A DNA stretch of 64,000 nucleotides, from NCBI RefSeq assembly GCF_012317585.1, contig NZ_CP042909.1, forward strand, positions 1 through 64,000. Direction: 5' to 3'. Positions 1-64,000 of the stretch are shown piece after piece; position 1 is the stretch's first letter, and each line of letters begins with the position of its first letter. Origin of the DNA: Thermosulfurimonas marina (GTDB lineage Bacteria; Desulfobacterota; Thermodesulfobacteria; Thermodesulfobacteriales; Thermodesulfobacteriaceae). Both the position numbers and the translations under genes were made by a program. The notes below the pieces were generated by a model. The model was not told the origin of the DNA. It made no database searches and saw nothing but the letters and a program-made list of their open reading frames with translations.

Positions 1-2
1 TG

Positions 3-677
3 GTGAATACTTATCCCATTTCTATAGAACAGCGCAAGCGGGAAGGCCGGGAAGGGCCTTCGCTGGAGGAGGCCTTTCCGGAGATCTATCGGGCCCTTTT
101 CGAGATTGCCCAGCACCTGGTCTACGAAAAGGGTTGGTCCCACCAGGAAATGGAGTTCACCTTCGAGGGCCCCCGCAGGGAGGATCTCTACATCCTCCAG
201 GTAAGGGATATGGTCACCCAGGAGGAGCGGCCCCGGATCCGGGTCTTTGAGAACCCGGAGGAACTGAAAAAATATTTTCTGGGTCGAGGGATCGGGGTCT
301 CGGGCGGGGCCCTTTCGGGACGGGTGGTCTTTGACCTTAAGGATATTGAACGCCTGCGCCAGGAGGACCCGGAGGCCCCGCTCATCCTCCTGCGCTATGA
401 TACCGTTCCGGACGATATTAAAGAGATCAGTCAGGCCGACGGGCTCCTTACCGCCCGAGGGGGACAGACCTCCCATGCCGCCATCGTGGCCTCCCGTCTG
501 GGCAAGACCTGTGTGGTGGGTTGCGAGAACCTCATTCTGGAGGAGGACCGCAAGAGGGCCCGTTTCAACGGCCGGGTGGTGCACCTCGGGGAATGGATAA
601 GTCTGGACGGCTTGAGGGGAAATGTATATTTGGGTAAACATCCCGTAAGGGAGGTGGTAAGCCTCGCCACAACCTAA
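3..677 (+). CDS. PEP-utilising enzyme, C-terminal part (partial at left edge)
   Basis: C-terminal part of a pyruvate phosphate dikinase / PEP synthase family protein. The reading frame is open at the left edge, so the visible GTG at base 3 is probably not the start. Residues about 148-172 form the swivelling phosphohistidine domain, with the GGQTSHAAIVASRLGK signature that carries the phosphorylated His. The protein ends about 55 residues after that motif, so the C-terminal PEP/pyruvate-binding TIM barrel of classical PPDK is absent. That suggests a two-domain PPDK-like homologue rather than the canonical enzyme. It sits 16 bp upstream of gap, consistent with a gluconeogenic operon. Exact substrate is unknown. 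Confidence 0.8.
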   Translation: MNTYPISIEQRKREGREGPSLEEAFPEIYRALFEIAQHLVYEKGWSHQEMEFTFEGPRREDLYILQVRDMVTQEERPRIRVFENPEELKKYFLGRGIGVSGGALSGRVVFDLKDIERLRQEDPEAPLILLRYDTVPDDIKEISQADGLLTARGGQTSHAAIVASRLGKTCVVGCENLILEEDRKRARFNGRVVHLGEWISLDGLRGNVYLGKHPVREVVSLATT

Positions 678-693
678 AGAAAGGAGGGCAAGG

Positions 694-1932
694 ATGAAAC
701 TGGGGATCAACGGTTTGGGAAGGATCGGAAAGCTTACCCTTTGGCACCACGTGGCCCGGAAACACTTTTCCGAGATCGTGGTCAATACCGGGCGCGAGGT
801 GGGGCGCTCTTTGGAGGATCTGGCGGCCTATATTGAAAAGGACAGCACCTACGGTCGCCTTTCCACCTATCTTTACGGCTACCAAGGGGGGCGGGTCATC
901 GAAAATTTGAACGATAAAGAAGGGACCATGACCATTGACGGAGTGCCGGTAAAGGTCCTTCGGGAGGCCCGCAACCCCAAAGATATTAAGTGGAAGGAGG
1001 AGGGAGTTAAACTGGTCGTGGATAGTACCGGGGTCTTTCGGGATCCGCAGGCCGAGGCCGAGGACCCCAAGGGGGCCCTGCGGGGGCACCTGGCCGCAGG
1101 GGCGGAGAAGGTCATCCTTTCCGCGCCTTTCAAATTGAAAGACAAGGAAAAGGGCTTTCCGGAAGACTGCGTAACCGTAGTTTACGGAATCAATACCGAG
1201 GATTATCGTCCAGAAAAACATCGGGTCATCTCTGCGGCCTCCTGCACCACCACCTGCCTGGCCTATATGGTGAAACCCCTTCTGGACCATTTCGGGGCCG
1301 ACCGTATCCTTTCGGCCTCCATGGTCACCGTGCACGCAGTGACCAACTCGCAATCGGTGCTGGACAAGCCCCCGAAGGCCGGAGCCAAAGATCTACGGAA
1401 GACCCGCAGCGTTTTCAACAACATTATCCTTACCACCACCGGAGCGGCCGAGGCCCTGGCTCTGGTCATTCCCGAGATGAAACGTATCGGCTTCATGGCG
1501 GAAAGCGTGCGTATTCCCACCACCACCGGAAGCCTCATTGTGCTGGTGGTCAATCTTCAGGACGAAAGTCTCGAAAACCGCATCACCCGTGAGGTCATCA
1601 ACGAGGTCTATCGGAAGGCGGCGGAAGGGCCTTATAAGCCCTATTTGGTCTTCACCATGGAGCAGAACGTCTCCACAGACATCATCGGCTATCCCCGGGC
1701 GGCGGCCATCATCGAAGGGGCCGAGACCCACACCCGCACCGCCCTGGCCCGGGTGGATCTTACCAAGGCTTGTCAGGGGATTTCCGCCGAAGAAGTGCAA
1801 AAACTCTCCTGCGCCCAGGTGGAAGTGCCGGTGACCCAGGCGGTGATTTATGGCTGGTATGATAACGAGTTTGGTTCCTACGTGAACATGCTGGGGGATC
1901 TTACCGTGCACATTGCGGAAAAGATGCTCTAA
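694..1932 (+). CDS. gap: Glyceraldehyde-3-phosphate dehydrogenase (long, divergent form)
   Basis: Interconverts glyceraldehyde-3-phosphate and 1,3-bisphosphoglycerate in cytosolic glycolysis/gluconeogenesis. The N-terminus has the Rossmann motif GINGLGRIGK. The catalytic Cys is at about residue 184 in SAASCTTTCLA, followed by VTVHAVTNSQ with the catalytic His and the C-terminal WYDNEFGSYVNM motif. At 412 aa it is about 75 residues longer than ordinary GAPDH, with extra sequence in the NAD-binding half (about residues 40-160). AGGAGGGC precedes the ATG. pgk follows 13 bp downstream, and tpiA lies at 17423. Family assignment is firm. Cofactor preference (NAD or NADP) cannot be read from the sequence with confidence. 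Confidence 0.93.
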   Translation: MKLGINGLGRIGKLTLWHHVARKHFSEIVVNTGREVGRSLEDLAAYIEKDSTYGRLSTYLYGYQGGRVIENLNDKEGTMTIDGVPVKVLREARNPKDIKWKEEGVKLVVDSTGVFRDPQAEAEDPKGALRGHLAAGAEKVILSAPFKLKDKEKGFPEDCVTVVYGINTEDYRPEKHRVISAASCTTTCLAYMVKPLLDHFGADRILSASMVTVHAVTNSQSVLDKPPKAGAKDLRKTRSVFNNIILTTTGAAEALALVIPEMKRIGFMAESVRIPTTTGSLIVLVVNLQDESLENRITREVINEVYRKAAEGPYKPYLVFTMEQNVSTDIIGYPRAAAIIEGAETHTRTALARVDLTKACQGISAEEVQKLSCAQVEVPVTQAVIYGWYDNEFGSYVNMLGDLTVHIAEKML

Positions 1933-1945
1933 GGGGGGGTGGGGT

Positions 1946-3115
1946 ATGAGAGATCTTACGGCCCTTGAGGTCTCCGGAAAGAGGGTCTTGGTGCGGGTGG
2001 ACTACAATGTCCCCCTGGCGGAGGGCCGGGTGGCCGACGACACCCGGATTCGGGCCAGCCTTTCTACCATTCGCTGGCTTAAGGAGAAGGGGGCCAAAAT
2101 TATTCTCTGTTCCCACCTGGGACGTCCCAAGGGAGTCCGGGTCCCGGAGATGAGTCTGCGTCCGGTGGCGGAGAGGCTCTCCGAGCTCCTGGGGTCTCCG
2201 GTGAAGTTCGTGGAGGACTGTGTGGGAGAGGCCGTAGAAAGGGAGGTCCAGAATCTCAAAGAAGGAGAGGTTCTTCTTCTGGAAAACCTCCGGTTCCATG
2301 AAGGGGAGACCAAGAACGATCCGGCCTTTGCCGAGGCCCTGGCCCGCCTGGCGGAGGTATATATTAATGATGCCTTTTCGGTAAGTCACCGGGCCCATGC
2401 CTCCGTGGTGGGGGTCCCGGAAAGGGTGGCGGAAAAGGCTGCAGGGTTTCAACTCAAGCGGGAGGTGGACTATCTTTCCCGGGCCCTGGAGGCTCCGGAA
2501 AGGCCCTTGGTGGCCGTGGTGGGCGGGGCCAAGATTTCCGGAAAGATCGAGGTCCTGAGGAATCTACTTTCCCGGGTAGACAAGCTCCTTATCGGAGGAG
2601 CTATGGCTAACACCTTTTTGGCCTCTCAGGGGTTTTCTCTGGGGCGTTCCCTGGTGGAGGAAACCGAACTGGAGACCGCGCGGGAGATCCTCCTTGCGGC
2701 CCGGGAACAGGGGGTAAAGGTCTATCTTCCGGTAGATCTGGTGGTGGCCGCAAGCGAAGAGGAGGAAGGGGAAGAGGTTCCGGTGAGCGAGGTTCCCGAG
2801 GATAAGGCGGCTTACGATATCGGGGAAGAGACCGTAGCCCTCTTTGTGGACGCCCTTTCCGGGGCCGGGACCATCATCTGGAATGGACCCCTCGGCCTTT
2901 TTGAAAGACCGGCCTTTGCTTACGGCACGATAGCCGTGGCCCGGGCCATGGCCGCTGAAAACGGTCTCACCCTGGCCGGGGGAGGGGATACCCTTGCGGC
3001 CCTCAAGGCGGCCGGGGTGTCTTCCGCCTTTTCTTATTTATCTACCGGCGGTGGAGCCTTCTTGGAATTTCTGGAAGGAAAAAAACTTCCCGGCCTCAAG
3101 GCCTTAGAAACCTAA
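1946..3115 (+). CDS. pgk: Phosphoglycerate kinase
   Basis: Transfers phosphate between 1,3-bisphosphoglycerate and ADP. The 389-aa length is normal for bacterial PGK. Visible family motifs are RVDYNVP near the N-terminus, HLGRPKG, the VGGAKISGKIEV hinge region, WNGPLG, and the C-terminal nucleotide loop with GGGDTLAA and STGGGAFLE. The start is taken as the ATG at 1946, preceded by a G-rich ribosome binding site. An upstream in-frame start at 1913 would lie inside gap and add non-conserved residues. It directly follows gap, so the pair is probably co-transcribed, ending at the hairpin at 3142-3177. Confidence 0.95.
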   Translation: MRDLTALEVSGKRVLVRVDYNVPLAEGRVADDTRIRASLSTIRWLKEKGAKIILCSHLGRPKGVRVPEMSLRPVAERLSELLGSPVKFVEDCVGEAVEREVQNLKEGEVLLLENLRFHEGETKNDPAFAEALARLAEVYINDAFSVSHRAHASVVGVPERVAEKAAGFQLKREVDYLSRALEAPERPLVAVVGGAKISGKIEVLRNLLSRVDKLLIGGAMANTFLASQGFSLGRSLVEETELETAREILLAAREQGVKVYLPVDLVVAASEEEEGEEVPVSEVPEDKAAYDIGEETVALFVDALSGAGTIIWNGPLGLFERPAFAYGTIAVARAMAAENGLTLAGGGDTLAALKAAGVSSAFSYLSTGGGAFLEFLEGKKLPGLKALET

Positions 3116-3141
3116 TCTTTTTTCTTCAACCCTTCAAAAGT

Positions 3142-3177
3142 CCCATAGATCTCCCCTTTTCAAGGGAGATCTATGGG
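3142..3177 (+). terminator. Perfect 14-bp hairpin after pgk
   Basis: CCCATAGATCTCCC (3142-3155) and its exact complement GGGAGATCTATGGG (3164-3177) flank an 8-nt loop. It lies 27 bp after the pgk stop codon, as expected for the end of the gap-pgk transcript. Only a weak T-rich stretch follows (TCAATAATTTT), so intrinsic termination is likely but not certain. Confidence 0.6.
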
Positions 3178-3218
3178 CAGTCAATAATTTTAAGAAAAAT
3201 TCATAGTTAAACTCAGGA

Positions 3219-3247
3219 TTGACTTTGGAGTTTTTTAAAAGTTATAA
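3219..3247 (+). promoter_or_regulatory. Sigma-70-like promoter for the octaheme cytochrome
   Basis: TTGACT (3219-3224), a 17-bp spacer, then TTATAA (3242-3247). The predicted transcript begins near 3254, leaving about 30 nt of leader with GAAAGGAGGAGGGG before the ATG at 3286. The gene therefore has its own promoter downstream of the pgk hairpin. Confidence 0.7.
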
Positions 3248-3285
3248 AAAAATGAAAATAGTAATTTCAGAGAAAGGAGGAGGGG

Positions 3286-4785
3286 ATGCGGTGGAGAGTA
3301 GGGTTGATGGTGTTTGGGGTGGTCTTTTTATGGGTGGCTTTGGCCGGGGCCTCGGAAGAGGGCCGGGCTCCGCTAAGCGAGGCCACGCGCACCTGTTTGG
3401 CCTGCCACCGGATGGTAACTCCGGGGATCGTGGCGGACTGGGAGAGGAGTCTCCATGCCCAGACCACCCCGGAGGAGGCTCTGGAAAAGCCCGCCCTTTC
3501 CCGAAGAATCAGTGCCCAAAAAGTCCCGGAGGACAAAAAAGCGGTGGCGGTAGGGTGTGCCGAATGTCACACCCTCAATCCGGACTCCCATAAGGACACC
3601 TTCGATCACAATGATTTCAAGGTGCATGTGGTGGTGACTCCTACCGACTGCCAGACCTGTCATCCGCAGGAAGTCCAGGAGTATCAGCGAAATCTCATGG
3701 CCAAGGCTTATCGTAATCTTAAGAAAAATCCGGTGTATCACGGCTTGCTGGAGACCTCGCTTGGGCCGCAAAAGTTTGAAAAGGATCAGCTGGTCTATCT
3801 CCCCTCCCACGAACTCACCCAGGCGGATGCCTGTCTTTCCTGTCACGGAACCCGGGTAGAAGTGAAGGGTATGGCCCTGCGGGAGACCCCCATGGGAGAG
3901 ATGTCTTTTCCCATCCTTTCGGGCTGGCCTAATCAGGGAGTGGGGCGGATTAACTCTGACGGTTCCGAGGGGGCCTGCACTTCCTGTCATCCGCGGCACT
4001 CCTTTTCCATAGAGATCGCTCGCAAGCCTTACACCTGTGCCCAGTGCCACAAAGGCCCCGATGTCCCGGCTTATAAGGTCTATGTGGTGAGCAAGCACGG
4101 AAATATTTTTAAGTCTCAAGGGAAGCACTGGAATTGGAAAGCCGTGCCCTGGACCGTAGGGAAGGATTTTACCGCCCCTACCTGTGCCACCTGCCATGCA
4201 AGCCTTTTAGTGGATCCTAATGGAACGGTGATTGCCCAGAGGACCCACCAGTTTAACGATCGGCTGGCCTGGAGGATCTTCGGTCTGATCTATGCGCACC
4301 CTCACCCCAAGGAGGCCGATACCACTATTATTAAAAACAAGGCCGGGTTGCCCCTGCCCACGGAGCTTACCGGAGAGCCGGTTGCAAATTATCTCATCGA
4401 TCAAGCAGAAATGTCCCGCCGAGAGGCGCGCATTAAGACCGTCTGTTCCGCCTGCCACGCTACCGGTTGGGTGGAGGGCTTCTTTATCCGTTTCCACAAG
4501 ACCATCGAGACCACCAACCAGCAGACCCTGGCCGCCACCCAGATGATGCTTACGGCCTGGAAGGAAGGGCTGGCTCAGGGGCTTCCCTCGAGCATCTTTG
4601 ATGAGGCCCTGGAAAAGATGTGGGTGGAGACCTGGCTCTTCTACGCCAACTCCGTCCGCTTTGCTTCGGCCATGGCCGGAGCGGACTACGGGGCTTTTGC
4701 CAATGGTCGCTGGTATTTGAATAAAAACCTCCAGGCCATGAGGGATTGGCTGGAATTCAAGAGGGCGGTGAAAAAACTAAAGTAA
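3286..4785 (+). CDS. Octaheme hydroxylamine-oxidoreductase-like cytochrome c
   Basis: A secreted multiheme cytochrome of 499 aa. Residues 1-22 form a signal peptide with a hydrophobic core and a small-residue cleavage site, sending the protein to the periplasm. Eight CxxCH heme motifs are visible: CLACH, CAECH, CQTCH, CLSCH, CTSCH, CAQCH, CATCH and CSACH. Eight hemes, this length and the aromatic-rich C-terminal region fit the HAO family. No C-terminal membrane anchor is seen. In non-nitrifiers such proteins are thought to reduce nitrite or hydroxylamine to ammonia, but that activity is inference here. It stands alone with its own promoter and terminator. It could instead be another octaheme family such as tetrathionate reductase, though the motif layout favours HAO. 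Confidence 0.8.
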   Translation: MRWRVGLMVFGVVFLWVALAGASEEGRAPLSEATRTCLACHRMVTPGIVADWERSLHAQTTPEEALEKPALSRRISAQKVPEDKKAVAVGCAECHTLNPDSHKDTFDHNDFKVHVVVTPTDCQTCHPQEVQEYQRNLMAKAYRNLKKNPVYHGLLETSLGPQKFEKDQLVYLPSHELTQADACLSCHGTRVEVKGMALRETPMGEMSFPILSGWPNQGVGRINSDGSEGACTSCHPRHSFSIEIARKPYTCAQCHKGPDVPAYKVYVVSKHGNIFKSQGKHWNWKAVPWTVGKDFTAPTCATCHASLLVDPNGTVIAQRTHQFNDRLAWRIFGLIYAHPHPKEADTTIIKNKAGLPLPTELTGEPVANYLIDQAEMSRREARIKTVCSACHATGWVEGFFIRFHKTIETTNQQTLAATQMMLTAWKEGLAQGLPSSIFDEALEKMWVETWLFYANSVRFASAMAGADYGAFANGRWYLNKNLQAMRDWLEFKRAVKKLK

Positions 4786-4793
4786 GGGTCCTC

Positions 4794-4821
4794 GGGGGAG
4801 CCCTCGGGCTCCCCCCTTTTT
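4794..4821 (+). terminator. Rho-independent terminator after the octaheme cytochrome
   Basis: GGGGGAGCCC (4794-4803) pairs perfectly with GGGCTCCCCC (4806-4815) and is followed by CTTTTT. It starts 8 bp after the cytochrome stop codon and its T-run touches the stop codon of the converging minus-strand gene. Confidence 0.88.
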
Positions 4822-5866
4822 AAAGGCTGAGAAGGCTTTTCAGACGTTCGTAGTAGAGGTGTTGGTCTAGAAGTTGGAAGGCCCTCTGGAGCTTGGCCGG
4901 ATGCCGGAGGCGGGTGAGGCGGGGGAGTTGTTCCACCTTGCGGGCCGCAGAATAGGTATCATCCGGGACCACCAGAATGGCCACCCCAGATTCCTCGGCC
5001 CGGGAAAGGATGATCTCATTGGGATAAAGACCTCCGGTAAGGATCAAACAGACCGCTCCGGTCTCCAGGGCCGCAAGCTGGATATCCGACCGATCTCCCC
5101 CTACGATAACCCCGAAGCGGGGGGTCTTGCGAAAGTAAGTAATGGCCCGATCCACCTGCATGCCCCCGATGAGAAAATGTTCCACCAGTTGCTCTTCCCG
5201 ACCGGGGACCAAGAGATCTCCCCCGATAAAATTGCGCAATTCCCCCACGGAGACCGCCTCGAGGAAGGGTTCGTAGGGGATCTCTCCTAAAATGAGGAAG
5301 CCTTCTTTCTCGAGATAAGGCCTTATCAGGTCTTCGTAAAAGGATCGGGTTTCCTCCCGGAGGGCGTTAATCACTATTCCGGAAAGGGCCTCTCCCAGGT
5401 CCTCCCGGGCTTTAAGTAAAGGATCCAGGAGGTACTCCCCCTCCCAACGCACGGTGAGCACGGTTTTGGCTCCCAGGGCCTTGATGAGATCCAAATGGGA
5501 GTTCCCCAGAAACTTCCCGGAATAAAGGGTCCCGTATCCGCTGAGGAGGAGGAACCGATCCCGATAAAGGGCTAGCTTTCTGTGGATCCGTTCTTTAAGA
5601 TCCTGAGGACCCCTTTCTAAGGCCTCTATCACCACATCCTGAGTGATGACCAGGGCACAGAGGTCCTGGGGAGGGATATCCAGTTGAAGGGCTTGGGCTA
5701 CGGAAAGGGCGTCCTGATCGGTGAGGACCCCTTCCTGGATCACCGGACGATTGCCCAGAGTTTTGAGATAACCCAGTTTTTTCTTAGAGGCCAAAAAGCG
5801 GCCCAGGCCTAAAACGGTAAGGGTCTTTCCGGCAAAAGGTTGAAGGGAGGTTACATAGAGCATCAT
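4820..5866 (-). CDS. BioD-like / DRTGG-domain protein (phosphotransacetylase N-domain type)
   Basis: A 348-aa protein with two regions. The N-terminal region (about 1-210) resembles the dethiobiotin-synthetase-like P-loop module found at the N-terminus of long phosphotransacetylases, with a degenerate nucleotide loop (SLQPFAGKTLTVLGLG). The C-terminal region (about 215-330) resembles the DRTGG domain, which often accompanies CBS or Pta domains. The catalytic Pta domain itself is missing, so it is not expected to make acetyl phosphate. Its ATG overlaps the stop of the upstream acetate-CoA ligase (ATGA), which implies translational coupling and a role in regulating acetyl-CoA/acetate metabolism. 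That role is inference. Confidence 0.75.
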   Translation of the reverse strand: MMLYVTSLQPFAGKTLTVLGLGRFLASKKKLGYLKTLGNRPVIQEGVLTDQDALSVAQALQLDIPPQDLCALVITQDVVIEALERGPQDLKERIHRKLALYRDRFLLLSGYGTLYSGKFLGNSHLDLIKALGAKTVLTVRWEGEYLLDPLLKAREDLGEALSGIVINALREETRSFYEDLIRPYLEKEGFLILGEIPYEPFLEAVSVGELRNFIGGDLLVPGREEQLVEHFLIGGMQVDRAITYFRKTPRFGVIVGGDRSDIQLAALETGAVCLILTGGLYPNEIILSRAEESGVAILVVPDDTYSAARKVEQLPRLTRLRHPAKLQRAFQLLDQHLYYERLKSLLSL

Positions 5867-7956
5867 GATAGACCTCCTAAGAGGAGACGGGCGTCCACCG
5901 CCACCACCCCCTTTCCTCGGGGGCGGACCATGAGGGGGTTGATTTCCCCCTCCGTCAATTCGGGAAAATCCGAAACCAGGAAAGAAAACCTTACTAGGGC
6001 CTCGGCCAGGGCTTCGAGATCGGCTTCTTTAGCCCCTCGGATTCCCTTGAGAAGGGGATAGCTCCGAATTTTGCGAATCATCTCCCGGGCCTCCTTTAGA
6101 GTGAGCGGAGCCAGCCGAAAGGAGACGTCTTTAAGAACTTCAACATAGATTCCTCCCAGGCCAAACATAACCAAAGGACCAAACTGGTGGTCTCGCGTAA
6201 AGCCCAAAATGACCTCCCGACCCCCTTCTATCATCTCCTGCACCAGCACTCCCAGGATGGTGGCCCCGGGTTGCCGCCGGCGCACATTGGTGGTGATCTC
6301 TAGGAAGGCCTGGCGAAGCTCCTTTTCATCTCGAAGGTTCGTTTTCACTCCTCCCACATCGGTCTTGTGGAGGATCTCCGGAGAGACGATCTTCAAGACC
6401 ACGGGGTAGCCCACCACCCGAGCAGCCAGGACGGCCTCTTCGGTGGTTCGGGCCAGAAGGGATTTGGGAAAGCGGAACCCGTAAGCCATAAGCACTTCCT
6501 GCACTTCGTGATCCAGGAGTACGGATCGTCCGGCCTCGCGGGCGCCTTCCAAGATGCTGCGGGCCCTCTGAAAATCCACCGCCGGACGTACGGGTTCTTC
6601 CGGGGGGCGGCTACGGTTAAAGGTATAAAGCCAGGCCTTTTCCAGGGCCTGTACCGCCTCTTCAGGATATTCAAAAGGGGGGATCCCGGAGCGCAGAAGG
6701 GTGCGCCGGGTAGCGCGAAGGGTTTCCTCGCCGATAAAACAAGCCGCCAAGGGTTTGGTCCCTCGGAATTCCTTCAGCCCGCGGGCCACCTGGAGAGGAT
6801 CTATGGTGGCCGTACGGGAGAGGATAACCAGGAGGGCATCCACCTCCTTTTCTTGGGTAAGAACCTTCAGAACCTCGAAATAGCGCTCCTCGTCCGCATC
6901 TCCCAAAAGATCCACCGGGTTATAGAAGGAGGCGTGAGGAGGGAGTAAGCGGCGCAATCTCTTTACGGTCTTTCCCGAAAGAGAGGGAAGCTCGAGGGCG
7001 GATCTTTCGCAAGCGTCGGCGGCAATGATCCCCGGGCCTCCGGAGTTGGTGATTACCACCAGTCGGGGACCCTGGGGCAAGGGCTGGAGGGCCAAAAAGC
7101 GGGCCAGGTTAAAAAATTCCCGCAGGTTCTTTGTCCAGAGGACCCCGGCCTGCTGGAAAGCCGCCCGATAGGCTACCTCAGAGCCCGCCAGGGAACCGGT
7201 ATGGGAGGAAGCGGCCCGGGCCCCGGCGGCGGTAAGCCCTCCCTTGAAAATCACGATGGGTTTTCGATAGGAAATCCGCCGGGCCACCTCTACGAAGGTA
7301 CGCCCCTCGTCTATTCCTTCTACATAGCCTAGGATGACCTCCGTATGGGGATCTTCAGCCAGGGCCTGCAAGCACTCTATCTCGGAAACGTCGCTTTTGT
7401 TCCCCAGGCTTACAAAGCGCGAAAGCCCTACTCCTTCGGCTCTGGCCCATTCCAGAACCGCCAGACAGAGGGCCCCGGATTGGGAAAAAAAGCCGATGCG
7501 CCCCTTTCGAGGAGGAATGGCCGCAAAGGTGGCGTTCAGACGGTGATAGGTATCCACCACTCCCAGACAGTTGGGCCCCAGGATCCGGATCCCGTTTTCT
7601 CGGGCGATGGAAAGCACCTCTCTTTCTAGACGAGCCCCCTCCGCTCCGGATTCCCGGAACCCCGCGGAAAGAATGACCGCGGCCCGGATCCCCTGGGACG
7701 CACAATCTTTAAGGACCGAAGGTACCAGCGGGGCCGGGACGGCGATTATGGCCAGATCTACCTTTTCCGGAATTTCCGTTACCCGGGAATAGCAGGGCAG
7801 CCCTAGGATCTCCGAGGCCTTGGGATTTACGGGATAAATCTTTCCCGGAAACCGATAATCTAGGAGATTTTTGACCACATCGTAGCCCACCTTCCCGGGC
7901 TGTCGGGAGGCCCCCACTACGGCCACCACTTGAGGACGGAAGAAGGCATCAAGCAT
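5863..7956 (-). CDS. Acetate-CoA ligase (ADP-forming), fused alpha-beta subunits
   Basis: Converts acetyl-CoA, ADP and phosphate to acetate, CoA and ATP, giving one ATP by substrate-level phosphorylation. The 697-aa chain joins both subunits. The alpha part has an N-terminal CoA-binding Rossmann domain (VAVVGASRQPGKVG at 11-24), FSQSGAL, and the phosphorylated His of SSHTGSLAG (H252). The beta part is an ATP-grasp domain (about 480-697) with VVLKIVSPEILHKTDVGG and GEINPLMV. The four-base overlap with the DRTGG gene indicates an operon. In this genome context it could run in either direction with the acetyl-CoA pathway. Substrate breadth (acetate against other acyls) cannot be read directly. 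Confidence 0.9.
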   Translation of the reverse strand: MLDAFFRPQVVAVVGASRQPGKVGYDVVKNLLDYRFPGKIYPVNPKASEILGLPCYSRVTEIPEKVDLAIIAVPAPLVPSVLKDCASQGIRAAVILSAGFRESGAEGARLEREVLSIARENGIRILGPNCLGVVDTYHRLNATFAAIPPRKGRIGFFSQSGALCLAVLEWARAEGVGLSRFVSLGNKSDVSEIECLQALAEDPHTEVILGYVEGIDEGRTFVEVARRISYRKPIVIFKGGLTAAGARAASSHTGSLAGSEVAYRAAFQQAGVLWTKNLREFFNLARFLALQPLPQGPRLVVITNSGGPGIIAADACERSALELPSLSGKTVKRLRRLLPPHASFYNPVDLLGDADEERYFEVLKVLTQEKEVDALLVILSRTATIDPLQVARGLKEFRGTKPLAACFIGEETLRATRRTLLRSGIPPFEYPEEAVQALEKAWLYTFNRSRPPEEPVRPAVDFQRARSILEGAREAGRSVLLDHEVQEVLMAYGFRFPKSLLARTTEEAVLAARVVGYPVVLKIVSPEILHKTDVGGVKTNLRDEKELRQAFLEITTNVRRRQPGATILGVLVQEMIEGGREVILGFTRDHQFGPLVMFGLGGIYVEVLKDVSFRLAPLTLKEAREMIRKIRSYPLLKGIRGAKEADLEALAEALVRFSFLVSDFPELTEGEINPLMVRPRGKGVVAVDARLLLGGLS

Positions 7957-8010
7957 AAGAGCCCCGTTTCAGGATATAATACTTCCTGCAGGGCTGCTAG
8001 GGCGGTCTTT

Positions 8011-9279
8011 CTATCCTATAAAGATCACCCGAAAAGGGATCCCGCCAAACTTCTCTTTATACATTTTGGCCAACTCGGGTTCGTCTTCGGCAAAACCCTC
8101 AAGATCGAACTCGAAGGAGGCTACCCCTTTGGTAAGGGCTTCTCAGAAATCCACGTTAACATAGGGAAGAAGTGTTCCATCAAAAACAGGATACATGAAA
8201 AAGTGCACAAAGACCTCTCCCCCTAGCTCCCCTACAGGTATTTCCAGATTCAGGGAGGGGTCTAGTTCGATCTCCAGTCCGGGGGTGCGGGCCTTTGAGG
8301 GTAAATCTTTAAGCTTGGTCTCCGGGGTTACCCTTCGCAGAGTGTGAAAGGTGTGGAGGGCTGGCGAGGCCAAGATAAAGGGCCTTGTCGAGGCCCCTGG
8401 ATGAATAAAAGGCCTTGGAGGGGCCTCTGACTCTGGAGAGGAGGGAGGCTCGGCCGTGGGACGGAAGAACTCCGAGGCTGGATGAGAGGCCACCAGGACC
8501 CCTCCTTTCTCTATCAAAGAGCGGTAAGGGCGGAAGACCTCCTCCGCAGGCTTGGGAGAAACCTCGTATTTCCGGGGCAGATAGGAAAGGATCTGCATCT
8601 GAGGAAGGGCCTTGAACCCGAATTTTATTTCTACAGGCTTTCCCTGGTAAATGAAATATTCTTCATGGCGCCAGAGCCGGGGAATAGAAGCGCACTCCCT
8701 TCGGAGCTTTTGGAGTTCTTGGTGAAGGGCCTGAATTTTTTTAAGCAACCCGGGTAAAGACTCGAGTCTTTCGGAAGGCAATACCCGATATCCCTCCTCT
8801 TCTCCTTTCCGAAGGCGGGCCAGGACCACCCCCGGAGGCTCAATCTTTGGAGCAATCTCTATCCGGAAGCCCTCCCGGATACGATTGGGGTGGCACTCCT
8901 TGGGATCACAGACGGTAACCGTGGGCTCCCGGGGACATTCTTCATAAAAAAGGCCGATTTGCAGCTCATCCGGCCGCTCCTTAAGGGGGATCTCCAGGGT
9001 TTGGTCTTCCGGGACCAGGACTAGACGCCCTTCGGTATCCAGAGCCAGTCCGGCAGTTATGCGAAAGCGGACCTTTTCTCCTTGCACTTGAAAATCTTCG
9101 ATCCCTAAACCCCAGAGGAGGCCCGGTCCCAGGAGGGTGGCGTTAATCAGGGCCTCCCGGGCCAAAAAATAGGCCTGCTCCAGGTTGAAATCTTCAGCGG
9201 TAAGGAGTTTGCCGAAAAAATAGGTGTTGCGTTCTAATCCTTGGGGGAAATCTTGCCGGATCTTTTGGGGTATGGCCAT
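8011..9279 (-). pseudogene. Tail-fibre/eCIS-associated protein with an in-frame TGA
   Basis: The intact part (9279-8143, 378 aa) has an N-terminal block RNTYFFGKLLTAEDFNLEQ followed by GPGLLWGLGIEDF. This resembles a domain that recurs in contractile-injection (phage-tail-like) loci. A low-complexity Pro/Ser stretch lies near residues 275-300. After the TGA at 8143-8145 the same frame stays open for 43 codons (8140-8014) with protein-like content, ending KFGGIPFRVIFIG and TAG at 8011. This looks like a nonsense mutation near the C-terminus. GGAGGATCGAC precedes the ATG. Family recognition is from memory of the motif and moderately uncertain. Function, if any remains, is unknown. Confidence 0.5.
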
Positions 9280-9295
9280 GTCGATCCTCCTTCTT

Positions 9296-10117
9296 TTAGA
9301 TTTGGAAGTCTCGGCCTAAAGTGGCCAGGAGATTCAAACGGGAGACTGGGCTGCGGCGGGCCAGGGTGGAGTCCTGCCCCAACCGGGAAAGTCCCAGTCT
9401 CAGCTCTCTTTGCGGAATAACCGTGTTGACTCCCAAGACCAAAGGAGTCCTCAGGGCAAACCCGGGCTCAAGGCTTACTACCTCTTCTTGGGCTCCCAAA
9501 GGGGTCCACTCCGGGACTATTTTCCGTAAAAGGGTGCGTTGTTCCGGAGGAAGTTCCGGAGGCACAAAGACCAAGAAAAGCGAACCCTGGACTCCGAAAA
9601 GGCAGGAAAAAGGCCCCCCTAAGGATTCTATCTCTCGCCATTCGATGGCCTCCCGAAGACTGGCCCGCCCTCCGGTTATTAATCGCAAAACTTCCCGGAG
9701 GGCTCCCACAGAACCCCTCCGGCGGTAGAGCTCCGGCAGGAGGGAAAGCCAGGCCTGCAGCTCTTCTCGGTTAAGCCCTTCCGGGGAGAAACCCAGGAGA
9801 TGGAGTAAAAATCGAAGGTCTTCTTAATCTCCGCGGCCCTCAAAGGCCTTGAGGAGGTCTTCCTTCCGGTAAAGAAGGAGGTGGTGCAGGAGCCGAAAGG
9901 CCGAAAAGAGGGGGAGCAGAAAGGCCTCGGCCCCTTCCCGGTAACTTTCTGGCAAAAGGGATAACCATTTTTCTACCGGAGGCACCGCCAGGGCCCAGAA
10001 AAATACCGCTTCCTCGTCGGCCGCGGTAGCCAGACGCATTACCCCCTGCCGGTGGAGGCGCCCCTCCTCATCCACATAACCCTTGGGCAAAGTAAACTCG
10101 AACTCCGTTTGGAGCAT
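9296..10117 (-). pseudogene. Chimeric phage-tail gene (TAC-like start fused to tail protein) with internal TAA
   Basis: The first 35 residues (FTLPKGYVDEEGRLHRQG, VMRLATAADE) match the start of phage tail assembly chaperone-like proteins found in contractile tail loci. From about residue 45 the sequence instead resembles the N-terminus of the phage tail protein family with the LPELYRRRG signature (LSLLPESYREGAEAFLLPL). A TAA at 9824-9826 interrupts it, and the same frame resumes with EDLRFLLHLLGF and then LLPELYRRRGSVGALREVL. No ATG, GTG or TTG start lies between the TAA and the GTG at 9709. The simplest reading is an in-frame deletion that fused two tail genes, followed by a nonsense mutation. 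Sheath, tube, baseplate and AAA+ genes are absent nearby. Confidence 0.55.
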
Positions 10118-10229
10118 AGGCGTCGGTGGTACTTAAATTTTTGTGTCCGGGTATTAAGAAAAAGGGGAGCCCCTTCTACCGGAGGGGCTCCCCGAGCAAA
10201 AGGAAAAATCTAAAACAGGAGGCAAACTT
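10118..10229. other. Spacer between decayed tail genes and the next remnant
   Basis: No gene is seen. The stretch holds a strong minus-oriented hairpin (10164-10193) and, at its right end, AGGAGGCAAACTT, the ribosome binding site of the frameshifted small gene that starts at 10230. Confidence 0.5.
10164..10193 (-). terminator. Minus-strand terminator without an obvious partner gene
   Basis: GGGGAGCCCC (10164-10173) pairs perfectly with GGGGCTCCCC (10184-10193). Read on the minus strand the hairpin is followed by TTTTTCTTAA, a good U-tract, whereas no T-run follows on the plus strand. The nearest minus-strand genes feeding it are the ABC exporter genes ending at 10806, with plus-strand remnants in between. 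Confidence 0.7.
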
Positions 10230-10458
10230 ATGAAACAAGATAACCTCTTTACCGAAAAATTTCTATCGGAAAATAGAGGAGGCGGAGAGGGCTTGTGGAG
10301 GATATTTTCATTCGGAAAGGGATCGGAATTTTCGGTACGGGCTATTGGCCAAAGAACTTTTAGAGGGTCGCTGGAGGCGTCCTAACTGGAAGTATCGGGA
10401 AGTAGCTCATCTCCTGAGGTACCTTTTTGAGGAGAGGTTTTCTAAAGATGACCACTAA
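10230..10458 (+). pseudogene. Small gene with a frameshift at an A5T3 run
   Basis: AGGAGGCAAACTT precedes an ATG at 10230. The ATG frame starts MKQDNLFTEK but soon loses protein-like character and stops. If one base is dropped in the GAAAAATTTC run (10254-10263), the frame continues to TAA at 10456 with a convincing charged sequence containing FRYGLLAKELLEGRW and REVAHLLRYLFEERF, about 75 residues in all. The second frame has no start codon of its own. I read this as a one-base insertion that broke the gene. Programmed frameshifting is possible but less likely given the decayed surroundings. The family is not recognised. Confidence 0.45.
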
Positions 10459-10793
10459 GTCCAGACACAGAAAACTTGACAAGCGCCGCCTCTGGTACCG
10501 AGGTCCTTTATTATCATCGTTCCTGGAAAGGGGAGAAAATGGCCCAGATCCTTCTCGATTATCTGGTGGCCCATCTGGGATTACCTTCCAGAGGGATAAA
10601 ACCCTGTACCTCTGAGGATCGGGGCGGTTATTTATTGCGCTACACCAAGGCCCCCTGCGTGATCTGTGAGCCCTTTTTCATCGACAATTCCGTAGATTTA
10701 GCTCGGGCGCAGGAAGATCTACCGGGGTTAGCCCGAGCCTACGCCCAGGCTATTGAAAAAATAGGGGCTTTAGCCCAAAGAGGTTTTCAATAA
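10452..10793 (+). pseudogene. N-acetylmuramoyl-L-alanine amidase, 5'-truncated fragment
   Basis: The C-terminal part of an Amidase_3-type peptidoglycan amidase. GTEVLYYHRSWKGEKMAQ, the TSEDRGGYLLRYTKAPC block and ICEPFFIDN are typical of the final half of this zinc enzyme. The N-terminal half with the zinc-binding His and Glu residues is missing: the frame is closed by a TGA at 10449, and the earliest start is a TTG at 10476 without a clear ribosome binding site. The stub (105 aa from the TTG) cannot be active. It may derive from a phage endolysin or from the neighbouring tail-like island. Confidence 0.65.
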
Positions 10794-10805
10794 AGCTTTC
10801 GTAAG

Positions 10806-11600
10806 CTATTCCCCTATCTTGGGGAGCAACCCCCTTTCGCGGGCGTAGGCGTACTGGCGCTTGAGGAACCAGAGCCCTCCCCAAAAATAGAAGAGATCTA
10901 GGCCCCAGGCCCGCAGAAGATACTCTGTAGGGAGTCCGCCCTGAGAGATCACCGCGCGCATACCTTCGAAGATGTAGGCCGAGGGGGTAAGGAGGGCCAG
11001 GTACTGTAAGAACTTGGGAAGGACCTCCAGAGGATAAAATACCGCCGAAAGGGGCAGGAAAATGAAGATAAGGGCCCAGGCCAGGATCTCGGCCTCCTGT
11101 CCGAAACGCAGGATCAATCCTATAGTCACCAGACCGATGCTCCAGCCCAAAACGAAAAGGCCCAGAACAAAAATTCCCAGATAGACCCCCAGGCGAAAGA
11201 GATTGAACCCGTAGAAGACCCCCGCCAGGGTGGCCATGAGTCCGAAAGCCAGAGAGACTTTGAGAAAACTCACCGCGATAAGACCGCCCAGATATTCCCC
11301 CAGGGTGACAGGGGCTACCAGGAGATTTACCAGGTTGCGGGACCAAACCTCCTCCAAGAAGGAGACAGAGACCGCAAGCTGGGAACGGTAAAGGATGTGC
11401 CAGAGGATAAGGGCCCCGAGAAAGAAGGAAACGAATTTCGGAAGGCGCAGGGCCCCTCTTTCAAGGTAAAGGGTGAGGAAGCCCCAGAGAAGGAGATCCA
11501 TGGTAGGCCAGTAGACCAGGTCCAGGATGCGGCTAAAGCTTCGCCGGTAAAGAAAGGCCTGTCGCAGGACGATGCCCAGGATCCGCCGGGGTCTCAGCAT
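10806..11600 (-). CDS. ABC-2 type exporter permease
   Basis: An inner-membrane permease of 264 aa with six hydrophobic segments, in the ABC-2 family. A typical C-terminal region reads LSAVFYPLEVLPKFLQYLA and then LTPSAYIFEGMRAV, characteristic of drug- or polysaccharide-type ABC-2 permeases. It overlaps its ATPase partner by 7 bp (11594-11600), so the pair is translated together. The substrate is unknown. Few changes from family length are seen, so it is probably functional. Confidence 0.88.
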   Translation of the reverse strand: MLRPRRILGIVLRQAFLYRRSFSRILDLVYWPTMDLLLWGFLTLYLERGALRLPKFVSFFLGALILWHILYRSQLAVSVSFLEEVWSRNLVNLLVAPVTLGEYLGGLIAVSFLKVSLAFGLMATLAGVFYGFNLFRLGVYLGIFVLGLFVLGWSIGLVTIGLILRFGQEAEILAWALIFIFLPLSAVFYPLEVLPKFLQYLALLTPSAYIFEGMRAVISQGGLPTEYLLRAWGLDLFYFWGGLWFLKRQYAYARERGLLPKIGE

Positions 11601-12325
11601 AAAGGGGGCTCCTTTAAGGCCTTGAAGTAGACCTCCTCCAGGTTTTGGGCCTTAAAACGTTGACACAGGACCGTCGGAGGCCCCTCGGCCAGGATCCGTC
11701 CCTGATGAAGAAGAAGGACCCGATCGGAAAGGTCTTGAAGCTCGAGGAGATTGTGGGAGGTGAAGATCACGGCCATCCCCCGATCCTGCTGATAGGCCTT
11801 GATGAGATTTCTTACTTTCCGGGCCATGGTCGGGTCGAGCCCGGCCGTGGGTTCGTCCAGGAGCAGAACCTCTGGATCGTTGATTAGGGCCTTGGCCAGG
11901 CAGAGGCGCATCATCTGGCCGGAGGAAAGATGTCGGGTCTTTTCCCGGCGCATTTCCCAGAGATCCAGAAGGCGGAGAAGCCTCTCGATTCTTTCCCGGC
12001 AAGAAGGCACTCCATAAAGAAGGGCATACACCCAGAGGTTTTCTTCCACGGTGAGGGAAAGAGGCAGCCCCACATAATTAGAGGCGAAGTTGATCCGCTC
12101 AAGGATCTCCCGGAGGTGTTCCTCCAGGTCCAGGCCGAAGAAGCGGATCTGTCCCCGGGTGGGGGTTACCAGGCCGAGAAGACAGTTAAGGAGGGTGGTC
12201 TTGCCCGCCCCGTTGGGCCCGAGAATCCCCAGGAACTCCCCCCGTTCCAAGGAAAAGCTTACCCCGGAAAGAGCAGGCTGCCCTTTAAAGACCTTGGTAA
12301 GATTTTTCACCTCCAGAACAGGCAC
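11594..12325 (-). CDS. ABC transporter ATP-binding protein
   Basis: A 243-aa cytosolic ATPase that powers the adjacent ABC-2 permease. It has Walker A GPNGAGKTT (about residues 37-45), the signature LSSGQMMRL, Walker B EVLLLDEPTAGLDP and the switch His in FTSHN. Its length is ordinary for ABC-2 exporters of the CcmA/DrrA kind. The gene is first in a two-gene minus-strand operon. No neighbour suggests the exported substrate. Confidence 0.92.
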   Translation of the reverse strand: MPVLEVKNLTKVFKGQPALSGVSFSLERGEFLGILGPNGAGKTTLLNCLLGLVTPTRGQIRFFGLDLEEHLREILERINFASNYVGLPLSLTVEENLWVYALLYGVPSCRERIERLLRLLDLWEMRREKTRHLSSGQMMRLCLAKALINDPEVLLLDEPTAGLDPTMARKVRNLIKAYQQDRGMAVIFTSHNLLELQDLSDRVLLLHQGRILAEGPPTVLCQRFKAQNLEEVYFKALKEPPLC

Positions 12326-12378
12326 AGACTACCCCTTTCTTTTCCGCACAACTTTTCAGGAAGGGCAGGGGAAAGAGC

Positions 12379-12645
12379 TTAGGCCAGTTCTACGCCTCCG
12401 GTCAGGCCTTCACCCCATTCGATCTCGATTTCGAGGCTCTGTTTGGTCTTTCCGGGTTTGGCCTTTTCTTCCACCTTGATTTCCAGGATTACCCTCTCGG
12501 GGAGGCTTAGGCGGACCTCTTCGGCCTCTCGCCGAAGGGCGAGCTCTCCGGCCTCAAGCTTTGCGGCTAGATCTCTCAAAAAGGTGGCTACCTCGGTCCG
12601 ATCTTTGAGTTCCTCGCTTTTGAAAAGCACCTTCTTTTCGGCCAT
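12379..12645 (-). CDS. Amphi-Trp domain-containing protein
   Basis: A small 88-aa cytosolic protein matching the amphi-Trp domain: KVLFKSEELKDRTEVATFL at the start, an acidic and hydrophobic middle (RLSLPERVILEIKVEE), and KQSLEIEIEWGEG at the end. The start is set at 12645 because CCGGAGGAGTTT lies immediately before that ATG and the domain begins there. Longer upstream starts run into the divergent gene. Function of the domain is not established. It is divergent from the small protein at 12701. Confidence 0.75.
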   Translation of the reverse strand: MAEKKVLFKSEELKDRTEVATFLRDLAAKLEAGELALRREAEEVRLSLPERVILEIKVEEKAKPGKTKQSLEIEIEWGEGLTGGVELA

Positions 12646-12660
12646 AAACTCCTCCGGGGT

Positions 12661-12690
12661 TTGACTTTTGTCCGTCACAAAGTTAATAAT
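12661..12690 (+). promoter_or_regulatory. Promoter placing the start of transcription at the ATG (leaderless)
   Basis: TTGACT (12661-12666), a 17-bp spacer, then TAATAA (12684-12689). The expected transcription start is about 12696-12701, at or within a few bases of the ATG at 12701. No Shine-Dalgarno sequence precedes that ATG. Confidence 0.55.
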
Positions 12691-12700
12691 TAGTTGGGCC

Positions 12701-12883
12701 ATGAACAAGACCACCGAAAAAGAGAGCACAGGACGCAGACTGAGCGGAGAAGAGGAGGCCATTTTGCGGGCCACCAAGGAGATCGTAATCAAGTTTATCG
12801 AGATGGGGCGTTGTTCCCCGGCCTCCTTTGAGGAGGTCTTTACTTTGGTCTTCCGCACCATCAAAAAGACCCTTAATTCTTGA
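12701..12883 (+). CDS. Small conserved protein of unknown function
   Basis: A 60-aa basic/acidic protein (MNKTTEKESTGRR, then LSGEEEAILRATKEIVIKF and SPASFEEVFTLVFRTIK). Short proteins of this pattern are common in sulfate-reducing lineages, but I know of no assigned function. It looks all-helical, with no membrane segment or metal motif. The ATG overlaps the CAT of the longest possible version of the divergent gene and has no ribosome binding site, in keeping with leaderless translation. A later TTG after AGAGGAGG is an alternative start. It ends 34 bp before tRNA-Lys. Confidence 0.6.
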   Translation: MNKTTEKESTGRRLSGEEEAILRATKEIVIKFIEMGRCSPASFEEVFTLVFRTIKKTLNS

Positions 12884-12917
12884 CACTCCTGGAAGCGCCC
12901 ATTATCGTAAATGAGGT

Positions 12918-12990
12918 GGGCCGGTAACTCAGCTGGCAGAGTACTGGCCTTTTAAGCCAGGAGTCGCAGGTTCGAATCCTGCCCGGCCCA
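12918..12990 (+). tRNA. tRNA-Lys (anticodon UUU)
   Basis: A complete 73-nt cloverleaf. The acceptor stem is GGGCCGG (12918-12924) with CCGGCCC (12983-12989) and discriminator A at 12990. The anticodon stem-loop reads CTGGC-CTTTTAA-GCCAG, giving anticodon TTT. The T arm is GCAGG-TTCGAAT-CCTGC. The 3' CCA is not encoded. Fragments of an integrase and other mobile DNA follow directly, so the gene is a likely attachment site. Confidence 0.95.
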
Positions 12991-12991
12991 C

Positions 12992-13099
12992 TTAGAGAAT
13001 CAAGGATTTTCGGACTTCTCTCTTTTTCTTGGTGTCCAACGTGGTGTCCAGCACTTCGGAATTTCCCCCCTTTGGGAGGAATTCGTCTGTCAGATTTAA
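12992..13099 (-). pseudogene. Possible integrase C-terminal remnant beside tRNA-Lys
   Basis: A 35-codon open frame, closed upstream by TGA at 13100, ends VLDTTLDTKKK and REVRKSLIL just beside the tRNA 3' end. Tails of this style are common at the C-terminus of phage-type tyrosine recombinases whose gene abuts a tRNA. No catalytic residues are included. The identification rests on a short, low-information tail, so it is tentative. Confidence 0.35.
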
Positions 13100-13152
13100 T
13101 CAACTACTGTCAGGCTTGACCACGGGCAGAATTAGGCGCAGGAGGTTTGGCC

Positions 13153-13314
13153 GTGGCAGTCAATAAGGAATGTCCACACTGTCATGCGAAGAATGCGCTT
13201 TCGCGGAAGAAATGCTTCCGCTGCGGGAAGTCGCTTACGGGGTTATCTCAAATCGTGTATTGGGTGGATGTGAGAATTGAGATGCCCCCAAACGTTGCAC
13301 ACCTGAAATGTTAG
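13153..13314 (+). pseudogene. Tyrosine recombinase N-terminal fragment with zinc ribbon
   Basis: AGGAGGTTTGGCC precedes a GTG start. The 53-aa product has a zinc ribbon (CPHCHAKNALSRKKCFRCGK) followed by QIVYWVDVRIE, the usual opening of integrases of sulfate-reducing and thermophilic bacteria. The sequence then breaks off into MPPNVAHLKC and a stop, at what looks like the end of the IS3-family remnant. The catalytic domain is gone, so it cannot be a functional integrase. Confidence 0.5.
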
Positions 13315-13320
13315 GGTCCA

Positions 13321-13506
13321 TTATACCTGCCCCTTTTTCTGCACACCACCTGGGAGATCTCCTTCATTTTCTTTCCAGATTTCCATAGGTGTTCGATAGT
13401 TTAGGGCTGAATAAGGTCGTTTTTGGTTGTATTCCTTAATCCAATTTTCTATACGGCTCTTAGCTTCTTCTAAGGTATCAAATTCTTCCCGATCAATCAC
13501 TTCCTC
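13321..13506 (-). pseudogene. IS3-family transposase, C-terminal fragment
   Basis: About 60 codons encode the end of an IS3-type (rve) transposase: the RIENWIKEYNQKRPYSALNY block, then RTPMEIW, as in the final part of OrfB. The frame loses similarity at about 13506, where GC-rich CRISPR-associated sequence begins. The rest of the element, including its DDE residues, is missing. It separates the integrase fragment from the cmr remnants and marks a deletion or insertion junction. Confidence 0.75.
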
Positions 13507-13766
13507 GCGCCCAGCGGGTAGCGCCCAGCCAGACCGCCTTGCAGCGCCTCCGGGGTGAGCTGGCGCGGCTGGAAGAAGAGTGGAAATCGCCCTCGGGCGA
13601 GCTGGCGGCCTCGCCCGACCTCTGGCGGGATACCCTGCGGGCCGTGCTGGCCCACCATCTAGAGGTGCAGGGCGCAGCACTGGAGGCGCTCACCGAAGCC
13701 GCCGTGAGGGGGATCCTCCAGTGGGCGCTGGATTGGCATGTCACCGTGCTGAAAGAAAGCCTTTAA
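13507..13766 (+). pseudogene. 5'-truncated gene upstream of cmr4
   Basis: A GC-rich open frame with no proper start runs from the IS3 junction to a TAA at 13764, giving about 85 residues rich in Ala, Leu, Glu and Trp (LARLEEEWKSPSGELAAS; ILQWALDWHVTVLKESL). It ends 15 bp before the cmr4 ATG, whose GAAGGAGG lies in the gap, so it was the preceding gene of the CRISPR cassette. The helical character would fit the end of a Cas10 or Cmr3-like protein, but I do not recognise it. Confidence 0.45.
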
Positions 13767-14400
13767 GAAGGAGGAATAACCATGGCAAGTTACCAAAAGT
13801 TCCTGCAGGTCGGCATGGCGCTGGACCCCATCCATGTAGGCACCGGGGGCGCGCGCATCGGCCGGGTAGACCTCACCATCGTCCGGGACCCGGTGACCCA
13901 GGTGCCCAAGATCCCGGGCTCGAGCCTAGCGGGGGTGTACCGAACGTACGTGGCAATGGCAGAGCAAGAGTCAAATCCAAATAGGCAGGTGAACGGGCAA
14001 TCTAAGCCCTATTACCCCGACTGTGCCGGCTTAGGGCAGGATGCAAACCACGGCCACTGCCGCAAGCCCAACTGCCCGGTTTGCACCGTCTTCGGCTTTG
14101 CTCGGGGTGCGGGACAGGAAGGCGGTTTTGCAGGCTTGGCCGCCTTCACCGATGCGCAGGTACTGCTGTTTCCCGTCCCCACCCGGCGGGGTCCCATGTG
14201 GGTCACTTGCCCGATGGCCTTGCAGACAACTGGCTTGACGGTGAGCGGGGTAGATAGCGAAGCCGTCTACGTGGAACAAGCAGGGAATCCCCCTCAACCT
14301 GGGCTGGCTATTGCTGGAGACCTGCCAGTGTAGTCAGATGGGCAACATCCAATTGTGTCTTCAGAGTCTGAGCATACCCGATTTTATCTGCAACCGCCTG

Positions 14401-14409
14401 GCCCTGGTA
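14401..14409. repeat. Target-site duplication, left copy
   Basis: GCCCTGGTA, identical to 15667-15675, directly flanks the IS256-family element inside cmr4. Confidence 0.85.
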
Positions 14410-14411
14410 GG

Positions 14412-14434
14412 TAGTGTTTCACAAATTGTGTCCG
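14412..14434. repeat. IS256-family left inverted repeat
   Basis: Begins TAGTGTTTC and ends TGTGTCCG. Nineteen of 23 positions match the complement of the right repeat at 15643-15665. Confidence 0.85.
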
Positions 14435-14506
14435 AGGGGGTAAATAAAGAGGCCTTCCTCCTTGCGATAATAAGTGGGAGTCAAACCAAAGGGAAGGAGG
14501 AAGGCC

Positions 14507-15655
14507 ATGCAGGACAGAGAAATTATAGAAAAGCTGGAGGACCTCATCAAGGAGGCCATTAAAAGCGTGATTGAGCGACTGGCTATTGAGGAAAGAAGCC
14601 TTTACCTTGAGGAACACCCTGAAACCAAAGGCAATGGTTTCTACTCTCGCTCCCTTCTCACCAAATACGGGCCTATTGAAGGCCTTATGGTTCCCAGAAC
14701 TCGAGATGGAAACTTTAGAGCTCAGATTCTACCTCCTCCAAGGAGAAGAGCCGGTCTCGACTTGGGAGAAGCTGTATTGGCCTTGTACGCTTCGGGAGCC
14801 AGTACCAGGGCGGTTTCAAGATTTATCGAGACCATTTACGGGGCTTACTATTCGCCAGCCAGTATAAGCAGACTAACGGAGGTAGCCGAGGACCAAATTG
14901 AGTCCTGGAGAAAGCGAAGGCTTTCGGAGGAATACTTTGCCCTTTATCTGGATGCTACTTTTCTGCCGGTGAGGAGAGGAACTGTGGCCAGGGAGCCGGT
15001 GTATCTGGCTTTGGGGATAAGGCGAGATGGGACCAGAGAGATTGTGGGCTTTTGGACCAGTGGAGGGGAAGGTGAGAGCGCTCTGGTTTATCAGGAAATT
15101 TTCAACGAACTGCGCGAAAGAGGTCTCAAGAGGATTGAGGTGGTCATAGGGGACGGGCTATCAGGCTTGAAGGAGGCGGTTCTCAGGGTTTATCCTGGGG
15201 CCAGGTTTCAGAGATGCGTTCTTCACAGTCTCAAGTATAGCCTGAGGAAGGTTCGGAGGTCTCACCGAGAGGCGCTGGCTCAGGATTTGAGGAAAATTTA
15301 TCGGGCTGGGAGGAGGTCCGAGGCCCTGGAGGCCTTCAGGGCTTTCAAGGCCCGGTGGCAAGGGAAGTATCCGGAAGTAGTGAAGCACTGGGAGGAGAAC
15401 CTCGAGGATCTCTTGGTTTTTCTGGAATATCCGGAGCCTATTCGGAATTATATTTACACCACGAATCAGCTTGAAAGGCTGATTAAAGAGGTCAAGCGCA
15501 GGACCAAGGTGATAGAGGTTTTCTGTGAGCCTGGGGCACTTTACAAGGTAGTCTATCTGGTGCTTAGGGGTCTAGAGGAGAAATACCGTTCGCGAAAACT
15601 GAGAGGTTTTGAGGATCTTATGGAGGAAGGCCTCTTATCCTGCGGACACAGTTGA
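14507..15655 (+). CDS. IS256-family (mutator type) transposase
   Basis: A 382-aa DDE transposase. The acidic triad is visible as LDATFLPV (first Asp), VIGDGLSGL (second Asp) and NQLERLIKEVKRRTKV (Glu), the last being the mutator family signature. The start at 14507 follows GGGAAGGAGGAAGGCC. The stop codon lies within the right inverted repeat. Length and motifs are complete, so it is probably active. Confidence 0.93.
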   Translation: MQDREIIEKLEDLIKEAIKSVIERLAIEERSLYLEEHPETKGNGFYSRSLLTKYGPIEGLMVPRTRDGNFRAQILPPPRRRAGLDLGEAVLALYASGASTRAVSRFIETIYGAYYSPASISRLTEVAEDQIESWRKRRLSEEYFALYLDATFLPVRRGTVAREPVYLALGIRRDGTREIVGFWTSGGEGESALVYQEIFNELRERGLKRIEVVIGDGLSGLKEAVLRVYPGARFQRCVLHSLKYSLRKVRRSHREALAQDLRKIYRAGRRSEALEAFRAFKARWQGKYPEVVKHWEENLEDLLVFLEYPEPIRNYIYTTNQLERLIKEVKRRTKVIEVFCEPGALYKVVYLVLRGLEEKYRSRKLRGFEDLMEEGLLSCGHS

Positions 15656-15665
15656 CGAAACACTA
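15643..15665. repeat. IS256-family right inverted repeat
   Basis: Begins CGGACACA and ends GAAACACTA, the partner of 14412-14434. It overlaps the end of the transposase gene. Confidence 0.85.
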
Positions 15666-15666
15666 T

Positions 15667-15675
15667 GCCCTGGTA
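15667..15675. repeat. Target-site duplication, right copy
   Basis: GCCCTGGTA, identical to 14401-14409. Removing the element and one copy restores the cmr4 reading frame across the junction. Confidence 0.85.
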
Positions 15676-16096
15676 CCTGACCGGCTGTTTGCCCATATCG
15701 TCAACAGCAACCTGGAGGTGCGCACTTCGGTCTCCATCGACCCGGCCACCGGCGCGGCGGAAGAGAAGGCCCTTTTCTCCTACGAAGCCCTGCCGCGGGG
15801 AACGGTACTGGTGTGGGAGATCATCGCTAAGAACCCGGCGCATTTTCAGATTGGCGGCCGGTCAATTACAGCAGTGTCCACGCCACAGGCGGTTCACAAT
15901 AAAGCCCAACAGGCTCATCCTTACTTGGAACATCTGGGCATCGGGGGCATGGGCACCCGCGGCATGGGGCGCGTGGAGGTGCTGTATGCGAACACATGGT
16001 CTGCCACGGGGACAGCATCCTGCCAAGAAAGCCAGTCTTCCGAAGAGCAAACCGAGCGGGAAACAGAGGATCAAGGGGAGGCAAGCCATTAGTGAA

Positions 16097-16456
16097 ATGC
16101 AAAAGACGAATCTGGACATCAGGTGCGCCGAACTGGGGCGCGAACTGGCGAAAAAGGTGGCGGACGAAAAAGTGTTCAACCAAGCCCTCGCTGTCTTGGA
16201 AGAACAGGGCCCTTATGCCATGTTCCTTTACCTCAAGGCCCGGCATGACAAGGTGGCGGGTGCCATCTGCGATGCCTTTCGTGAGTTTCTGAAAGAGACC
16301 TTTTCCGGTCGATTGGATGGGACAAACGACGTGCTGGATGCTGTCAAGACGCTTGCAGAAGACCTGGATGCCCTGCTCTTCGCCCGCGACCTGCTGCGCA
16401 CGGCGCTTTCCTACGCCCGTTATCATCTCAAAGCCGGGGGAGGTGGTGCATCATGA
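16097..16456 (+). CDS. Cmr5/Cas11-like small subunit (tentative)
   Basis: A 119-aa, all-helical-looking protein (LDIRCAELGRELAKKVAD; NQALAVLEEQGPYAMFLYLK; LFARDLLRTALSYARYHLK). Its size, helical content and position between a Cmr4-like gene and another RAMP gene match the small subunit of type III-B effector complexes, which lines the crRNA-target duplex. It starts 4 bp after the cmr4 stop and overlaps the next gene by 4 bp (ATGA). The frame is intact, but its partners are broken or missing. The assignment rests largely on context. Confidence 0.6.
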   Translation: MQKTNLDIRCAELGRELAKKVADEKVFNQALAVLEEQGPYAMFLYLKARHDKVAGAICDAFREFLKETFSGRLDGTNDVLDAVKTLAEDLDALLFARDLLRTALSYARYHLKAGGGGAS

Positions 16457-17316
16457 GCTGGAAGATGTATCGCTGGATCTGGCGACTGGAGGCGCCGCTA
16501 CATATCGGGATGTACCCCGCGGGGATGCTCAATCGGACCCGTCTTTATGTGCCGGCCCGCACCCTGTGGGGCGCCCTTACCGCGGAACTTGCCCGTCGAA
16601 AGAAAGATTCTTTTCCAGATTATCTAAAGGAAGGCGAGAACCTCCGCCAGAAAACACGCCTGAGCTATCTTTTTCCTGCCCAACCGGTCAACGAAAAATG
16701 GCAGGCCTGGCTTCCCCAATACGAAGAAGGCCAGGGGTTTTTGTGGAAGCGGGAGGATGAGGGCAAGTCCGCGGCAGATAGGGAGTTCCGGAGGTGGCTT
16801 CTCGGGACTCGACCAGGAACGGCCATCGATCCGAACTCGGACACCGCCGCCGAGGGCACTCTTCGGGAACATGAGGTCATCAACCCCTGGTCCTGCTGGG
16901 GGGAACGCGGAAGCCCTCAGCCGGTAGCCCTGGTCGGATATATCTTCCTCTCGAAGGATACCGAGGAGATTCTTGACCTTGATGAACTTTTCCTCGGAGG
17001 AGATACCCGTTATGGATTGGGGCGGATCAAAAGGATAGAGTATTCGGAAGACGAGAGCTTTTTCGGAGAAGAAGTGAGACTAGAAAAACATCCGGTAGTT
17101 ATGACCAAATTCCTTCGAGCTCACGTCTTCTCTCCAACAGAAGTTGCCCTTTCCGGAGCCCTCGAAAGGCTCGCGATGTGGAACCATCAAGAATTTGAGT
17201 CCCTCGATCGGGTGGCCTGGGTGCCCGGGTCTAAACCATCTCCTGATAAAAAATCATCTCCTGAAATATTATCGTGGGTCATCCGGGAGGATGGTTTCTG
17301 GATGCAACAAAAATAG
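16453..17316 (+). CDS. RAMP-superfamily CRISPR-associated protein
   Basis: A 287-aa RAMP protein. The N-terminus has RLEAPLHIGMYPAGMLNRTR and LYVPARTLWGALTAELAR, the usual first strand-loop and helix of Cas5/Cas7-type RAMPs. A glycine-rich loop LFLGGDTRYGLGRI lies near residues 175-190. The last 60 residues are not recognised. It is the last gene of the cassette and is open throughout. It could correspond to Cmr6, Cmr1 or a Csx10-like subunit, and I cannot choose between them. There is no cas10, cas6, cas1, cas2 or repeat array in the window. Confidence 0.6.
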   Translation: MSWKMYRWIWRLEAPLHIGMYPAGMLNRTRLYVPARTLWGALTAELARRKKDSFPDYLKEGENLRQKTRLSYLFPAQPVNEKWQAWLPQYEEGQGFLWKREDEGKSAADREFRRWLLGTRPGTAIDPNSDTAAEGTLREHEVINPWSCWGERGSPQPVALVGYIFLSKDTEEILDLDELFLGGDTRYGLGRIKRIEYSEDESFFGEEVRLEKHPVVMTKFLRAHVFSPTEVALSGALERLAMWNHQEFESLDRVAWVPGSKPSPDKKSSPEILSWVIREDGFWMQQK

Positions 17317-17360
17317 AAGCGGTGTCCTGATCATGCCTTCCAGGAGCCCTTTTCCAAGCC

Positions 17361-17389
17361 TAGACAGAGCCTCTAAAATTCTATATAAA
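17361..17389 (+). promoter_or_regulatory. Promoter for tpiA
   Basis: TAGACA (17361-17366), a 17-bp spacer, then TATAAA (17384-17389). It lies just upstream of tpiA, whose AGGAGGGG ribosome binding site precedes the ATG at 17423. It also marks the right border of the CRISPR/IS island. Confidence 0.7.
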
Positions 17390-17422
17390 AGCCGTGGTGG
17401 TTTTTAAAAGCGAGGAGGGGCT

Positions 17423-18175
17423 ATGCGCAGGCCGCTTATTGCCGGAAATTGGAAGATGCACAAGACCGTAAGGGAGACCCTGGATTATATACGCCGCTTT
17501 CGGGATCTGGTCTCCGGAGTGACCGACCGCGAGATCATGATCGCCCCGCCCTTTACCGCCCTCTACGCCGCAGGAGAGGCCCTTGCCGGAAGCTCCATCC
17601 GCCTCGGGGCGCAGAATGCCCACTGGGCCGAGGCCGGAGCCTTTACCGGAGAAATATCTCCAGTAATGCTTAAAGAATGTGGTGTAACTTACGTTATTAT
17701 TGGCCATTCTGAAAGAAGGCATATTTTTGGGGAAACCGACGAAATGATCTGCAAGCGACTTTCCGGGGTGATGGGGGCTGGGCTGCGGCCCATCCTCTGT
17801 ATCGGGGAGACCCTGGAAGAACGCGAGGCCGGAAAGACCTTTGAGGTTTTGGAAAGACAGGTAAAGGCTGCCTTGCAGGGCTTTGCGGCCGAGGATCTTC
17901 GGGAGCTGGTGGTGGCCTACGAGCCGGTCTGGGCCATCGGGACCGGAAAGACGGCTACCCCGGAGCAGGCCCAGGAGGCCCAGGCCTATGTGCGCCGGCT
18001 GCTTGCGGATTTTGGGGGAAAGGAATTCGCGGAAGGAATTCGCATCCTTTACGGAGGAAGCGTAAAGCCGGAAAACATCTCCGCCCTTATGGCCCAGCCC
18101 GATGTGGATGGGGCCCTGGTGGGCGGCGCCTCGCTGGATCCCGAAACCTTTGCCCGGATCGTGAAATATGCCTGA
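17423..18175 (+). CDS. tpiA: Triosephosphate isomerase
   Basis: Interconverts dihydroxyacetone phosphate and glyceraldehyde-3-phosphate. The 250-aa chain is normal. Catalytic residues are all visible: Lys in GNWKMHK (residues 7-13), His in IIGHSERR, and Glu in VAYEPVWAIGTGK with the flexible lid that follows; YGGSVKPEN is the phosphate-binding loop. It overlaps the next gene by 8 bp, so it heads a tpiA - CoA-binding protein - scpA operon. Confidence 0.97.
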   Translation: MRRPLIAGNWKMHKTVRETLDYIRRFRDLVSGVTDREIMIAPPFTALYAAGEALAGSSIRLGAQNAHWAEAGAFTGEISPVMLKECGVTYVIIGHSERRHIFGETDEMICKRLSGVMGAGLRPILCIGETLEEREAGKTFEVLERQVKAALQGFAAEDLRELVVAYEPVWAIGTGKTATPEQAQEAQAYVRRLLADFGGKEFAEGIRILYGGSVKPENISALMAQPDVDGALVGGASLDPETFARIVKYA

Positions 18176-18608
18176 GGCCTGCCAGATTCCGGACTATTCT
18201 CAGGTAGAGCCCGAGGCCCTGGAGGTGGTGAGGAAGTACCGGAGGCTGGCCATCGTGGGGGCCAGCCCCAAGCCCGAAAGGCCCAGCCACCAAGTCATGA
18301 AGTATCTCCTGGAGCAGGGCTTTGAGGTGGTGCCGGTAAATCCTGGGCAAAAAGAAATCCTGGGAAAGACCTGCTATCCTTCCCTTTCGGCCATTCCGGA
18401 GGAAAAGCGCCCGGAGGTGGTCATTGTCTTCCGGCGTGCGGAAGAGGTGCCCCCTATTGCGGAGGAGGCCGTAAAGATCGGGGCCCGGGTGCTCTGGCTC
18501 CAGGAGGGCATCGTAAGTTCGGAGGCCGCCGAGATCGCTCGCCAGGCTGGCCTCACCGTAGTCATGAATCGCTGTTTCAAGAAGGTCCACACCCTTGCCC
18601 GCCGCTGA
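18168..18608 (+). CDS. CoA-binding domain protein (YccU type)
   Basis: A single-domain 146-aa protein with a CoA-binding Rossmann fold: RRLAIVGASPKPERPSHQVM near residues 25-45, VVPVNPGQKEILGKTCYPSL, and a C-terminal MNRCFKKVH. It is the stand-alone relative of the N-terminal domain of ADP-forming acyl-CoA ligases such as the one at 5863-7956, and in general such proteins have no proven reaction. The start overlaps tpiA and the end overlaps scpA by 14 bp, so expression is coupled. Confidence 0.85.
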   Translation: MPEACQIPDYSQVEPEALEVVRKYRRLAIVGASPKPERPSHQVMKYLLEQGFEVVPVNPGQKEILGKTCYPSLSAIPEEKRPEVVIVFRRAEEVPPIAEEAVKIGARVLWLQEGIVSSEAAEIARQAGLTVVMNRCFKKVHTLARR

Positions 18609-19266
18609 GCCTTCCCGACTTCTTGAGCTCTGGGAGAGGGCCCGGCGTCATCCTCCCCAGGTCCTGGAGAGCGACCTGGCCCTCCTGACCCGAACTTATC
18701 TAATCCATCTTGATGCGCTCTTAGAAAAGGGCCTGGAGCGGGCCGGAGAGTATCTCCAGGTGGCCTCTTACCTGGTCTATCTCAAAAGCCGTCTGCTCCT
18801 TCCGCGTCCGGAAAAGGAGACCGCGCCCGAGGAGGAAGGCCCTTCCCGTATACAATTTTCCTCGACTCTTCCCGGTATCCTGCCCGAGGTCCTGGACGGT
18901 CTAACCGTTCTGGGAAAAGACGTATTCGTGGCTCCGGGCCTGTTTCCCGAAAGGGGGGAGCTTTCCCTGGAGATGGAGGAGTTGGTTCGGGCCCTTCTCC
19001 AGGTCTTGGAAAGAGCCCATCCTCCGATGACCGAGATTCCGCGTCTGGAATCGCTCTTCCAACGCCTCCTTGAAGAAACCTTGCGTTATCTCGAAAACCG
19101 GGAAAAATTTTTGCTGCAAGAATTTTTAGAAAATTACCAGGATAAACTGGAAAAATTAGCGGCTATTCTGGTGGTTTTGGAACTTTCTTTTCGAAAAATC
19201 TGCCGTATTTTCCAGAACTCCCCCTTTTCCGAAATCGAAATCGTAGCTCGCACCGAGGAATTTTAA
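18595..19266 (+). CDS. scpA: Segregation and condensation protein A
   Basis: ScpA is the kleisin that joins the SMC ATPase and ScpB in chromosome condensation. The 223-aa product has the characteristic N-terminal block: LTRTYLIHLDALLEKG, then EYLQVASYLVYLKSRLLLP, the equivalent of the conserved EFLVMAATLLEIKSRMLLP. The C-terminal region, LVVLELSFRKICRIFQNS, matches the winged-helix end. The very start (about 25 residues) is poorly conserved. scpB is not in the window. It ends the tpiA operon. Confidence 0.8.
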   Translation: MPAAEPSRLLELWERARRHPPQVLESDLALLTRTYLIHLDALLEKGLERAGEYLQVASYLVYLKSRLLLPRPEKETAPEEEGPSRIQFSSTLPGILPEVLDGLTVLGKDVFVAPGLFPERGELSLEMEELVRALLQVLERAHPPMTEIPRLESLFQRLLEETLRYLENREKFLLQEFLENYQDKLEKLAAILVVLELSFRKICRIFQNSPFSEIEIVARTEEF

Positions 19267-19322
19267 GTCCGGGAAAAAAATACCCATAAAAAGGGGAATT
19301 TTTCCCCGTCACCTTCCCGGAC
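19267..19322. repeat. Nested inverted repeats after scpA
   Basis: GTCCGGGAA (19267-19275) pairs exactly with TTCCCGGAC (19314-19322), and GGGGAATTTTTCCCC sits inside as a second short hairpin. It begins right after the scpA stop codon and is a plausible transcript end, though no T-run follows the outer stem. Confidence 0.55.
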
Positions 19323-19337
19323 CAGAAAACTTCCGGC

Positions 19338-19368
19338 TTGACTTGAAAGCGGATCTTATGGCTTAAAT
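19338..19368 (+). promoter_or_regulatory. Candidate promoter for the ferredoxin-nuo operon
   Basis: TTGACT (19338-19343), then TTAAAT (19363-19368) after a rather long 19-bp spacer. The expected start of transcription is close to the ATG at 19374, which has no clear Shine-Dalgarno sequence. Confidence 0.4.
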
Positions 19369-19373
19369 AAGGC

Positions 19374-19841
19374 ATGCCATACACGGTAGCCCACGACCCA
19401 GAAAAGTGTGATGGGTGTCTTAACTGTGTGAAGGCCTGCGCGGAAACGCATGAAGGGCTGGCCAATTGCCAGATCCTCACCTGTGGGGGCAAGTTCGTCT
19501 ATTTTTCCTGTATGCAGTGCAAAAAGCCCCAGTGTGCGGAAGTTTGCCCCACCGGGGCTATGCGTCGGGAAAACGAAATTGTGATCCTTCTGCGGGATCT
19601 TTGTGTGGGTTGTGTCAACTGTGTTTATGCTTGCCCCTGGGGGGTGCCGCGCTTCAATCCCCGGACCGGTCGGGTGGGCAAGTGTGATCTCTGTCACGAA
19701 AGAGTGGCTTCGGGAGGGAAACCGGCCTGTGTGGAGGCCTGTCCCAACGAGGCCCTGGCCGTAAAGGAGGTCAAACCTCCGGCCAAAAAGGCCGCGGCGG
19801 CTAAAAAAGCCGCCGCTAAGGCCGCTGCCAAGGAGGGGTAG
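19374..19841 (+). CDS. Four-cluster ferredoxin-like electron-transfer subunit
   Basis: A 155-aa iron-sulfur protein of the CooF/HydN type. Cys motifs for four [4Fe-4S] clusters are visible: CDGCLNCVKAC, CMQCKKPQCAEVCPTG, CVGCVNCVYACPWG, and CDLC with CVEACPNEAL. The last 20 residues are a Lys/Ala-rich tail (KKAAAAKKAAAK). There is no signal peptide or membrane segment, so it is cytoplasmic. It lies immediately before nuoA (1 bp gap) in an operon that lacks nuoEFG, so it may pass electrons from ferredoxin or another donor to complex I. That role is inference. Confidence 0.8.
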   Translation: MPYTVAHDPEKCDGCLNCVKACAETHEGLANCQILTCGGKFVYFSCMQCKKPQCAEVCPTGAMRRENEIVILLRDLCVGCVNCVYACPWGVPRFNPRTGRVGKCDLCHERVASGGKPACVEACPNEALAVKEVKPPAKKAAAAKKAAAKAAAKEG

Positions 19842-19842
19842 G

Positions 19843-20214
19843 GTGGGAGAACTGGGCCTGGCTTCTAAGTATCTTCCCATCTTGATTCTGGCCATTCTGG
19901 TCTTCGTCATCGGGGTCTCCATGCTCATCCTGAATGCCATCCTGGGCTTGAAGCGCCCTTACCCCGAAAAACTCATCCGCTATGAATGCGGTCTTCCCCC
20001 TTCCGGAGAGCCCCGACATCCCTTTTCGGTCAAGTTTTACGCCATAGCCATCCTTTTTGTGGTCTTTGACGTGGAGGCGGTCTTTCTTTATCCCTGGGCG
20101 GTCTCCTTTGACCGGCTGGGGGCTTTGGCCTACGTAGAAATGGTGGTCTTCATCGCTCTACTTCTGGTGGCCTACTTCTATGCCTGGATCAGGGGGGCCT
20201 TTCAATGGGAGTAG
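19843..20214 (+). CDS. nuoA: NADH-quinone oxidoreductase subunit A
   Basis: A small membrane subunit of complex I (123 aa) with three hydrophobic helices. The conserved loop [21 protein letters not shown] and [11 protein letters not shown] are diagnostic. The start is GTG after AGGAGGGGTAGG. It overlaps nuoB by 10 bp and begins the eleven-gene nuo set. Confidence 0.95.
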
Positions 20215-20720
20215 AAAAAGAGACCGTGGAAGTAGCACCTGGGGTAAGGCAGATCCCGGAAACGCCGGTCTTTATCACCCCGCTGGACAAGCTCATCAAT
20301 TGGGCCCGTACCGGCTCTCTCTGGCCCATGACCTTCGGTCTGGCCTGTTGCGCCATCGAGATGATGGCCACCGGGGCCAGTCACCACGATCTCGACCGGT
20401 TTGGGATCATCTTTCGGGCCTCTCCCCGGCAGGCTGACGTTCTGATTGTGGCCGGCACGGTGACCAAGAAGATGGCCCCGGTAGTGCGCCGGGTCTATGA
20501 CCAGATGCCCGAGCCCCGCTACGTAATCGCTATGGGAAGCTGTGCCTGCACCGGGGGGGTCTTCCGCACCTACTCTACGGTGCAGGGCTGTGACGAATTT
20601 CTGCCGGTGGACATTTATATTCCGGGTTGCCCCCCGCGGCCGGAGGCCCTGATGTATGGGTTACGTAAGCTCCAGGAGAAGATCCGCCGCGAGGCCGGGC
20701 GCTGGGGAGCTTGGAGATAG
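20205..20720 (+). CDS. nuoB: NADH-quinone oxidoreductase subunit B
   Basis: A 171-aa peripheral-arm subunit carrying the terminal [4Fe-4S] cluster N2. [14 protein letters not shown] holds the tandem Cys ligands, and the further Cys residues lie in MGSCACTGG and [17 protein letters not shown]-type sequence (here [18 protein letters not shown]). It delivers electrons to quinone at the interface with NuoD and NuoH. It overlaps nuoA. Confidence 0.96.
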
Positions 20721-20723
20721 GCC

Positions 20724-21287
20724 ATGAGTGAGGTCGTAGAAAAACTCAAAGAGCGCTTCGGGGCCGCGGTACTCGCCGAAGAGGTTTCCTGCGGACAGCA
20801 GGTAGTCTTTGTCTCCCGGGAGGCCCTTCGGGACGTGGTGCGTTTTCTGCACGACGAAATGGACTTCAAACACCTGGCCGACCTCTGCGGGGTGGACTAT
20901 CAGGGCTATAAACCTAAACGTCCGGTGTCCGAGCGCTTCGAAGTGGTCTATAACCTCTATTCCCTTTCCCGGAAGGAGCTTTTACGTCTCCGGGTGCCGG
21001 TGCCGGAGGAAGACCCCCGGGTTCCCAGTGTGACCTCTGTCTTTCGGGTGGCCAACTGGTTTGAAAGGGAATGTTACGACATGTTTGGAATTCGTTTCGA
21101 GGGGCATCCCGATCTCCGACGTCTTCTCATGCCTGAGGATTGGGAGGGGCATCCCCTGCGCAAGGACTATCCGCTGGAGCTGGAAAAGGAATGGCCGGAA
21201 TACGAACGTCTGCGAGAGAAGGCCCGGGAGCTTTCCCGGTACGAATGGGGAGGGCGTGGGGTGAGGGGAGGGGAGCATGGCGCCTAA
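20724..21287 (+). CDS. nuoC: NADH-quinone oxidoreductase subunit C
   Basis: A 187-aa peripheral-arm subunit. [20 protein letters not shown] and [19 protein letters not shown] form the conserved C-terminal signature. NuoC and NuoD are separate genes here, unlike the fused NuoCD of enterobacteria. It overlaps nuoD by 11 bp. Confidence 0.94.
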
Positions 21288-22506
21288 GGTAGAGATTGTT
21301 CAGCGTCAGTTTGGGCATCCCGAGTGGGAAGAACCCTTTGTGGTGAACATGGGGCCGCAGCACCCTTCTACCCACGGGGTCCTGCGGCTCTATCTGGAAC
21401 TCGATGGGGAGAGCGTGGTTCGTTGCGATCCCCGTATCGGCTATCTCCACCGGGGGCTGGAGAAGCTTTCCGAAAACCTCACTTACACTCAGGCCCTGGT
21501 CCTCACCGACCGCCTGGACTATATCTCCTCCGCAGCCAACAACGTGGGTTACTGCTTGGCCGTGGAAAAACTCATGGGGCTTGAGGTCCCGCGGCGGGCC
21601 CGGCTCCTGCGCACTATTGTCTGTGAGATGGCCCGTATCTCCAGCCATCTCCTCTGGCTGGCCACCCACGCTCTAGACATCGGAGCTATGACGGTTTTCC
21701 TTTACTGTTTCCGCGACCGCGAGTGGCTTCTGGATATTTACGAAAAGATCTGTGGGGCCCGGCTTACGGTGAGCTACGCCCGGGTGGGCGGGGTAAGACT
21801 GGACTTTACCCCGGAGATTGTAGAGGATCTTTACCGCTTTACCGAAGAGTTTCCGGGACGGATTACGGATTACGAGACCCTGATCGACGTCAATCGCATC
21901 TGGCTCAAGCGGACCAAGGGAATCGCGGTGGTCCCTCCGGAAAAGGCTCTAAATATGGGACTTACCGGTCCTTCTCTGCGCGGCTCCGGGATCCCTTATG
22001 ATGTGCGCAAATTCAAGCCCTACGACGCTTACGACGAGGTGGAGTTTGAGGTCCCCGTGGGGAAAAACGGAGATACCTACGATCGCTACCGGGTGCGTAT
22101 GGAGGAGTTACGGCAGGCCAATCGCATTATTCGCCAGTGCTTGGACAAGCTCCCGGAGACCGAAGGGGAGCCGGTGGTGGCTGAGGGGGCTCCGGATCTT
22201 CTCATGCCCGAAAAAAAGAAGGTCCCGCAGGCGGCTCCTCATCCTAAGAAGGGCTTTTTAGTCAAGGGGGCGGAGGCCCCGGTGGTCCCTCCGGGAGAGG
22301 TTTATGTCTCCATAGAGGCCCCTAAAGGGGAGCTGGGTTATTACCTAGTAAGCGACGGTTCGGGGAAGCCCTGGAGGGTGCGGGTGCGAGCCCCTTCCTT
22401 TGTGCATATTTCGGCCATTCCGGAGATGGTCAAGGGGCACATGGTGGCGGATATTATCGCGGTGATCGGAACTCTGGATGTGGTCCTGGGAGAGTGTGAT
22501 CGTTAG
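21277..22506 (+). CDS. nuoD: NADH-quinone oxidoreductase subunit D
   Basis: A 409-aa subunit, the 49-kDa homologue, that forms the quinone site with Nuo[31 protein letters not shown] and DPCLSCTVR-region equivalents are partly visible; the family end [13 protein letters not shown] is complete. About residues 290-335 contain a Pro/Lys-rich insert ([16 protein letters not shown]) between the helical core and the last domain, which is unusual. The start codon lies within nuoC. Confidence 0.93.
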
Positions 22507-22515
22507 GAGGGGGGC

Positions 22516-23505
22516 ATGGAGGCCATTTTGAAATCCGCCCTGCCGACACTGATCTTGATTGGAGAGGCCTTGGTGCTTCTGGTGGTGGCCCTGCTTCATG
22601 TGGCCTATACCACCTATGCCGAACGGAAGATCATCGGACGGATGCAACAGCGGCTCGGGCCCAACCGGGTAGGGCCTCGGGGACTGCTACAGCCCATTGC
22701 GGACGTGCTCAAGCTCCTTACCAAGGAAGACATCGTCCCCCTAGGGGCCGACAAGACCCTCTTTTATTTAGCGCCTCTTATTTCTCTAGTAGCCGGGGCC
22801 ACGAGTCTGGCGGTCATTCCGGTCTGGGAAAAGTTCGTCCTGGCCAACGTCAATGTGGGGCTTTTGGTCATTCTGGCCTTGAGTTCTCTTTCCTCCTACG
22901 GGGTGATTCTTTCGGGTTGGGCCTCCAACTCCCGCTACGCCTTTTTGGGAGGGCTGCGGGCCTCGGCTCAGGTGATCAGTTATGAGGTGGCTATGGCCCT
23001 TTCTCTCGTAGGGGTCATGCTTATGGCCGGCTCTATGAATTTGGCCGAGATCGTGCGGGCTCAAACGGCAAGTTCTTTCAAGATCTACGCTATTCCTCAG
23101 ATCATAGGCTTTTTTGTCTTTATGGTCTCGGCCATTGCGGAGACCAACCGGGTGCCCTTCGATCTTCCCGAGGCCGAGACCGAATTGGTGGCCGGTTATT
23201 TCGTGGAATACAGCGGAATCCGTTTCGGGCTCTTTTATCTGGCCGAATATTTCGGCATGGTGGTCATGAGTGCCGTAGCCGTGACCTGTTTTCTCGGGGG
23301 CTGGGCCGGACCCTTTGAGGTGCCGGGGTTGCCCTTTTTCTGGTTCTTGGTGAAATTATACGTCCTTCTCTTCTTCTACATCTGGGTGCGGGCCACGCTT
23401 CCGCGTTATCGATACGATCAGCTCATGGGCCTGGGCTGGAAGGTCCTGATTCCGTTATCCCTAGCCAACATTCTGGTGACCGGGCTCCTTAAGCTCTGGG
23501 TGTAA
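22516..23505 (+). CDS. nuoH: NADH-quinone oxidoreductase subunit H
   Basis: A 329-aa membrane subunit with about eight helices that completes the quinone channel. Conserved motifs include [11 protein letters not shown]-like [40 protein letters not shown] and [24 protein letters not shown] precedes the ATG. Confidence 0.96.
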
Positions 23506-23518
23506 AAGGGGAGGAGAG

Positions 23519-24055
23519 ATGAATCCCTTAAGGACTATTTTTCTTACCGAAATCGCCAAGGGGCTGGCGCTCACCCTGCGCAAGATGTTCAGCCGGCCGG
23601 TCACAGTGCAGTATCCGGAGGAAAAGAAACCCGTAGCTCCGGGGTTTCGCGGAAGGCACGCCCTGGTAAGGGATCCAGAAACCGGTCGGGAACGTTGCAT
23701 TGGTTGTCTGCGTTGCGCCAAAGTCTGTCCCTCGCGGTGCATCTACATTGAGACCGAAAGGGATCCGGAGACCCGACGCCTGGTGGTCAAGCGCTACGAT
23801 ATTGAAGCTTTACGGTGTGTGTTCTGTGGGTACTGTGAGGAAGTCTGTCCGGTAAACGCCGTAGTGCTTACCGAATTTTACGAATACGCTGGGGAAAGGC
23901 GAGAGGACCTCTACTTCGACAAAGAAAGACTCCTCCAGAATTGGGACGAGTTCATCGTGACCCAGAAGCGTCCCTATTTCAATCCCTATTGGAAACCCCG
24001 GGGGATTCCGGAGAGTCGTCTTCCCGCGCCCAAGAGGAAGGCCGAGGGGGTATAG
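23519..24055 (+). CDS. nuoI: NADH-quinone oxidoreductase subunit I
   Basis: A 178-aa ferredoxin-type subunit with two [4Fe-4S] clusters: [16 protein letters not shown] and [16 protein letters not shown]. The N-terminal helix and [18 protein letters not shown] are typical. It links the peripheral electron chain to NuoB. Confidence 0.95.
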
Positions 24056-24058
24056 GAG

Positions 24059-24577
24059 ATGGAGAAAGTCCTTTTCGGATATCTCAGTCTAGCCATGTTG
24101 GTCTCGGCCCTGCTGGCCGTATTTTCGCGCAACGCGGTCAAGGCCGTACTCTGGGTTTTGGTAATGTTTCTCCATCAGGCGGTCCTGTTTCTTACGCTTC
24201 AGGCCGAATTTCTGGCCGCGGTGCAGGTCATCGTTTACGCCGGGGCGGTGCTGGTGCTCTTCCTCTTTGTGGTTTACATGATCAACCTTCGGGAAGAATT
24301 GCGTCTTCCCCGGTTTCTGGGGTCCTATCCCCTGGCCTTTCTGGCGGTTTTTGGCCTGCTGGTCCTCGCTGCGGCCGGGCTTTCGGGCTACCATACGGCA
24401 CAAGCCCTAGGGATACTCACCCCGGAGGCCTTGCTTAAATACGGCCATGCGCGGCTTCTAGGAGAACATCTCTTCCGGGAGCATCTCCTGGCCTTTGAGG
24501 TGGCCGGAGTGCTCCTCCTGGTGGCCGTCTTGGGAGCGGTAGTCCTGGTAAGGCGGATCAGGGAGGGGGCGGTATGA
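24059..24577 (+). CDS. nuoJ: NADH-quinone oxidoreductase subunit J
   Basis: A 172-aa membrane subunit with five hydrophobic helices. AEFLAAVQVIVYAGAVLVLF is the highly conserved central helix with its pi-bulge. It overlaps nuoK by 4 bp. Confidence 0.94.
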   Translation: MEKVLFGYLSLAMLVSALLAVFSRNAVKAVLWVLVMFLHQAVLFLTLQAEFLAAVQVIVYAGAVLVLFLFVVYMINLREELRLPRFLGSYPLAFLAVFGLLVLAAAGLSGYHTAQALGILTPEALLKYGHARLLGEHLFREHLLAFEVAGVLLLVAVLGAVVLVRRIREGAV

Positions 24578-24876
24578 TCCCGGTAAACTGGTATCTGTGG
24601 CTGGCGCTGGCCCTTTTTGCGGTGGGGCTCTTTGGGTTTGTAAGCCGACGTAACGTGATCATCATGCTTCTATCCATCGAGATCATGCTCAATGCGGCTA
24701 ACGTAGCCCTTGCGGCTCTAGGAACCCGGATGCAGGATGTGACCGGTCACATCCTGGTCTTTTTCGTCATTGCGGTGGCCGCGGCGGAAGCGGCCATCGG
24801 TCTTTCGCTGGTGGTTCTGCTTTACAAGCGCTTTCGGGAAGTACATATGGATGAAGTCCGCAGGCTAAAGGGGTAA
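24574..24876 (+). CDS. nuoK: NADH-quinone oxidoreductase subunit K
   Basis: A 100-aa three-helix membrane subunit. RRNVIIMLLSIEIMLNAANV and AAEAAIGLSLVVLLYKRF are diagnostic and include the buried Glu residues that take part in proton movement. It is coupled to nuoJ by ATGA overlap. Confidence 0.95.
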   Translation: MIPVNWYLWLALALFAVGLFGFVSRRNVIIMLLSIEIMLNAANVALAALGTRMQDVTGHILVFFVIAVAAAEAAIGLSLVVLLYKRFREVHMDEVRRLKG

Positions 24877-24880
24877 GACC

Positions 24881-26890
24881 ATGCACGGAGAGGCCTTACA
24901 ACAAACGGTTCAACACCTCGTTCAGGCTGCCGAGGGTCTGCGCTACAGTGCCGAAGCCCTTCATTATACGATCTGGATACCCGGACTTCCCCTCATAGCG
25001 GCGGTAATCACTCTCGTCTTCGGGCGTTGGTATATCCGGGAGCGGGCCCACTGGTTACCCTGTATAGCGGTCTTCGGATCCTTTCTTCTTTCGCTCAAGG
25101 CCCTCTGGGATGTAATTCACGGAACCTGGGCCAGTTTTGACCTCTTCTCCTGGGTGGTGGCCAGCGGGATCAAAGTGGGGGTGGGCTTTCAGATCGATCC
25201 CCTTTCGGTGATGATGCTGGCCATGGTCACCTGCCTTTCCTTTCTCATTCATGTGTATTCTATCGGTTACATGGCCGAGGATCCCGGTTATTACCGCTTT
25301 TTCTCTTATATATCTTTATTTACTTTCTCTATGCTCATGCTGGTTTCCGCCAACAATTTTCTGCAGCTCTATTTTGGCTGGGAGGCCGTGGGGCTCTGCT
25401 CTTACCTTCTCATTGGGTTCTGGTACGAGAAAAAGAGTGCGGCGGATGCCGCCAAGAAGGCCTTTATTGTCAACCGTTTCGGAGACTTTGGCTTTGCCCT
25501 AGGGGTCTTTCTGGTCTTCGTCTATTTTGGGAGCCTCTATTATCAGGAGATCTTCCCCCGGGCCCAGGAGATCGCCGGAAAGACCATCGATCTTCTGGGG
25601 CATCCGGTGGCGGTGCCCACCTTAATCTCCCTCCTTCTTTTCTGCGGGGCTATGGGTAAGAGTGCCCAGTTCCCGCTTCATGTGTGGCTTCCGGACGCCA
25701 TGGAGGGTCCCACCCCGGTCTCGGCCCTCATTCACGCGGCCACCATGGTCACCGCCGGAGTTTTTATGGTTTCCCGCTGTCACTCCCTTTTTGAGCTTTC
25801 TCAAGTGGCTATGCTGGCCGTAGCTTTGGCCGGAACCATCACCTGTTTTATGGCCGCCACCATCGCCCCCACGCAATTCGACATCAAGCGGGTCATCGCT
25901 TATTCCACCCTTTCCCAACTGGGCTACATGTTTATGGCCTGCGGGGTAGGGGCCTTTGCCGCCGGAATGTTCCATCTCTTCACCCACGCTTACTTCAAGG
26001 CCCTCCTTTTCCTCGGAGCAGGCAGTGTCATCCACGCCATGCACCATGCCCCGGATCCTAACGATATGCGCTACATGGGGGGCCTTAAAAAATACATGCC
26101 GGCTACCTATTGGACCTTTCTCATCGCCTCTCTTTCCATCTCGGGTATCCCCGGGTTTGCGGGCTTTTTCAGTAAGGACGAGATCTTGGCCTCGGCTTTC
26201 TTCTCGGAATATCCCTGGGGCAAATTTGTCTGGCTGGTAGGCACGGTAGTGGCCGCCCTTACGGCCTTTTACTCCTTTCGGGTGGTCTTTATGGCCTTCC
26301 ATGGAGAGTTCCGGGGCCGGGAGGTGATTCACGGAGAGCCTCATGAGTCGCCCAAAGTGATGACTATCCCCCTTATGCTGCTGGCCCTTGGAGCGGTGAT
26401 TTCCGGCTGGATCGGTATTCCTGAGGTCCTGGGCGGGGGCAATCACTTTGCCCACTTCATGGCCCCGGTCCTGGGGCACCACGCCTTCCATGCCGAAAAA
26501 TCTCTAGAGTTTGGACTCATGGCCGTCTCGGTGGCCGCAGGACTTCTGGGCATCTTCGTAGCCTGGTTAGCTTATATGAAACGTCCCAGTCTCCAGTACG
26601 TCTTTCCGCGTCGGCTACCCCTGGTCTATCGCTATCTTTACCGCAAATGGTACTGGGACGAAATTTATCTCTATCTTTTGGTCAAGCCTACTCTCTGGGT
26701 GGCCAATACCTTTGTCTCTCTTATTGTGGACACCTTTGTCATTGAGGGGACGGTGAACGGACTGCCCGAGGCCGTACGGCTTACCGGAAGCGGGCTCAGA
26801 CGATTTCAGACCGGGGTGGTGCAACATTATGCCTTAATAATGGCCTTAGGGGCCTTGGCGCTCATGATGCTTTTGCATCATTACTTCTAA
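24881..26890 (+). CDS. nuoL: NADH-quinone oxidoreductase subunit L
   Basis: A 669-aa antiporter-like proton-pumping subunit with the long C-terminal lateral helix. WEAVGLCSYLLIGFWYEK, AMGKSAQFPLHVWLPDAMEG, PTPVSALIHAATMVTAGVF and FSKDEILASAF are conserved. The N-terminus has an extra 30 or so polar residues (HGEALQQTVQHLVQAAEG) before the first helix. Confidence 0.95.
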   Translation: MHGEALQQTVQHLVQAAEGLRYSAEALHYTIWIPGLPLIAAVITLVFGRWYIRERAHWLPCIAVFGSFLLSLKALWDVIHGTWASFDLFSWVVASGIKVGVGFQIDPLSVMMLAMVTCLSFLIHVYSIGYMAEDPGYYRFFSYISLFTFSMLMLVSANNFLQLYFGWEAVGLCSYLLIGFWYEKKSAADAAKKAFIVNRFGDFGFALGVFLVFVYFGSLYYQEIFPRAQEIAGKTIDLLGHPVAVPTLISLLLFCGAMGKSAQFPLHVWLPDAMEGPTPVSALIHAATMVTAGVFMVSRCHSLFELSQVAMLAVALAGTITCFMAATIAPTQFDIKRVIAYSTLSQLGYMFMACGVGAFAAGMFHLFTHAYFKALLFLGAGSVIHAMHHAPDPNDMRYMGGLKKYMPATYWTFLIASLSISGIPGFAGFFSKDEILASAFFSEYPWGKFVWLVGTVVAALTAFYSFRVVFMAFHGEFRGREVIHGEPHESPKVMTIPLMLLALGAVISGWIGIPEVLGGGNHFAHFMAPVLGHHAFHAEKSLEFGLMAVSVAAGLLGIFVAWLAYMKRPSLQYVFPRRLPLVYRYLYRKWYWDEIYLYLLVKPTLWVANTFVSLIVDTFVIEGTVNGLPEAVRLTGSGLRRFQTGVVQHYALIMALGALALMMLLHHYF

Positions 26891-26906
26891 GGGGTGGAGC
26901 GGGACG

Positions 26907-28448
26907 ATGATGGAGCTAAAAATGGCCGAATTTCCCTGGCTTTCCCTGATTATCTGGTTACCGGTGGCTGGCGCCCTTCTCCTTTTTCTCGTCCCCCGGC
27001 GGGCCGAGGGACTCATCAAGGGCCTGGCCCTGGTGGTGGCCCTGGCGGACCTCGTGGTGAGCCTTCCCCTCTGGTTCAATTTTGACCATCATTGGGTGGG
27101 CTTTCAGTTTGTGGAAAAGCACCCCTGGATCCAGGCCCTGCACGCCCAGTATTTCCTTGGGGTGGACGGCATCAGTGTGCTTTTCATTCTCCTTTCGGCC
27201 CTTATCACCGTGCTCTGTATCCTGATCTCCTGGGAGTCCATCACCGAAAAGGTCAAGGAATTTTACATCTCCCTTCTGGTAACCTCGGCGGCCATGATTG
27301 GGGTCTTCTGTGCCCTGGATCTTTTCCTCTTCTATGTCTTCTGGGAGGCCATGCTCATTCCCATGTATCTCATTATCGGGATCTGGGGCGGCCCTCGGAG
27401 GCTTTATGCCACCATCAAGTTCTTCCTTTATACCCTTCTGGGCTCGGTCCTCATGCTGGTCGGGATCATCGTGATCTATTTCAAGGCCGGAACCCTGGAG
27501 ATCCCTTCCCTCATGCAGATGGGCCTTCCTTACAAGCTCCAGATCCTCCTCTTCCTGGCCTTCTTTGCGGCCTTTGCGGTGAAGGTTCCCATGTGGCCTG
27601 TGCACACCTGGTTGCCGGACGCGCACACCGAGGCTCCCACCGCAGGCTCGGTCATCCTGGCCGGAATCCTCATCAAAATGGGAGCTTACGGATTCTTGCG
27701 TTTTTCCCTTTCTTTCTTTCCCAAGGCCACGCTAGCGCTAGCGGTGCCCATGCTGATCCTTTCCATCATCGCCATCATTTATGGGGCGCTGGCCTGCCTG
27801 GCCCAGAGTGACCTCAAGCGGCTCATTGCTTACAGTTCGGTAAGCCATATGGGTTTTGTGACTCTGGGAATCTTTTCCCTCACGGGAAACGGAGTGGAGG
27901 GGGCCATCCTGCAGATGATCAACCACGGGGTGGTTACCGGGGCCCTCTTTATGTGTGTGGGTATAGTTTACGACCGGACCCACAGCCGGGAAATTTCTTA
28001 CTACGGGGGGCTGGCCACGGTGATGCCCGTCTACGCGGCCTTTTTCATGGTCTTTACCATGGCCTCTATTGGTCTTCCGGGGACCAACGGTTTCGTAGGG
28101 GAGTTTCTCATCCTCCTCGGAACTTTTCAGGCCAAGAAATGGGCGGCAGCCTTTGCGGCTACGGGAGTCATCCTTGGGGCCTGCTATATGCTCTGGCTCT
28201 ACCAGCGGGTCTTCTGCCAGAGGGTCAATCCTCAAATCGCGGGCCTTCCGGAAATGAATCTGCGGGAAACCCTGGCCCTCCTTCCCATGCTCATCCTGGT
28301 CCTCTGGATCGGTATTTATCCTAAGCCGTTTCTTTCTTTTATGCACGTTTCGGTGGGCCACCTTCTCCAACACGTACACTCTGTAGGATCGGTCCCGGGT
28401 ATAACCCAGCTTATCAAGGAGGGGCTCCATGCCGTTTTCCCTGCTTAG
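26907..28448 (+). CDS. nuoM: NADH-quinone oxidoreductase subunit M
   Basis: A 513-aa antiporter-like subunit. LFYVFWEAMLIPMYLIIGIW, KVPMWPVHTWLPDAHTEAPT and AYSSVSHMGFVTLGIF hold the conserved Glu, Lys and His residues of the proton half-channels. Two consecutive ATG codons start the gene. It overlaps nuoN by 20 bp. Confidence 0.95.
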   Translation: MMELKMAEFPWLSLIIWLPVAGALLLFLVPRRAEGLIKGLALVVALADLVVSLPLWFNFDHHWVGFQFVEKHPWIQALHAQYFLGVDGISVLFILLSALITVLCILISWESITEKVKEFYISLLVTSAAMIGVFCALDLFLFYVFWEAMLIPMYLIIGIWGGPRRLYATIKFFLYTLLGSVLMLVGIIVIYFKAGTLEIPSLMQMGLPYKLQILLFLAFFAAFAVKVPMWPVHTWLPDAHTEAPTAGSVILAGILIKMGAYGFLRFSLSFFPKATLALAVPMLILSIIAIIYGALACLAQSDLKRLIAYSSVSHMGFVTLGIFSLTGNGVEGAILQMINHGVVTGALFMCVGIVYDRTHSREISYYGGLATVMPVYAAFFMVFTMASIGLPGTNGFVGEFLILLGTFQAKKWAAAFAATGVILGACYMLWLYQRVFCQRVNPQIAGLPEMNLRETLALLPMLILVLWIGIYPKPFLSFMHVSVGHLLQHVHSVGSVPGITQLIKEGLHAVFPA

Positions 28449-29838
28449 TCTAAAGGCCGTCTCTCCAGAAATCTTTCTGGTTCTCCTGGCTTCCTTCATG
28501 GTCTTGGTGGATCGGGTGGTATCCAGCAAGAGCTTCTTTTTCTGGGTGGCTCTTCTGGGGACCGCTCTAACCTGGTGGCTCTGTAGAGAGGTGGTGGGAA
28601 GCCAATTCGCTTCTTATACGGCAGATCCCTACGGATTCTTTCTCAAGACCGTTTTCCTTCTGGCCCTCTTTTTGAGTGTGCTTATCTCGCCGGTTTACGC
28701 CAGCCGGGAGCGCTTTCATTTTGGAGAGTATTACGGGCTTCTTTTCTTTGCCGTCTGCGGCATGATGTTCATGGCTTCGGGGACGGACCTTCTGGTCATT
28801 TACCTGGGGCTAGAGCTTATGAGTCTTTCCATCTATGTCTTGGTGGCTTTGGGCTGGCGGGATGCGCGTTCTCTGGAAGGGGCTCTTAAGTATTTTCTTT
28901 TGGGTTCATTGGCCTCGGCCTTTCTGGTAATGGGGCTGGCCCTGATTTACGGGCTTGCGGGAACGATCTCCCTTTCGGAAATAGCCCGGGTCCTTTCCAT
29001 AAGGACCGATCTTTCCGTCCTTACGGCCATCGCCTTTTTCCTCATCGCCCTGGGCTTCAAGGTGGCCATGGTGCCTTTTCACATGTGGGCTCCGGATGCC
29101 TATGAAGGGGCTCCCACGCCGGTTACGGCCTTTATGTCGGTGGCGGCCAAGGCGGCGGGCTTTGCCGCCCTGGGCCGGGTCTTTCTCTTGGCCTTTGCCC
29201 CGGCGCACCCGGCCTGGTCCCAGCTCCTCATCCCCTTTGCGGTGCTAACCATGTTCGCGGGGAACATTCTTGCCGTGGTTCAAACTAACATCAAACGTCT
29301 TCTGGCCTATTCTTCCGTAGCCCATGCGGGCTATATCCTGCTGGGGATTGTGGCCGGCACCAAAGAGGGTCTTTCGGCGGTCATGCTTTACCTGCTTATC
29401 TATGCCTTTATGAATATCGGGGCCTTCGGGGTGGTGGTCCTTCTCCAGAAGGAATCTGGGGTAGGGGAGGATATTTTTGAGTATCAGGGACTGGCCAAGT
29501 TGCATCCCCTTCCGGCCTTCTTTATGCTTCTTTTCCTCTTTTCCCTTACCGGGATTCCCCCTACGGCGGGTTTTATAGGAAAGTTTTATCTCTTCCGCTC
29601 CGTGGTGCATGCCGGGCATACGGGATTGGCGGTGCTTGCGGTTTTGGCCAGCGTGATTGCGGCCTATCCCTATCTGCGCATCGTAATGCTCATGTACATG
29701 AAAGACCCCCAGAGGGAGGTTTCTCTGGCCCCCTCGGCCTCTCTCTGGGTGGCCCTTACCCTTTCGGCCCTAGGAGTAATCCTCATCGGCCTTTATCCGG
29801 GAAGTCTTCTTACCAGTGCCCTTTATTCGGCCTTTTGA
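28429..29838 (+). CDS. nuoN: NADH-quinone oxidoreductase subunit N
   Basis: A 469-aa antiporter-like subunit, the last of the operon. Conserved blocks are YLGLELMSLSIYVLVALGWR, KVAMVPFHMWAPDAYEGAPT, LLAYSSVAHAGYILLGI and LTGIPPTAGFIGKFYLF. nuoEFG do not follow, so the operon encodes the eleven-subunit form of complex I. Confidence 0.95.
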   Translation: MPFSLLSLKAVSPEIFLVLLASFMVLVDRVVSSKSFFFWVALLGTALTWWLCREVVGSQFASYTADPYGFFLKTVFLLALFLSVLISPVYASRERFHFGEYYGLLFFAVCGMMFMASGTDLLVIYLGLELMSLSIYVLVALGWRDARSLEGALKYFLLGSLASAFLVMGLALIYGLAGTISLSEIARVLSIRTDLSVLTAIAFFLIALGFKVAMVPFHMWAPDAYEGAPTPVTAFMSVAAKAAGFAALGRVFLLAFAPAHPAWSQLLIPFAVLTMFAGNILAVVQTNIKRLLAYSSVAHAGYILLGIVAGTKEGLSAVMLYLLIYAFMNIGAFGVVVLLQKESGVGEDIFEYQGLAKLHPLPAFFMLLFLFSLTGIPPTAGFIGKFYLFRSVVHAGHTGLAVLAVLASVIAAYPYLRIVMLMYMKDPQREVSLAPSASLWVALTLSALGVILIGLYPGSLLTSALYSAF

Positions 29839-29905
29839 GCCCTACTTGGCCATCTTCCCGTTTTCTCCGAGGCCGGAAAGATGATCTATCTCCGCGGTCC
29901 GGTAA

Positions 29906-30211
29906 GGATGGAGATCCGGATTACGGGCCGGGGAGGAGAAAGGCAGGGAGATCAAGCTTTCCATTGCCCTGCAGAAACGCATAGGCGGGGCCCTTTTCGG
30001 GGGCGAGGGATTATTTCTTACCACGCTCACCGGTCCGGGAACGGTAGTGGTGCAGACCATGACCCTTTCCAAGCTCCGCAGGCAATTTCAGGCCGGGGGT
30101 TCCCGAGAGGCCAGTGAGTCTCCTCTGGGCAAGGCTGTAGGAGCAGGAGCCGTGGGCGGGGCCCTGGGCGGCATCTTGGGAAGCATCCTCTCGGAAGATA
30201 CAGAATCTTGA
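29906..30211 (+). pseudogene. AIM24-family protein, 5'-truncated remnant
   Basis: The only protein-like content of the 437 bp between nuoN and secG. The C-terminal part of the AIM24 (TIGR00266-like) family is recognisable: LQKRIGGALFGGEGLFLTTL, TGPGTVVVQTM, and a Gly-rich helix GAVGGALGGILGSIL. The frame is closed by TAA at 29903 and no start codon precedes the conserved block. The N-terminal two thirds of the family are missing. It is read as a deletion remnant. Confidence 0.6.
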
Positions 30212-30216
30212 TTCCC

Positions 30217-30244
30217 TTGAAAAAGGCGAAAGAAAGGGTATAAA
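30217..30244 (+). promoter_or_regulatory. Promoter for secG
   Basis: TTGAAA (30217-30222), a 16-bp spacer, then TATAAA (30239-30244). The leader of about 25 nt contains AGAGGAGGTAGG before the ATG at 30276. Confidence 0.65.
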
Positions 30245-30275
30245 GAGCCTAACCCTCAGAGGAGGTAGGAGCGTA

Positions 30276-30605
30276 ATGTTTACCGTGCTGGTGGTGGTGC
30301 AGGTGATTTTGGCCATCTTCCTGGTAGCTATCGTGCTAGTGAATGTAGGGAAGGGTTCGGAAGTGGGGGCGGTCTTTACCGGAAGTCAGGCCATTTTCGG
30401 GGGGGCCGGTCCCGGGACCTTCCTCAATAAAGTCACTGCCTTACTTGCGGTTCTTTTCTTTGCGAATTCTCTGCTTCTGACCTATCTTTCGGCCAAGCGC
30501 AATCGGGCTTCCTTGATGGAAAAGCCGCCAGCTCCGGTCACTGCTCCGGCCCCGGAAAAAAGCTTACCCACTCCGCCGCCCTTGCCAGTGCCTCCCACGA
30601 AGTAA
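30276..30605 (+). CDS. secG: Preprotein translocase subunit SecG
   Basis: SecG assists SecYE in exporting unfolded proteins across the inner membrane. The 109-aa product has two membrane helices (about 3-22 and 54-71) joined by a loop with the diagnostic VLVNVGKGSEVGAVFTGSQA and IFGGAGPGTFLNK. The C-terminus is Pro-rich (TAPAPEKSLPTPPPLPVPP), longer than in most homologues. It has its own promoter and converges with the membrane protein gene, 3 bp apart. Confidence 0.9.
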   Translation: MFTVLVVVQVILAIFLVAIVLVNVGKGSEVGAVFTGSQAIFGGAGPGTFLNKVTALLAVLFFANSLLLTYLSAKRNRASLMEKPPAPVTAPAPEKSLPTPPPLPVPPTK

Positions 30606-30608
30606 GGC

Positions 30609-31547
30609 TCAGTAAAGGAAGCCTCCGAAGGAGCGGACCGTAAAGTGGTCCACTTCTCGACACATGAAAAGAAGGAAGGAGATATAAATTAGGGCCAGGA
30701 GCCAGGAGGGCAGACGCCGGCGAAGAAGGACCAAGGCCTGCCAAAGGCTCCAGCATTCCAGGGCAAAGGGCGGGAAGCCTAGGTATCCAGCAAGAGGCAT
30801 CTCAAAAAGCTTCACCCGCATAAGCCAGGGCCAGGGAAGATGATAGATCCATTTGGTCCCGGCCCAATAATTCCAAGATTCCCAGAAAAGGCCACAAATT
30901 AATCCAGATAAAAGGAGAAAAAACGGGCGACGGAGGGAGCCCTGTTCAAGATCTCTAAGGAGGGATGCTTCCCGGTTTGCGAGATAAAGCGCCGGCTCCA
31001 AAAGGAGAAAGGCAAAGACCCAAACCAGGGGAAAGAAGAGTCGGGGATAAGCCAGAGGAAGGGCCAGGGAAAGCATCCCCAGAAAGACCGAAGGAAGGAC
31101 CAGGGTCTGAGGGGAGCAGGGGGAGAAGGCCAGCCTTCGGGAAATCAGGGTCTCTAGAAAATCATAAGTCTCGAAGATTCCCGGAAGCACGGTAGCGAAG
31201 GCCAGAACGTATCCGATCCATCTTGCAAAAAGATTCGAGGGAACATGGACATAGGACCAATTTTTAAGAAAAAGGTTGAACCACTCGAAGATAAACCAGA
31301 TGAAGGCCGACCAGAGGGAAAGTTGCAGGAATTCTTTGGGAGAGGAGGAAAGACGAGAGGAGCCCCGCCGGCGCCGGACCAGCCAGTCCACAAAAAAGAT
31401 GTAGCTCCACCAGGCAAAAAGGTAAAACCAGGTGCGCAGAAAGGGGCAGCCGGAAAGGAGTCCGGCCCAGGCCAGGAGGAAGACCCCCAGGGCTAGCGGT
31501 CCGTAAATCTTTTTAAGCCTTCCCATTAAAGGTTTTAGTAGGGGCAT
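30609..31547 (-). CDS. Polytopic membrane protein of unknown function
   Basis: A 312-aa inner-membrane protein with about eight hydrophobic helices. Trp- and Phe-rich segments recur (FIWFIFEWFNLFLKNWSYVH; WESWNYWAGTKWIYHLPWPW), and the two halves look alike, which hints at an internal repeat. I do not recognise the family, and no catalytic or metal motif is evident. It begins at an ATG at 31547 and stands alone, convergent with secG and divergent from the HDOD gene. Confidence 0.7.
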   Translation of the reverse strand: MPLLKPLMGRLKKIYGPLALGVFLLAWAGLLSGCPFLRTWFYLFAWWSYIFFVDWLVRRRRGSSRLSSSPKEFLQLSLWSAFIWFIFEWFNLFLKNWSYVHVPSNLFARWIGYVLAFATVLPGIFETYDFLETLISRRLAFSPCSPQTLVLPSVFLGMLSLALPLAYPRLFFPLVWVFAFLLLEPALYLANREASLLRDLEQGSLRRPFFLLLSGLICGLFWESWNYWAGTKWIYHLPWPWLMRVKLFEMPLAGYLGFPPFALECWSLWQALVLLRRRLPSWLLALIYISFLLFMCREVDHFTVRSFGGFLY

Positions 31548-31633
31548 TTCCGGCTGCGGTCAAGCCCTTCAGAATTTTACATAATATCTATTATCAGATA
31601 TAAAGCTCGAGAAGGATTTTTAGAAAAAAGTTC

Positions 31634-31662
31634 TTGTCCTGGACGTCTTTTAATGCTATAAA
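31634..31662 (+). promoter_or_regulatory. Promoter placing transcription start at the HDOD ATG
   Basis: TTGTCC (31634-31639), a 17-bp spacer, then TATAAA (31657-31662). The expected start is about 31668-31671, and the ATG is at 31671. The bases before the ATG (AATTTTTCA) contain no ribosome binding site, so the transcript is predicted to be leaderless. Confidence 0.65.
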
Positions 31663-31670
31663 ATTTTTCA

Positions 31671-32750
31671 ATGGTAACTGCCATTTTGGTAATTTTGGCC
31701 ATGCTCCTTCTTTTGATCTATTTTCTTCGGCGTTCTCCGTCTTCTCCTCCTGCAGTTCCAACGCCCAAGGGAGAAACCCTATACACCGGAGAAAAACCCA
31801 CGGATCTCTCTTGGGTCCAAACCCCGGAGGCAGACTCCGAAAAGTTGCGGGTGGAAGTGTACGATCTTGTCCAATATGACTTTGATCCCCGGCCGCAAAT
31901 ATCAGAGGCGGTCCTAGAAGAGGTCAAAAAATTTCTGGAAAAAGTTCCCCCTCCCAAGATCCTTGCCGGCCAAATTCAGCAGCTCCTTGAGGACCCTCGA
32001 ACTTCCTTTTCTAAGGTGGCCAAGTTTATCTCTATGGATCCGGTCCTTACCGGAGAAATCTTGAAAATTGCCAACTCGGCCTATTACCGCACCGCAGCCT
32101 CCCGCAAGATAACCTCCGTGAACCGGGCCCTAGTCCTTATAGGCTACAACTATCTCCGCATGATTCTTTTACACTATTTCTTGGGTCGGGCGATCTCCGA
32201 ACATTCCCCTCTTTCTCCCGAAGAAATAAAAGACCTCTGGAAACATTCTCTTCAGGTCTCGGCCATCATGGGCTACATTGCTCTCAAAAAGGGCTACGAT
32301 AGCGGGCTTTACCTTACCGCCGGAATCCTCCACGATGTGGGAAAATTTTTCCTGCCCCTTTTTGGAGGCCAGGGAGCGGTGGCCGGCCTTGATGAAGGCT
32401 CTCCTCTCCAGGAAGAGGAAATCCTTTACGGTTTTACCCATACCTCGTTAGGGGCTTACATTACCCGCTACTGGGAGCTTCCAGAGGAAATGCAGGCGGC
32501 CGCAGCTTATCACCACCCCCGCTTGAGAAGCGACTTCTGGGATCTTCCTCCAGAACGCCGCCTTCTGGTAGGCTGGTTGACCGTGGCCGACTATCTTTCA
32601 CACCTTTATGGAGGACTCAAGACCTCCTACGCTTATAAAGTTCCTTCCTGGATATTGGAGAAACTTCACCTATCTTCCCCGGAGGACCTCTTGGGTCCGG
32701 AACTCCTCTGGCACCTTCGGCGGGCCTCGGCCGTGGTGGAGGAATCTTAG
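31671..32750 (+). CDS. Membrane-anchored HDOD domain protein
   Basis: A 359-aa signalling-type protein. Residues 3-19 form one N-terminal membrane helix, followed by a Pro-rich linker (RRSPSSPPAVPTPKG). The HDOD domain spans about 95-290, with FISMDPVLTGEILKIANSAYY, RALVLIGYNYLRMILL, and GILHDVGKFFLPLF, in which the HD pair is retained. No GGDEF or EAL domain is attached. HDOD proteins usually act in regulation without proven catalysis. The 3' end overlaps fdhA, on the other strand, by 4 bp. Confidence 0.85.
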   Translation: MVTAILVILAMLLLLIYFLRRSPSSPPAVPTPKGETLYTGEKPTDLSWVQTPEADSEKLRVEVYDLVQYDFDPRPQISEAVLEEVKKFLEKVPPPKILAGQIQQLLEDPRTSFSKVAKFISMDPVLTGEILKIANSAYYRTAASRKITSVNRALVLIGYNYLRMILLHYFLGRAISEHSPLSPEEIKDLWKHSLQVSAIMGYIALKKGYDSGLYLTAGILHDVGKFFLPLFGGQGAVAGLDEGSPLQEEEILYGFTHTSLGAYITRYWELPEEMQAAAAYHHPRLRSDFWDLPPERRLLVGWLTVADYLSHLYGGLKTSYAYKVPSWILEKLHLSSPEDLLGPELLWHLRRASAVVEES

Positions 32751-35700
32751 GCCTTCTCTAGCCTTACGGCCGCCACCTTGTATTCCGGGGTGTGGACCTT
32801 TACCTCGAGCCCCGGACTGGTGATGAGGTTCGTCAAAGGTTCCAGGAAGTGAAAGTCCATAAAGACTTGTCCCGGATTTACCCGGGTGGTGAGGTGTACC
32901 CGGGCCTGAATCTCTCCCCTGCGGGAGATGATCCGCACCGGATCTCTTTCCCGCAGGCCAAGTCTCCGGGCATCCCGGGGGTGGATTTCTACCAGTTCCT
33001 CGGGGAGGACTTCCAGGAGGCCGGAAACCCTGCGGGTCATGGAGCCACAGTTATAGTGGTAGAGACGTCGGCCGGTAATCAGCACAAAGGGATATTCTCC
33101 GCTAACTTCCTCCTCCGGGGCCCAGTATTTGGGTTGACCAAAGGCGGCCTTTCCTGAAGGTCGCGCAAATTTTTCGGTAAACATAAGCTCTGTTCCGGGG
33201 TGATTCTCCTCCGGCACCGGCCAGCAGAGACCTTTTTCTTCCAAGCGCGCATAAGTAATTCCTGCAAAGCTGGGCATGACCCGACGCATTTCCTCGAAGA
33301 TGTCCTCCGCACTTTGATAGGGCATCTCGTAGCCCAGCCGGCGGGAGACCTGCGCAATGATCCACCAGTCCGGAGGGAGGTCCTCCGGAGGCTCCACCAG
33401 TTTGCGTATGCGCTGGACCCGTCTTTCGCCGTTGTCCGTGGTCCCCTCCCGCTCAAAAAGACAGGCCGTGGGAAAGACCACATGGGCAAACTCTCCGGTC
33501 TTGGGAAAGAAGATGTCGTGCACCACCAGCAGATCCAGTTCAAGAAGGGCTCGCCAGACCCGAGAAATGTTGGCATGGGTCAGGGCCACATCGTAGCCCA
33601 CGATGTAAAGGGCCTTAAGGCGCCCTTGGAGGGCTTCTTCATACATTATGGGCTCGGTAAGACCGGGTTTTTCCGGAAGGGGCCGTCCCCAGACCTCCTC
33701 AAACTTTTTGCGCACCAGGGGATCTTCCGGTTTCTGATAGCCCGGAAGCACGTACGGCAGGGCCCCCATGTCGCAGGCCCCCTGTACATTGTTCTGCCCC
33801 CTCAAGGGCATGGCCCCAGTGCCCGAACGCCCCACGTGCCCACAGAGAAGGGCCAGGTTAGCCAGGGCCATCACCCCCTGGCTTCCGCTACGATGCTCGG
33901 TCACCCCCAGGCCCCAGAGAATGAGGGCCCTTTCCGCCCGGGCGTAAAGCCGGGCCACCTGTTCGATATGCTCCCGCCGAATTCCCGTAAGCCTTTCTAC
34001 CCGCTCAAGGGGCCATTCCTTGAGAATGTATTGGGCGAAGGCCTCAAAGCCCTCGGTGCGCTCTTCAATAAAGCGTCGATTATAAAGTCCTTCCTTGAGG
34101 ATGACGTGGGCCATACCGTTAGCCAGAGGAACGTTGGTGCCGGGACGCAGGGGAAGCCAGATATCGGCCAGAGAGGCCAGTTCCGTGCGCCGGGGGTCCA
34201 CCACCACCAGTTTGAGCCCTCGAGAGAGGGCCCGTTTGATCTTTCCGGCTACCACGGGATGGGCCTCGGTGGTATTGGTGCCCCAGAGGATGAGGACCTC
34301 GGTGCGATAGATCTCGTCGAAGCTTCCCGTGGCCGCCCCGGAGCCGAAGGTGGTCGCGAGACCCGCGACCGAAGGGGCGTGTCAGACCCGGGCCGGATTG
34401 TCTACGTTGTGGGTGCCCAAGACCGCCCGGGCGAATTTCTGGGCCACATAAGTATCTTCGTTAGGGGTCCGGGCCGAACAAAGGACCCCTAGGGCCTCCG
34501 GGCCATATCTCTCCCGGATCTCGGCCAGCCTTTCCGCCACAAAGTCCAGGGCCTCTTCCCAGGAGACCTCCCGGAAGTCTTGACCCCGATCCCTCCGCAG
34601 GAGAGGCCTCCGGAGCCTTTCGGGATGACGATAAAAGACATAGCCGAAGCGGCCCTTCACACAGAGGTCGCCGTAATTGGGGGGCACATCCGCCCCGGTA
34701 ACTTCAAGAATGGTCCCGTTTTTGACCCGGGCCAGGAGATTGCACCCCGTAGCACAATAAGGACACACGGTGCGGATCTCCCGGGCCTCTTCCTTGGAAA
34801 AGGGCACGGTGGAGTCCTTGCGAGTTAAGGCCCCGGTAGGACAGGCGTCCACACAGGCCCCGCAGGAAACACAATGCTCCGTAAATTCGAAATGGATTTC
34901 TTCTTCCGGGGTCCCCTGAGCGTAGATCTTCAGTTGCAGGCCTTCGTGGAGACAACTGCGCAAACAACGGAAACAGCCCACGCATTTGTTGAGATCCACT
35001 TCGATAAAGGGATGAAAGGTTTCCAGGCGATATTTGGCCCGCTTGCGCCCCTTGGTAGCCGGGACCTCCTCGGCGATAAGGATCTCCCTGAAGGTGCACT
35101 TGTGAAATCCTAGACACCCGCACTTAAGGCATCTTTCGGCCTCCCTCCGGGCCGCCTCTTCCGGGAGAGTCCCTACCACTTCTTCAAAATCCCCTACCCT
35201 TTCCTTCGGCGGCCGTTCCGGAGGGCTTTTCCGAGGAATTATAGGGAATTGCTCATAAAATTCGAGATCTATTTCCTCGGGACGACGCCCGCGATTGAAA
35301 TCAAACTTGACGGTGGGAAGACTTCTTGAAGGCTTAATCCCCATCAAATAGTTATGGATGGCTCCGGCCGCACGCCGAGCCGAGGCCACGGCCTGAATGA
35401 CCGTCTTAGGACCGGAGACGAAGTCTCCTCCGGCAAAGACCCCCGGGAGGTTGGTAGCCAGGGTTCCGGTGGAGACCTTGAGCTGCCCTCCGGGGGTGGT
35501 GGCCAGTTTAGCCTCCAGTTTGCCGTAATTCTTGAAATCCGTCTGAGGTTCCTCCCCCCAGGCCCGCACCACCCAATCAAAGAGCCAGGTTTCTTCCGAC
35601 CCCTCAAGAGGAATAACCTTTCGGGCCTTGGTCCGAGGATCGGGCTCGGAAAGGACCGTACGGGCCATGAGGACTCGGAACCCGGAATCGTCTTTTTCGA

Positions 35701-36847
35701 TCTTCAGAGGCAAAGCCATGAGGAAAAGTTTTACCCCCTCGCTCTCTGCGGCCCGGATTTCCCTCTGCGGAGCGGGCATTTCTACTCGGGAGCGGGGATA
35801 GGCCAGGGTGACCTCCGCCCCTAGCCTCACCAAGGCCCGGGCCGTATCTACGGCGGTATATCCTCCACCCAATACCAGGACGCGATCCCCGCCTTTAATC
35901 GGGACTTCCCTTCCCACATTGAGGGCTTCGAGTAACTCCAAGGCCGAAAGGGCCGTCTCCTCCCCGGGCACCTCATGGCCCCGTTCCTTCCAGGAACCCA
36001 CGGCCAGGAAGACCGCTTGGTATCCCTCAGAGAAGAGATCCTCCAAAGTAAAATCTCGCCCCCAGGCCACCCCGGTGCGCAACTCTATGCCTAAAGAAAG
36101 GAGCCCCTCGATCTCTCGGCGCAGGACTTCCTTGGAAAGCTTAAATCCCGGGATGAGCCAGCGGGGGATTCCTCCCGGTTCTTCCCGGGCTTCAAAGATG
36201 GTCACCTCGTGACCCTTAAGGCGCAGGTAATAGGCCGCAGTAAGGCCCGCCGGGCCGGCCCCTACTACGGCCACTTTCTTTCCGCTAGGAGGAGCTATTT
36301 CCGGTTTAAATTCCCCGTGGGTCAGGCCCCAGTCGGCCACAAAACGCTTAAGATCGTTGATGGCCACCGGAGTATCCACCAGGGCCCGACGGCAACGAGG
36401 TTCACAGAAACGGGGACAGACCCTCCCCACCAAGGCCGGAAGGGGAAGTTTTTCCTTGATGAGGCTCAGGGCCGCCCGGTATTCTCCCCGGGCAATTAAG
36501 GCGATATAGCCCTGGATGTTGAGGCCTCCCGGGCAGGGCTGTCCACAGGGGGCCTTGCAGTCCCCGTAATGGTTGACCGCCAGGGCCTCCAGTTTCCGGC
36601 GCCGGGCGTTTTTGACCGCTTCACTCTGGGTATGGACCCGCAGCCCGTCTTCCACCGGAGTCACGCAGGCCCGCACCAACCCCCTACCCTCCACCTCTAC
36701 CAGACATAGACCGCAGGGGGTGGGAGAATCTTCCCCTCCGGGGAGATGGCAGAGGGAGGGAATGGAAATCCCGTGTCTTCTCGCCGCTTGAAGGAGGGTC
36801 TCTTGAGGATGGACCTCGTAAGCTCGCCCGTCAAAGTAGACCTGCAT
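32747..36847 (-). CDS. fdhA: Selenocysteine formate dehydrogenase fused to ferredoxin and GltD-like modules
   Basis: Reduces CO2 to formate, or the reverse, with a molybdenum/tungsten-bis-pterin cofactor. Domain order over 1366 residues: [2Fe-2S] (CHLPGGEDSPTPCGLC, near 35-50), GltD-like Fer4_20 (CKAPCGQPCPGG, near 95-110), FAD site VAVVGAGPAGLTAAYYL, NAD(P) site VLVLGGGYTAVDTARAL, two [4Fe-4S] (CVGCFRCLRSC; CVSCGACVDACPTG), FDH [4Fe-4S] (CPYCATGCN), then the catalytic domain. The TGA at 34384-34382 lies in NPARV-U-HAPSVAGLATTFG, exactly the Sec position of FdhF-type enzymes (Sec822), and a SECIS-like hairpin follows. The start is the ATG at 36847 after GGGAGGTGGGG. It ends the Wood-Ljungdahl cluster. 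The fused diaphorase part suggests direct use of NAD(P)H. Confidence 0.9.
34352..34370 (-). promoter_or_regulatory. Bacterial SECIS-like hairpin in fdhA
   Basis: On the minus strand GGTCGCG-GGTCT-CGCGACC forms a perfect 7-bp stem with a GGUCU loop, 11 nt after the TGA. The loop and spacing closely resemble the fdhF SECIS of E. coli, which binds SelB through this G-U-containing loop. Confidence 0.8.
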
Positions 36848-36876
36848 CCCCACCTCCCGGGAATGGCCTCAGAGAA

Positions 36877-36896
36877 GGGCGGGCCGGAGCCCGCCC
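36877..36896 (-). other. GC-rich hairpin between acsE and fdhA
   Basis: GGGCGGGC (36877-36884) pairs with GCCCGCCC (36889-36896) around a 4-nt loop. On the coding (minus) strand it is followed only by TTCTCTG, so it may be an attenuator, pausing site or RNA-processing hairpin rather than a full terminator before fdhA. Confidence 0.5.
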
Positions 36897-36903
36897 GGAA
36901 AAA

Positions 36904-37800
36904 TTAAAGCTCCAACCAGGATTCCGAAAAGATGGTCTTGCCTAAAAGGACCCGGGTGGTCTTGTAGATCTCAAGCTCTTTGGGAGAAAGGGTCTTGGGG
37001 TCCGGCTCGTCTCCGTCCATAATATCATGGACCAGTTTTACCCAATCCGGATGCTTCCCCTTGGCGATCTCCACCAGTTCCTGATCGTAAACATCCAGGA
37101 TGGCGGAGTAAATATTATATTTCATGAGCATCATGAGGTAGACCCGGTTGAGATAGGGACGTAGGTGAGAGGCCACCCCGTTGGAAACATTGGAAAGGCC
37201 CACAGTGCTTTTGGCCCCGGGAGCAATATCCTGCAACATGGAGAGAAATTCCAGGCCGGCCAAAATCTGTTCCGCCCCTAAGGTAATGGGGGTGGCGATG
37301 GGGTCCACCCAGATCTTTTCATTGGGAATACCCGCCTCGTTGAGCTTCATAATCAGATCCACGGCCAAAGCCGCCCTTTCGTTGGCGTCCCGGGGCATCC
37401 CCTCCGGTCCCCAGAGAAGAGCCACCACATCGCAACCCAGTTCCGCCGCAAGAGGAATGAGCTTTTCCATCCTCTCCGGCTGGGCAGAGATGGAGTTCAT
37501 GAGACAACGGGCCGGATTTTTGGAGGCCTTAAGGCCCGCGGCCATGGCCTCGGGATTGGTGGTGTCCAGGGAAATGGGCACATCCGTGACCTCTTCCACC
37601 ACCTTTACGATCCAGGCCGCAAGCTCCGGGCCGTCCTTTTTGGCCGGGCCGATGTTGAGATCCAGATAGTCTGCCCCCCGTTCAGCCTCCTCCCGGGCCA
37701 TCTTCTGGATGGGCTCGGGGTTGCGCTCCTTCATGGCCGGGCCAATGGTCTTAGACATAATGTTAATGGACTCGGCAATGCATACCACCTGCTGGCTCAT
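36904..37800 (-). CDS. acsE: Methyltetrahydrofolate:corrinoid/iron-sulfur protein methyltransferase
   Basis: Moves the methyl group from methyl-THF to the Co(I) of the corrinoid/iron-sulfur protein AcsCD, joining the two halves of the Wood-Ljungdahl pathway. The 298-aa TIM barrel belongs to the dihydropteroate-synthase superfamily. EEAERGADYLDLNIGPAKKD and PISLDTTNPEAMAAGLKA hold the pterin-binding Asp and Asn residues, and VGLSNVSNGV is also conserved. It lies between acsC and fdhA with 21 bp to acsC. Confidence 0.92.
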   Translation of the reverse strand: MSQQVVCIAESINIMSKTIGPAMKERNPEPIQKMAREEAERGADYLDLNIGPAKKDGPELAAWIVKVVEEVTDVPISLDTTNPEAMAAGLKASKNPARCLMNSISAQPERMEKLIPLAAELGCDVVALLWGPEGMPRDANERAALAVDLIMKLNEAGIPNEKIWVDPIATPITLGAEQILAGLEFLSMLQDIAPGAKSTVGLSNVSNGVASHLRPYLNRVYLMMLMKYNIYSAILDVYDQELVEIAKGKHPDWVKLVHDIMDGDEPDPKTLSPKELEIYKTTRVLLGKTIFSESWLEL

Positions 37801-37821
37801 AGCCTCCCTCCTCCAAATTTT

Positions 37822-39174
37822 TTAAGCCGCCTTCCATTCCTTGAGAAAGGCCGGAAGGCCGCTGGCCTCCCGCGGCCCGATCACGATCTCCCAATCCGGA
37901 AGCTCGTCTTCCAGTTCTCCTTTGATTCCCGCAAGGTATCCGGGGATAATCAACTTCCGGTGCTTCACTTTCTCGGCAATGCCGCATTTTTTGACAAATT
38001 CCGCAATGGTATCCGCCCCGAATTTTCCGGCGGCCCAGGCCGTAAGCACTGAAAGCCCTTCGGTGTCCTTAATAAGAAGCCAGGAAGGAACCCGGCTCCC
38101 TTCCACCTCTCCGGAAACGATGAAGTAGGTCAGGGCAAAATTGCAGGTGATGAGGACCGGCGAGTTCTCGTCCGGGCCATTGATGGGATAGATCCCCTCC
38201 TCTACTACCAGTGGTTTCTGGGGATCGGTGAAGATGTTCATCCGTTCCACAAAAAGGGGAAAGAGCACATCTGGCCGAAAATCCGAAAGCACCACCGCCC
38301 CGGCGTACTTGGGAATCAATACCGCCGCCAGGATAGCCTCGGAGAGGAAATCCCGGGCATAGCGATAGGGAAAGGTAATAGTGGGGAAGCCGAAGGGCTT
38401 AAAGCGCTTCTTGATGGCCGCCCGACGCACGATCACCTGATCCTCATAGAGCTCGCGCACGCTCTGGGCTCCAGTATCCAGCACCAGATCTTTAAGTCCC
38501 ATTTTGAGAAGCTCTTCGGAGATCCGGGCTGTCTCCCCAAGATTTTCCCCCTTGACCGCCAGGGCGGCCTTCTTCTCTTTGGCTAGCTCGCCCAACTCTT
38601 TAAAGTTATCCAGAGTGGCCGCATAAAGAAGCGGGCGATGTTCCCCGCAGAGATCACAGGCCCCCGAAAGGGCCTCCGGATCTCCACTCATAAGCACTAA
38701 GACCGCCTCTGGAAGCTCCTCCCGTACCCGTTTAACCAGAGAGACAAAGGCCTCTTTCCCGGACCCGGCATCTTCCACGGCCACCATCTGGGGCTCAAGC
38801 TGCACCCCCACCCTCTCCCAACGGCACCTCTTAAAGGCCGAAAGTCTCCGCGACACCTCTTCCTCGGCCATGTCCGTGGCCACCCGCACCCCCACCGCGG
38901 TAGGGTTTTCAAAGCGCTTTTCGTGCCGAAAAAGGACGGTCTCTCCCCCCAGCTTTACCTGATGCTCCCCGCTTCCCAGGACCACGGTCCGGATGGGCGG
39001 CGCCGAGGCCTCCGCAATCTCCTCCTTCACCGCCGGGTCCACATGCGGGCACTTGTCGATCTCCACCTGCCCGGCAGCCACCTTCATGGCAAAGGCCAGA
39101 CAGGTAGGGAAGCCGCAGTCCCCACAGTTGGTCTTGGGCAGCTTCTGCATTATCTGGATACCGGTCAGTCCCAT
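37822..39174 (-). CDS. acsC: Corrinoid/iron-sulfur protein large subunit
   Basis: The large subunit (450 aa) of the corrinoid/iron-sulfur protein, which carries the methyl group to acetyl-CoA synthase. Its N-terminal [4Fe-4S] domain has Cys residues at 17, 20, 25 and 42 (NCGDCGFPTC; IDKCP). A TIM barrel and a C-terminal B12-binding domain follow. The small subunit is fused to MetF at 41426-43852. Confidence 0.93.
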   Translation of the reverse strand: MGLTGIQIMQKLPKTNCGDCGFPTCLAFAMKVAAGQVEIDKCPHVDPAVKEEIAEASAPPIRTVVLGSGEHQVKLGGETVLFRHEKRFENPTAVGVRVATDMAEEEVSRRLSAFKRCRWERVGVQLEPQMVAVEDAGSGKEAFVSLVKRVREELPEAVLVLMSGDPEALSGACDLCGEHRPLLYAATLDNFKELGELAKEKKAALAVKGENLGETARISEELLKMGLKDLVLDTGAQSVRELYEDQVIVRRAAIKKRFKPFGFPTITFPYRYARDFLSEAILAAVLIPKYAGAVVLSDFRPDVLFPLFVERMNIFTDPQKPLVVEEGIYPINGPDENSPVLITCNFALTYFIVSGEVEGSRVPSWLLIKDTEGLSVLTAWAAGKFGADTIAEFVKKCGIAEKVKHRKLIIPGYLAGIKGELEDELPDWEIVIGPREASGLPAFLKEWKAA

Positions 39175-39187
39175 CGCAGCCCTCCCT

Positions 39188-41410
39188 TTACATCAGAGGT
39201 TCCATCTCAAGCACCGGGTGCTTGACCTTCTCGATCCACTCCTTGACCTCCTGTTCACTGGTGGCCACGGTCTCGTCGGCGATCTTGTCCAGGAGGTCCG
39301 GAATCCCCAACTCTTCGGCCCGTTTCTGTAGGCGCTCCTTCAATTCTTCCTTGAGCATCTTGGGCATCCAGACCACCCGCTTAAGCCCTCCTTCGGCCAA
39401 AAGAAACTTCCGCGAGGTAATGTAGTGCTTGGAGACTCCCATGAAACCCGGCGTGACCTGGCCCCCACCCACCATTCCGGCCATGGTGGAAAACTTCATT
39501 CCTGTGGGGGTCATGCCCATGTAGTCCCGGTTGACGATCATGATTCCGTTTACCGAGGGCAGCACCGCAGCAATACACTCAAAACACCCGCAGGCGGTCA
39601 TGGGGTCCACCAGGATGCTGTAAAGGCTCACCCGTTCCACCTTGCCCCGGCTGGCCTTTTTCACGAATTCGTTAATTCCGGAAAACTGACCTAGACGTTC
39701 GTCAAGGAGCTCCCCTTTTTCAATGGGCTGGTTGGGTCCTGCGGGATTGAGCTCGTAGCAGGCCTTCCCGTCCAGCCAGTTGTAAGCCCCGCACATTCCG
39801 ATCCGCTCCGGGGTAATTACGCACACATGGCTGGGGGCAAAGCTCTGGCAAAGGGTGCAGGAATAGTAGACATCCACGCTTTCATCGGTCATGCCCGCAA
39901 TCCGGGCATCCCGCTTGGCATAGACCTCCTTGGCCAGCTCCAGGATCTCCTTGACCTTGTCCTCCTCGGTATAGATGGTCACCTGGCATTTGTCCACGAT
40001 GGCCCCGAATTCCTGGCGCATCTTAGCGTAAAGGATCTGTCCGATGTGCCGGAAAAGGAAGCCTTTTTCCACAGCCTGTTTGCTGATGCGCAGCCACATG
40101 ATGTTCCGCTGGCCTACATGCATAATCCCCTGGGCATAGTTGATAAGATGGTGAAACTGCCGCTCCAGGATGGCCTCAAAATCCTCCTGCATGTTGGCTC
40201 CGGCTACCTCCACCACCACGGCGAAGGGCAGCCGGTAAGGCGGACCCGGAAGACCCAGCTTCTCCACCTCATTGATCTCCGGCCCGATGACCTCGATCTT
40301 GCCGTCCTCTACCTCATCCAAGGGCTTGGAAAGCAGGAGTTCCACCGCCGGGGTCCGACCTCCCCCGCACTCCAGGTAAAGATCGTCCTTACGCACCCGT
40401 TCTCCCTCAAAGGCCGGGGCGTAGGCCACCGGAATGTCCAGCTTGACCGTGGTCACCTTGAGCCCCCGGACCTCAATGGCCCGGTCTACGATCTCCTCGT
40501 GCGGCACCCGGGAGACCACATGTTCGTACATACAGATCCCGTAGGGCTTGATCTCCGGCTCATCCCAGTCGGAGATCACCGGAAAGCCCCAGTTGATAGC
40601 CCCGGCTCCGTTGGCGTACCATTCCTCGGAGATGGGCCCGAAGGTAATCACAAAGGCGAAGGTCCGGTCCTTGTTGTAGAGGAGATTGCCCATATAGTCC
40701 CCGGGCTTGATACCCCCAAAGGCCATGGCCACCCGACAGGCAAACCCGATGGCGAAGACCACCGAGGTATAGTCCGGCCCGAAGGGGACCAGCCGGGTGG
40801 GCCAGCCGAGCTGTACCCCGGCCTCCTTGAGCATCTCCGGCATGTAGCGCCCGTCGGTATGATGATGCATAAATACATAGAGGTTTTTTTCCTGAAGCTC
40901 TTGGGCGATGCGCACCGCGGTCTCTTTGTCCGGCGGGGCTCCCAGGATGGCCGCAAAGCCCGGAGCGGTTCCGTCCACAAACTCCACTCCTCGCTTCCGG
41001 AAAATAACGTCGTCGGCGGCCCCAAGCCAGATATTCCCGTTTACCGGCTCCTCGGTCTTGGTATAGAAGTTGGGATCTTCCAAATACCGGATGGCCTCGA
41101 TGATCTCTTCGGCAAAGAAGGTGGCCATCCCCGCATCCAGCGCCGGTCCCAGGTAAGGGGTCCAGAGATGTTCGTCTGGTACCGGAGGAAGAAGCTTCCG
41201 AGCCTCCTCCAGGACCTCTCCGCAGTCCCCCAATCTCTTTACCGGATAGCCCAACATGGCGTAGATGATGGGAAGATAGTAGGCGGTGTTCGGAAAGGCC
41301 ACCTCCGCTTCCTTGCCGAATTTCTTCACCGCCTCTTCATATTTTTCCTGGGCCTGCTCCACAATCTTGTGAGCCCCGCGAATGGCCTTGGTGGCAATGA
41401 TCTTCGACAT
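39188..41410 (-). CDS. acsB: CO dehydrogenase/acetyl-CoA synthase, ACS subunit
   Basis: Condenses CO, a corrinoid-bound methyl group and CoA into acetyl-CoA. The 740-aa bacterial ACS has the full set of A-cluster ligands: C518, C521, C530, C540 and the Cys-Gly-Cys at 607-609 (YSCTLCQSFAPSHVC; GMCGAYNW; TACGCFEC). The spacing is that of the Moorella enzyme shifted by 12. The N-terminal domain (about 1-310) that docks CooS is present. The gap to acsC is 13 bp. Confidence 0.96.
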   Translation of the reverse strand: MSKIIATKAIRGAHKIVEQAQEKYEEAVKKFGKEAEVAFPNTAYYLPIIYAMLGYPVKRLGDCGEVLEEARKLLPPVPDEHLWTPYLGPALDAGMATFFAEEIIEAIRYLEDPNFYTKTEEPVNGNIWLGAADDVIFRKRGVEFVDGTAPGFAAILGAPPDKETAVRIAQELQEKNLYVFMHHHTDGRYMPEMLKEAGVQLGWPTRLVPFGPDYTSVVFAIGFACRVAMAFGGIKPGDYMGNLLYNKDRTFAFVITFGPISEEWYANGAGAINWGFPVISDWDEPEIKPYGICMYEHVVSRVPHEEIVDRAIEVRGLKVTTVKLDIPVAYAPAFEGERVRKDDLYLECGGGRTPAVELLLSKPLDEVEDGKIEVIGPEINEVEKLGLPGPPYRLPFAVVVEVAGANMQEDFEAILERQFHHLINYAQGIMHVGQRNIMWLRISKQAVEKGFLFRHIGQILYAKMRQEFGAIVDKCQVTIYTEEDKVKEILELAKEVYAKRDARIAGMTDESVDVYYSCTLCQSFAPSHVCVITPERIGMCGAYNWLDGKACYELNPAGPNQPIEKGELLDERLGQFSGINEFVKKASRGKVERVSLYSILVDPMTACGCFECIAAVLPSVNGIMIVNRDYMGMTPTGMKFSTMAGMVGGGQVTPGFMGVSKHYITSRKFLLAEGGLKRVVWMPKMLKEELKERLQKRAEELGIPDLLDKIADETVATSEQEVKEWIEKVKHPVLEMEPLM

Positions 41411-41425
41411 ACCTTAACCCCTCCT

Positions 41426-43852
41426 TTAACTTTGTTGCATAAGACCGCTTATTATCGTTTTTGTCAACTCTATGGCTTTGGGATGCCGCATGATGAAAAG
41501 ATCCCCTCCGGCTAGGGCCAGGGCCACGGAGGTGATGGCCTCCATGAGGATTCCCCGGATCTCCTGATCTCCCAGGGTCTCATCGCTGGGAAGGCCGGCT
41601 TCTTTGGTCTTCCAGACCTCACGGCCTACATTGCAGACGAAAGGTACCTGGAGTTTGTCGTCCTGGGCGTAAAGGGCCGCAAGCCGGATGCGCTCCATCA
41701 CCGAATAGGTGTATTCCAATCCATAGCCCAGGGCCCCAATGGAAGGATCCATGAGGATCTTGTCTAGCGACACCCCCACGTTTTCCAGGAGAATATTGAG
41801 TTGCTTGGCTAAATTAACGTCAATAGGACTTGAGGCCACCACCGGGAGTCCGTATCCCATGGCCGTAGCCCCTAAAGTACGGTGATTGGCCTCTTCAACC
41901 GGTCCAATCACCGCTCCCCGGTCTCCTACCACCTCCGCCACTTCGCGCAGGACCTCCACGTCCTTTTCCGCATGTCCCGCCCCCCAGATGATCAAAGGCA
42001 CTTCCACCGCCGAAGCCACTTTTTCCACGACCTCTCGCGCATGTTTGGCATCCAGATTGAGATAATTGGGGTCGGTCCCTAAGAGATAGACGCATACGGC
42101 CTCGGCCCCGTAAACTTCCACACATTTTTTGGCCCAGGCCGCAGGGTCCCCTAATACCTCGGCAAAGTACTTGGTGAGACTCTCCGGCCAGTCCTCGGGT
42201 TTTACATCCAGGACCTCCATCGCAATCCGCGGGGGATGGCGCATCTCGCCTTCAAAGAGGTGGAAGGGCAAAACGTTGGTCCCTCCCACCTTGAAGGCCT
42301 TGGCGCCCTTTCCGATCTCCACCTCCCGAATATAGGCTGTGCCGGGGTCTTTATAGAGATCCTCCGGAAGCCCAGCCGCCCGTTCCGAAAGAGGGCGATA
42401 CTCTCCGGAGAAGCCCAAAATTTCTACCCCTTCCGGCGGAGCGGCCAGAGCCTCTACCGGCGGCTTCTCCTCCACCGGGGGCCTTTCCTTTGCCGGAGGC
42501 CTTTCCTCCGGAGGTTTTTCTTCCTTGACCTCCACCTTTTCCGCAGGTTTTTCCTCTTTGACCTCTACCTCTTCCACCACCTCTTCGGGTCGGACCTCTT
42601 CTTTCGGGGGTTTCTCCTCCGGCTTGACCTCTTCCACCGGCGGCGCCTCGGCCTTTACTTCTACCCGCGGAATCTCCACCCTTTCGACGGGCACCACCTC
42701 GCCCCCCAGAAGGGCCCGCTCCAGCCGGGCCAAGCTGTCGTGGAGGAGGTTTACCCCCTCTCTCAAGGCCTCCATGCTGGAACGGATGGTGGAAAAGACC
42801 TCTTTTACGGCCTCCACCGGGATCTCCAGCTTCGGCGGGACCTCGGGCCCCTTTTCAGCCGGAGGCGCCAGTACCTCCACCCGCTCCACGGGCTTTTCCA
42901 CCTCCACGGCAATGGGTGGACGTACCTCGGCCTCCAGGGGCCGCGGATGAAGCCCCGCGCGCTTCACAATTTCCGGGACGGCCTCCTCCCACTCAATGGC
43001 CATAATATGGACCCCGGCTACCCCCGGGATCTCGCGCACCCGCTGAATAATCTCCACCGCGAGATTAATCCCCTCCTCCCGCTTGTCCTTGGCCTCCTTC
43101 ATCCGCTGAAGGATCTCGTCCGGAACATCGAGCCCGGGCACGAAATATTTCATGTAACGGGCCATTCCGAAGGACTTGGGCGGAGTGATTCCGGCAAGAA
43201 TATAGGCCTTCTCCACAAGCCCCATATCCCGGGCCATTTCCATGAACTTCCGAAACCGCTCCACATTGTAAACAATCTGGGTCTGGATGAATTCCGCCCC
43301 GGCGGCGATCTTTTTGGCCAGACGCTTGACCCGGAACTCAAAGGGATCGGCAAAGGGATTGGCCGCCGCCCCCAGGAAGAACTGCGGTCGGTCCCCGGTA
43401 AGTTCCTCCCCGCAGAGGAACTTGCCTTCGTCCCGCATCCGCCGGACCATATCTAGAAGCTGGATGGAATCCAAATCAAAGACCCCTTTGGCCTCCGGGT
43501 GGTTTCCAAATTTCTGATGATCTCCCGTAATACAGAGGAGATTGCGTACCCCCAGGGCCGCCGCTCCCAGAAGGTCGGCCTGAATCCCGATCCGGTTGCG
43601 ATCCCTGCAAGTCATCTGAATGACCGGCTCTACCCCCTCGGCCATCACTAGAACCGCCGAGGCGATAGAGGACATACGCACAATGGCCGTTTGACAGTCG
43701 GTAATATTGGCCGCATCCACATATCCCTTAAGAAGGCGGGCCTTGCGCCGCACGACCTCGCCGTCGGCACTCTTGGGAGGCCCGATCTCCGCCGTGACCG
43801 CAAAATGCCCTTCGGAAAGTACCCGCTGTAAATGGCTCCTTGGCTCCACCAC
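41426..43852 (-). CDS. MetF-AcsD fusion: methylene-THF reductase joined to corrinoid protein small subunit
   Basis: A 808-aa bifunctional chain. Residues 1-305 are a MetF-type methylene-THF reductase (FAVTAEIGPPKSADGE; NLLCITGDHQKFGNHPEAKG; FIQTQIVYNVERF; AYILAGITPPKS). Residues 306-475 are a flexible Pro/Glu/Lys/Val-rich linker with repeated EVKEEKPxEK units. Residues 476-808 are AcsD, the small corrinoid-protein subunit, a TIM barrel (KVGGTNVLPFHLFEGEM; YLLGTDPNYLN; LMDPSIGALGYGLEYTYSV). No stop or frameshift separates the parts. The fusion tethers the enzyme that makes methyl-THF to the protein that accepts its methyl group. MetV is encoded next door, so the reductase is of the MetVF kind. 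Confidence 0.92.
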   Translation of the reverse strand: MVEPRSHLQRVLSEGHFAVTAEIGPPKSADGEVVRRKARLLKGYVDAANITDCQTAIVRMSSIASAVLVMAEGVEPVIQMTCRDRNRIGIQADLLGAAALGVRNLLCITGDHQKFGNHPEAKGVFDLDSIQLLDMVRRMRDEGKFLCGEELTGDRPQFFLGAAANPFADPFEFRVKRLAKKIAAGAEFIQTQIVYNVERFRKFMEMARDMGLVEKAYILAGITPPKSFGMARYMKYFVPGLDVPDEILQRMKEAKDKREEGINLAVEIIQRVREIPGVAGVHIMAIEWEEAVPEIVKRAGLHPRPLEAEVRPPIAVEVEKPVERVEVLAPPAEKGPEVPPKLEIPVEAVKEVFSTIRSSMEALREGVNLLHDSLARLERALLGGEVVPVERVEIPRVEVKAEAPPVEEVKPEEKPPKEEVRPEEVVEEVEVKEEKPAEKVEVKEEKPPEERPPAKERPPVEEKPPVEALAAPPEGVEILGFSGEYRPLSERAAGLPEDLYKDPGTAYIREVEIGKGAKAFKVGGTNVLPFHLFEGEMRHPPRIAMEVLDVKPEDWPESLTKYFAEVLGDPAAWAKKCVEVYGAEAVCVYLLGTDPNYLNLDAKHAREVVEKVASAVEVPLIIWGAGHAEKDVEVLREVAEVVGDRGAVIGPVEEANHRTLGATAMGYGLPVVASSPIDVNLAKQLNILLENVGVSLDKILMDPSIGALGYGLEYTYSVMERIRLAALYAQDDKLQVPFVCNVGREVWKTKEAGLPSDETLGDQEIRGILMEAITSVALALAGGDLFIMRHPKAIELTKTIISGLMQQS

Positions 43853-43870
43853 CCTACCTCCTCAGAGTTT

Positions 43871-44542
43871 TTACCCTAACCTCAGGTCTTCTCTTACCCT
43901 CTCCCGGGGACCCCCGTGGCCCGCCGGGCGCCAATCCTTGGCCGGGAAAAAGGCCAGAAGCCTCTCCAGCTCTCCCCGCTCTGAAAGCCTCTCATAGATC
44001 TGGTACCATACACAGGGGACCTCCGGGCGAATCTCGCAGCGCCCCCCCTGAGAGCCCCCACAGGGGCCGTTCAAAAGATTTTTGGCACACCGGGCGATGG
44101 GACAAAGCCCCCCGGTCACATCGACAATACAGTCCCCACAGCCCCGACACTTCTCCTGCCACTCCCCCAGGGCGGGATTGGCCCCGTAAAAGGTGGTATC
44201 CACTCCGGGATAGACCCGGATCTCCGGGAAAAGATCCGCAATGAGGTTGACCCCCACCCCGCAGGCCATGGAAACCACCGCCTCGTAATCCCGGGCCAGC
44301 TCCCGCAGCGGGGCCAGATACTCCGGGTCGCACTGGCGAATGAGCGTGGCCTCTCCGGTCACCAGCTCTCGTCCGGCCCGTTTGCGGGCCAGCCTCAGGG
44401 CCGCCGCCAGGGTCTCCACCTCTCGGTCCCCTCCGGCCGAACAGATGGCCACACAGCCTCGACACCCCAGAACCAAAACCCTCTCATAAGGCTCAATGGC
44501 CTTCAAAATTTTGGGAAGGGGCCTTCGTTCAGCAATTATCAT
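43871..44542 (-). CDS. metV: MetV-type zinc/iron-sulfur partner of methylene-THF reductase
   Basis: A 223-aa partner of the MetF domain. The C-terminal Cys-rich domain (CRGCGDCIVDVTGGLCPIAR; CAKNLLNGPCGGSQGGRCE) is the MetV signature, and the N-terminal half has an MvhD/HdrB-like CRGCVAICSAGGDRE segment. It has no flavin site of its own. It sits directly upstream of metF-acsD (18 bp) and downstream of the mvhD/hdrC-like genes, the same neighbourhood as in the MetVF-Hdr complex known from Moorella. Confidence 0.9.
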   Translation of the reverse strand: MIIAERRPLPKILKAIEPYERVLVLGCRGCVAICSAGGDREVETLAAALRLARKRAGRELVTGEATLIRQCDPEYLAPLRELARDYEAVVSMACGVGVNLIADLFPEIRVYPGVDTTFYGANPALGEWQEKCRGCGDCIVDVTGGLCPIARCAKNLLNGPCGGSQGGRCEIRPEVPCVWYQIYERLSERGELERLLAFFPAKDWRPAGHGGPRERVREDLRLG

Positions 44543-44555
44543 TTTGACAATCTCC

Positions 44556-44936
44556 TCAAGAATTAGATTTTATTTTTAAAGCTGTTTCGAAGGTCTTTTT
44601 GACCTCGGCCATGAAGGGGCCGGTGTCCAGCCGCGGAAGATAGGCAAAGCGGACCCTTTCCGCCTCCAGGCCGATTTCCTCCAGGATCTTTTGGGCCCCC
44701 AAGACCTTCTTTTCCGCCCGCAGGCTTCCGGAAAGGTTATGACACTTGTCCTTTTCGCAGCCGGCCACCAGAACCGCCTCCGCCCCTTCCTCAAAGGTCT
44801 TGAGGATATCGGCCACCTCGATGTGGCCCGAGCAGGGGTAGCGCCGCACAATCACCGTGCCCGGGATCTGGCGAAAATCTTCCTCTCCGGCCTGGTTGGT
44901 ATAGTGGCAACAAAGCACTCCGATGGTCACCTTCAT
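44556..44936 (-). CDS. MvhD-like hydrogenase iron-sulfur subunit (second copy)
   Basis: A 126-aa protein of the MvhD/FrhD family that usually binds one [2Fe-2S] cluster and passes electrons to HdrA. VLCCHYTNQAGEED, RYPCSGHIEV and LVAGCEKDKCHNLSG match the family Cys positions, and here the fourth position is ordinary Cys (GCEKDKC), unlike the Sec copy at 45484. The start is the ATG at 44936. An alternative start lies three codons upstream. The length is typical. Confidence 0.82.
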   Translation of the reverse strand: MKVTIGVLCCHYTNQAGEEDFRQIPGTVIVRRYPCSGHIEVADILKTFEEGAEAVLVAGCEKDKCHNLSGSLRAEKKVLGAQKILEEIGLEAERVRFAYLPRLDTGPFMAEVKKTFETALKIKSNS

Positions 44937-44941
44937 GCCCC

Positions 44942-45487
44942 TCACACCCCCACTCTTAAAATCTCAAACTCCGCCGCGGGCTTCATCTCGATGGCCCGGG
45001 CGGGGCACTCCCGCACACAGATCCCGCAGGCGTGGCATTTGGCCGGATCAATCACCGCATAACCCTCTTCCCGGATGCTCGGAGCCCCAAAGGGACAAAC
45101 CCGTACACAGGTAAGGCACACAATGCATTTTCCGGGATTGACCCGGGCCAGTCTTCCGGCCTCGAAAAGATCCTCCTCCGTGGCCAGTCCCGTCTTGAGG
45201 GCATAGTTCCGCAGGGCCCGGATGACCTCCGCCGGCTTTACCTCCATGGGACAGACCGGGACACAACTTTCGCACTGGGAACACCACCAGAGAAGGGGGC
45301 GGCCGAAAAGTTTTTCCTTAAGCCCCAGGATGGTGGCATGCACAATCACCCGAGGATCAAACTCCTTGCGGGTCTTTTTCACCGGACAGATCCCCGAACA
45401 GGCCCCACAGCGGAAACACTGACTATAAGTCTCCGGAAGCCCCTCCACCTGCGGAAGCCACTCCCTTTCAAGCAAAAGCTCCATCAC
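44942..45487 (-). CDS. HdrC-like ferredoxin with four [4Fe-4S] clusters
   Basis: A 181-aa iron-sulfur protein. The N-terminal half resembles HdrC, with CFRCGACSGICPVKK and CSQCESCVPVCPMEVKP. The C-terminal half adds a two-cluster ferredoxin (CIVCLTCVRVCPFGAP; CHACGICVRECPARAIEM). HdrB, the usual HdrC partner carrying non-cubane clusters, is not encoded here. It probably wires HdrA/MvhD to MetV. It overlaps mvhD by 4 bp. Confidence 0.82.
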   Translation of the reverse strand: MMELLLEREWLPQVEGLPETYSQCFRCGACSGICPVKKTRKEFDPRVIVHATILGLKEKLFGRPLLWWCSQCESCVPVCPMEVKPAEVIRALRNYALKTGLATEEDLFEAGRLARVNPGKCIVCLTCVRVCPFGAPSIREEGYAVIDPAKCHACGICVRECPARAIEMKPAAEFEILRVGV

Positions 45488-46200
45488 TTTTTCCCCTTTT
45501 CCAGAGATTTGAGGATACCCGAAAGTTCTTCCTCGGTAGCCCCGGTGGCCTGAGCCAGGGCCTCAAGACTCTGGGGCCCTTGGGAAAGCAGCTCCCGGAC
45601 CTCGGCCTCAAAGATGCGCTTTCTGATCTGGGGAAGGAGCTTCTTTTCCACTAGGGCCTCGATATTTTCCGGGCTGTAGTCCCCGAGTTTTTTGATCTCC
45701 CGGGCCAAATTTCCGTACTGGGCCCTAAACTGCATGTTTTCGCAGAGCTTGCGGGCGGACTCCAAGCGAAACCGCAGGGTCTGCCGAGAAAGACCCTCCG
45801 CCTCCCCGAGAGGACCGAGCTTTTTGATCCTTTCAGTAAAATCGGTGACCAATTTCACGAAACGGGGGCCCTCGGCCGCTGAGGCCCAGTCGATATAAAA
45901 TCTCTCTCTCCGGATCCCCACGGTATCGAGGATCCTCCTTACCGTTTCCGCCATCACCAAAGCTTCGAAATTACCAGACTGGTAATGACATTCCCCGAGG
46001 TGTCACCCGCCTACAAAGACTCCGTCAGAGCCCACGTAAAAGGCCTCTACCACAAACCGGGGATCCATGCGACCGGTACACATGATGCGGATGACCCGGT
46101 TATTGGGGGGATAGTTGAACCGGGCCACCCCGGCAGAGTCCGCCGCGGCATAGCAGCACCAGTTACAGAGAAAGCTCAGGATCCTGGGCTCAAATCCCAT
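45484..46200 (-). CDS. MvhD-like iron-sulfur subunit, selenoprotein, with helical C-terminal extension
   Basis: A 238-aa electron-transfer subunit. The first 65 codons give the MvhD start (FLCNWCCYAAADSAGVARF; VIRIMCTGRMDP; DGVFVGG). The TGA at 46005-46003 replaces the Cys codon of the family pattern GGC-H-x-G-x-C-H-Y, and the frame continues U-HLGECHYQSGNFEA. Position and continuity argue for selenocysteine (Sec66). An extra C-terminal domain of about 100 residues (about 140-238), charged and helical with a possible winged-helix end (LEALAQATGATEEELSGIL), is not part of ordinary MvhD. A SECIS-like hairpin follows the TGA. Confidence 0.88.
45970..45986 (-). promoter_or_regulatory. Bacterial SECIS-like hairpin in mvhD
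   Basis: On the minus strand ATTACC-AGTCT-GGTAAT forms a 6-bp stem with a G-U-containing loop, about 16 nt after the TGA at 46003. The stem can be extended by an A-T pair next to the loop. Confidence 0.65.
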
Positions 46201-46212
46201 AATCCTCCTCCT

Positions 46213-49200
46213 TTAAGCGGCTTCCTTGGTCTCTTCACTAGCGGCCTTCTCTTCGGCCTCCTCCAGGCCGAAGGCACGGATCTGCTCCAAGATGGCCTCG
46301 TCGGTAAAACCTCCCAGGGTGATGGCAAAGACCGGACAGTGCGCCCCGCAGACCCCGCATCCCTTACAGGCCGCAGAGATCACCTGGGCCTTGCGCCGTT
46401 TGTCCACTTTGACCATCTCGATGGCGCTGTAGGGACAGAGGGCCGCACAGATCCCGCAGCCGATGCACTTTTCCGCATCCACCCGGGAGACGATGGGCGG
46501 AACCTCCACATAGCCTTTGGCCAGAGGGATAGCGGCCTTGGCCGCCGCAGCCCGAGCCTGGGCCAAGGTCTCAGCCAGGGGCTTGGGACCATGGGCCAGA
46601 CCGCAGACATACACCCCATCCACCGCTACCTCCACCGGCTTGAGCTTTACGTGGGCCTCAAGTACGAAACCCTCCGGGGTAAGCGGGGTCTTGAGGATCT
46701 GGGCCACCGGGTTTTCGGCCTCGGCCTCCACCCCTACGGAAAGGACCACCAGATCCGCGGGGATCTCCACCTCTTCTCCCAATAGGGCATCGCAGGTTTT
46801 TACCCGCACTCCCCGGCCCTTCTTTATCACTTCCGGCCGCCGCTCCGGCTCGTAGCGCAAAAAGACCACTCCCCGGTTGCGGGCCTCCCGATAGAGCTCC
46901 TCGTAAAAACCATAGGTGCGCAAGTCACGATAGAGGATGAAGATCTCGGCCTCAGGCTTGAGCTCTTTGAATTTGAGGGCGTTTTTCACCGCCTGGGTAC
47001 AGCAAAGCTTACTGCAATAGGGAAGCTCCTCCCCCCGGGAGCCCGCACACTGAATCATCACCACCCGCTTGACCTTGCCTAGGGCCCGCTTGCCCTGAGA
47101 GAGCTTTTCCTCAAACTCGAGCTGGGTAAGGACCTTGGGGCTTTCGCCATAGAGGTAGCCCCGGGGACGATGTTCGTGGGCCCCGGTGGCCAGGACCACT
47201 ACTCCATGGTTGACCACCTGAGAGCCCTCGGCCACCCGAAGGGTGGAGGTGAAATTACCCACATAACCCGAGATGTTTTCCACCGTAGCCCCGGTATAAA
47301 GGTGGATCCGGGGGTGCTTTTCTACTTTCTTTATCAAATCCTTCAGAATCTTCTGCGGATCCTCTCCTTCGGCCAAAAAGCGCACCCGCCGCAGGTTCCC
47401 CCCGAGCTCCTTTTCCCTTTCCACTAGATGGACTTCAAAGCCCTGCTCGGCGATGGAAAGGGCGGCCTGCATCCCTGCCGCCCCGCCTCCGATGACCAGG
47501 GCCGCCGGCGTGACCTTTACCTTCTGAAGCTCAAGCGGGCGCAGCCTTCGGGCCTTGGCCACGGCCATCCGCACCTGGTCCATGGCCTTGCGGGTGGCCG
47601 CCTCGGGATCGTCGGCATGCACCCAGGCACACTGGTCCCGGATGTTGGCCATCTCCACCAGGGCCAGGTTGAGCCCCGCCTCCCGCAGGGTCTCCTGAAA
47701 GAGGGGTTCATGGGTCCGGGGACTGCAAGCCGCAATCACCAGGCGGTTGAGCTTGTGTTCCCGGATAATTTCCTTGAGACGTTCTAGGGAATCCTGGGCG
47801 CAGGAATAGACCATGTTGTCCGCATAGACCACCCCCGGGAGACTAGCCGCATAATCCTTGACCCGCTGAACGTCCACCACTCCGGCAATGTTCACCCCGC
47901 AATGACAGACAAAGACCCCCACCCGGGGCTCCAGAGAGAGCAACTCTTCGTCTTCCGGAGGAAAACTCTTCTCTACCGCGTCCTTTCCGCGGACCTCAGA
48001 GAGGAGTTCGGAGACCTGGGCGGCCGCACCACTGGCCTGCATCACGCTTTCGGGAATGTCCTTCGGCCCCTGAAAGGCCCCGGCCACATAGATTCCCGGC
48101 CTGAGGGTCAGGGGATCCGCCGCCGAGGTCCGGGCAAAACCGAAGGGATTGAGCTCCACCCCGAACCTCTGGGCCAACTCTTCGGCTCCGGCCGGGGCCG
48201 AAAGCCCCACCGAAAGAACCACCATATCAAAGAGCTCCCGGTGGACCTCCCCCTCCTCGGTAACGTAGGTCAGCCCCAGACGGCCGTCCACCTGCTCCAC
48301 CTTGGGTACCCGGGCCCGGACCACCCGCAGGCCGTATTTTTCCACCGCCCGCTCAAAGGCCGCATCAAAGCCCTTGCCCATGGTGCGGATATCCATAAAA
48401 AAGAGGGCAATTTCGGTCTCGGGGGCATGTTCCTTGAGCATAGAGGCCTCTTTCATGGCGTACATGCAGCAGACCGAGGAGCAGAAGGGCCGCCCGCAGG
48501 AGACATCCCGGGAGCCTACACACTGGAGGAAGGCGATCTTCCGGGGATGGGTGAGGTCTGAGGGGCGTAGGATTTCTCCTTCGGTAGGGCCGGAAACACA
48601 CATCAAACGCTCGATCTCCAGGCTGGTCATCACATCGGGATAGACCCCGTAGCCGTACTTGGTAAGGGCCTCCTCCGGCACCTCCCCGAACCCGGGACAG
48701 AGGACCACCGCCCCCACCTCAAGCTCCCGCACCTCGGGTTTTTGCGAAAAATCTATGGCCTTAGGGCCGCAGACGTTGGTGCAAATCATACAGGTCTCAT
48801 GGTTGAGCCGGAGACAACGCTCTTCATCAATGTAATAAGAGGTAGGAACCGCCTGAGGAAAGTCGATGCGCGCGGCCCGGGTGAAATCGAGCCGCTCATT
48901 ATACTCGTCCACGGCCTCCCGCGGACAGTACTGCATACACTGTCCACAGGCCGTGCACTTGTCCGGATCCACATAGCGGGGCCTAATCTTTACCCGGGCC
49001 TTGAAATTTCCCGGCCGCCCGGAGAGACCCTCCACCTCGGCCAGGGTTAGGATTTCAATGTTGGGAGACCGACCGGCCTCCACCATCTTGGGCGCCAGTA
49101 TTCAGATACTGCAGTCGTTGGTGGGGAAGGTCTTGTCGAGCTTGGCCATCACCCCCCCGATGGAGGCCTTCTTCTCCACCAGGTAGACGTAATAGCCAAG

Positions 49201-49278
49201 GTCCGCGAGATCCAGAGCGGTCTGGATCCCGGCGATTCCACCTCCCACCACCAAGACCTTTCCAGACTTTTTGGCCAT
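46213..49278 (-). CDS. hdrA: HdrA, tandem flavoprotein selenoprotein
   Basis: A 1021-aa heterodisulfide-reductase-type HdrA, the flavin subunit thought to split electron pairs. The N-terminus has the FAD site [19 protein letters not shown] (about 8-26) and [18 protein letters not shown], with TGA at 49104-49102 where homologues have Cys (Sec59). Ferredoxin-type clusters follow ([24 protein letters not shown]). A second HdrA module begins at [13 protein letters not shown] (near 455), with FAD site [19 protein letters not shown] (near 595) and a C-terminal ferredoxin ([24 protein letters not shown]). The double module is longer than the usual 650 residues. No HdrB gene is nearby. Confidence 0.9.
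49064..49081 (-). promoter_or_regulatory. Bacterial SECIS-like hairpin in hdrA
   Basis: On the minus strand GGAGGCC-GGTC-GGTCTCC makes a 7-bp stem with one G-U pair and a GGUC loop, 20 nt after the TGA at 49102. The loop sequence is like that of the fdhA hairpin. Confidence 0.65.
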
Positions 49279-49298
49279 CTAAGTCCTCCTCTGCAGTT

Positions 49299-51347
49299 TT
49301 AGGCGGCCTTCTTTTCCTCCTCCGGCGAGACCCGGAGAGAGACCGGTCCAAAACAGCCCAGCCCATGGAAAGGACTGGTGACCTTGGGGCTCTCCAGGGC
49401 CCGCCGCATGGCCATGTCGTAAAGGACCCGCGGCTTGGGTTTGTCGATCCCCAGGGCCTTACGCTTGGCCTGAATATGGTCGATCATGATGGCCGCGAAT
49501 TCCCCGGCCTTGCGGGCCACCCTCCAGCCAGCCCCAAAGATCCTTTCCATCTCGTGGAAGAGGAAGTCGGTGGCCACCTGGCTTTTGAGCGTGGGGAAGT
49601 CCGGTCCGAAGACCACCGTGGCCCCACTGGCCACAAAGTATTGCCCGATGGTGATGGCCTTCTCGCTCATCCACTGCGGGGCGCATCCTACGGCCGGAAG
49701 ATCACTAATATCCTCGCCCAGACCCCCGGTGTTCACCATTTCCGTGGCCGCGATAAGGATCCGGCTGTTGTCCACGCAGGAGCCCATGTGCAGCACCGGA
49801 GGACAACCTACGGCCTCCAGGACCTCCCGCAGGGAGTCCCCGGCCAACTCCGCCGCCTCGGGCCTCAAAAGTCCGGCCCGCCCCAGTCCGGTGGCCGCAC
49901 AACCGGTGGTCAGCACCAGGACGTTATTGGCGATAAGTTCCTTGGCCAGCTCCACATGGACCTCTTCGTCCACCCGGAAGTTGTCGCAACCCACAATGGC
50001 CGCCACTCCCAGGATCTTTCCGTTGATGATGTTTTCGTTAAGGGGCTTGTAAGAGGCCCGGAAGCGCCCTCCGAGCATGTAGAGGATGGTCTCGTGGCTG
50101 AAGCCCACCACCACATCCACGGAATGATCCGGGATGTCCACCCGGGACTTATCCCGCTTGGGGAAACGGGCGATGGCCTCTCGCAGGATCTGTTTGGCGC
50201 ACTCCAGGGCCTTGCGGGCGTCAAACTCGATATGGATGGCCCCTTCCATGCGGGCCCGGGGATTGGTGGTAATCACCGCGGTATGAAAGTGCCGGGCGAT
50301 TTCGGCCACATTCTGCATGATGCACTGCACATCCACCACCACCGCCTCTAGGGCCCCGGTGGCGATAGCCGCCTCTTGCTGGAGAAAACTTCCGGCCACC
50401 GGGATCCCCCGACGCATAAGGACCTCGTTGCCCGTACAGCAGATGCCCGCAAGGTTCACCCCCTTGGCCCCCACTTTTTTGGCCTCTTCCACGATCTCCG
50501 GATCGCTGGCCGCTATGGCTAGGGCCTCGGCCAAAACCGGCTCATGCCCGTGCACGGCCACATTGACCATGTCCTCCCGAATGACACTGAGCCCGATGTT
50601 AACCCGGGCCTTAATGGGGCCGGGGTTTCCGAAAAGGAGGTCTTGAAATTCGGTGGCGATCATGGAGCCGCCCCAGCCGTCGGCCAGGGCCGTGCGGGCA
50701 CAGGCCATAAAGATATTCCGATGGTCCTGGTCCACCCCGATGGTGGTCCGGTGAAGGAGTTCCACCACCTCCCGGTCCACACCTCGAGGCCAGACTCCAA
50801 GCTCCCGCCAGAGCTGTTTCCTCTTTTCTGGAGCCCGGTTGAGGAGAGGGATCTCTCCCTCCTGCTGATTGAAGACCCGCAGGGCGGCCTCGGCCATTTC
50901 CTGGAGGAGGGCTTGCTCTTCCTGATCAGGATTTACCCCCAAGGCCTGGGCCACCACCCGCAGTTTCCGCTTGTCCTTAACCTCAAAGGGGGTCTCCCCA
51001 TGGACGGTCTCATAGAAGTCGATGGCCACCTGGCGGCCGTGATCCGAGTGGGCCGAGGCCCCTCCGGCCACCATACGTCCAAAGTTACGGGCCACCACCG
51101 TAGCCGCGCTGGCCCCGCAGACCCCGCGCAACTCCTCCACCCCTTCCACTACCTGACAAGGCCCCATGTTGCACACCCGGCAACAGGTGCCTCCCTTTCC
51201 AAAAAGACAGGGCGTGGTCCCCCGGCGCTCCACCCGGGCCGGAGTGGTCAGGACTTCGTCCCCCAGCCTTTCATAGATGACCCGGGCGGTCTCGTTCTGG
51301 ACCTTGGGCGCGGCCTTCTTCTTTTTGAAACGAGCCCTGGTGTCCAT
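49299..51347 (-). CDS. cooS: Anaerobic carbon-monoxide dehydrogenase catalytic subunit
   Basis: Interconverts CO2 and CO at a Ni-Fe-S C-cluster and feeds CO to AcsB. The 682-aa chain has the B/D-cluster region CLFGKGGTCCRVCNMGPCQ and GVCGASAATVVARNF near the N-terminus, the C-cluster region with VVVDVQCIMQNV, GICCTGNEVLMRRG, VLTTGCAATGLGRAG and VLHMGSCVDNSR, and HSDHGR. All expected Cys and His blocks are present. It is 20 bp upstream of hdrA and may have its own promoter at 51384-51410. Confidence 0.95.
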   Translation of the reverse strand: MDTRARFKKKKAAPKVQNETARVIYERLGDEVLTTPARVERRGTTPCLFGKGGTCCRVCNMGPCQVVEGVEELRGVCGASAATVVARNFGRMVAGGASAHSDHGRQVAIDFYETVHGETPFEVKDKRKLRVVAQALGVNPDQEEQALLQEMAEAALRVFNQQEGEIPLLNRAPEKRKQLWRELGVWPRGVDREVVELLHRTTIGVDQDHRNIFMACARTALADGWGGSMIATEFQDLLFGNPGPIKARVNIGLSVIREDMVNVAVHGHEPVLAEALAIAASDPEIVEEAKKVGAKGVNLAGICCTGNEVLMRRGIPVAGSFLQQEAAIATGALEAVVVDVQCIMQNVAEIARHFHTAVITTNPRARMEGAIHIEFDARKALECAKQILREAIARFPKRDKSRVDIPDHSVDVVVGFSHETILYMLGGRFRASYKPLNENIINGKILGVAAIVGCDNFRVDEEVHVELAKELIANNVLVLTTGCAATGLGRAGLLRPEAAELAGDSLREVLEAVGCPPVLHMGSCVDNSRILIAATEMVNTGGLGEDISDLPAVGCAPQWMSEKAITIGQYFVASGATVVFGPDFPTLKSQVATDFLFHEMERIFGAGWRVARKAGEFAAIMIDHIQAKRKALGIDKPKPRVLYDMAMRRALESPKVTSPFHGLGCFGPVSLRVSPEEEKKAA

Positions 51348-51383
51348 ATCGGCCTCCTTTGATTTGAATTCTTTAATTCTTAA

Positions 51384-51410
51384 TTTATATTGTCTCTAAA
51401 AACCTGTCTA
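51384..51410 (-). promoter_or_regulatory. Candidate promoter before cooS
   Basis: On the minus strand TAGACA (51410-51405) and TATAAA (51389-51384) are separated by 15 bp, short of the optimum. It lies in a very AT-rich gap and overlaps the folD stop codon. Confidence 0.4.
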
Positions 51411-52310
51411 GCCCACCTCACTGGGAAGGCCCGCCCAGAGCTTGGCCGCCTCCACGGTGTTTTTCATGAGCATAGTAATGGTCATGGGGCCCACGCCTCC
51501 GGGCACCGGGGTAATGGCCGAGGCCTTTTCCTTTACGGAGTCAAAGTCCACGTCTCCGCAAAGGATGGCCTTGCCCTCGGGAGTGGTCCCGATGCGATTC
51601 ACCCCCACGTCGATGACCACCACTCCCTCTTTAACCATGTCCGCGGTGATGACCTTGGGCCGCCCGGCAGCCACAATGAGGATGTCCGCCCGCCGGGTGT
51701 GCGCAGCCAGATCGCGGGTGCCAGTGTGGCATACGGTGACCGTGGCGTTGCCCACGGGTTTTCTCTTCTGGAGGAGAAGGTTGGCAATGGGTTTTCCCAC
51801 GATGTTGCTCCGGCCTACCACCACCACCTCCGCCCCGTCCACCTGCACTCCGGCCCGATGAAGCATCACCAGAATGCCATGGGGGGTACAGGGCAGAAAA
51901 CAGGGCTCTCCGATGACCATCTTGCCCACATTTACCGGATGAAAACCGTCTACGTCCTTCCGGGGATCAATGGCGTGAATAACTTTGCGTTCGTCAATGT
52001 GTTTGGGAAGGGGAAGCTGAACCAGGATCCCGTGGATCTTTTCGTCCTGATTGTACCTTTCGATCATCTGGAGGAGTTCGTCCTCACTTACATCTTCGGG
52101 AAGATTTTCTTGGACCGAATAAAAACCCAGGTCCTTGGCCGTGCGCTGCTTGGCTGTCACGTAAGAAACCGAGGCCGGGTTTTCCCCCACCAGAATGGTC
52201 ACCAGCCCCGGGACCACCCCGTGCTTTTCCTTAAGCTCCTGAACCTCCTTGCGGAGCTCCTCCCGGATCTCCTGGGAGATTTCCTTCCCGCTGATAATCT
52301 TTGCCGCCAT
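51408..52310 (-). CDS. folD: Methylene-THF dehydrogenase/cyclohydrolase
   Basis: A bifunctional enzyme of the methyl branch that converts formyl-THF through methenyl-THF to methylene-THF. The 300-aa product shows YVTAKQRTAKDLGF with the catalytic Lys, GILVQLPLPKHID, VVVVGRSNIVGKPIANLLL, and ITPVPGGVGPMTITML. The start is the ATG at 52310 after GGGGGAGGTCTG. An upstream in-frame start at 52370 adds residues with no conservation. Confidence 0.95.
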   Translation of the reverse strand: MAAKIISGKEISQEIREELRKEVQELKEKHGVVPGLVTILVGENPASVSYVTAKQRTAKDLGFYSVQENLPEDVSEDELLQMIERYNQDEKIHGILVQLPLPKHIDERKVIHAIDPRKDVDGFHPVNVGKMVIGEPCFLPCTPHGILVMLHRAGVQVDGAEVVVVGRSNIVGKPIANLLLQKRKPVGNATVTVCHTGTRDLAAHTRRADILIVAAGRPKVITADMVKEGVVVIDVGVNRIGTTPEGKAILCGDVDFDSVKEKASAITPVPGGVGPMTITMLMKNTVEAAKLWAGLPSEVG

Positions 52311-52368
52311 GCACAGACCTCCCCCGTCTATTTTGGATCCCCTATTGCAAAGAAGGGACCATACCCCC

Positions 52369-52395
52369 AATATAACAGAATTGACGATCCTTCAA
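52369..52395 (-). promoter_or_regulatory. Candidate promoter for folD
   Basis: On the minus strand TTGAAG (52395-52390), a 15-bp spacer, then TATATT (52374-52369). It lies just after the hairpin that follows fhs, so folD and the downstream genes could be started here. Confidence 0.4.
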
Positions 52396-52430
52396 AGGGA
52401 TAGGATGTGGGGTTGAGCCGGAAAAGTCCT

Positions 52431-52459
52431 CCGGGGTGGGGAATTTCGCCCCACCCCGG
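52431..52459 (-). terminator. Strong hairpin after fhs
   Basis: CCGGGGTGGGG (52431-52441) pairs perfectly with CCCCACCCCGG (52449-52459), an 11-bp stem with a 7-nt loop. It lies 21 bp after the fhs stop codon. On the minus strand it is followed by AGGACTTTTCC, so the U-tract is weak. Confidence 0.6.
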
Positions 52460-52480
52460 GGAAAAAATTCTCTGCCCTTT

Positions 52481-54244
52481 CTAGAAGAGCCCCTTGACCT
52501 TTCCGGTTTCCACATCGACGTCGATCCTGCGGTAGGCGGGGTCGGAGCCGGTTCCGGGCATGAGGCTGATGTCCCCGGCCACAGGCACGATAAAGCCCGA
52601 GCCCCGGTAGATAAGAACATCCCGCACCCGAAGATTCCAGCCCTTGGGCACCCCCTTCTTGGTGGGATCGTCGGAAAGGGAAAGATGGGTCTTTACCATG
52701 CAGATGGGCATCTTGCGCAACTCGGGATCGGACTCCAGATACCGGATCTTTTCTTCGGCCGCCGGAAGATAGACCACCCCGTCGGCCCCGTAGACCTCGC
52801 GGGCGATCTTCTCAATGCGGTCCTTGATGGGTTCGTCGAGGTCATACAGGAAACGGAACTCGCTTTTCTCCTCACAGGCCTCCACCACGGCGTCGGCCAG
52901 CTCCAGGGCTCCTTCTCCACCCTTGAGCCAGTGCTCGGAGACCGCCACCCGTACTCCGTGTTCCTCGCAGATCCGGCGCACCAGCTCGATCTCGTTCTTG
53001 GTGTCGGTGTGGAAGGCATTAAGGCAGACCACCGGGGTGGTTCCGCTCTTTTTCACGATGTTTACACAGTGCATGAGGTTCTCGCAGCCCTTCTCCACCC
53101 ACTCGAGATTCTCCTCGTAATATTCCTTGGGAATGGGTTTTCCGGGAGGAGGAATGGGGGCCCCGCCGTGACACTTGAGGGCCCGAATGGTGGCCACCAC
53201 CACCGCACAGTCCGGCGTAAGGCCCGAAAGGCGACACTTGATGTTCCAGAACTTCTCAAAGCCGATGTCCGCGGCAAACCCGGACTCGGTAACCAGATAG
53301 TCCGCCAGTTTCAATCCCACGTAGTCGGCGATGATGGAAGACTGCCCGATGGCGATGTTGGCAAAGGGCCCGGCGTGGATAAGGACGGGCTGCCCTTCCA
53401 GGGTCTGGATCATGTTGGGATTGATGGCCTCCACCAGCCAGGCGGTCATGGCCCCGGCCACCTCGAGATCCTCGGTGGTGATGGGATTTCCGAATTTGTC
53501 GAAGGCCACCACGATACGGCCGATGCGCTCCCGCAGATCCTTGAGATCCTTAGCCACCGCCAGAATGGCCATGACCTCCGAGGCCACGGCGATCCAGAAC
53601 TTGCTCTCCATGGGATAGCCATCGCGCTTTCCCCCAAGGCCGATCACGATATGGCGCAGGGCCTGGGCACAGTAATCAATCACCCAGCCCATCTCCACCC
53701 GTTTGGGATCAATATTGAGGCGCTTAAGCCCCCGCTTGGCCAGAAATTCGTCGTCGTAGTTGGCCTCGTGCTGCATGCGGGCCGTAAGGGCCACCATGGC
53801 CAGATTGTGGGCGTTCATCACCGCGTTGATATCTCCGGTCAGTCCCAAAGAAAACTTGTCGAGGGGGATAATCTGGGCCAGTCCTCCACCGGCGGCGCTT
53901 CCCTTAATGTTAAAAGTGGGCCCCCCCGAGGGCTGACGCAGGGCTCCGATGACCTTTTTGCCCCGCTTTCCCATACCCTGAATGAGACCGATGGCCGTGG
54001 TGGACTTACCCTCTCCCAGAGGCGTGGGCGTAATGGCCGTAACGTCGATGTATTTTCCGTTGGGCCGATCCTTGAGCCTTTCGAGGACCTTCCGGTAGTC
54101 GATCTTGGCTACATAGTGCCCGTACGGCAGGAGCTCTTCTTTAGTAAGCCCTAACTCCTCTCCCAACTGATAGACCGTTTTCATGCGTTTTTCACATTCA
54201 GCCGCTATCTCCCAATCTTTCATCTTGGTCGGATCTAACTTCAT
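52481..54244 (-). CDS. fhs: Formate-tetrahydrofolate ligase
   Basis: Activates formate, made by FdhA, with ATP to formyl-THF. The 587-aa chain is slightly longer than usual (about 557). It has the P-loop [16 protein letters not shown] and blocks [43 protein letters not shown] and [12 protein letters not shown]. It is first in the minus-strand cluster, with AGGAGGGGGCC before the ATG, and is separated from folD by a hairpin. Confidence 0.95.
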
Positions 54245-54312
54245 GGCCCCCTCCTTTCTTCTGGACTTTTAGGGCTATCTAATTTATATTTTTTGGTTTG
54301 ACAAGGGAGACT

Positions 54313-55155
54313 ATGGTCGAGAAAAGGGCACCTTCAGAAATAGTACGGTTTGGGGTCCTTTTAGTAGTCCTTTTTTGGACTCTAGGGCTCTTTATTGAAT
54401 TGCTCTTGAACTTTAAAGGAAAAAGTCTCTGCCAGGCCACAAGTTGTGTAGTGGTGGGAGAATGGGCGCGCCTTTCCCACCGAGAAATGGTCCTTCTGGG
54501 ACTGGTCTATTTTCTGGGGCTGGGAGGATTTCTCCTCGGGAAAAAGGAGGGCCTTCTTTATCTATGGGCCTCCGGGGGACTTTTTGCCGAGACGATATTT
54601 TTTTTACGCCAGGGGCTGGAATACCACCTCTATTGTCCTTTTTGTCTTTTGGTGGGCCTGGGGGTGGCCCTTTCGGCCCTCCCCCTTTTGGTGTTTCACC
54701 GGCCTTCCTGGGGGGCCCTTTTGGGAGGACTTGCCGGGCTCCTTTTGGGTTTTGCCCTCACCGCCACTCCTCTTTCCGCACTCAAGGCCCGGGCCTTTCC
54801 GGCCTTCCCGGATCGGCCCCGGGTGCCGGATCTCCTCCTGATATACTCTCCGGACTGTCCCCACTGTCACGAGGTGCTGGACTTCTGTCGCCATCTTCCT
54901 CAGGCTAACCTTTACCTTTGTCGCAAGGAGGAGGCCCTGCCCCTTTTCCGGATCTTGGGGCTTTCCGGAGTCCCGGTTCTCATCGTAGATCGGCCTGGCC
55001 GCCGGGAGATCCTCGAGGGCTCCCGGGCCATCATCGCCTATCTCGAAAAACGCTTCGGAGGACAAGGTCTTTCTCTCACTCCTCTGGAAAATGGACTCTT
55101 TGTCCCGCAAATAGAGACGGGGGTGTGCAGTGAGCTCAAACCCAAATGCGAATGA
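54313..55155 (+). CDS. VKOR-type disulfide oxidoreductase with thioredoxin-like domain
   Basis: A 280-aa inner-membrane protein with VKOR-like organisation. About four to five helices fill residues 10-165. CQATSC (near residue 40) and YCPFCLL (near residue 105) are the loop and active-site Cys pairs of vitamin K epoxide reductase homologues, which reoxidise DsbA-type proteins with quinone. The C-terminal region has a thioredoxin-like PDCPHCHE motif (near 180). The start is the ATG at 54313 with AAGGGAG before it. The TTG at 54298 is rejected. It overlaps the metE-like gene. Confidence 0.85.
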   Translation: MVEKRAPSEIVRFGVLLVVLFWTLGLFIELLLNFKGKSLCQATSCVVVGEWARLSHREMVLLGLVYFLGLGGFLLGKKEGLLYLWASGGLFAETIFFLRQGLEYHLYCPFCLLVGLGVALSALPLLVFHRPSWGALLGGLAGLLLGFALTATPLSALKARAFPAFPDRPRVPDLLLIYSPDCPHCHEVLDFCRHLPQANLYLCRKEEALPLFRILGLSGVPVLIVDRPGRREILEGSRAIIAYLEKRFGGQGLSLTPLENGLFVPQIETGVCSELKPKCE

Positions 55156-56194
55156 TCTTGCCGGAGCAGGTCTTCTTATCGGAAGCTTTCCCCATCGGGA
55201 TCACCGGGAGGCGACAGACCTCATCCTGAAATATACTCCGGAGATCCCCTGCTGGCCCCAGCTTCCTGCGCGGGGAGAGGGTATGTTGGTCCAGTTTTCC
55301 CGAGGGCTTCCGGGATTTGACCCGGAAGGCCTGCGGGTGGACCCCGAAGCCCCGAATTTTGAAGAGGAAAAGCTCCGTTTTTACGAGGAATATTTGGCGG
55401 TCACGGAGGCGGGAAGGCCCCTTTCGGAGACCCGCTTTGCCCTCTCTCCGGAGGAGACCCCCGGCCTTTACGTCCTTTTAGAGGAGGCCCGAGGGGGAAA
55501 TTTTTTGGCGGTAAAGGGGCAGATCACCGGTCCCTTTACTCTGGCTACGGGCCTTAAGTTTTCCGACGGAAGGGCCCTTTTTTACGATCCGGAGATGCGG
55601 GATATGGTCGGCCGCCTGGTGGCCCTCAAAGCCCGCTTCCAGATAGAAACCCTTAAGGCCCTTTCGCCAAGAGTGATCCTCTTTTTAGATGAGCCCGCCC
55701 TTTCGGGATTTGGATCCTCGGCCTTTGTAGGGGTTTCCCGGGAGGAGGTCCTTGCCTCCCTCGCAGAAGTAATCCGGGAGATTCACCGGGCCGGAGGCCT
55801 GGCCGGGGTCCATGTCTGCGGAAATACGGACTGGAGCCTTCTTCTGGAAAGTCCCTTCGAAATCATCAATTTTGATGCTTATGATTTTTCCGAAAAATTC
55901 ATAAGTTATGCTCAGGAATTGAAGGAATTTTTTATAAGAGGAGGTTGGGTGGCCTGGGGGCTGGTGCCCACTTTGAGAAAGGAGGCCTTAGAGAAAGAGA
56001 CCGTGGAGGGTCTTTTTCAGAAATTTCGTTCTTTAATTCAGGGCTTGGCGGAAAAGACGGGACTTGCGGAGGAACTTCTCCTTCAGCGCTCCCTCCTCAC
56101 TCCTTCCTGCGGAATGGGAACCCTTTCTCTTTCTTTGACTCTTAAGGCCCTTGAGCTCTTAAAGGGCCTCTCGGAAAGGGTCAAAAATTCTTAA
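55130..56194 (+). CDS. Core-type methionine synthase (MetE C-terminal domain family)
   Basis: A 354-aa TIM-barrel protein of the UROD/MetE-like methyltransferase family. Zinc-ligand positions are HVCGN (His and Cys) and SCGMG (Cys), and DEPALSGFGS is conserved. It lacks the N-terminal half of cobalamin-independent MetE, so it is of the core-MetE type. Such an enzyme in Dehalococcoides takes methyl from the corrinoid/iron-sulfur protein, and the acsCD genes lie 11 kb away here. The GTG start falls within the VKOR gene. Methyl donor is inference. Confidence 0.75.
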   Translation: MSSNPNANDLAGAGLLIGSFPHRDHREATDLILKYTPEIPCWPQLPARGEGMLVQFSRGLPGFDPEGLRVDPEAPNFEEEKLRFYEEYLAVTEAGRPLSETRFALSPEETPGLYVLLEEARGGNFLAVKGQITGPFTLATGLKFSDGRALFYDPEMRDMVGRLVALKARFQIETLKALSPRVILFLDEPALSGFGSSAFVGVSREEVLASLAEVIREIHRAGGLAGVHVCGNTDWSLLLESPFEIINFDAYDFSEKFISYAQELKEFFIRGGWVAWGLVPTLRKEALEKETVEGLFQKFRSLIQGLAEKTGLAEELLLQRSLLTPSCGMGTLSLSLTLKALELLKGLSERVKNS

Positions 56195-56708
56195 TTTGTT
56201 CTAGTATGTGCTCTACTAATTCTTCGGGGGCTTGGGTTTCACTGGAAAGCTCGAGATGGGCCAGGGCCGAATAAAGGGGGGTCCTTTCTTGGAGCAATTC
56301 CCGTACTTCCTCCTCCAGAGATTTTCCGGTAAGGGAGGGGCGCCGGGTCTTTGTATACGGATCCTTCTTTAGCCGTTGCGAAATAGTCTCCGGCGAGGCC
56401 TTAAGCCAGATAAATAAGCCCTCTCGGCCCAACTCCTCCATCTCCTTTCGGTGCATTACCGCCCCTCCTCCTACGGCCAACACCACCCTTGGCCGTCCGA
56501 TGAAATCCCGCAGGGCCTCCCTTTCCGCGCGACGGAAGGTCTCCCACCCCTCTTCCTCCACCACCTCCCGGATGCTTTTCCCCAGGCGTCTTTCTATATA
56601 GTGGTCAAGGTCTACGAAGTCCCAGGAAAGTCTTTCGGCCAACAAACGCCCCACAGTACTTTTCCCTGTAGCCCGGAAACCAATAAGGATCACTTTTTGA
56701 AGCCACAT
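56181..56708 (-). CDS. aroK: Shikimate kinase
   Basis: Phosphorylates shikimate with ATP in the shikimate pathway. The 175-aa protein has Walker A GFRATGKST (near 8-17), DLDHYIERR with the shikimate-binding Asp, FRRAEREAL, and AVGGGAVMH. The lid region contains RPSLTG. It converges with the methionine synthase gene (14-bp overlap). aroA, aroE and aroD lie just downstream on the same strand beyond the HPP gene. Confidence 0.95.
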   Translation of the reverse strand: MWLQKVILIGFRATGKSTVGRLLAERLSWDFVDLDHYIERRLGKSIREVVEEEGWETFRRAEREALRDFIGRPRVVLAVGGGAVMHRKEMEELGREGLFIWLKASPETISQRLKKDPYTKTRRPSLTGKSLEEEVRELLQERTPLYSALAHLELSSETQAPEELVEHILEQIKNF

Positions 56709-56824
56709 TTTAAAGAAATCTTTTACAAAGTTTTAACTAAAACAACCAAAAATTAATTGAAAAACTCCTTCCGCTAAATTAAAGAGTTTCCACGACTAAT
56801 TCAAGTAGTGGCCTTGGAGGGCTT
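56709..56824. other. AT-rich divergent spacer between aroK and the HPP gene
   Basis: A short AT-rich gap that must hold the promoters of both divergent genes. TTGAAA at 56757-56762 with TAAAGA after 17 bp is a weak plus-strand candidate. No clear minus-strand promoter or operator repeat was found. Confidence 0.4.
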
Positions 56825-57373
56825 ATGGGTTTCTGGAAGGTATATTTTTCCAAAATGAAAGGAGTAACCCAAGCCCCTCCCCGGGCGGCATGGTCCGAGA
56901 TCGTCTGGTCCTGGATCGGGGCTTTCCTGGGGATTGCTGCCGTAGCTTTTACACATTACCGCATCCTTAGCGGGACGGACCTGGTCATGGTTATCGGCTC
57001 TTTCGGGGCCTCTGCAGTCCTTATTTATGGAGCTATTCAAAGTCCCCTGGCCCAGCCCCGAAACCTTATCGGTGGACATATCCTTTCCGCCATTATCGGG
57101 GTGACCTGTTACAAAGTCTTTCACGGGGAGATGTGGTTGGCTGCAGCCCTTGCAGTCTCTACAGCCATTGCGGCTATGCACGCCACACGGACCCTCCATC
57201 CCCCCGGAGGGGCTACAGCTCTCATCGCGGTCATCGGTAGCGAAAAGGTACATCGTTTGGGGTATCTCTATGCCCTGATCCCCGCGGGACTTGGAGCTCT
57301 AATTATGCTGGTGGTAGCTGTGCTGGTGAATAATCTGGCTCCTCGCCGGCGCTATCCAGAGTACTGGTTCTAG
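56825..57373 (+). CDS. HPP family membrane protein
   Basis: A 182-aa inner-membrane protein with four hydrophobic helices. The diagnostic HPP motif appears in HATRTLHPPGGATALIAV (near 118-136), and VMVIGSFGASAVLIYG is conserved. Some HPP proteins of cyanobacteria and chloroplasts carry nitrite, and the octaheme cytochrome at 3286 would give the imported or exported nitrite a use, but that link is inference. It starts after TTGGAGGGCTT and overlaps aroA on the other strand by 4 bp. Confidence 0.85.
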   Translation: MGFWKVYFSKMKGVTQAPPRAAWSEIVWSWIGAFLGIAAVAFTHYRILSGTDLVMVIGSFGASAVLIYGAIQSPLAQPRNLIGGHILSAIIGVTCYKVFHGEMWLAAALAVSTAIAAMHATRTLHPPGGATALIAVIGSEKVHRLGYLYALIPAGLGALIMLVVAVLVNNLAPRRRYPEYWF

Positions 57374-58644
57374 CTATAAAGGCCCTGGAGATACTCCCAG
57401 AATTCGGGAAAGGATTTGGCCACACAAGCGGGATGGCGAATAATCATTCCCGGAACCGCCAGCCCTAGCACCGCAAAGGCCATGGCTATACGGTGATCGT
57501 CGTAGGTGTCAATCTCCGTGCCGTGAAGCTTCCTTCCCCCCTCGATTTCGACTCCGTCCGGGAGTTCTTTTACTAAGGCGCCGCACTTCCGGAGTTCTTT
57601 CACCATAGCCGCAATGCGGTCACATTCCTTGTAGCGGAGATGCGGAGCCCCGTAGATACGGCTGCGTCCTTCCGCCACCGCCGCTAGCACACATAGAGTA
57701 GGAAAAAGATCCGGGGCCTCCTTGAGATTGACCTCAAAGCCCCGAGGTCTTCCGAAAAACTCCACCCTCACCCCGGGGCCCGAGGGCTCCACCCTCCCGC
57801 CGATCTCGGAAAGAAGGTGCAGAAGGAGGGTGTCGGCCTGAGGAGAGTCTGGAGACAGGTTTTCTACCGTGACTTTCCCCCCAAGAAGGGCCGGAAGGAT
57901 CAAAAAGTATCCGGCGCTTGAGGCATCGCCTTCGACCTCGTAGGTCCGGGAGGTGTAACGCCCCTCAGGCACTTTGAAACCTTCGGCCCTCCTTTCCACC
58001 TCTACCCCAAAGGCCCGCATGACCGCGAGAGTCAGGTCCACATAAGGGGTGGAGACCAGCTCTCCCCGGATAGCGATTTCCAACCCTCCCGGAAGATAGG
58101 GGCCGAGGAGAAGGAGGGCGGAAACAAACTGACTGCTCTTTTCGGCCGAAAGTTCTACCCGACCGCCCTGAAGCCTCCCGGGCCGAACCTCCACCGGCAA
58201 AAAACCTTCCCTTTCCAAACACCGAATCTCCGCCCCCAAAGACCGCAGGGCCTCAAGCAGGGTCCCCATGGGTCGCTCGTGTAACCGGGGCTTCCCGTAG
58301 AGGACGGCTCTACCCTTTCGGGCCAGGGCGGCATAGGCCAGGAAAAAACGGGATCCGGTCCCATTGTTTCCAAAAAAGATCTTGATCTGCCCGGAAAAGG
58401 CCGGACTCCCTCCCCCTCCCCGGACCCGGAACCCCCCTGCCTCAAGGACCACCTCCGCTCCGGAGGCGGAAAGGGCCCGGGCCAGAAGCTGGGTATCCTC
58501 GCTGAGAAGGGGATTTTCGATCCGGCTTTCCCCCTCCGCCAAGGCCGCACAAAGAAGGGCCCGCTGCGTGAGACTCTTGGAACCCGGAAGACGCAGGCTT
58601 AGATTCACCGGTCCGGCAAGAGGTTTAATTTTTTTCTTCTCCAT
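57370..58644 (-). CDS. aroA: 3-phosphoshikimate 1-carboxyvinyltransferase (EPSP synthase)
   Basis: Joins shikimate-3-phosphate and PEP. The 424-aa chain has LPGSKSLTQRALLCAALAEG near the N-terminus, FFGNNGTGSRFFLAY, LHERPMGTLLEALRSLG, SSQFVSALLL and YDDHRIAMAFAV, all typical. It overlaps aroE by 20 bp, so the two are translated together. aroK lies beyond the HPP gene on the same strand. Confidence 0.95.
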   Translation of the reverse strand: MEKKKIKPLAGPVNLSLRLPGSKSLTQRALLCAALAEGESRIENPLLSEDTQLLARALSASGAEVVLEAGGFRVRGGGGSPAFSGQIKIFFGNNGTGSRFFLAYAALARKGRAVLYGKPRLHERPMGTLLEALRSLGAEIRCLEREGFLPVEVRPGRLQGGRVELSAEKSSQFVSALLLLGPYLPGGLEIAIRGELVSTPYVDLTLAVMRAFGVEVERRAEGFKVPEGRYTSRTYEVEGDASSAGYFLILPALLGGKVTVENLSPDSPQADTLLLHLLSEIGGRVEPSGPGVRVEFFGRPRGFEVNLKEAPDLFPTLCVLAAVAEGRSRIYGAPHLRYKECDRIAAMVKELRKCGALVKELPDGVEIEGGRKLHGTEIDTYDDHRIAMAFAVLGLAVPGMIIRHPACVAKSFPEFWEYLQGLYS

Positions 58645-59443
58645 GCTTTTTAAGTCTCTCCAGAGCCGCCTGATACATAAGATCTAAGGGAGGATTTTTT
58701 CCCGTAAAAAGGCGGAACTGCTCCGCTCCTTGATAAACCAGCATCTTGAGCCCGTCAATGGTAAGGCACCCCGCAGCCTCGGCCTCGGCCAGAAAGCGCG
58801 TCCTAAGAGGCACATAGACCAGATCCATGGCCGCCCGAAAATTATGAAAGACTTCTTTTGGGACCGGGCTCTCCCAGCTTTTAAGCCCTACGCTGGTGGT
58901 CTGGATGATGACTTCCCCTGAGGCCTGAGAGATCTCGGAAAGAGGAAAGGCCCGTCCCCCCAGGCTCTGAACCAAGGCTTGGGCCCGCTCCAGAGTCCGA
59001 TTGTAAACCTCCACCTCGGCCCCGGCCTCCCTCAGGGCAAAGACCACCGCCCGGGCCGCTCCTCCAGCCCCTACCACCGCCGCCCGCCGGCCCCGCAGAT
59101 TAAGACCGGCCTCCTCCAGACTGCGCTTGACTCCAATCCAGTCGGTATTGGTCCCCCAGAGGCGCCCTTCCCGGTTGACCACGGTATTTACCGCCCCGAT
59201 CTTCCGGGCCACCGGATCGATCTCCTCGAGATAAAGCATCACCGTTTCTTTGTGAGGGATGGTTACCGAAAGACCGCCGATTCCCAGGGCTCGAACCCCT
59301 ACCATAGCCTGGGGCAAAAGATCCGGGGGCACCTCAAAGGCCCCATAGACCGCAGGAATCCCCAAGGCCCGCAGGGCCGCGTTGTGCATCGCTGGAGAAA
59401 GAGAATGGGCCACCGGATATCCCAGGACCCCCAAGACCCTCAT
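58625..59443 (-). CDS. aroE: Shikimate dehydrogenase
   Basis: Reduces 3-dehydroshikimate with NADPH. The 272-aa protein shows GYPVAHSLSPAMHNAAL, SVTIPHKETV with the catalytic Lys, GTNTDWIGV, and the NADP site VVGAGGAARAVVFALREAG. It follows aroD with zero bases between stop and start. Confidence 0.95.
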   Translation of the reverse strand: MRVLGVLGYPVAHSLSPAMHNAALRALGIPAVYGAFEVPPDLLPQAMVGVRALGIGGLSVTIPHKETVMLYLEEIDPVARKIGAVNTVVNREGRLWGTNTDWIGVKRSLEEAGLNLRGRRAAVVGAGGAARAVVFALREAGAEVEVYNRTLERAQALVQSLGGRAFPLSEISQASGEVIIQTTSVGLKSWESPVPKEVFHNFRAAMDLVYVPLRTRFLAEAEAAGCLTIDGLKMLVYQGAEQFRLFTGKNPPLDLMYQAALERLKKHGEEKN

Positions 59444-60109
59444 TTAGACCCCCAGAATTTTGAGGACTTTACGCAGATCTTCCGCTACCAACTGCCCCGG
59501 AGCAGTCTCGGCTCCGGTTCGGGAAGCGGCAAAGGTAAAAGGAGCTCCGAGAAAAAGGGAGACCGCCCGGGTCCAGCGCCCTGCCGGCCCCATGCCAAAG
59601 GCCACTAGCGGAAGATCAAATTTGCGCCGGGCCCAAACGATGAGGGAAAGCAACTCTAACCCCTCCTCCGGCCTACGCACCATGCAAACCACCTTGCCCA
59701 CATCGGCCTTCAGCTCAACCATTTCTTTAATTTTATCACATAAGTATGCTTTAGATGGAGTTTTTTGAAAATTATGATAGGAAAGGATAAGGCGGGTTTC
59801 CCGGAGTCCGGAGCGCAGCTGGGCCACGGCCTCCGGACCGCAGGCTAACTCCAGATCCACGAAGGAGGCTCCGTGGGTGGCCGCCTCCCGGAGCCAGAAA
59901 AGGCGTTCTTCTAAAGGGGCCGGGCGAAGACCCCCTTCCTCTTGTGCCCGAAAGGTAAAGATAAGGGGCTTGGAAAGAGAGAAAAAGGGGGCTACGGCCG
60001 GCTCCCTTAGGGCATCCAGACGGATCTCAAAGAGATCGGCCTCTGGTCCGGAGGCTAGGATTCGCTTAGCCTCCTCCACCGTGGGCGCGGCCACGGAGAT
60101 ACATATCAT
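59444..60109 (-). CDS. aroD: 3-dehydroquinate dehydratase, type I
   Basis: Removes water from 3-dehydroquinate by a Schiff-base mechanism. The 221-aa protein has FEIRLDALREP near residue 25, FTFRAQEEGG, the His of LILSYHNFQKTP, and the Schiff-base Lys in GKVVCMV. The type I fold fits its length. It abuts purH and aroE, which gives a tight operon. Confidence 0.92.
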   Translation of the reverse strand: MICISVAAPTVEEAKRILASGPEADLFEIRLDALREPAVAPFFSLSKPLIFTFRAQEEGGLRPAPLEERLFWLREAATHGASFVDLELACGPEAVAQLRSGLRETRLILSYHNFQKTPSKAYLCDKIKEMVELKADVGKVVCMVRRPEEGLELLSLIVWARRKFDLPLVAFGMGPAGRWTRAVSLFLGAPFTFAASRTGAETAPGQLVAEDLRKVLKILGV

Positions 60110-60712
60110 TTAGGCCTCAGGAGGGGTTACTCCGGCCAAGTATTCCGCAATGGCCCGATCGTAACGCCAGGTAGTCTCAAAGACCTTGCGGGCCAACTCA
60201 AACCTGGTACGCAAGGTAGTGGACCCCCCGTGGGCCCGCATTTCCGCAAGCACCCTTTCGTAGTCCGCAGGATCCACGATTACCGTGACATATTTGAAAT
60301 TTTTGGCCGCCGCCCGCAAAAGTGTAGGCCCCCCGATGTCAATATTTTCGATGGCTGTTTCCAGATCCGCCCCGGAGGCCACGGCCTTTTCAAAGGCGTA
60401 AAGGTTTACCGCCACCAAATCGATGGGCTTGATCCCGTGTTCCTCAATCTGGCGTACATGTTCCTCCTTGTCCCGGAGATAAAGAAGACCTCCGTGGATC
60501 TTGGGGTGCAAAGTTTTTACTCGGCCATCGAGCATCTCCGGAAACCCGGTAACCTCGGAGACATCCGTCACCGGGACTCCGGCCTCCCGAATGACCCGGG
60601 CCGTACCCCCGGTGGAGATGATCTCTATCCCCATTTCATGTAAAGCCTTAGCAAATTCCGCCACCCCGGTCTTGTCGGTCACACTGATAAGGGCCCTCTG
60701 GATTTTTGGCAT
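60110..60712 (-). CDS. Stand-alone IMP cyclohydrolase (N-terminal PurH domain only)
   Basis: Closes the purine ring in the last step of IMP synthesis. The 200-aa product matches only the MGS-like N-terminal domain of bifunctional Pur[57 protein letters not shown] and [10 protein letters not shown]. The C-terminal AICAR transformylase domain (about 310 residues) is missing, with a normal stop and no continuing frame, so that activity must be supplied elsewhere. It sits 12 bp after ahbC and directly before aroD. Confidence 0.9.
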
Positions 60713-60724
60713 TTTTTGCCCTCC

Positions 60725-61909
60725 TTAAGCGATACCGATTTCTTCATCGGTGAGATAGCAGGCCGGGTCCGGGGCCCAGACATCCCCGGTGGCAGCCTCG
60801 GCCCGCACCCGGAAATTTCCGGCACAGACCTCCAGAAACCGGCACCGGGCACAACGCCCCTTCACCCACTTCTTTTTTTCTTTGAGTTTGGCCATAAGGG
60901 GATCCGAAGTGTCTAACCAGATTTCACTAAAGGGCCGCTCTCGCACGTTGCCAAAGGAATAATGCCGCCAGAACTGATCGGCATGTACCGAGCCGTCCCA
61001 AGAGACACAGCCGATCCCCACCCCGGAATTGTTGCCTCCGTTCATACGCAGAAGCTCGTAGACCTCTTCGGCCCGGGGATGGCCCTCTCGTTTCATGCGC
61101 AGATAGAGATAGGGACCGTCGGCGTGATTGTCCACAGTGAGGACCTCTACCTTGAGGCCCTTGTCGTGGAGCTCCTTGGTGCGGTTAATAATATAATCCA
61201 CCCAGCGTCTGGTCTCCTCATGGGAGAGGTCCTGTTCCCTCAGGCGGGAACCCCGTCCGGCATAAACTAGATGGTAGAAACAGATCCTGGGGATCTGGTA
61301 TTCTTCCACCAGGTCGAAAATTCCCGGAATTTCTTGGGCGTTGAGTTTGTTGATGGTGAAACGGAGCCCCACCTTGATCCCCTCGGCCTTGCAGTTTTCT
61401 ACGGCCTCCATGGCCTTATCAAAGGCCCCCTTCACTCCCCGAAAACGGTCGTGGACCTCCCGGAGTCCGTCCATACTGATGCCCACATAGGAAAGACCCA
61501 GTTTCTTGAGCTCCCGGGCCAGGGCCCGATCAATGAGGACTCCGTTAGTGGAAATCACCGCCCGCATGCCTAGATCTACGGCCCTTTTGATGAGATCCAA
61601 AATGTCCGGGCGCATGAGGGGTTCCCCCCCGGAAAAAAGCACCACCGGACAGCCGAACCGGGCCAGGTCCTCCAATAAGGCCATCCCTTCTTCAGTGGTG
61701 AGTTCATCGGGATGGGGATTGGGGTCTGCAGAGGCGTAACAGTGCACACAACGCAGGTTGCAGCGCTTGGTTACATTCCAGACCACCACCGGCCTTTTGT
61801 CGGCCGAAAACTGTAAAAGATGGGAAGGAAGATCCTTGGCCCGGCGCCCGTAGCGCAGAGGATCCGAAGGCTCAACCGTCCCGCAATAAAGTTTGGAAAT
61901 ACCTATCAT
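60725..61909 (-). CDS. ahbC: Radical SAM enzyme of alternative heme synthesis, AhbC type
   Basis: A 394-aa radical SAM enzyme. The CxxxCxxC cluster is C50, C54 and C57 (KRCNLRCVHCYAS), followed by LFSGGEPLMRPDIL. The N-terminus MIGISKLYCGTVEPSD and SHLLQFSADKRPVVVWNVT is the recurring AhbC pattern: 12,18-didecarboxysiroheme deacetylase, which makes Fe-coproporphyrin from siroheme. The C-terminal Cys residues (CARCRFLEVCAGN) bind an auxiliary cluster. AhbD would be the nearest alternative, but its N-terminus differs. The product is needed for cytochromes such as the one at 3286. Confidence 0.85.
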   Translation of the reverse strand: MIGISKLYCGTVEPSDPLRYGRRAKDLPSHLLQFSADKRPVVVWNVTKRCNLRCVHCYASADPNPHPDELTTEEGMALLEDLARFGCPVVLFSGGEPLMRPDILDLIKRAVDLGMRAVISTNGVLIDRALARELKKLGLSYVGISMDGLREVHDRFRGVKGAFDKAMEAVENCKAEGIKVGLRFTINKLNAQEIPGIFDLVEEYQIPRICFYHLVYAGRGSRLREQDLSHEETRRWVDYIINRTKELHDKGLKVEVLTVDNHADGPYLYLRMKREGHPRAEEVYELLRMNGGNNSGVGIGCVSWDGSVHADQFWRHYSFGNVRERPFSEIWLDTSDPLMAKLKEKKKWVKGRCARCRFLEVCAGNFRVRAEAATGDVWAPDPACYLTDEEIGIA

Positions 61910-61913
61910 TTGG

Positions 61914-62285
61914 CTACCCTCTCAAAATTTTTTCTACCACTTCTTTCAACTCCCCTTTATTAAAAGGATAACACACATAATCGTCGCAGCCAGCATCCCG
62001 GGCCTTTTCGAACTCCTCTGAAGAAAGACACTTGCATACTCCCACTACCGGAATCTTGGCTGTTCGGGGACTACTCTTGAGAAGAAGAACCGCGGCATAT
62101 CCATCGAGCTTGGGAATTTCCTTCTCTAGAATGACCACCTCTGGAGGGACCTCCCGGCAGAGACGAATTAGCTCTTCTCCATCGGAAACTCTTACCATCC
62201 GGGCCTTTAAGGGTTGCAACTCCTCTTCTACCCGCTCGGCCACGGAATCGGAAAGGGCCAGATATATGAGAGGGGGTTTAGCCAT
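61914..62285 (-). CDS. Degenerate response-regulator receiver protein
   Basis: A single receiver domain of 123 aa with no output domain. The fold is evident (VVILEKEIPKLDGYAAVLLL; ARDAGCDDYVCYPFNKGEL), but the phosphorylated Asp is Glu (residue 54), the N-terminal acidic pair is reduced to LSDS, and the invariant Lys before Pro is Tyr (CYPF). It therefore cannot be phosphorylated in the ordinary way and may act constitutively or by protein binding. It lies between ahbC and the ClpX-like gene with gaps of 4 and 2 bp. Confidence 0.85.
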   Translation of the reverse strand: MAKPPLIYLALSDSVAERVEEELQPLKARMVRVSDGEELIRLCREVPPEVVILEKEIPKLDGYAAVLLLKSSPRTAKIPVVGVCKCLSSEEFEKARDAGCDDYVCYPFNKGELKEVVEKILRG

Positions 62286-62287
62286 GT

Positions 62288-63928
62288 TTAGCTCAGGCGA
62301 TAAGAGGTGCTCACCAGACGGTTCAGGAACTCCTCCGGAGAGGTCACGGCCTTTTCTGGAAGTTCAAAGACCCTTTTGCCCGTGCGGTCATGTACCAGGC
62401 GCAAGCCATACTCCAGGACGCTGAGCAGGCGATCGCAAAAGGCATACACCCCTTCGTCCCGCTTGACCACCTCTTGGAGGATGAGGTCCCGGGCCGCTTC
62501 GGAAAAATAGACCCGAAAACCAAGGCGCCTCTCATAACTCTTTTCAAAGCTCTGGATCTGACGCCAGAGCATGAGGACTTCTTCCAGGGCCTGCTGAGGG
62601 TCGAGATCTTCTTTGCGATGCAGGGCTAAGACCAGATCCAGCTTGGCCGGGGTAAGAGGGAAGCGGTGACGCTCAAAAAAGCCCTTCTTACGTTCTTTAA
62701 GAAAGCTCTTCAAGCGATGTTCCTCATCCGCACAGGCGGCCTCAAACCACTCCCTCCACCGAGAGGACTCCGGATGGGCCCGCATTTCGGCCAGGACCCG
62801 CTCCGGCTCCAGAACCACCTCCCGGGTAACCCCCAAAAAATTGAGCTTGGTACTGGGAAGGGCCTTCTCAAAAGGAATAAGGACCCGCTCGAGGACCCGG
62901 GAAAGGGCCCGGGCCCCGGTATTCTCCCGAGCGGCCCTGCGGGCCAGCTCCCGCAGGGCCTCATCGGTAAAGGCCAAATCAATACCGTAGGCCCGAAAGT
63001 CGCGCTTTTTACTCACCACAATCACGCTGTTAGGGTTGGCCAGAATGTGGTAAAGATCTTCCTCCGTCAGGGGATCAAAGACGGCGATCACCGGGAACCG
63101 CCCCACAAACTCTGACTCAAACCCATAGGCGATCAGGTCTTCCGGGGTCACAAACTTGAAGTAATTGATCTGCGTGTCTTCCCGGGCCTCGATCTCTGAA
63201 AGAAAGCCCAGCTTTTGCTTGTGGAGCCGCTTGCGGATAATCTCCTCCAGGCCCCCGAAGGCCCCGCTGGCGATAAAGAGGATGTAGCGGGTGTTTATGG
63301 TATTGCGCCTCCGGCGCCCGGTGCGCCGATAATATTCCACGGCCTCCATCTGGCTTATGGGGTCATGGGGGGTGCGTAGTTCTACCTCGGTCTCTTCCAA
63401 GGGTTTAAGCAGGGCCCGCTGGACTCCCGTCCGGGAGACATCCGGGCCGATGATGTGGCCGCTCGAGGCAATCTTGTCTATCTCGTCCAGGTAAACGATT
63501 CCGAAACGGGCCCGCTCTACATTGCCGTCGGCCTCCTGCACCAGATCGCGAATGAGGTCCTCCACGTCCCCGCCCACATATCCGGTTTCGCTGAACTTGG
63601 TGGCATCCCCCTTGACAAAAGGCACTCCGATCTTCCGGGCGATGAGCTTGATCATAAAGGTCTTGCCCACCCCGGTGGGGCCGATAATGATGATGTTGTT
63701 CTTGACAAAACCTACCTCGTCGAAGCGCTCTCCGCGCTCCAGAAAATACTTCACCCGGTGGAAATGGGTACAGATCTTGGTGGCCAGGATCCCTTTGGCC
63801 TCCCGCTGCCCGATGAGATATTCGTCCAGATAGGCCTCGAGTTCTTCGGGTTTGAGGTCAAAATTGATGAGGGCGTTTTTTTCTCTCTCCGCCCAGCCCG
63901 CGCGTTGGGGAACAAACCTCGAAGCCAT
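62288..63928 (-). CDS. ClpX-like AAA+ ATPase without zinc finger
   Basis: A 546-aa AAA+ protein of the ClpX/HslU class. Walker A is GPTGVGKT (83-90), Walker B is FGIVYLDEIDKI (near 142-153), the pore loop GYVG is at 116-119, and the sensor/arginine region is GFESEFVGRFPVIAVFDPLT. HKQKLGFLSE matches the loop that ClpX uses (IGF) to dock ClpP. The N-terminal zinc-binding domain of ClpX is absent, and a C-terminal extension of about 150 residues (RLKSFLKERKKGFFERHRF) is new. Its substrate is unknown. Confidence 0.85.
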   Translation of the reverse strand: MASRFVPQRAGWAEREKNALINFDLKPEELEAYLDEYLIGQREAKGILATKICTHFHRVKYFLERGERFDEVGFVKNNIIIIGPTGVGKTFMIKLIARKIGVPFVKGDATKFSETGYVGGDVEDLIRDLVQEADGNVERARFGIVYLDEIDKIASSGHIIGPDVSRTGVQRALLKPLEETEVELRTPHDPISQMEAVEYYRRTGRRRRNTINTRYILFIASGAFGGLEEIIRKRLHKQKLGFLSEIEAREDTQINYFKFVTPEDLIAYGFESEFVGRFPVIAVFDPLTEEDLYHILANPNSVIVVSKKRDFRAYGIDLAFTDEALRELARRAARENTGARALSRVLERVLIPFEKALPSTKLNFLGVTREVVLEPERVLAEMRAHPESSRWREWFEAACADEEHRLKSFLKERKKGFFERHRFPLTPAKLDLVLALHRKEDLDPQQALEEVLMLWRQIQSFEKSYERRLGFRVYFSEAARDLILQEVVKRDEGVYAFCDRLLSVLEYGLRLVHDRTGKRVFELPEKAVTSPEEFLNRLVSTSYRLS

Positions 63929-63937
63929 GGAATAAAA

Positions 63938-64000
63938 TTATAGCAGCTCTTCGGGATCCCGATCAAGGGTCACCCGCAGACCGGAAGGCCAGCGGGAGAC
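63938..64000 (-). CDS. 3' end of an unidentified gene (partial at right edge)
   Basis: Twenty codons and a TAA are visible on the minus strand (WPSGLRVTLDRDPEELL), ending 9 bp before the ClpX-like start. The frame is open to the right edge. Too short to identify. The closeness suggests it is the upstream member of the same operon. Confidence 0.45.
   Translation of the reverse strand, partial: VSRWPSGLRVTLDRDPEELL

Follow-up and report, generated by a model that had tools for sequence, protein, structure and literature searches.

The enzymes of the bacterial Wood-Ljungdahl pathway (WLP) are known mostly from acetogens, in which the methylenetetrahydrofolate (methylene-THF) reductase MetF and the corrinoid/Fe-S protein (CFeSP) are separate. 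The small CFeSP subunit AcsD/CfsB (PF03599; structures 2H9A, 2YCL, 4DJD and 9FZY) is described as a separate protein of about 310-325 aa. Likewise, MetF of acetogens and of the Moorella MetFV-HdrABC-MvhD complex stands alone, without a covalent link to CFeSP. In the locus analysed here, which lies in a window of 64,000 nt from Thermosulfurimonas marina, both proteins are parts of one chain of 808 aa: MetF is fused, and the C-terminal half, all of it homologous to AcsD/CfsB, carries a tether at its N terminus. The MetF domain and the neighbouring MetV, MvhD and Hdr-like genes are common to the window and the acetogen and Moorella systems.

The fused gene and its neighbourhood

The MetF-linker-AcsD fusion gene is located at positions 41426 to 43852 of the minus strand. 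It is a single open frame, in agreement with the preliminary description, which had reported MetF and AcsD in one uninterrupted frame, and the identical fusion is found in relatives. The gene starts with GTG at 43852, which has GAGGAGG just upstream, and its stop codon is at 41426-41428. In the protein, the Pfam search found MTHFR at residues 8-300 (5e-43) and CdhD at residues 510-739 (3e-42), and no domain besides these two. The AlphaFold model, for which an alignment of 39 rows was used, contains two confident barrels.

The first barrel is the MetF domain (residues 1-305, positions 42938-43852). Its match to PF02219 (5.5e-43) spans profile positions 2-287 of 287 and thus the whole barrel, its closest solved structures by sequence are MTHFRs, and Foldseek places the predicted model near the Thermus MTHFR 8eac_A (TMt 0.80). 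Residues E22, T109-G110-D111 and Q190-T191-Q192 are invariant in 17 aligned fusions; we take them to be the equivalents of the catalytic residues Glu28, Asp120 and Gln183 of E. coli MTHFR. Judged by sequence, the MetF half is a predicted methylenetetrahydrofolate reductase. The second barrel, AcsD (residues about 480-808, positions 41429-42415), includes a conserved N-terminal extension of 25 residues. AcsD indeed makes up the C-terminal half, but the conserved region begins nearer residues 484-508 than residue 476, where its start had been placed. This half matches PF03599 (3.5e-42) and NF003376 (370 bits, above the cut-off of 280; the remaining AcsD models stay below cut-off). By sequence it is closest to the solved CFeSP small subunits 2h9a_B (4e-82), 4djd_D and 9fzy_E, and Foldseek on the model also finds 2h9a_B (TMt 0.93). 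It is therefore the predicted small CFeSP subunit and the putative heterodimer partner of AcsC, which is encoded nearby.

The fused copy is the only AcsD encoded in the genome. The second and last MetF-like match, at 1413015, lies inside a 651-aa frame which is probably a methionine-type homocysteine methyltransferase/MTHFR, so that the fusion would be the sole pathway-type MetF and the flux of the pathway is expected to run through it.

The fusion is preceded, likewise on the minus strand, by the genes for MetV, the partner of MetF (43871-44542; PF12225, 1e-35), an MvhD-like protein (44556-44945; PF02662), an HdrC-like Fe-S protein with Fer4 domains (44942-45487), an HdrA-like flavoprotein with Pyr_redox_2 and Fer4 domains (46213-49086), and the catalytic subunit of CODH (49299-51347; TIGR01702 above cut-off). 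It is followed on the same strand by AcsB, the acetyl-CoA synthase (39188-41410; NF040764 above cut-off), AcsC, the large corrinoid-protein subunit (37822-39174; NF003195 above cut-off), and AcsE, the methyl-THF:corrinoid methyltransferase (36904-37800; Pterin_bind, with PRK07535 below cut-off); the location beside AcsB, AcsC and AcsE given in the preliminary description is thus confirmed. An additional gene between the HdrA-like and the HdrC-like genes (45484-45960) probably extends further upstream, and in relatives its N terminus is MvhD-like. The window-type gene order is CODH, HdrA, HdrC-like, MvhD, MetV, fusion, AcsB, AcsC, AcsE, Fdh, and the MetV, MvhD and Hdr-like genes adjoin metF as expected of a MetFV-Hdr complex, which is predicted here. 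This arrangement is absent from the gene order in Desulfobulbia, which is FolD, CODH, fusion, AcsB, AcsC, Fdh, HdrA.

A conserved heptad helix between variable spacers

The two enzyme domains are connected by a linker of 174 residues (about 306-479), which is rich in Glu (25%), Val (17%), Pro (16%) and Lys (9%), the composition for which it had initially attracted attention. It had been regarded as a flexible charged tether. Disordered spacers are indeed present, but the linker also holds a conserved heptad helix, and linkers of relatives contain TPR or other helical modules. The first spacer (residues about 306-345, positions 42818-42937) is variable, Pro/Glu/Val-rich and predicted to be disordered (pLDDT under 50 at 315-346). 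The helix (residues about 346-382, positions 42707-42817) comprises five heptads with a hydrophobic core. The second spacer (residues about 383-479, positions 42416-42706; pLDDT under 50) is Pro/Glu/Lys-rich and carries EVKEEKPxEK-like units. Repeats of this kind had been noted and do exist in tandem, but a 33-bp period is present in only some two copies, together with a repeat of 18 bp.

The same mosaic was found in the fusions of the order to which the window belongs: 43-78 variable residues, a 36-residue helix, 86-182 variable residues, and the 25-residue AcsD extension. Across 27 aligned fusions of the order the helix has no insertion or deletion, and its pairwise identity is 50%, compared to 37% in the spacer after it. 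At its ten heptad core positions (V3, F7, I10, M14, L17, V21, L24, L28, L31 and L35 in the window), 97-100% of the sequences have a hydrophobic residue, one glycine and one Leu-Glu pair are nearly invariant, and the heptad periodicity has a p value of 2e-4. In the AlphaFold model of the window protein, calculated as a monomer, the linker has pLDDT under 50 apart from one helix at 346-381 with about 60. The heptad periodicity within the predicted helix suggests a coiled-coil-like, putative oligomerisation element. One genus retains the fusion with a much shorter helix.

Linkers outside the order are built differently. In the other families they are 207-436 aa long, and some of them harbour a lengthy coiled-coil-like region, TPR repeats and a module with the conserved sequence 'REQ.VL.SLN.GL.AL.K.LGLS..QFEA...F'. 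Those of Desulfobulbia contain a related module and an Ala/Lys/Glu stretch, drawn by AlphaFold as a single helix of 67 residues. A shared ancestry of the helix of the window's order and the 'NEKER..AL..GL.ALKKAYGLSD.QF' module of other families is at best possible, as the hhalign probability is only 24%.

Distribution, single origin and natural fission

The fusion is present in nearly every genome of the order, in frames without internal stops, and a scan of genome contigs detected it also in Desulfobulbia (Desulfobulbaceae, Desulfocapsa, Desulfurivibrio). A census of the phylum found AcsD in 220 of 345 genomes; the 34 AcsDs with the best scores comprise 32 encoded in frames of 722-1187 aa and the two split ones described below. 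All 20 genomes opened from 11 other families encode MetF-AcsD fusions, and thus the fusion extends to at least 11 families of the phylum besides the order of the window. The search for the same domain pair elsewhere, proposed in the preliminary description, was accordingly successful. The possibility raised there that a sequencing error joins two genes does not apply: since full-length fused frames free of internal stops exist in the majority of the order's genomes and in all 20 genomes opened elsewhere, chance, sequencing error or misassembly is ruled out by conservation in dozens of genomes. In Desulfurivibrio dismutans AMeS2 (L101), the sole AcsD resides in a 906-aa frame; this bacterium is reported to be an obligate WLP autotroph with similar expression across its WLP gene cluster (PMC12142623).

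Among the Bacillota and Chloroflexota sampled, almost every AcsD is encoded in a frame of about 310-380 aa, with one longer frame in each phylum. These two frames (781 aa, G494:C34:17820-18725, Bacillota; 1073 aa, G609:C28:214358-215233, Chloroflexota) are possible fusions.

In the AcsD tree, fused and split sequences form one clade (support 98/94) within which the split ones are nested. The MetF tree agrees (SH-aLRT 93) and has the adjacent, unfused MetF of L096 as sister. At L096 and in Ca. Desulfaltia bathyphila (L098), MetF and AcsD are unfused but lie side by side in the same order, as would be predicted for the time prior to the fusion. The agreement of both trees favours one origin over independent fusion events and indicates one ancient fusion followed by later fission.

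The fission was found in four genomes of one genus (G014, G020, G025 and G027), in which MetF closes with a stop and AcsD has its own ribosome site and ATG. We considered frameshift artefacts and rejected them, since each of these signals is present in each case and one of the genomes, G014, is a single contig. The split AcsD has the linker helix at its N terminus and a charged spacer behind it. CODH encoded in the same cluster is extended at its N terminus by roughly 100 residues, which include a similar helix and spacer. A profile made from fusion linkers only matches both the split AcsD (1e-11 to 3e-8) and CODH (4e-11 to 7e-8). In 19 whole genomes, the helix search revealed no further convincing copy beyond those in the fusion, AcsD and CODH, and CODH of the window genome had no match. 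When the helices themselves were shuffled with preservation of the heptads, the strongest CODH score was reached in none of 3000 shuffles and the weakest in 4 of 3000. The CODH helix and the linker helix therefore likely share common descent; the 4 shuffles leave a slim chance that their similarity arose by convergence of coiled coils. For an assembly element, one would expect just such a matching pair of helices, one on AcsD and one on CODH.

Several other arrangements came to light in this survey. Two complete genomes of the genus with the split genes (G010, L039:7009-8487(-); G012, L042:6446-7867(-)) keep ACS, CFeSP and the fusion, but all that matches CODH in them is its C-terminal part, at about 35% identity and in fusion with a two-cluster ferredoxin domain; they have ACS without a normal CODH. 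At L037 and L038 (G026, G029), MetF lies beside MetV and FolD, there is no AcsD match genome-wide, and the linker is gone too. AcsD fused to CODH via a Pro/Ala-rich linker of about 190 residues with a possible helix was found at L213:2890-6294(-), L214:1925-5374(-) and L212:5315-8683(+), and is apparently another way to tether AcsD; the occurrence of such fusions in other families supports the view of AcsD as a tethering hub. Finally, at L210:4637-6238(-), L220:5130-6719(+), L225:5151-6770(-), L211:5582-7177(+) and L221:5779-7401(+), AcsD has a possible docking tail, about 200 residues of (KAEAEAKA)n sequence at the C terminus, which at L210, L220 and L225 ends in a conserved motif such as AGPDGxYILRQLxRxRLRGDGIL.

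A candidate assembly device and its alternatives

Based on these observations, we propose, with a probability of roughly 60%, that the fusion is a bifunctional scaffold of the WLP, in which the linker serves as tether and as oligomerisation or docking element that assembles a complex. The MetF half would reduce methylene-THF, probably together with MetV and the adjacent Hdr and MvhD proteins, while the AcsD half would form CFeSP with AcsC. CFeSP would then take the methyl group from methyl-THF through AcsE and hand it to AcsB. The disordered spacers on both sides of the 36-residue helix could give both ends mobility and reach, and the helix may self-associate or dock on a partner, thereby gathering several MetF-AcsD chains. 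Through these chains, AcsC, AcsE and CODH/ACS would join one assembly with MetF-MetV/Hdr. AcsD would be the scaffold half of the shuttle and a sensible place for an anchor, since the cobalt domain could still travel between AcsE and AcsB; faster transfer from methyl-THF may follow from the assembly. Helix oligomerisation, complex formation and more efficient methyl transfer are what we infer from the conserved fusion of single origin, the fixed-length helix between spacers of free length and the split AcsD that keeps its helix, as well as from the TPRs in linkers of relatives and the AcsD-CODH fusions. Against a scaffold speak the monomer pLDDT of the helix (only about 60), the lack of such a helix in CODH of genomes with the fused gene, the slim chance of convergence left by the shuffles, and the genus in which the helix is much shorter.

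The fusion was originally thought to couple the maker of methyl-THF to the acceptor of its methyl group. MetF is indeed joined to a part of CFeSP, but AcsD alone is not the methyl acceptor, since the corrinoid is mainly on AcsC and is loaded by AcsE. A tether that holds MetF near the AcsE-CFeSP pair, so that methyl-THF is passed on before it diffuses off, would fit with the joining of consecutive parts of the methyl branch next to AcsB, AcsC and AcsE, and with the fact that the fusion contains the sole AcsD and the sole pathway-type MetF that the genome encodes. Such channelling is nevertheless rather unlikely: AcsE, which binds methyl-THF, is untethered, the model does not place the two barrels confidently relative to each other (pTM 0.49), and on general grounds a spacer of this length would provide only modest local enrichment of a small, diffusible compound. 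Complex assembly is the better-supported role of the linker. Slightly less probable still is a passive fusion with a meaningless spacer, in which selection acted solely on having MetF and AcsD expressed jointly and in equal amounts. In its favour, the two genes already lay side by side prior to fusion, as at L096 and L098, and the spacers vary freely in sequence and length; however, this does not explain a fixed-length helix inside free spacers, the TPR and further conserved modules in linkers of relatives, or the helix that was kept on AcsD after fission and resembles that on CODH.

Disordered linkers are prone to proteolysis, and in-frame GTG codons with weak ribosome-site-like sequences exist at residues 322, 346 and 406, so two proteins could arise by cleavage of the linker or by an additional internal start of AcsD. 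We regard this as improbable, because these weak GTG candidates are the only internal starts in the linker, no conserved processing motif was seen in the aligned linkers, and genes that are truly separate, those of the split genomes, evolved a clear stop, ribosome site and ATG. About equally improbable, if not more so, is a role in electron delivery, in which the tether would bring CFeSP within reach of the MetV/Hdr electron chain so that inactive Co(II) is reduced again. The fusion does lie directly behind the MetV, MvhD, HdrC-like and HdrA-like genes, both in the window and in many families, but the fusions of Desulfobulbia have no adjoining MetV or MvhD.

Extending the assembly reading to the phylum, it is tempting to speculate that much of Desulfobacterota runs the WLP as a covalently tethered, coiled-coil-assembled metabolon, with AcsD as the hub bound to MetF or CODH by fusion or by matching helices. 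This would be an ancient, undescribed organisation of bacterial CO2 fixation, and we put it forward tentatively.

Comparison with described systems

In the open-access papers that were searched, we found no description of a MetF-AcsD fusion. In the T. dismutans genome paper, TDIS_1006 appears as methylene-THF reductase with no further remark (PMC4911364); since TDIS_1009 (AcsE) lies close by, we infer that this is the fusion gene. For the Ca. Desulfobulbus rimicarensis epibiont, two metF genes and no metV were reported (PMC7117923), and a study from 2026 on the pathway in Desulfobacterota mentions neither metF nor the fusion (PMC12827605). The fusion is not mentioned in these three papers, nor in those on Dissulfurimicrobium (PMC8780430) and on bifurcation (a review, PMC6085437). 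The fusion combines known enzymes in a new domain architecture, which likely has a role in assembly.

This architecture is important for several reasons. In no fewer than a dozen families of anaerobic sulfur bacteria, obligate autotrophs among them, a fusion of single origin joins the reductase of the methyl branch to the corrinoid protein, and its natural fission suggests that the linker helix acts in assembly. The question whether the WLP operates as a metabolon thus becomes directly testable. Further, the tether, the helix, the TPR modules and the AcsD-CODH fusions are natural parts for building a metabolon.

Among bifunctional proteins, the homocysteine methyltransferase/MTHFR of the PRK08645 type is likewise a fusion of MetF to a methyl-acceptor enzyme. 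Of the bifunctional models, it scores best on the MetF half, with 238 bits, which is below its cut-off of 453, but its partner and domain order differ from those in the window; the separate 651-aa frame of the genome may be of this type. In the archaeal ACDS complex (CdhABCDE), the CFeSP subunits are held with CODH/ACS by subunit contacts, without MetF or a tether. By analogy, it would work like the proposed assembly in that CFeSP is kept together with CODH/ACS. The E2 proteins of 2-oxoacid dehydrogenases offer an analogous design, since their domains are likewise arranged on flexible Pro-rich or charged spacers around a small helical element. However, they have no sequence relation to the fusion, which lacks the lipoyl arm. 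An E2-type swinging-arm protein was rejected: Pfam finds MTHFR and CdhD only, and no lipoyl/biotinyl or peripheral-subunit-binding domain.
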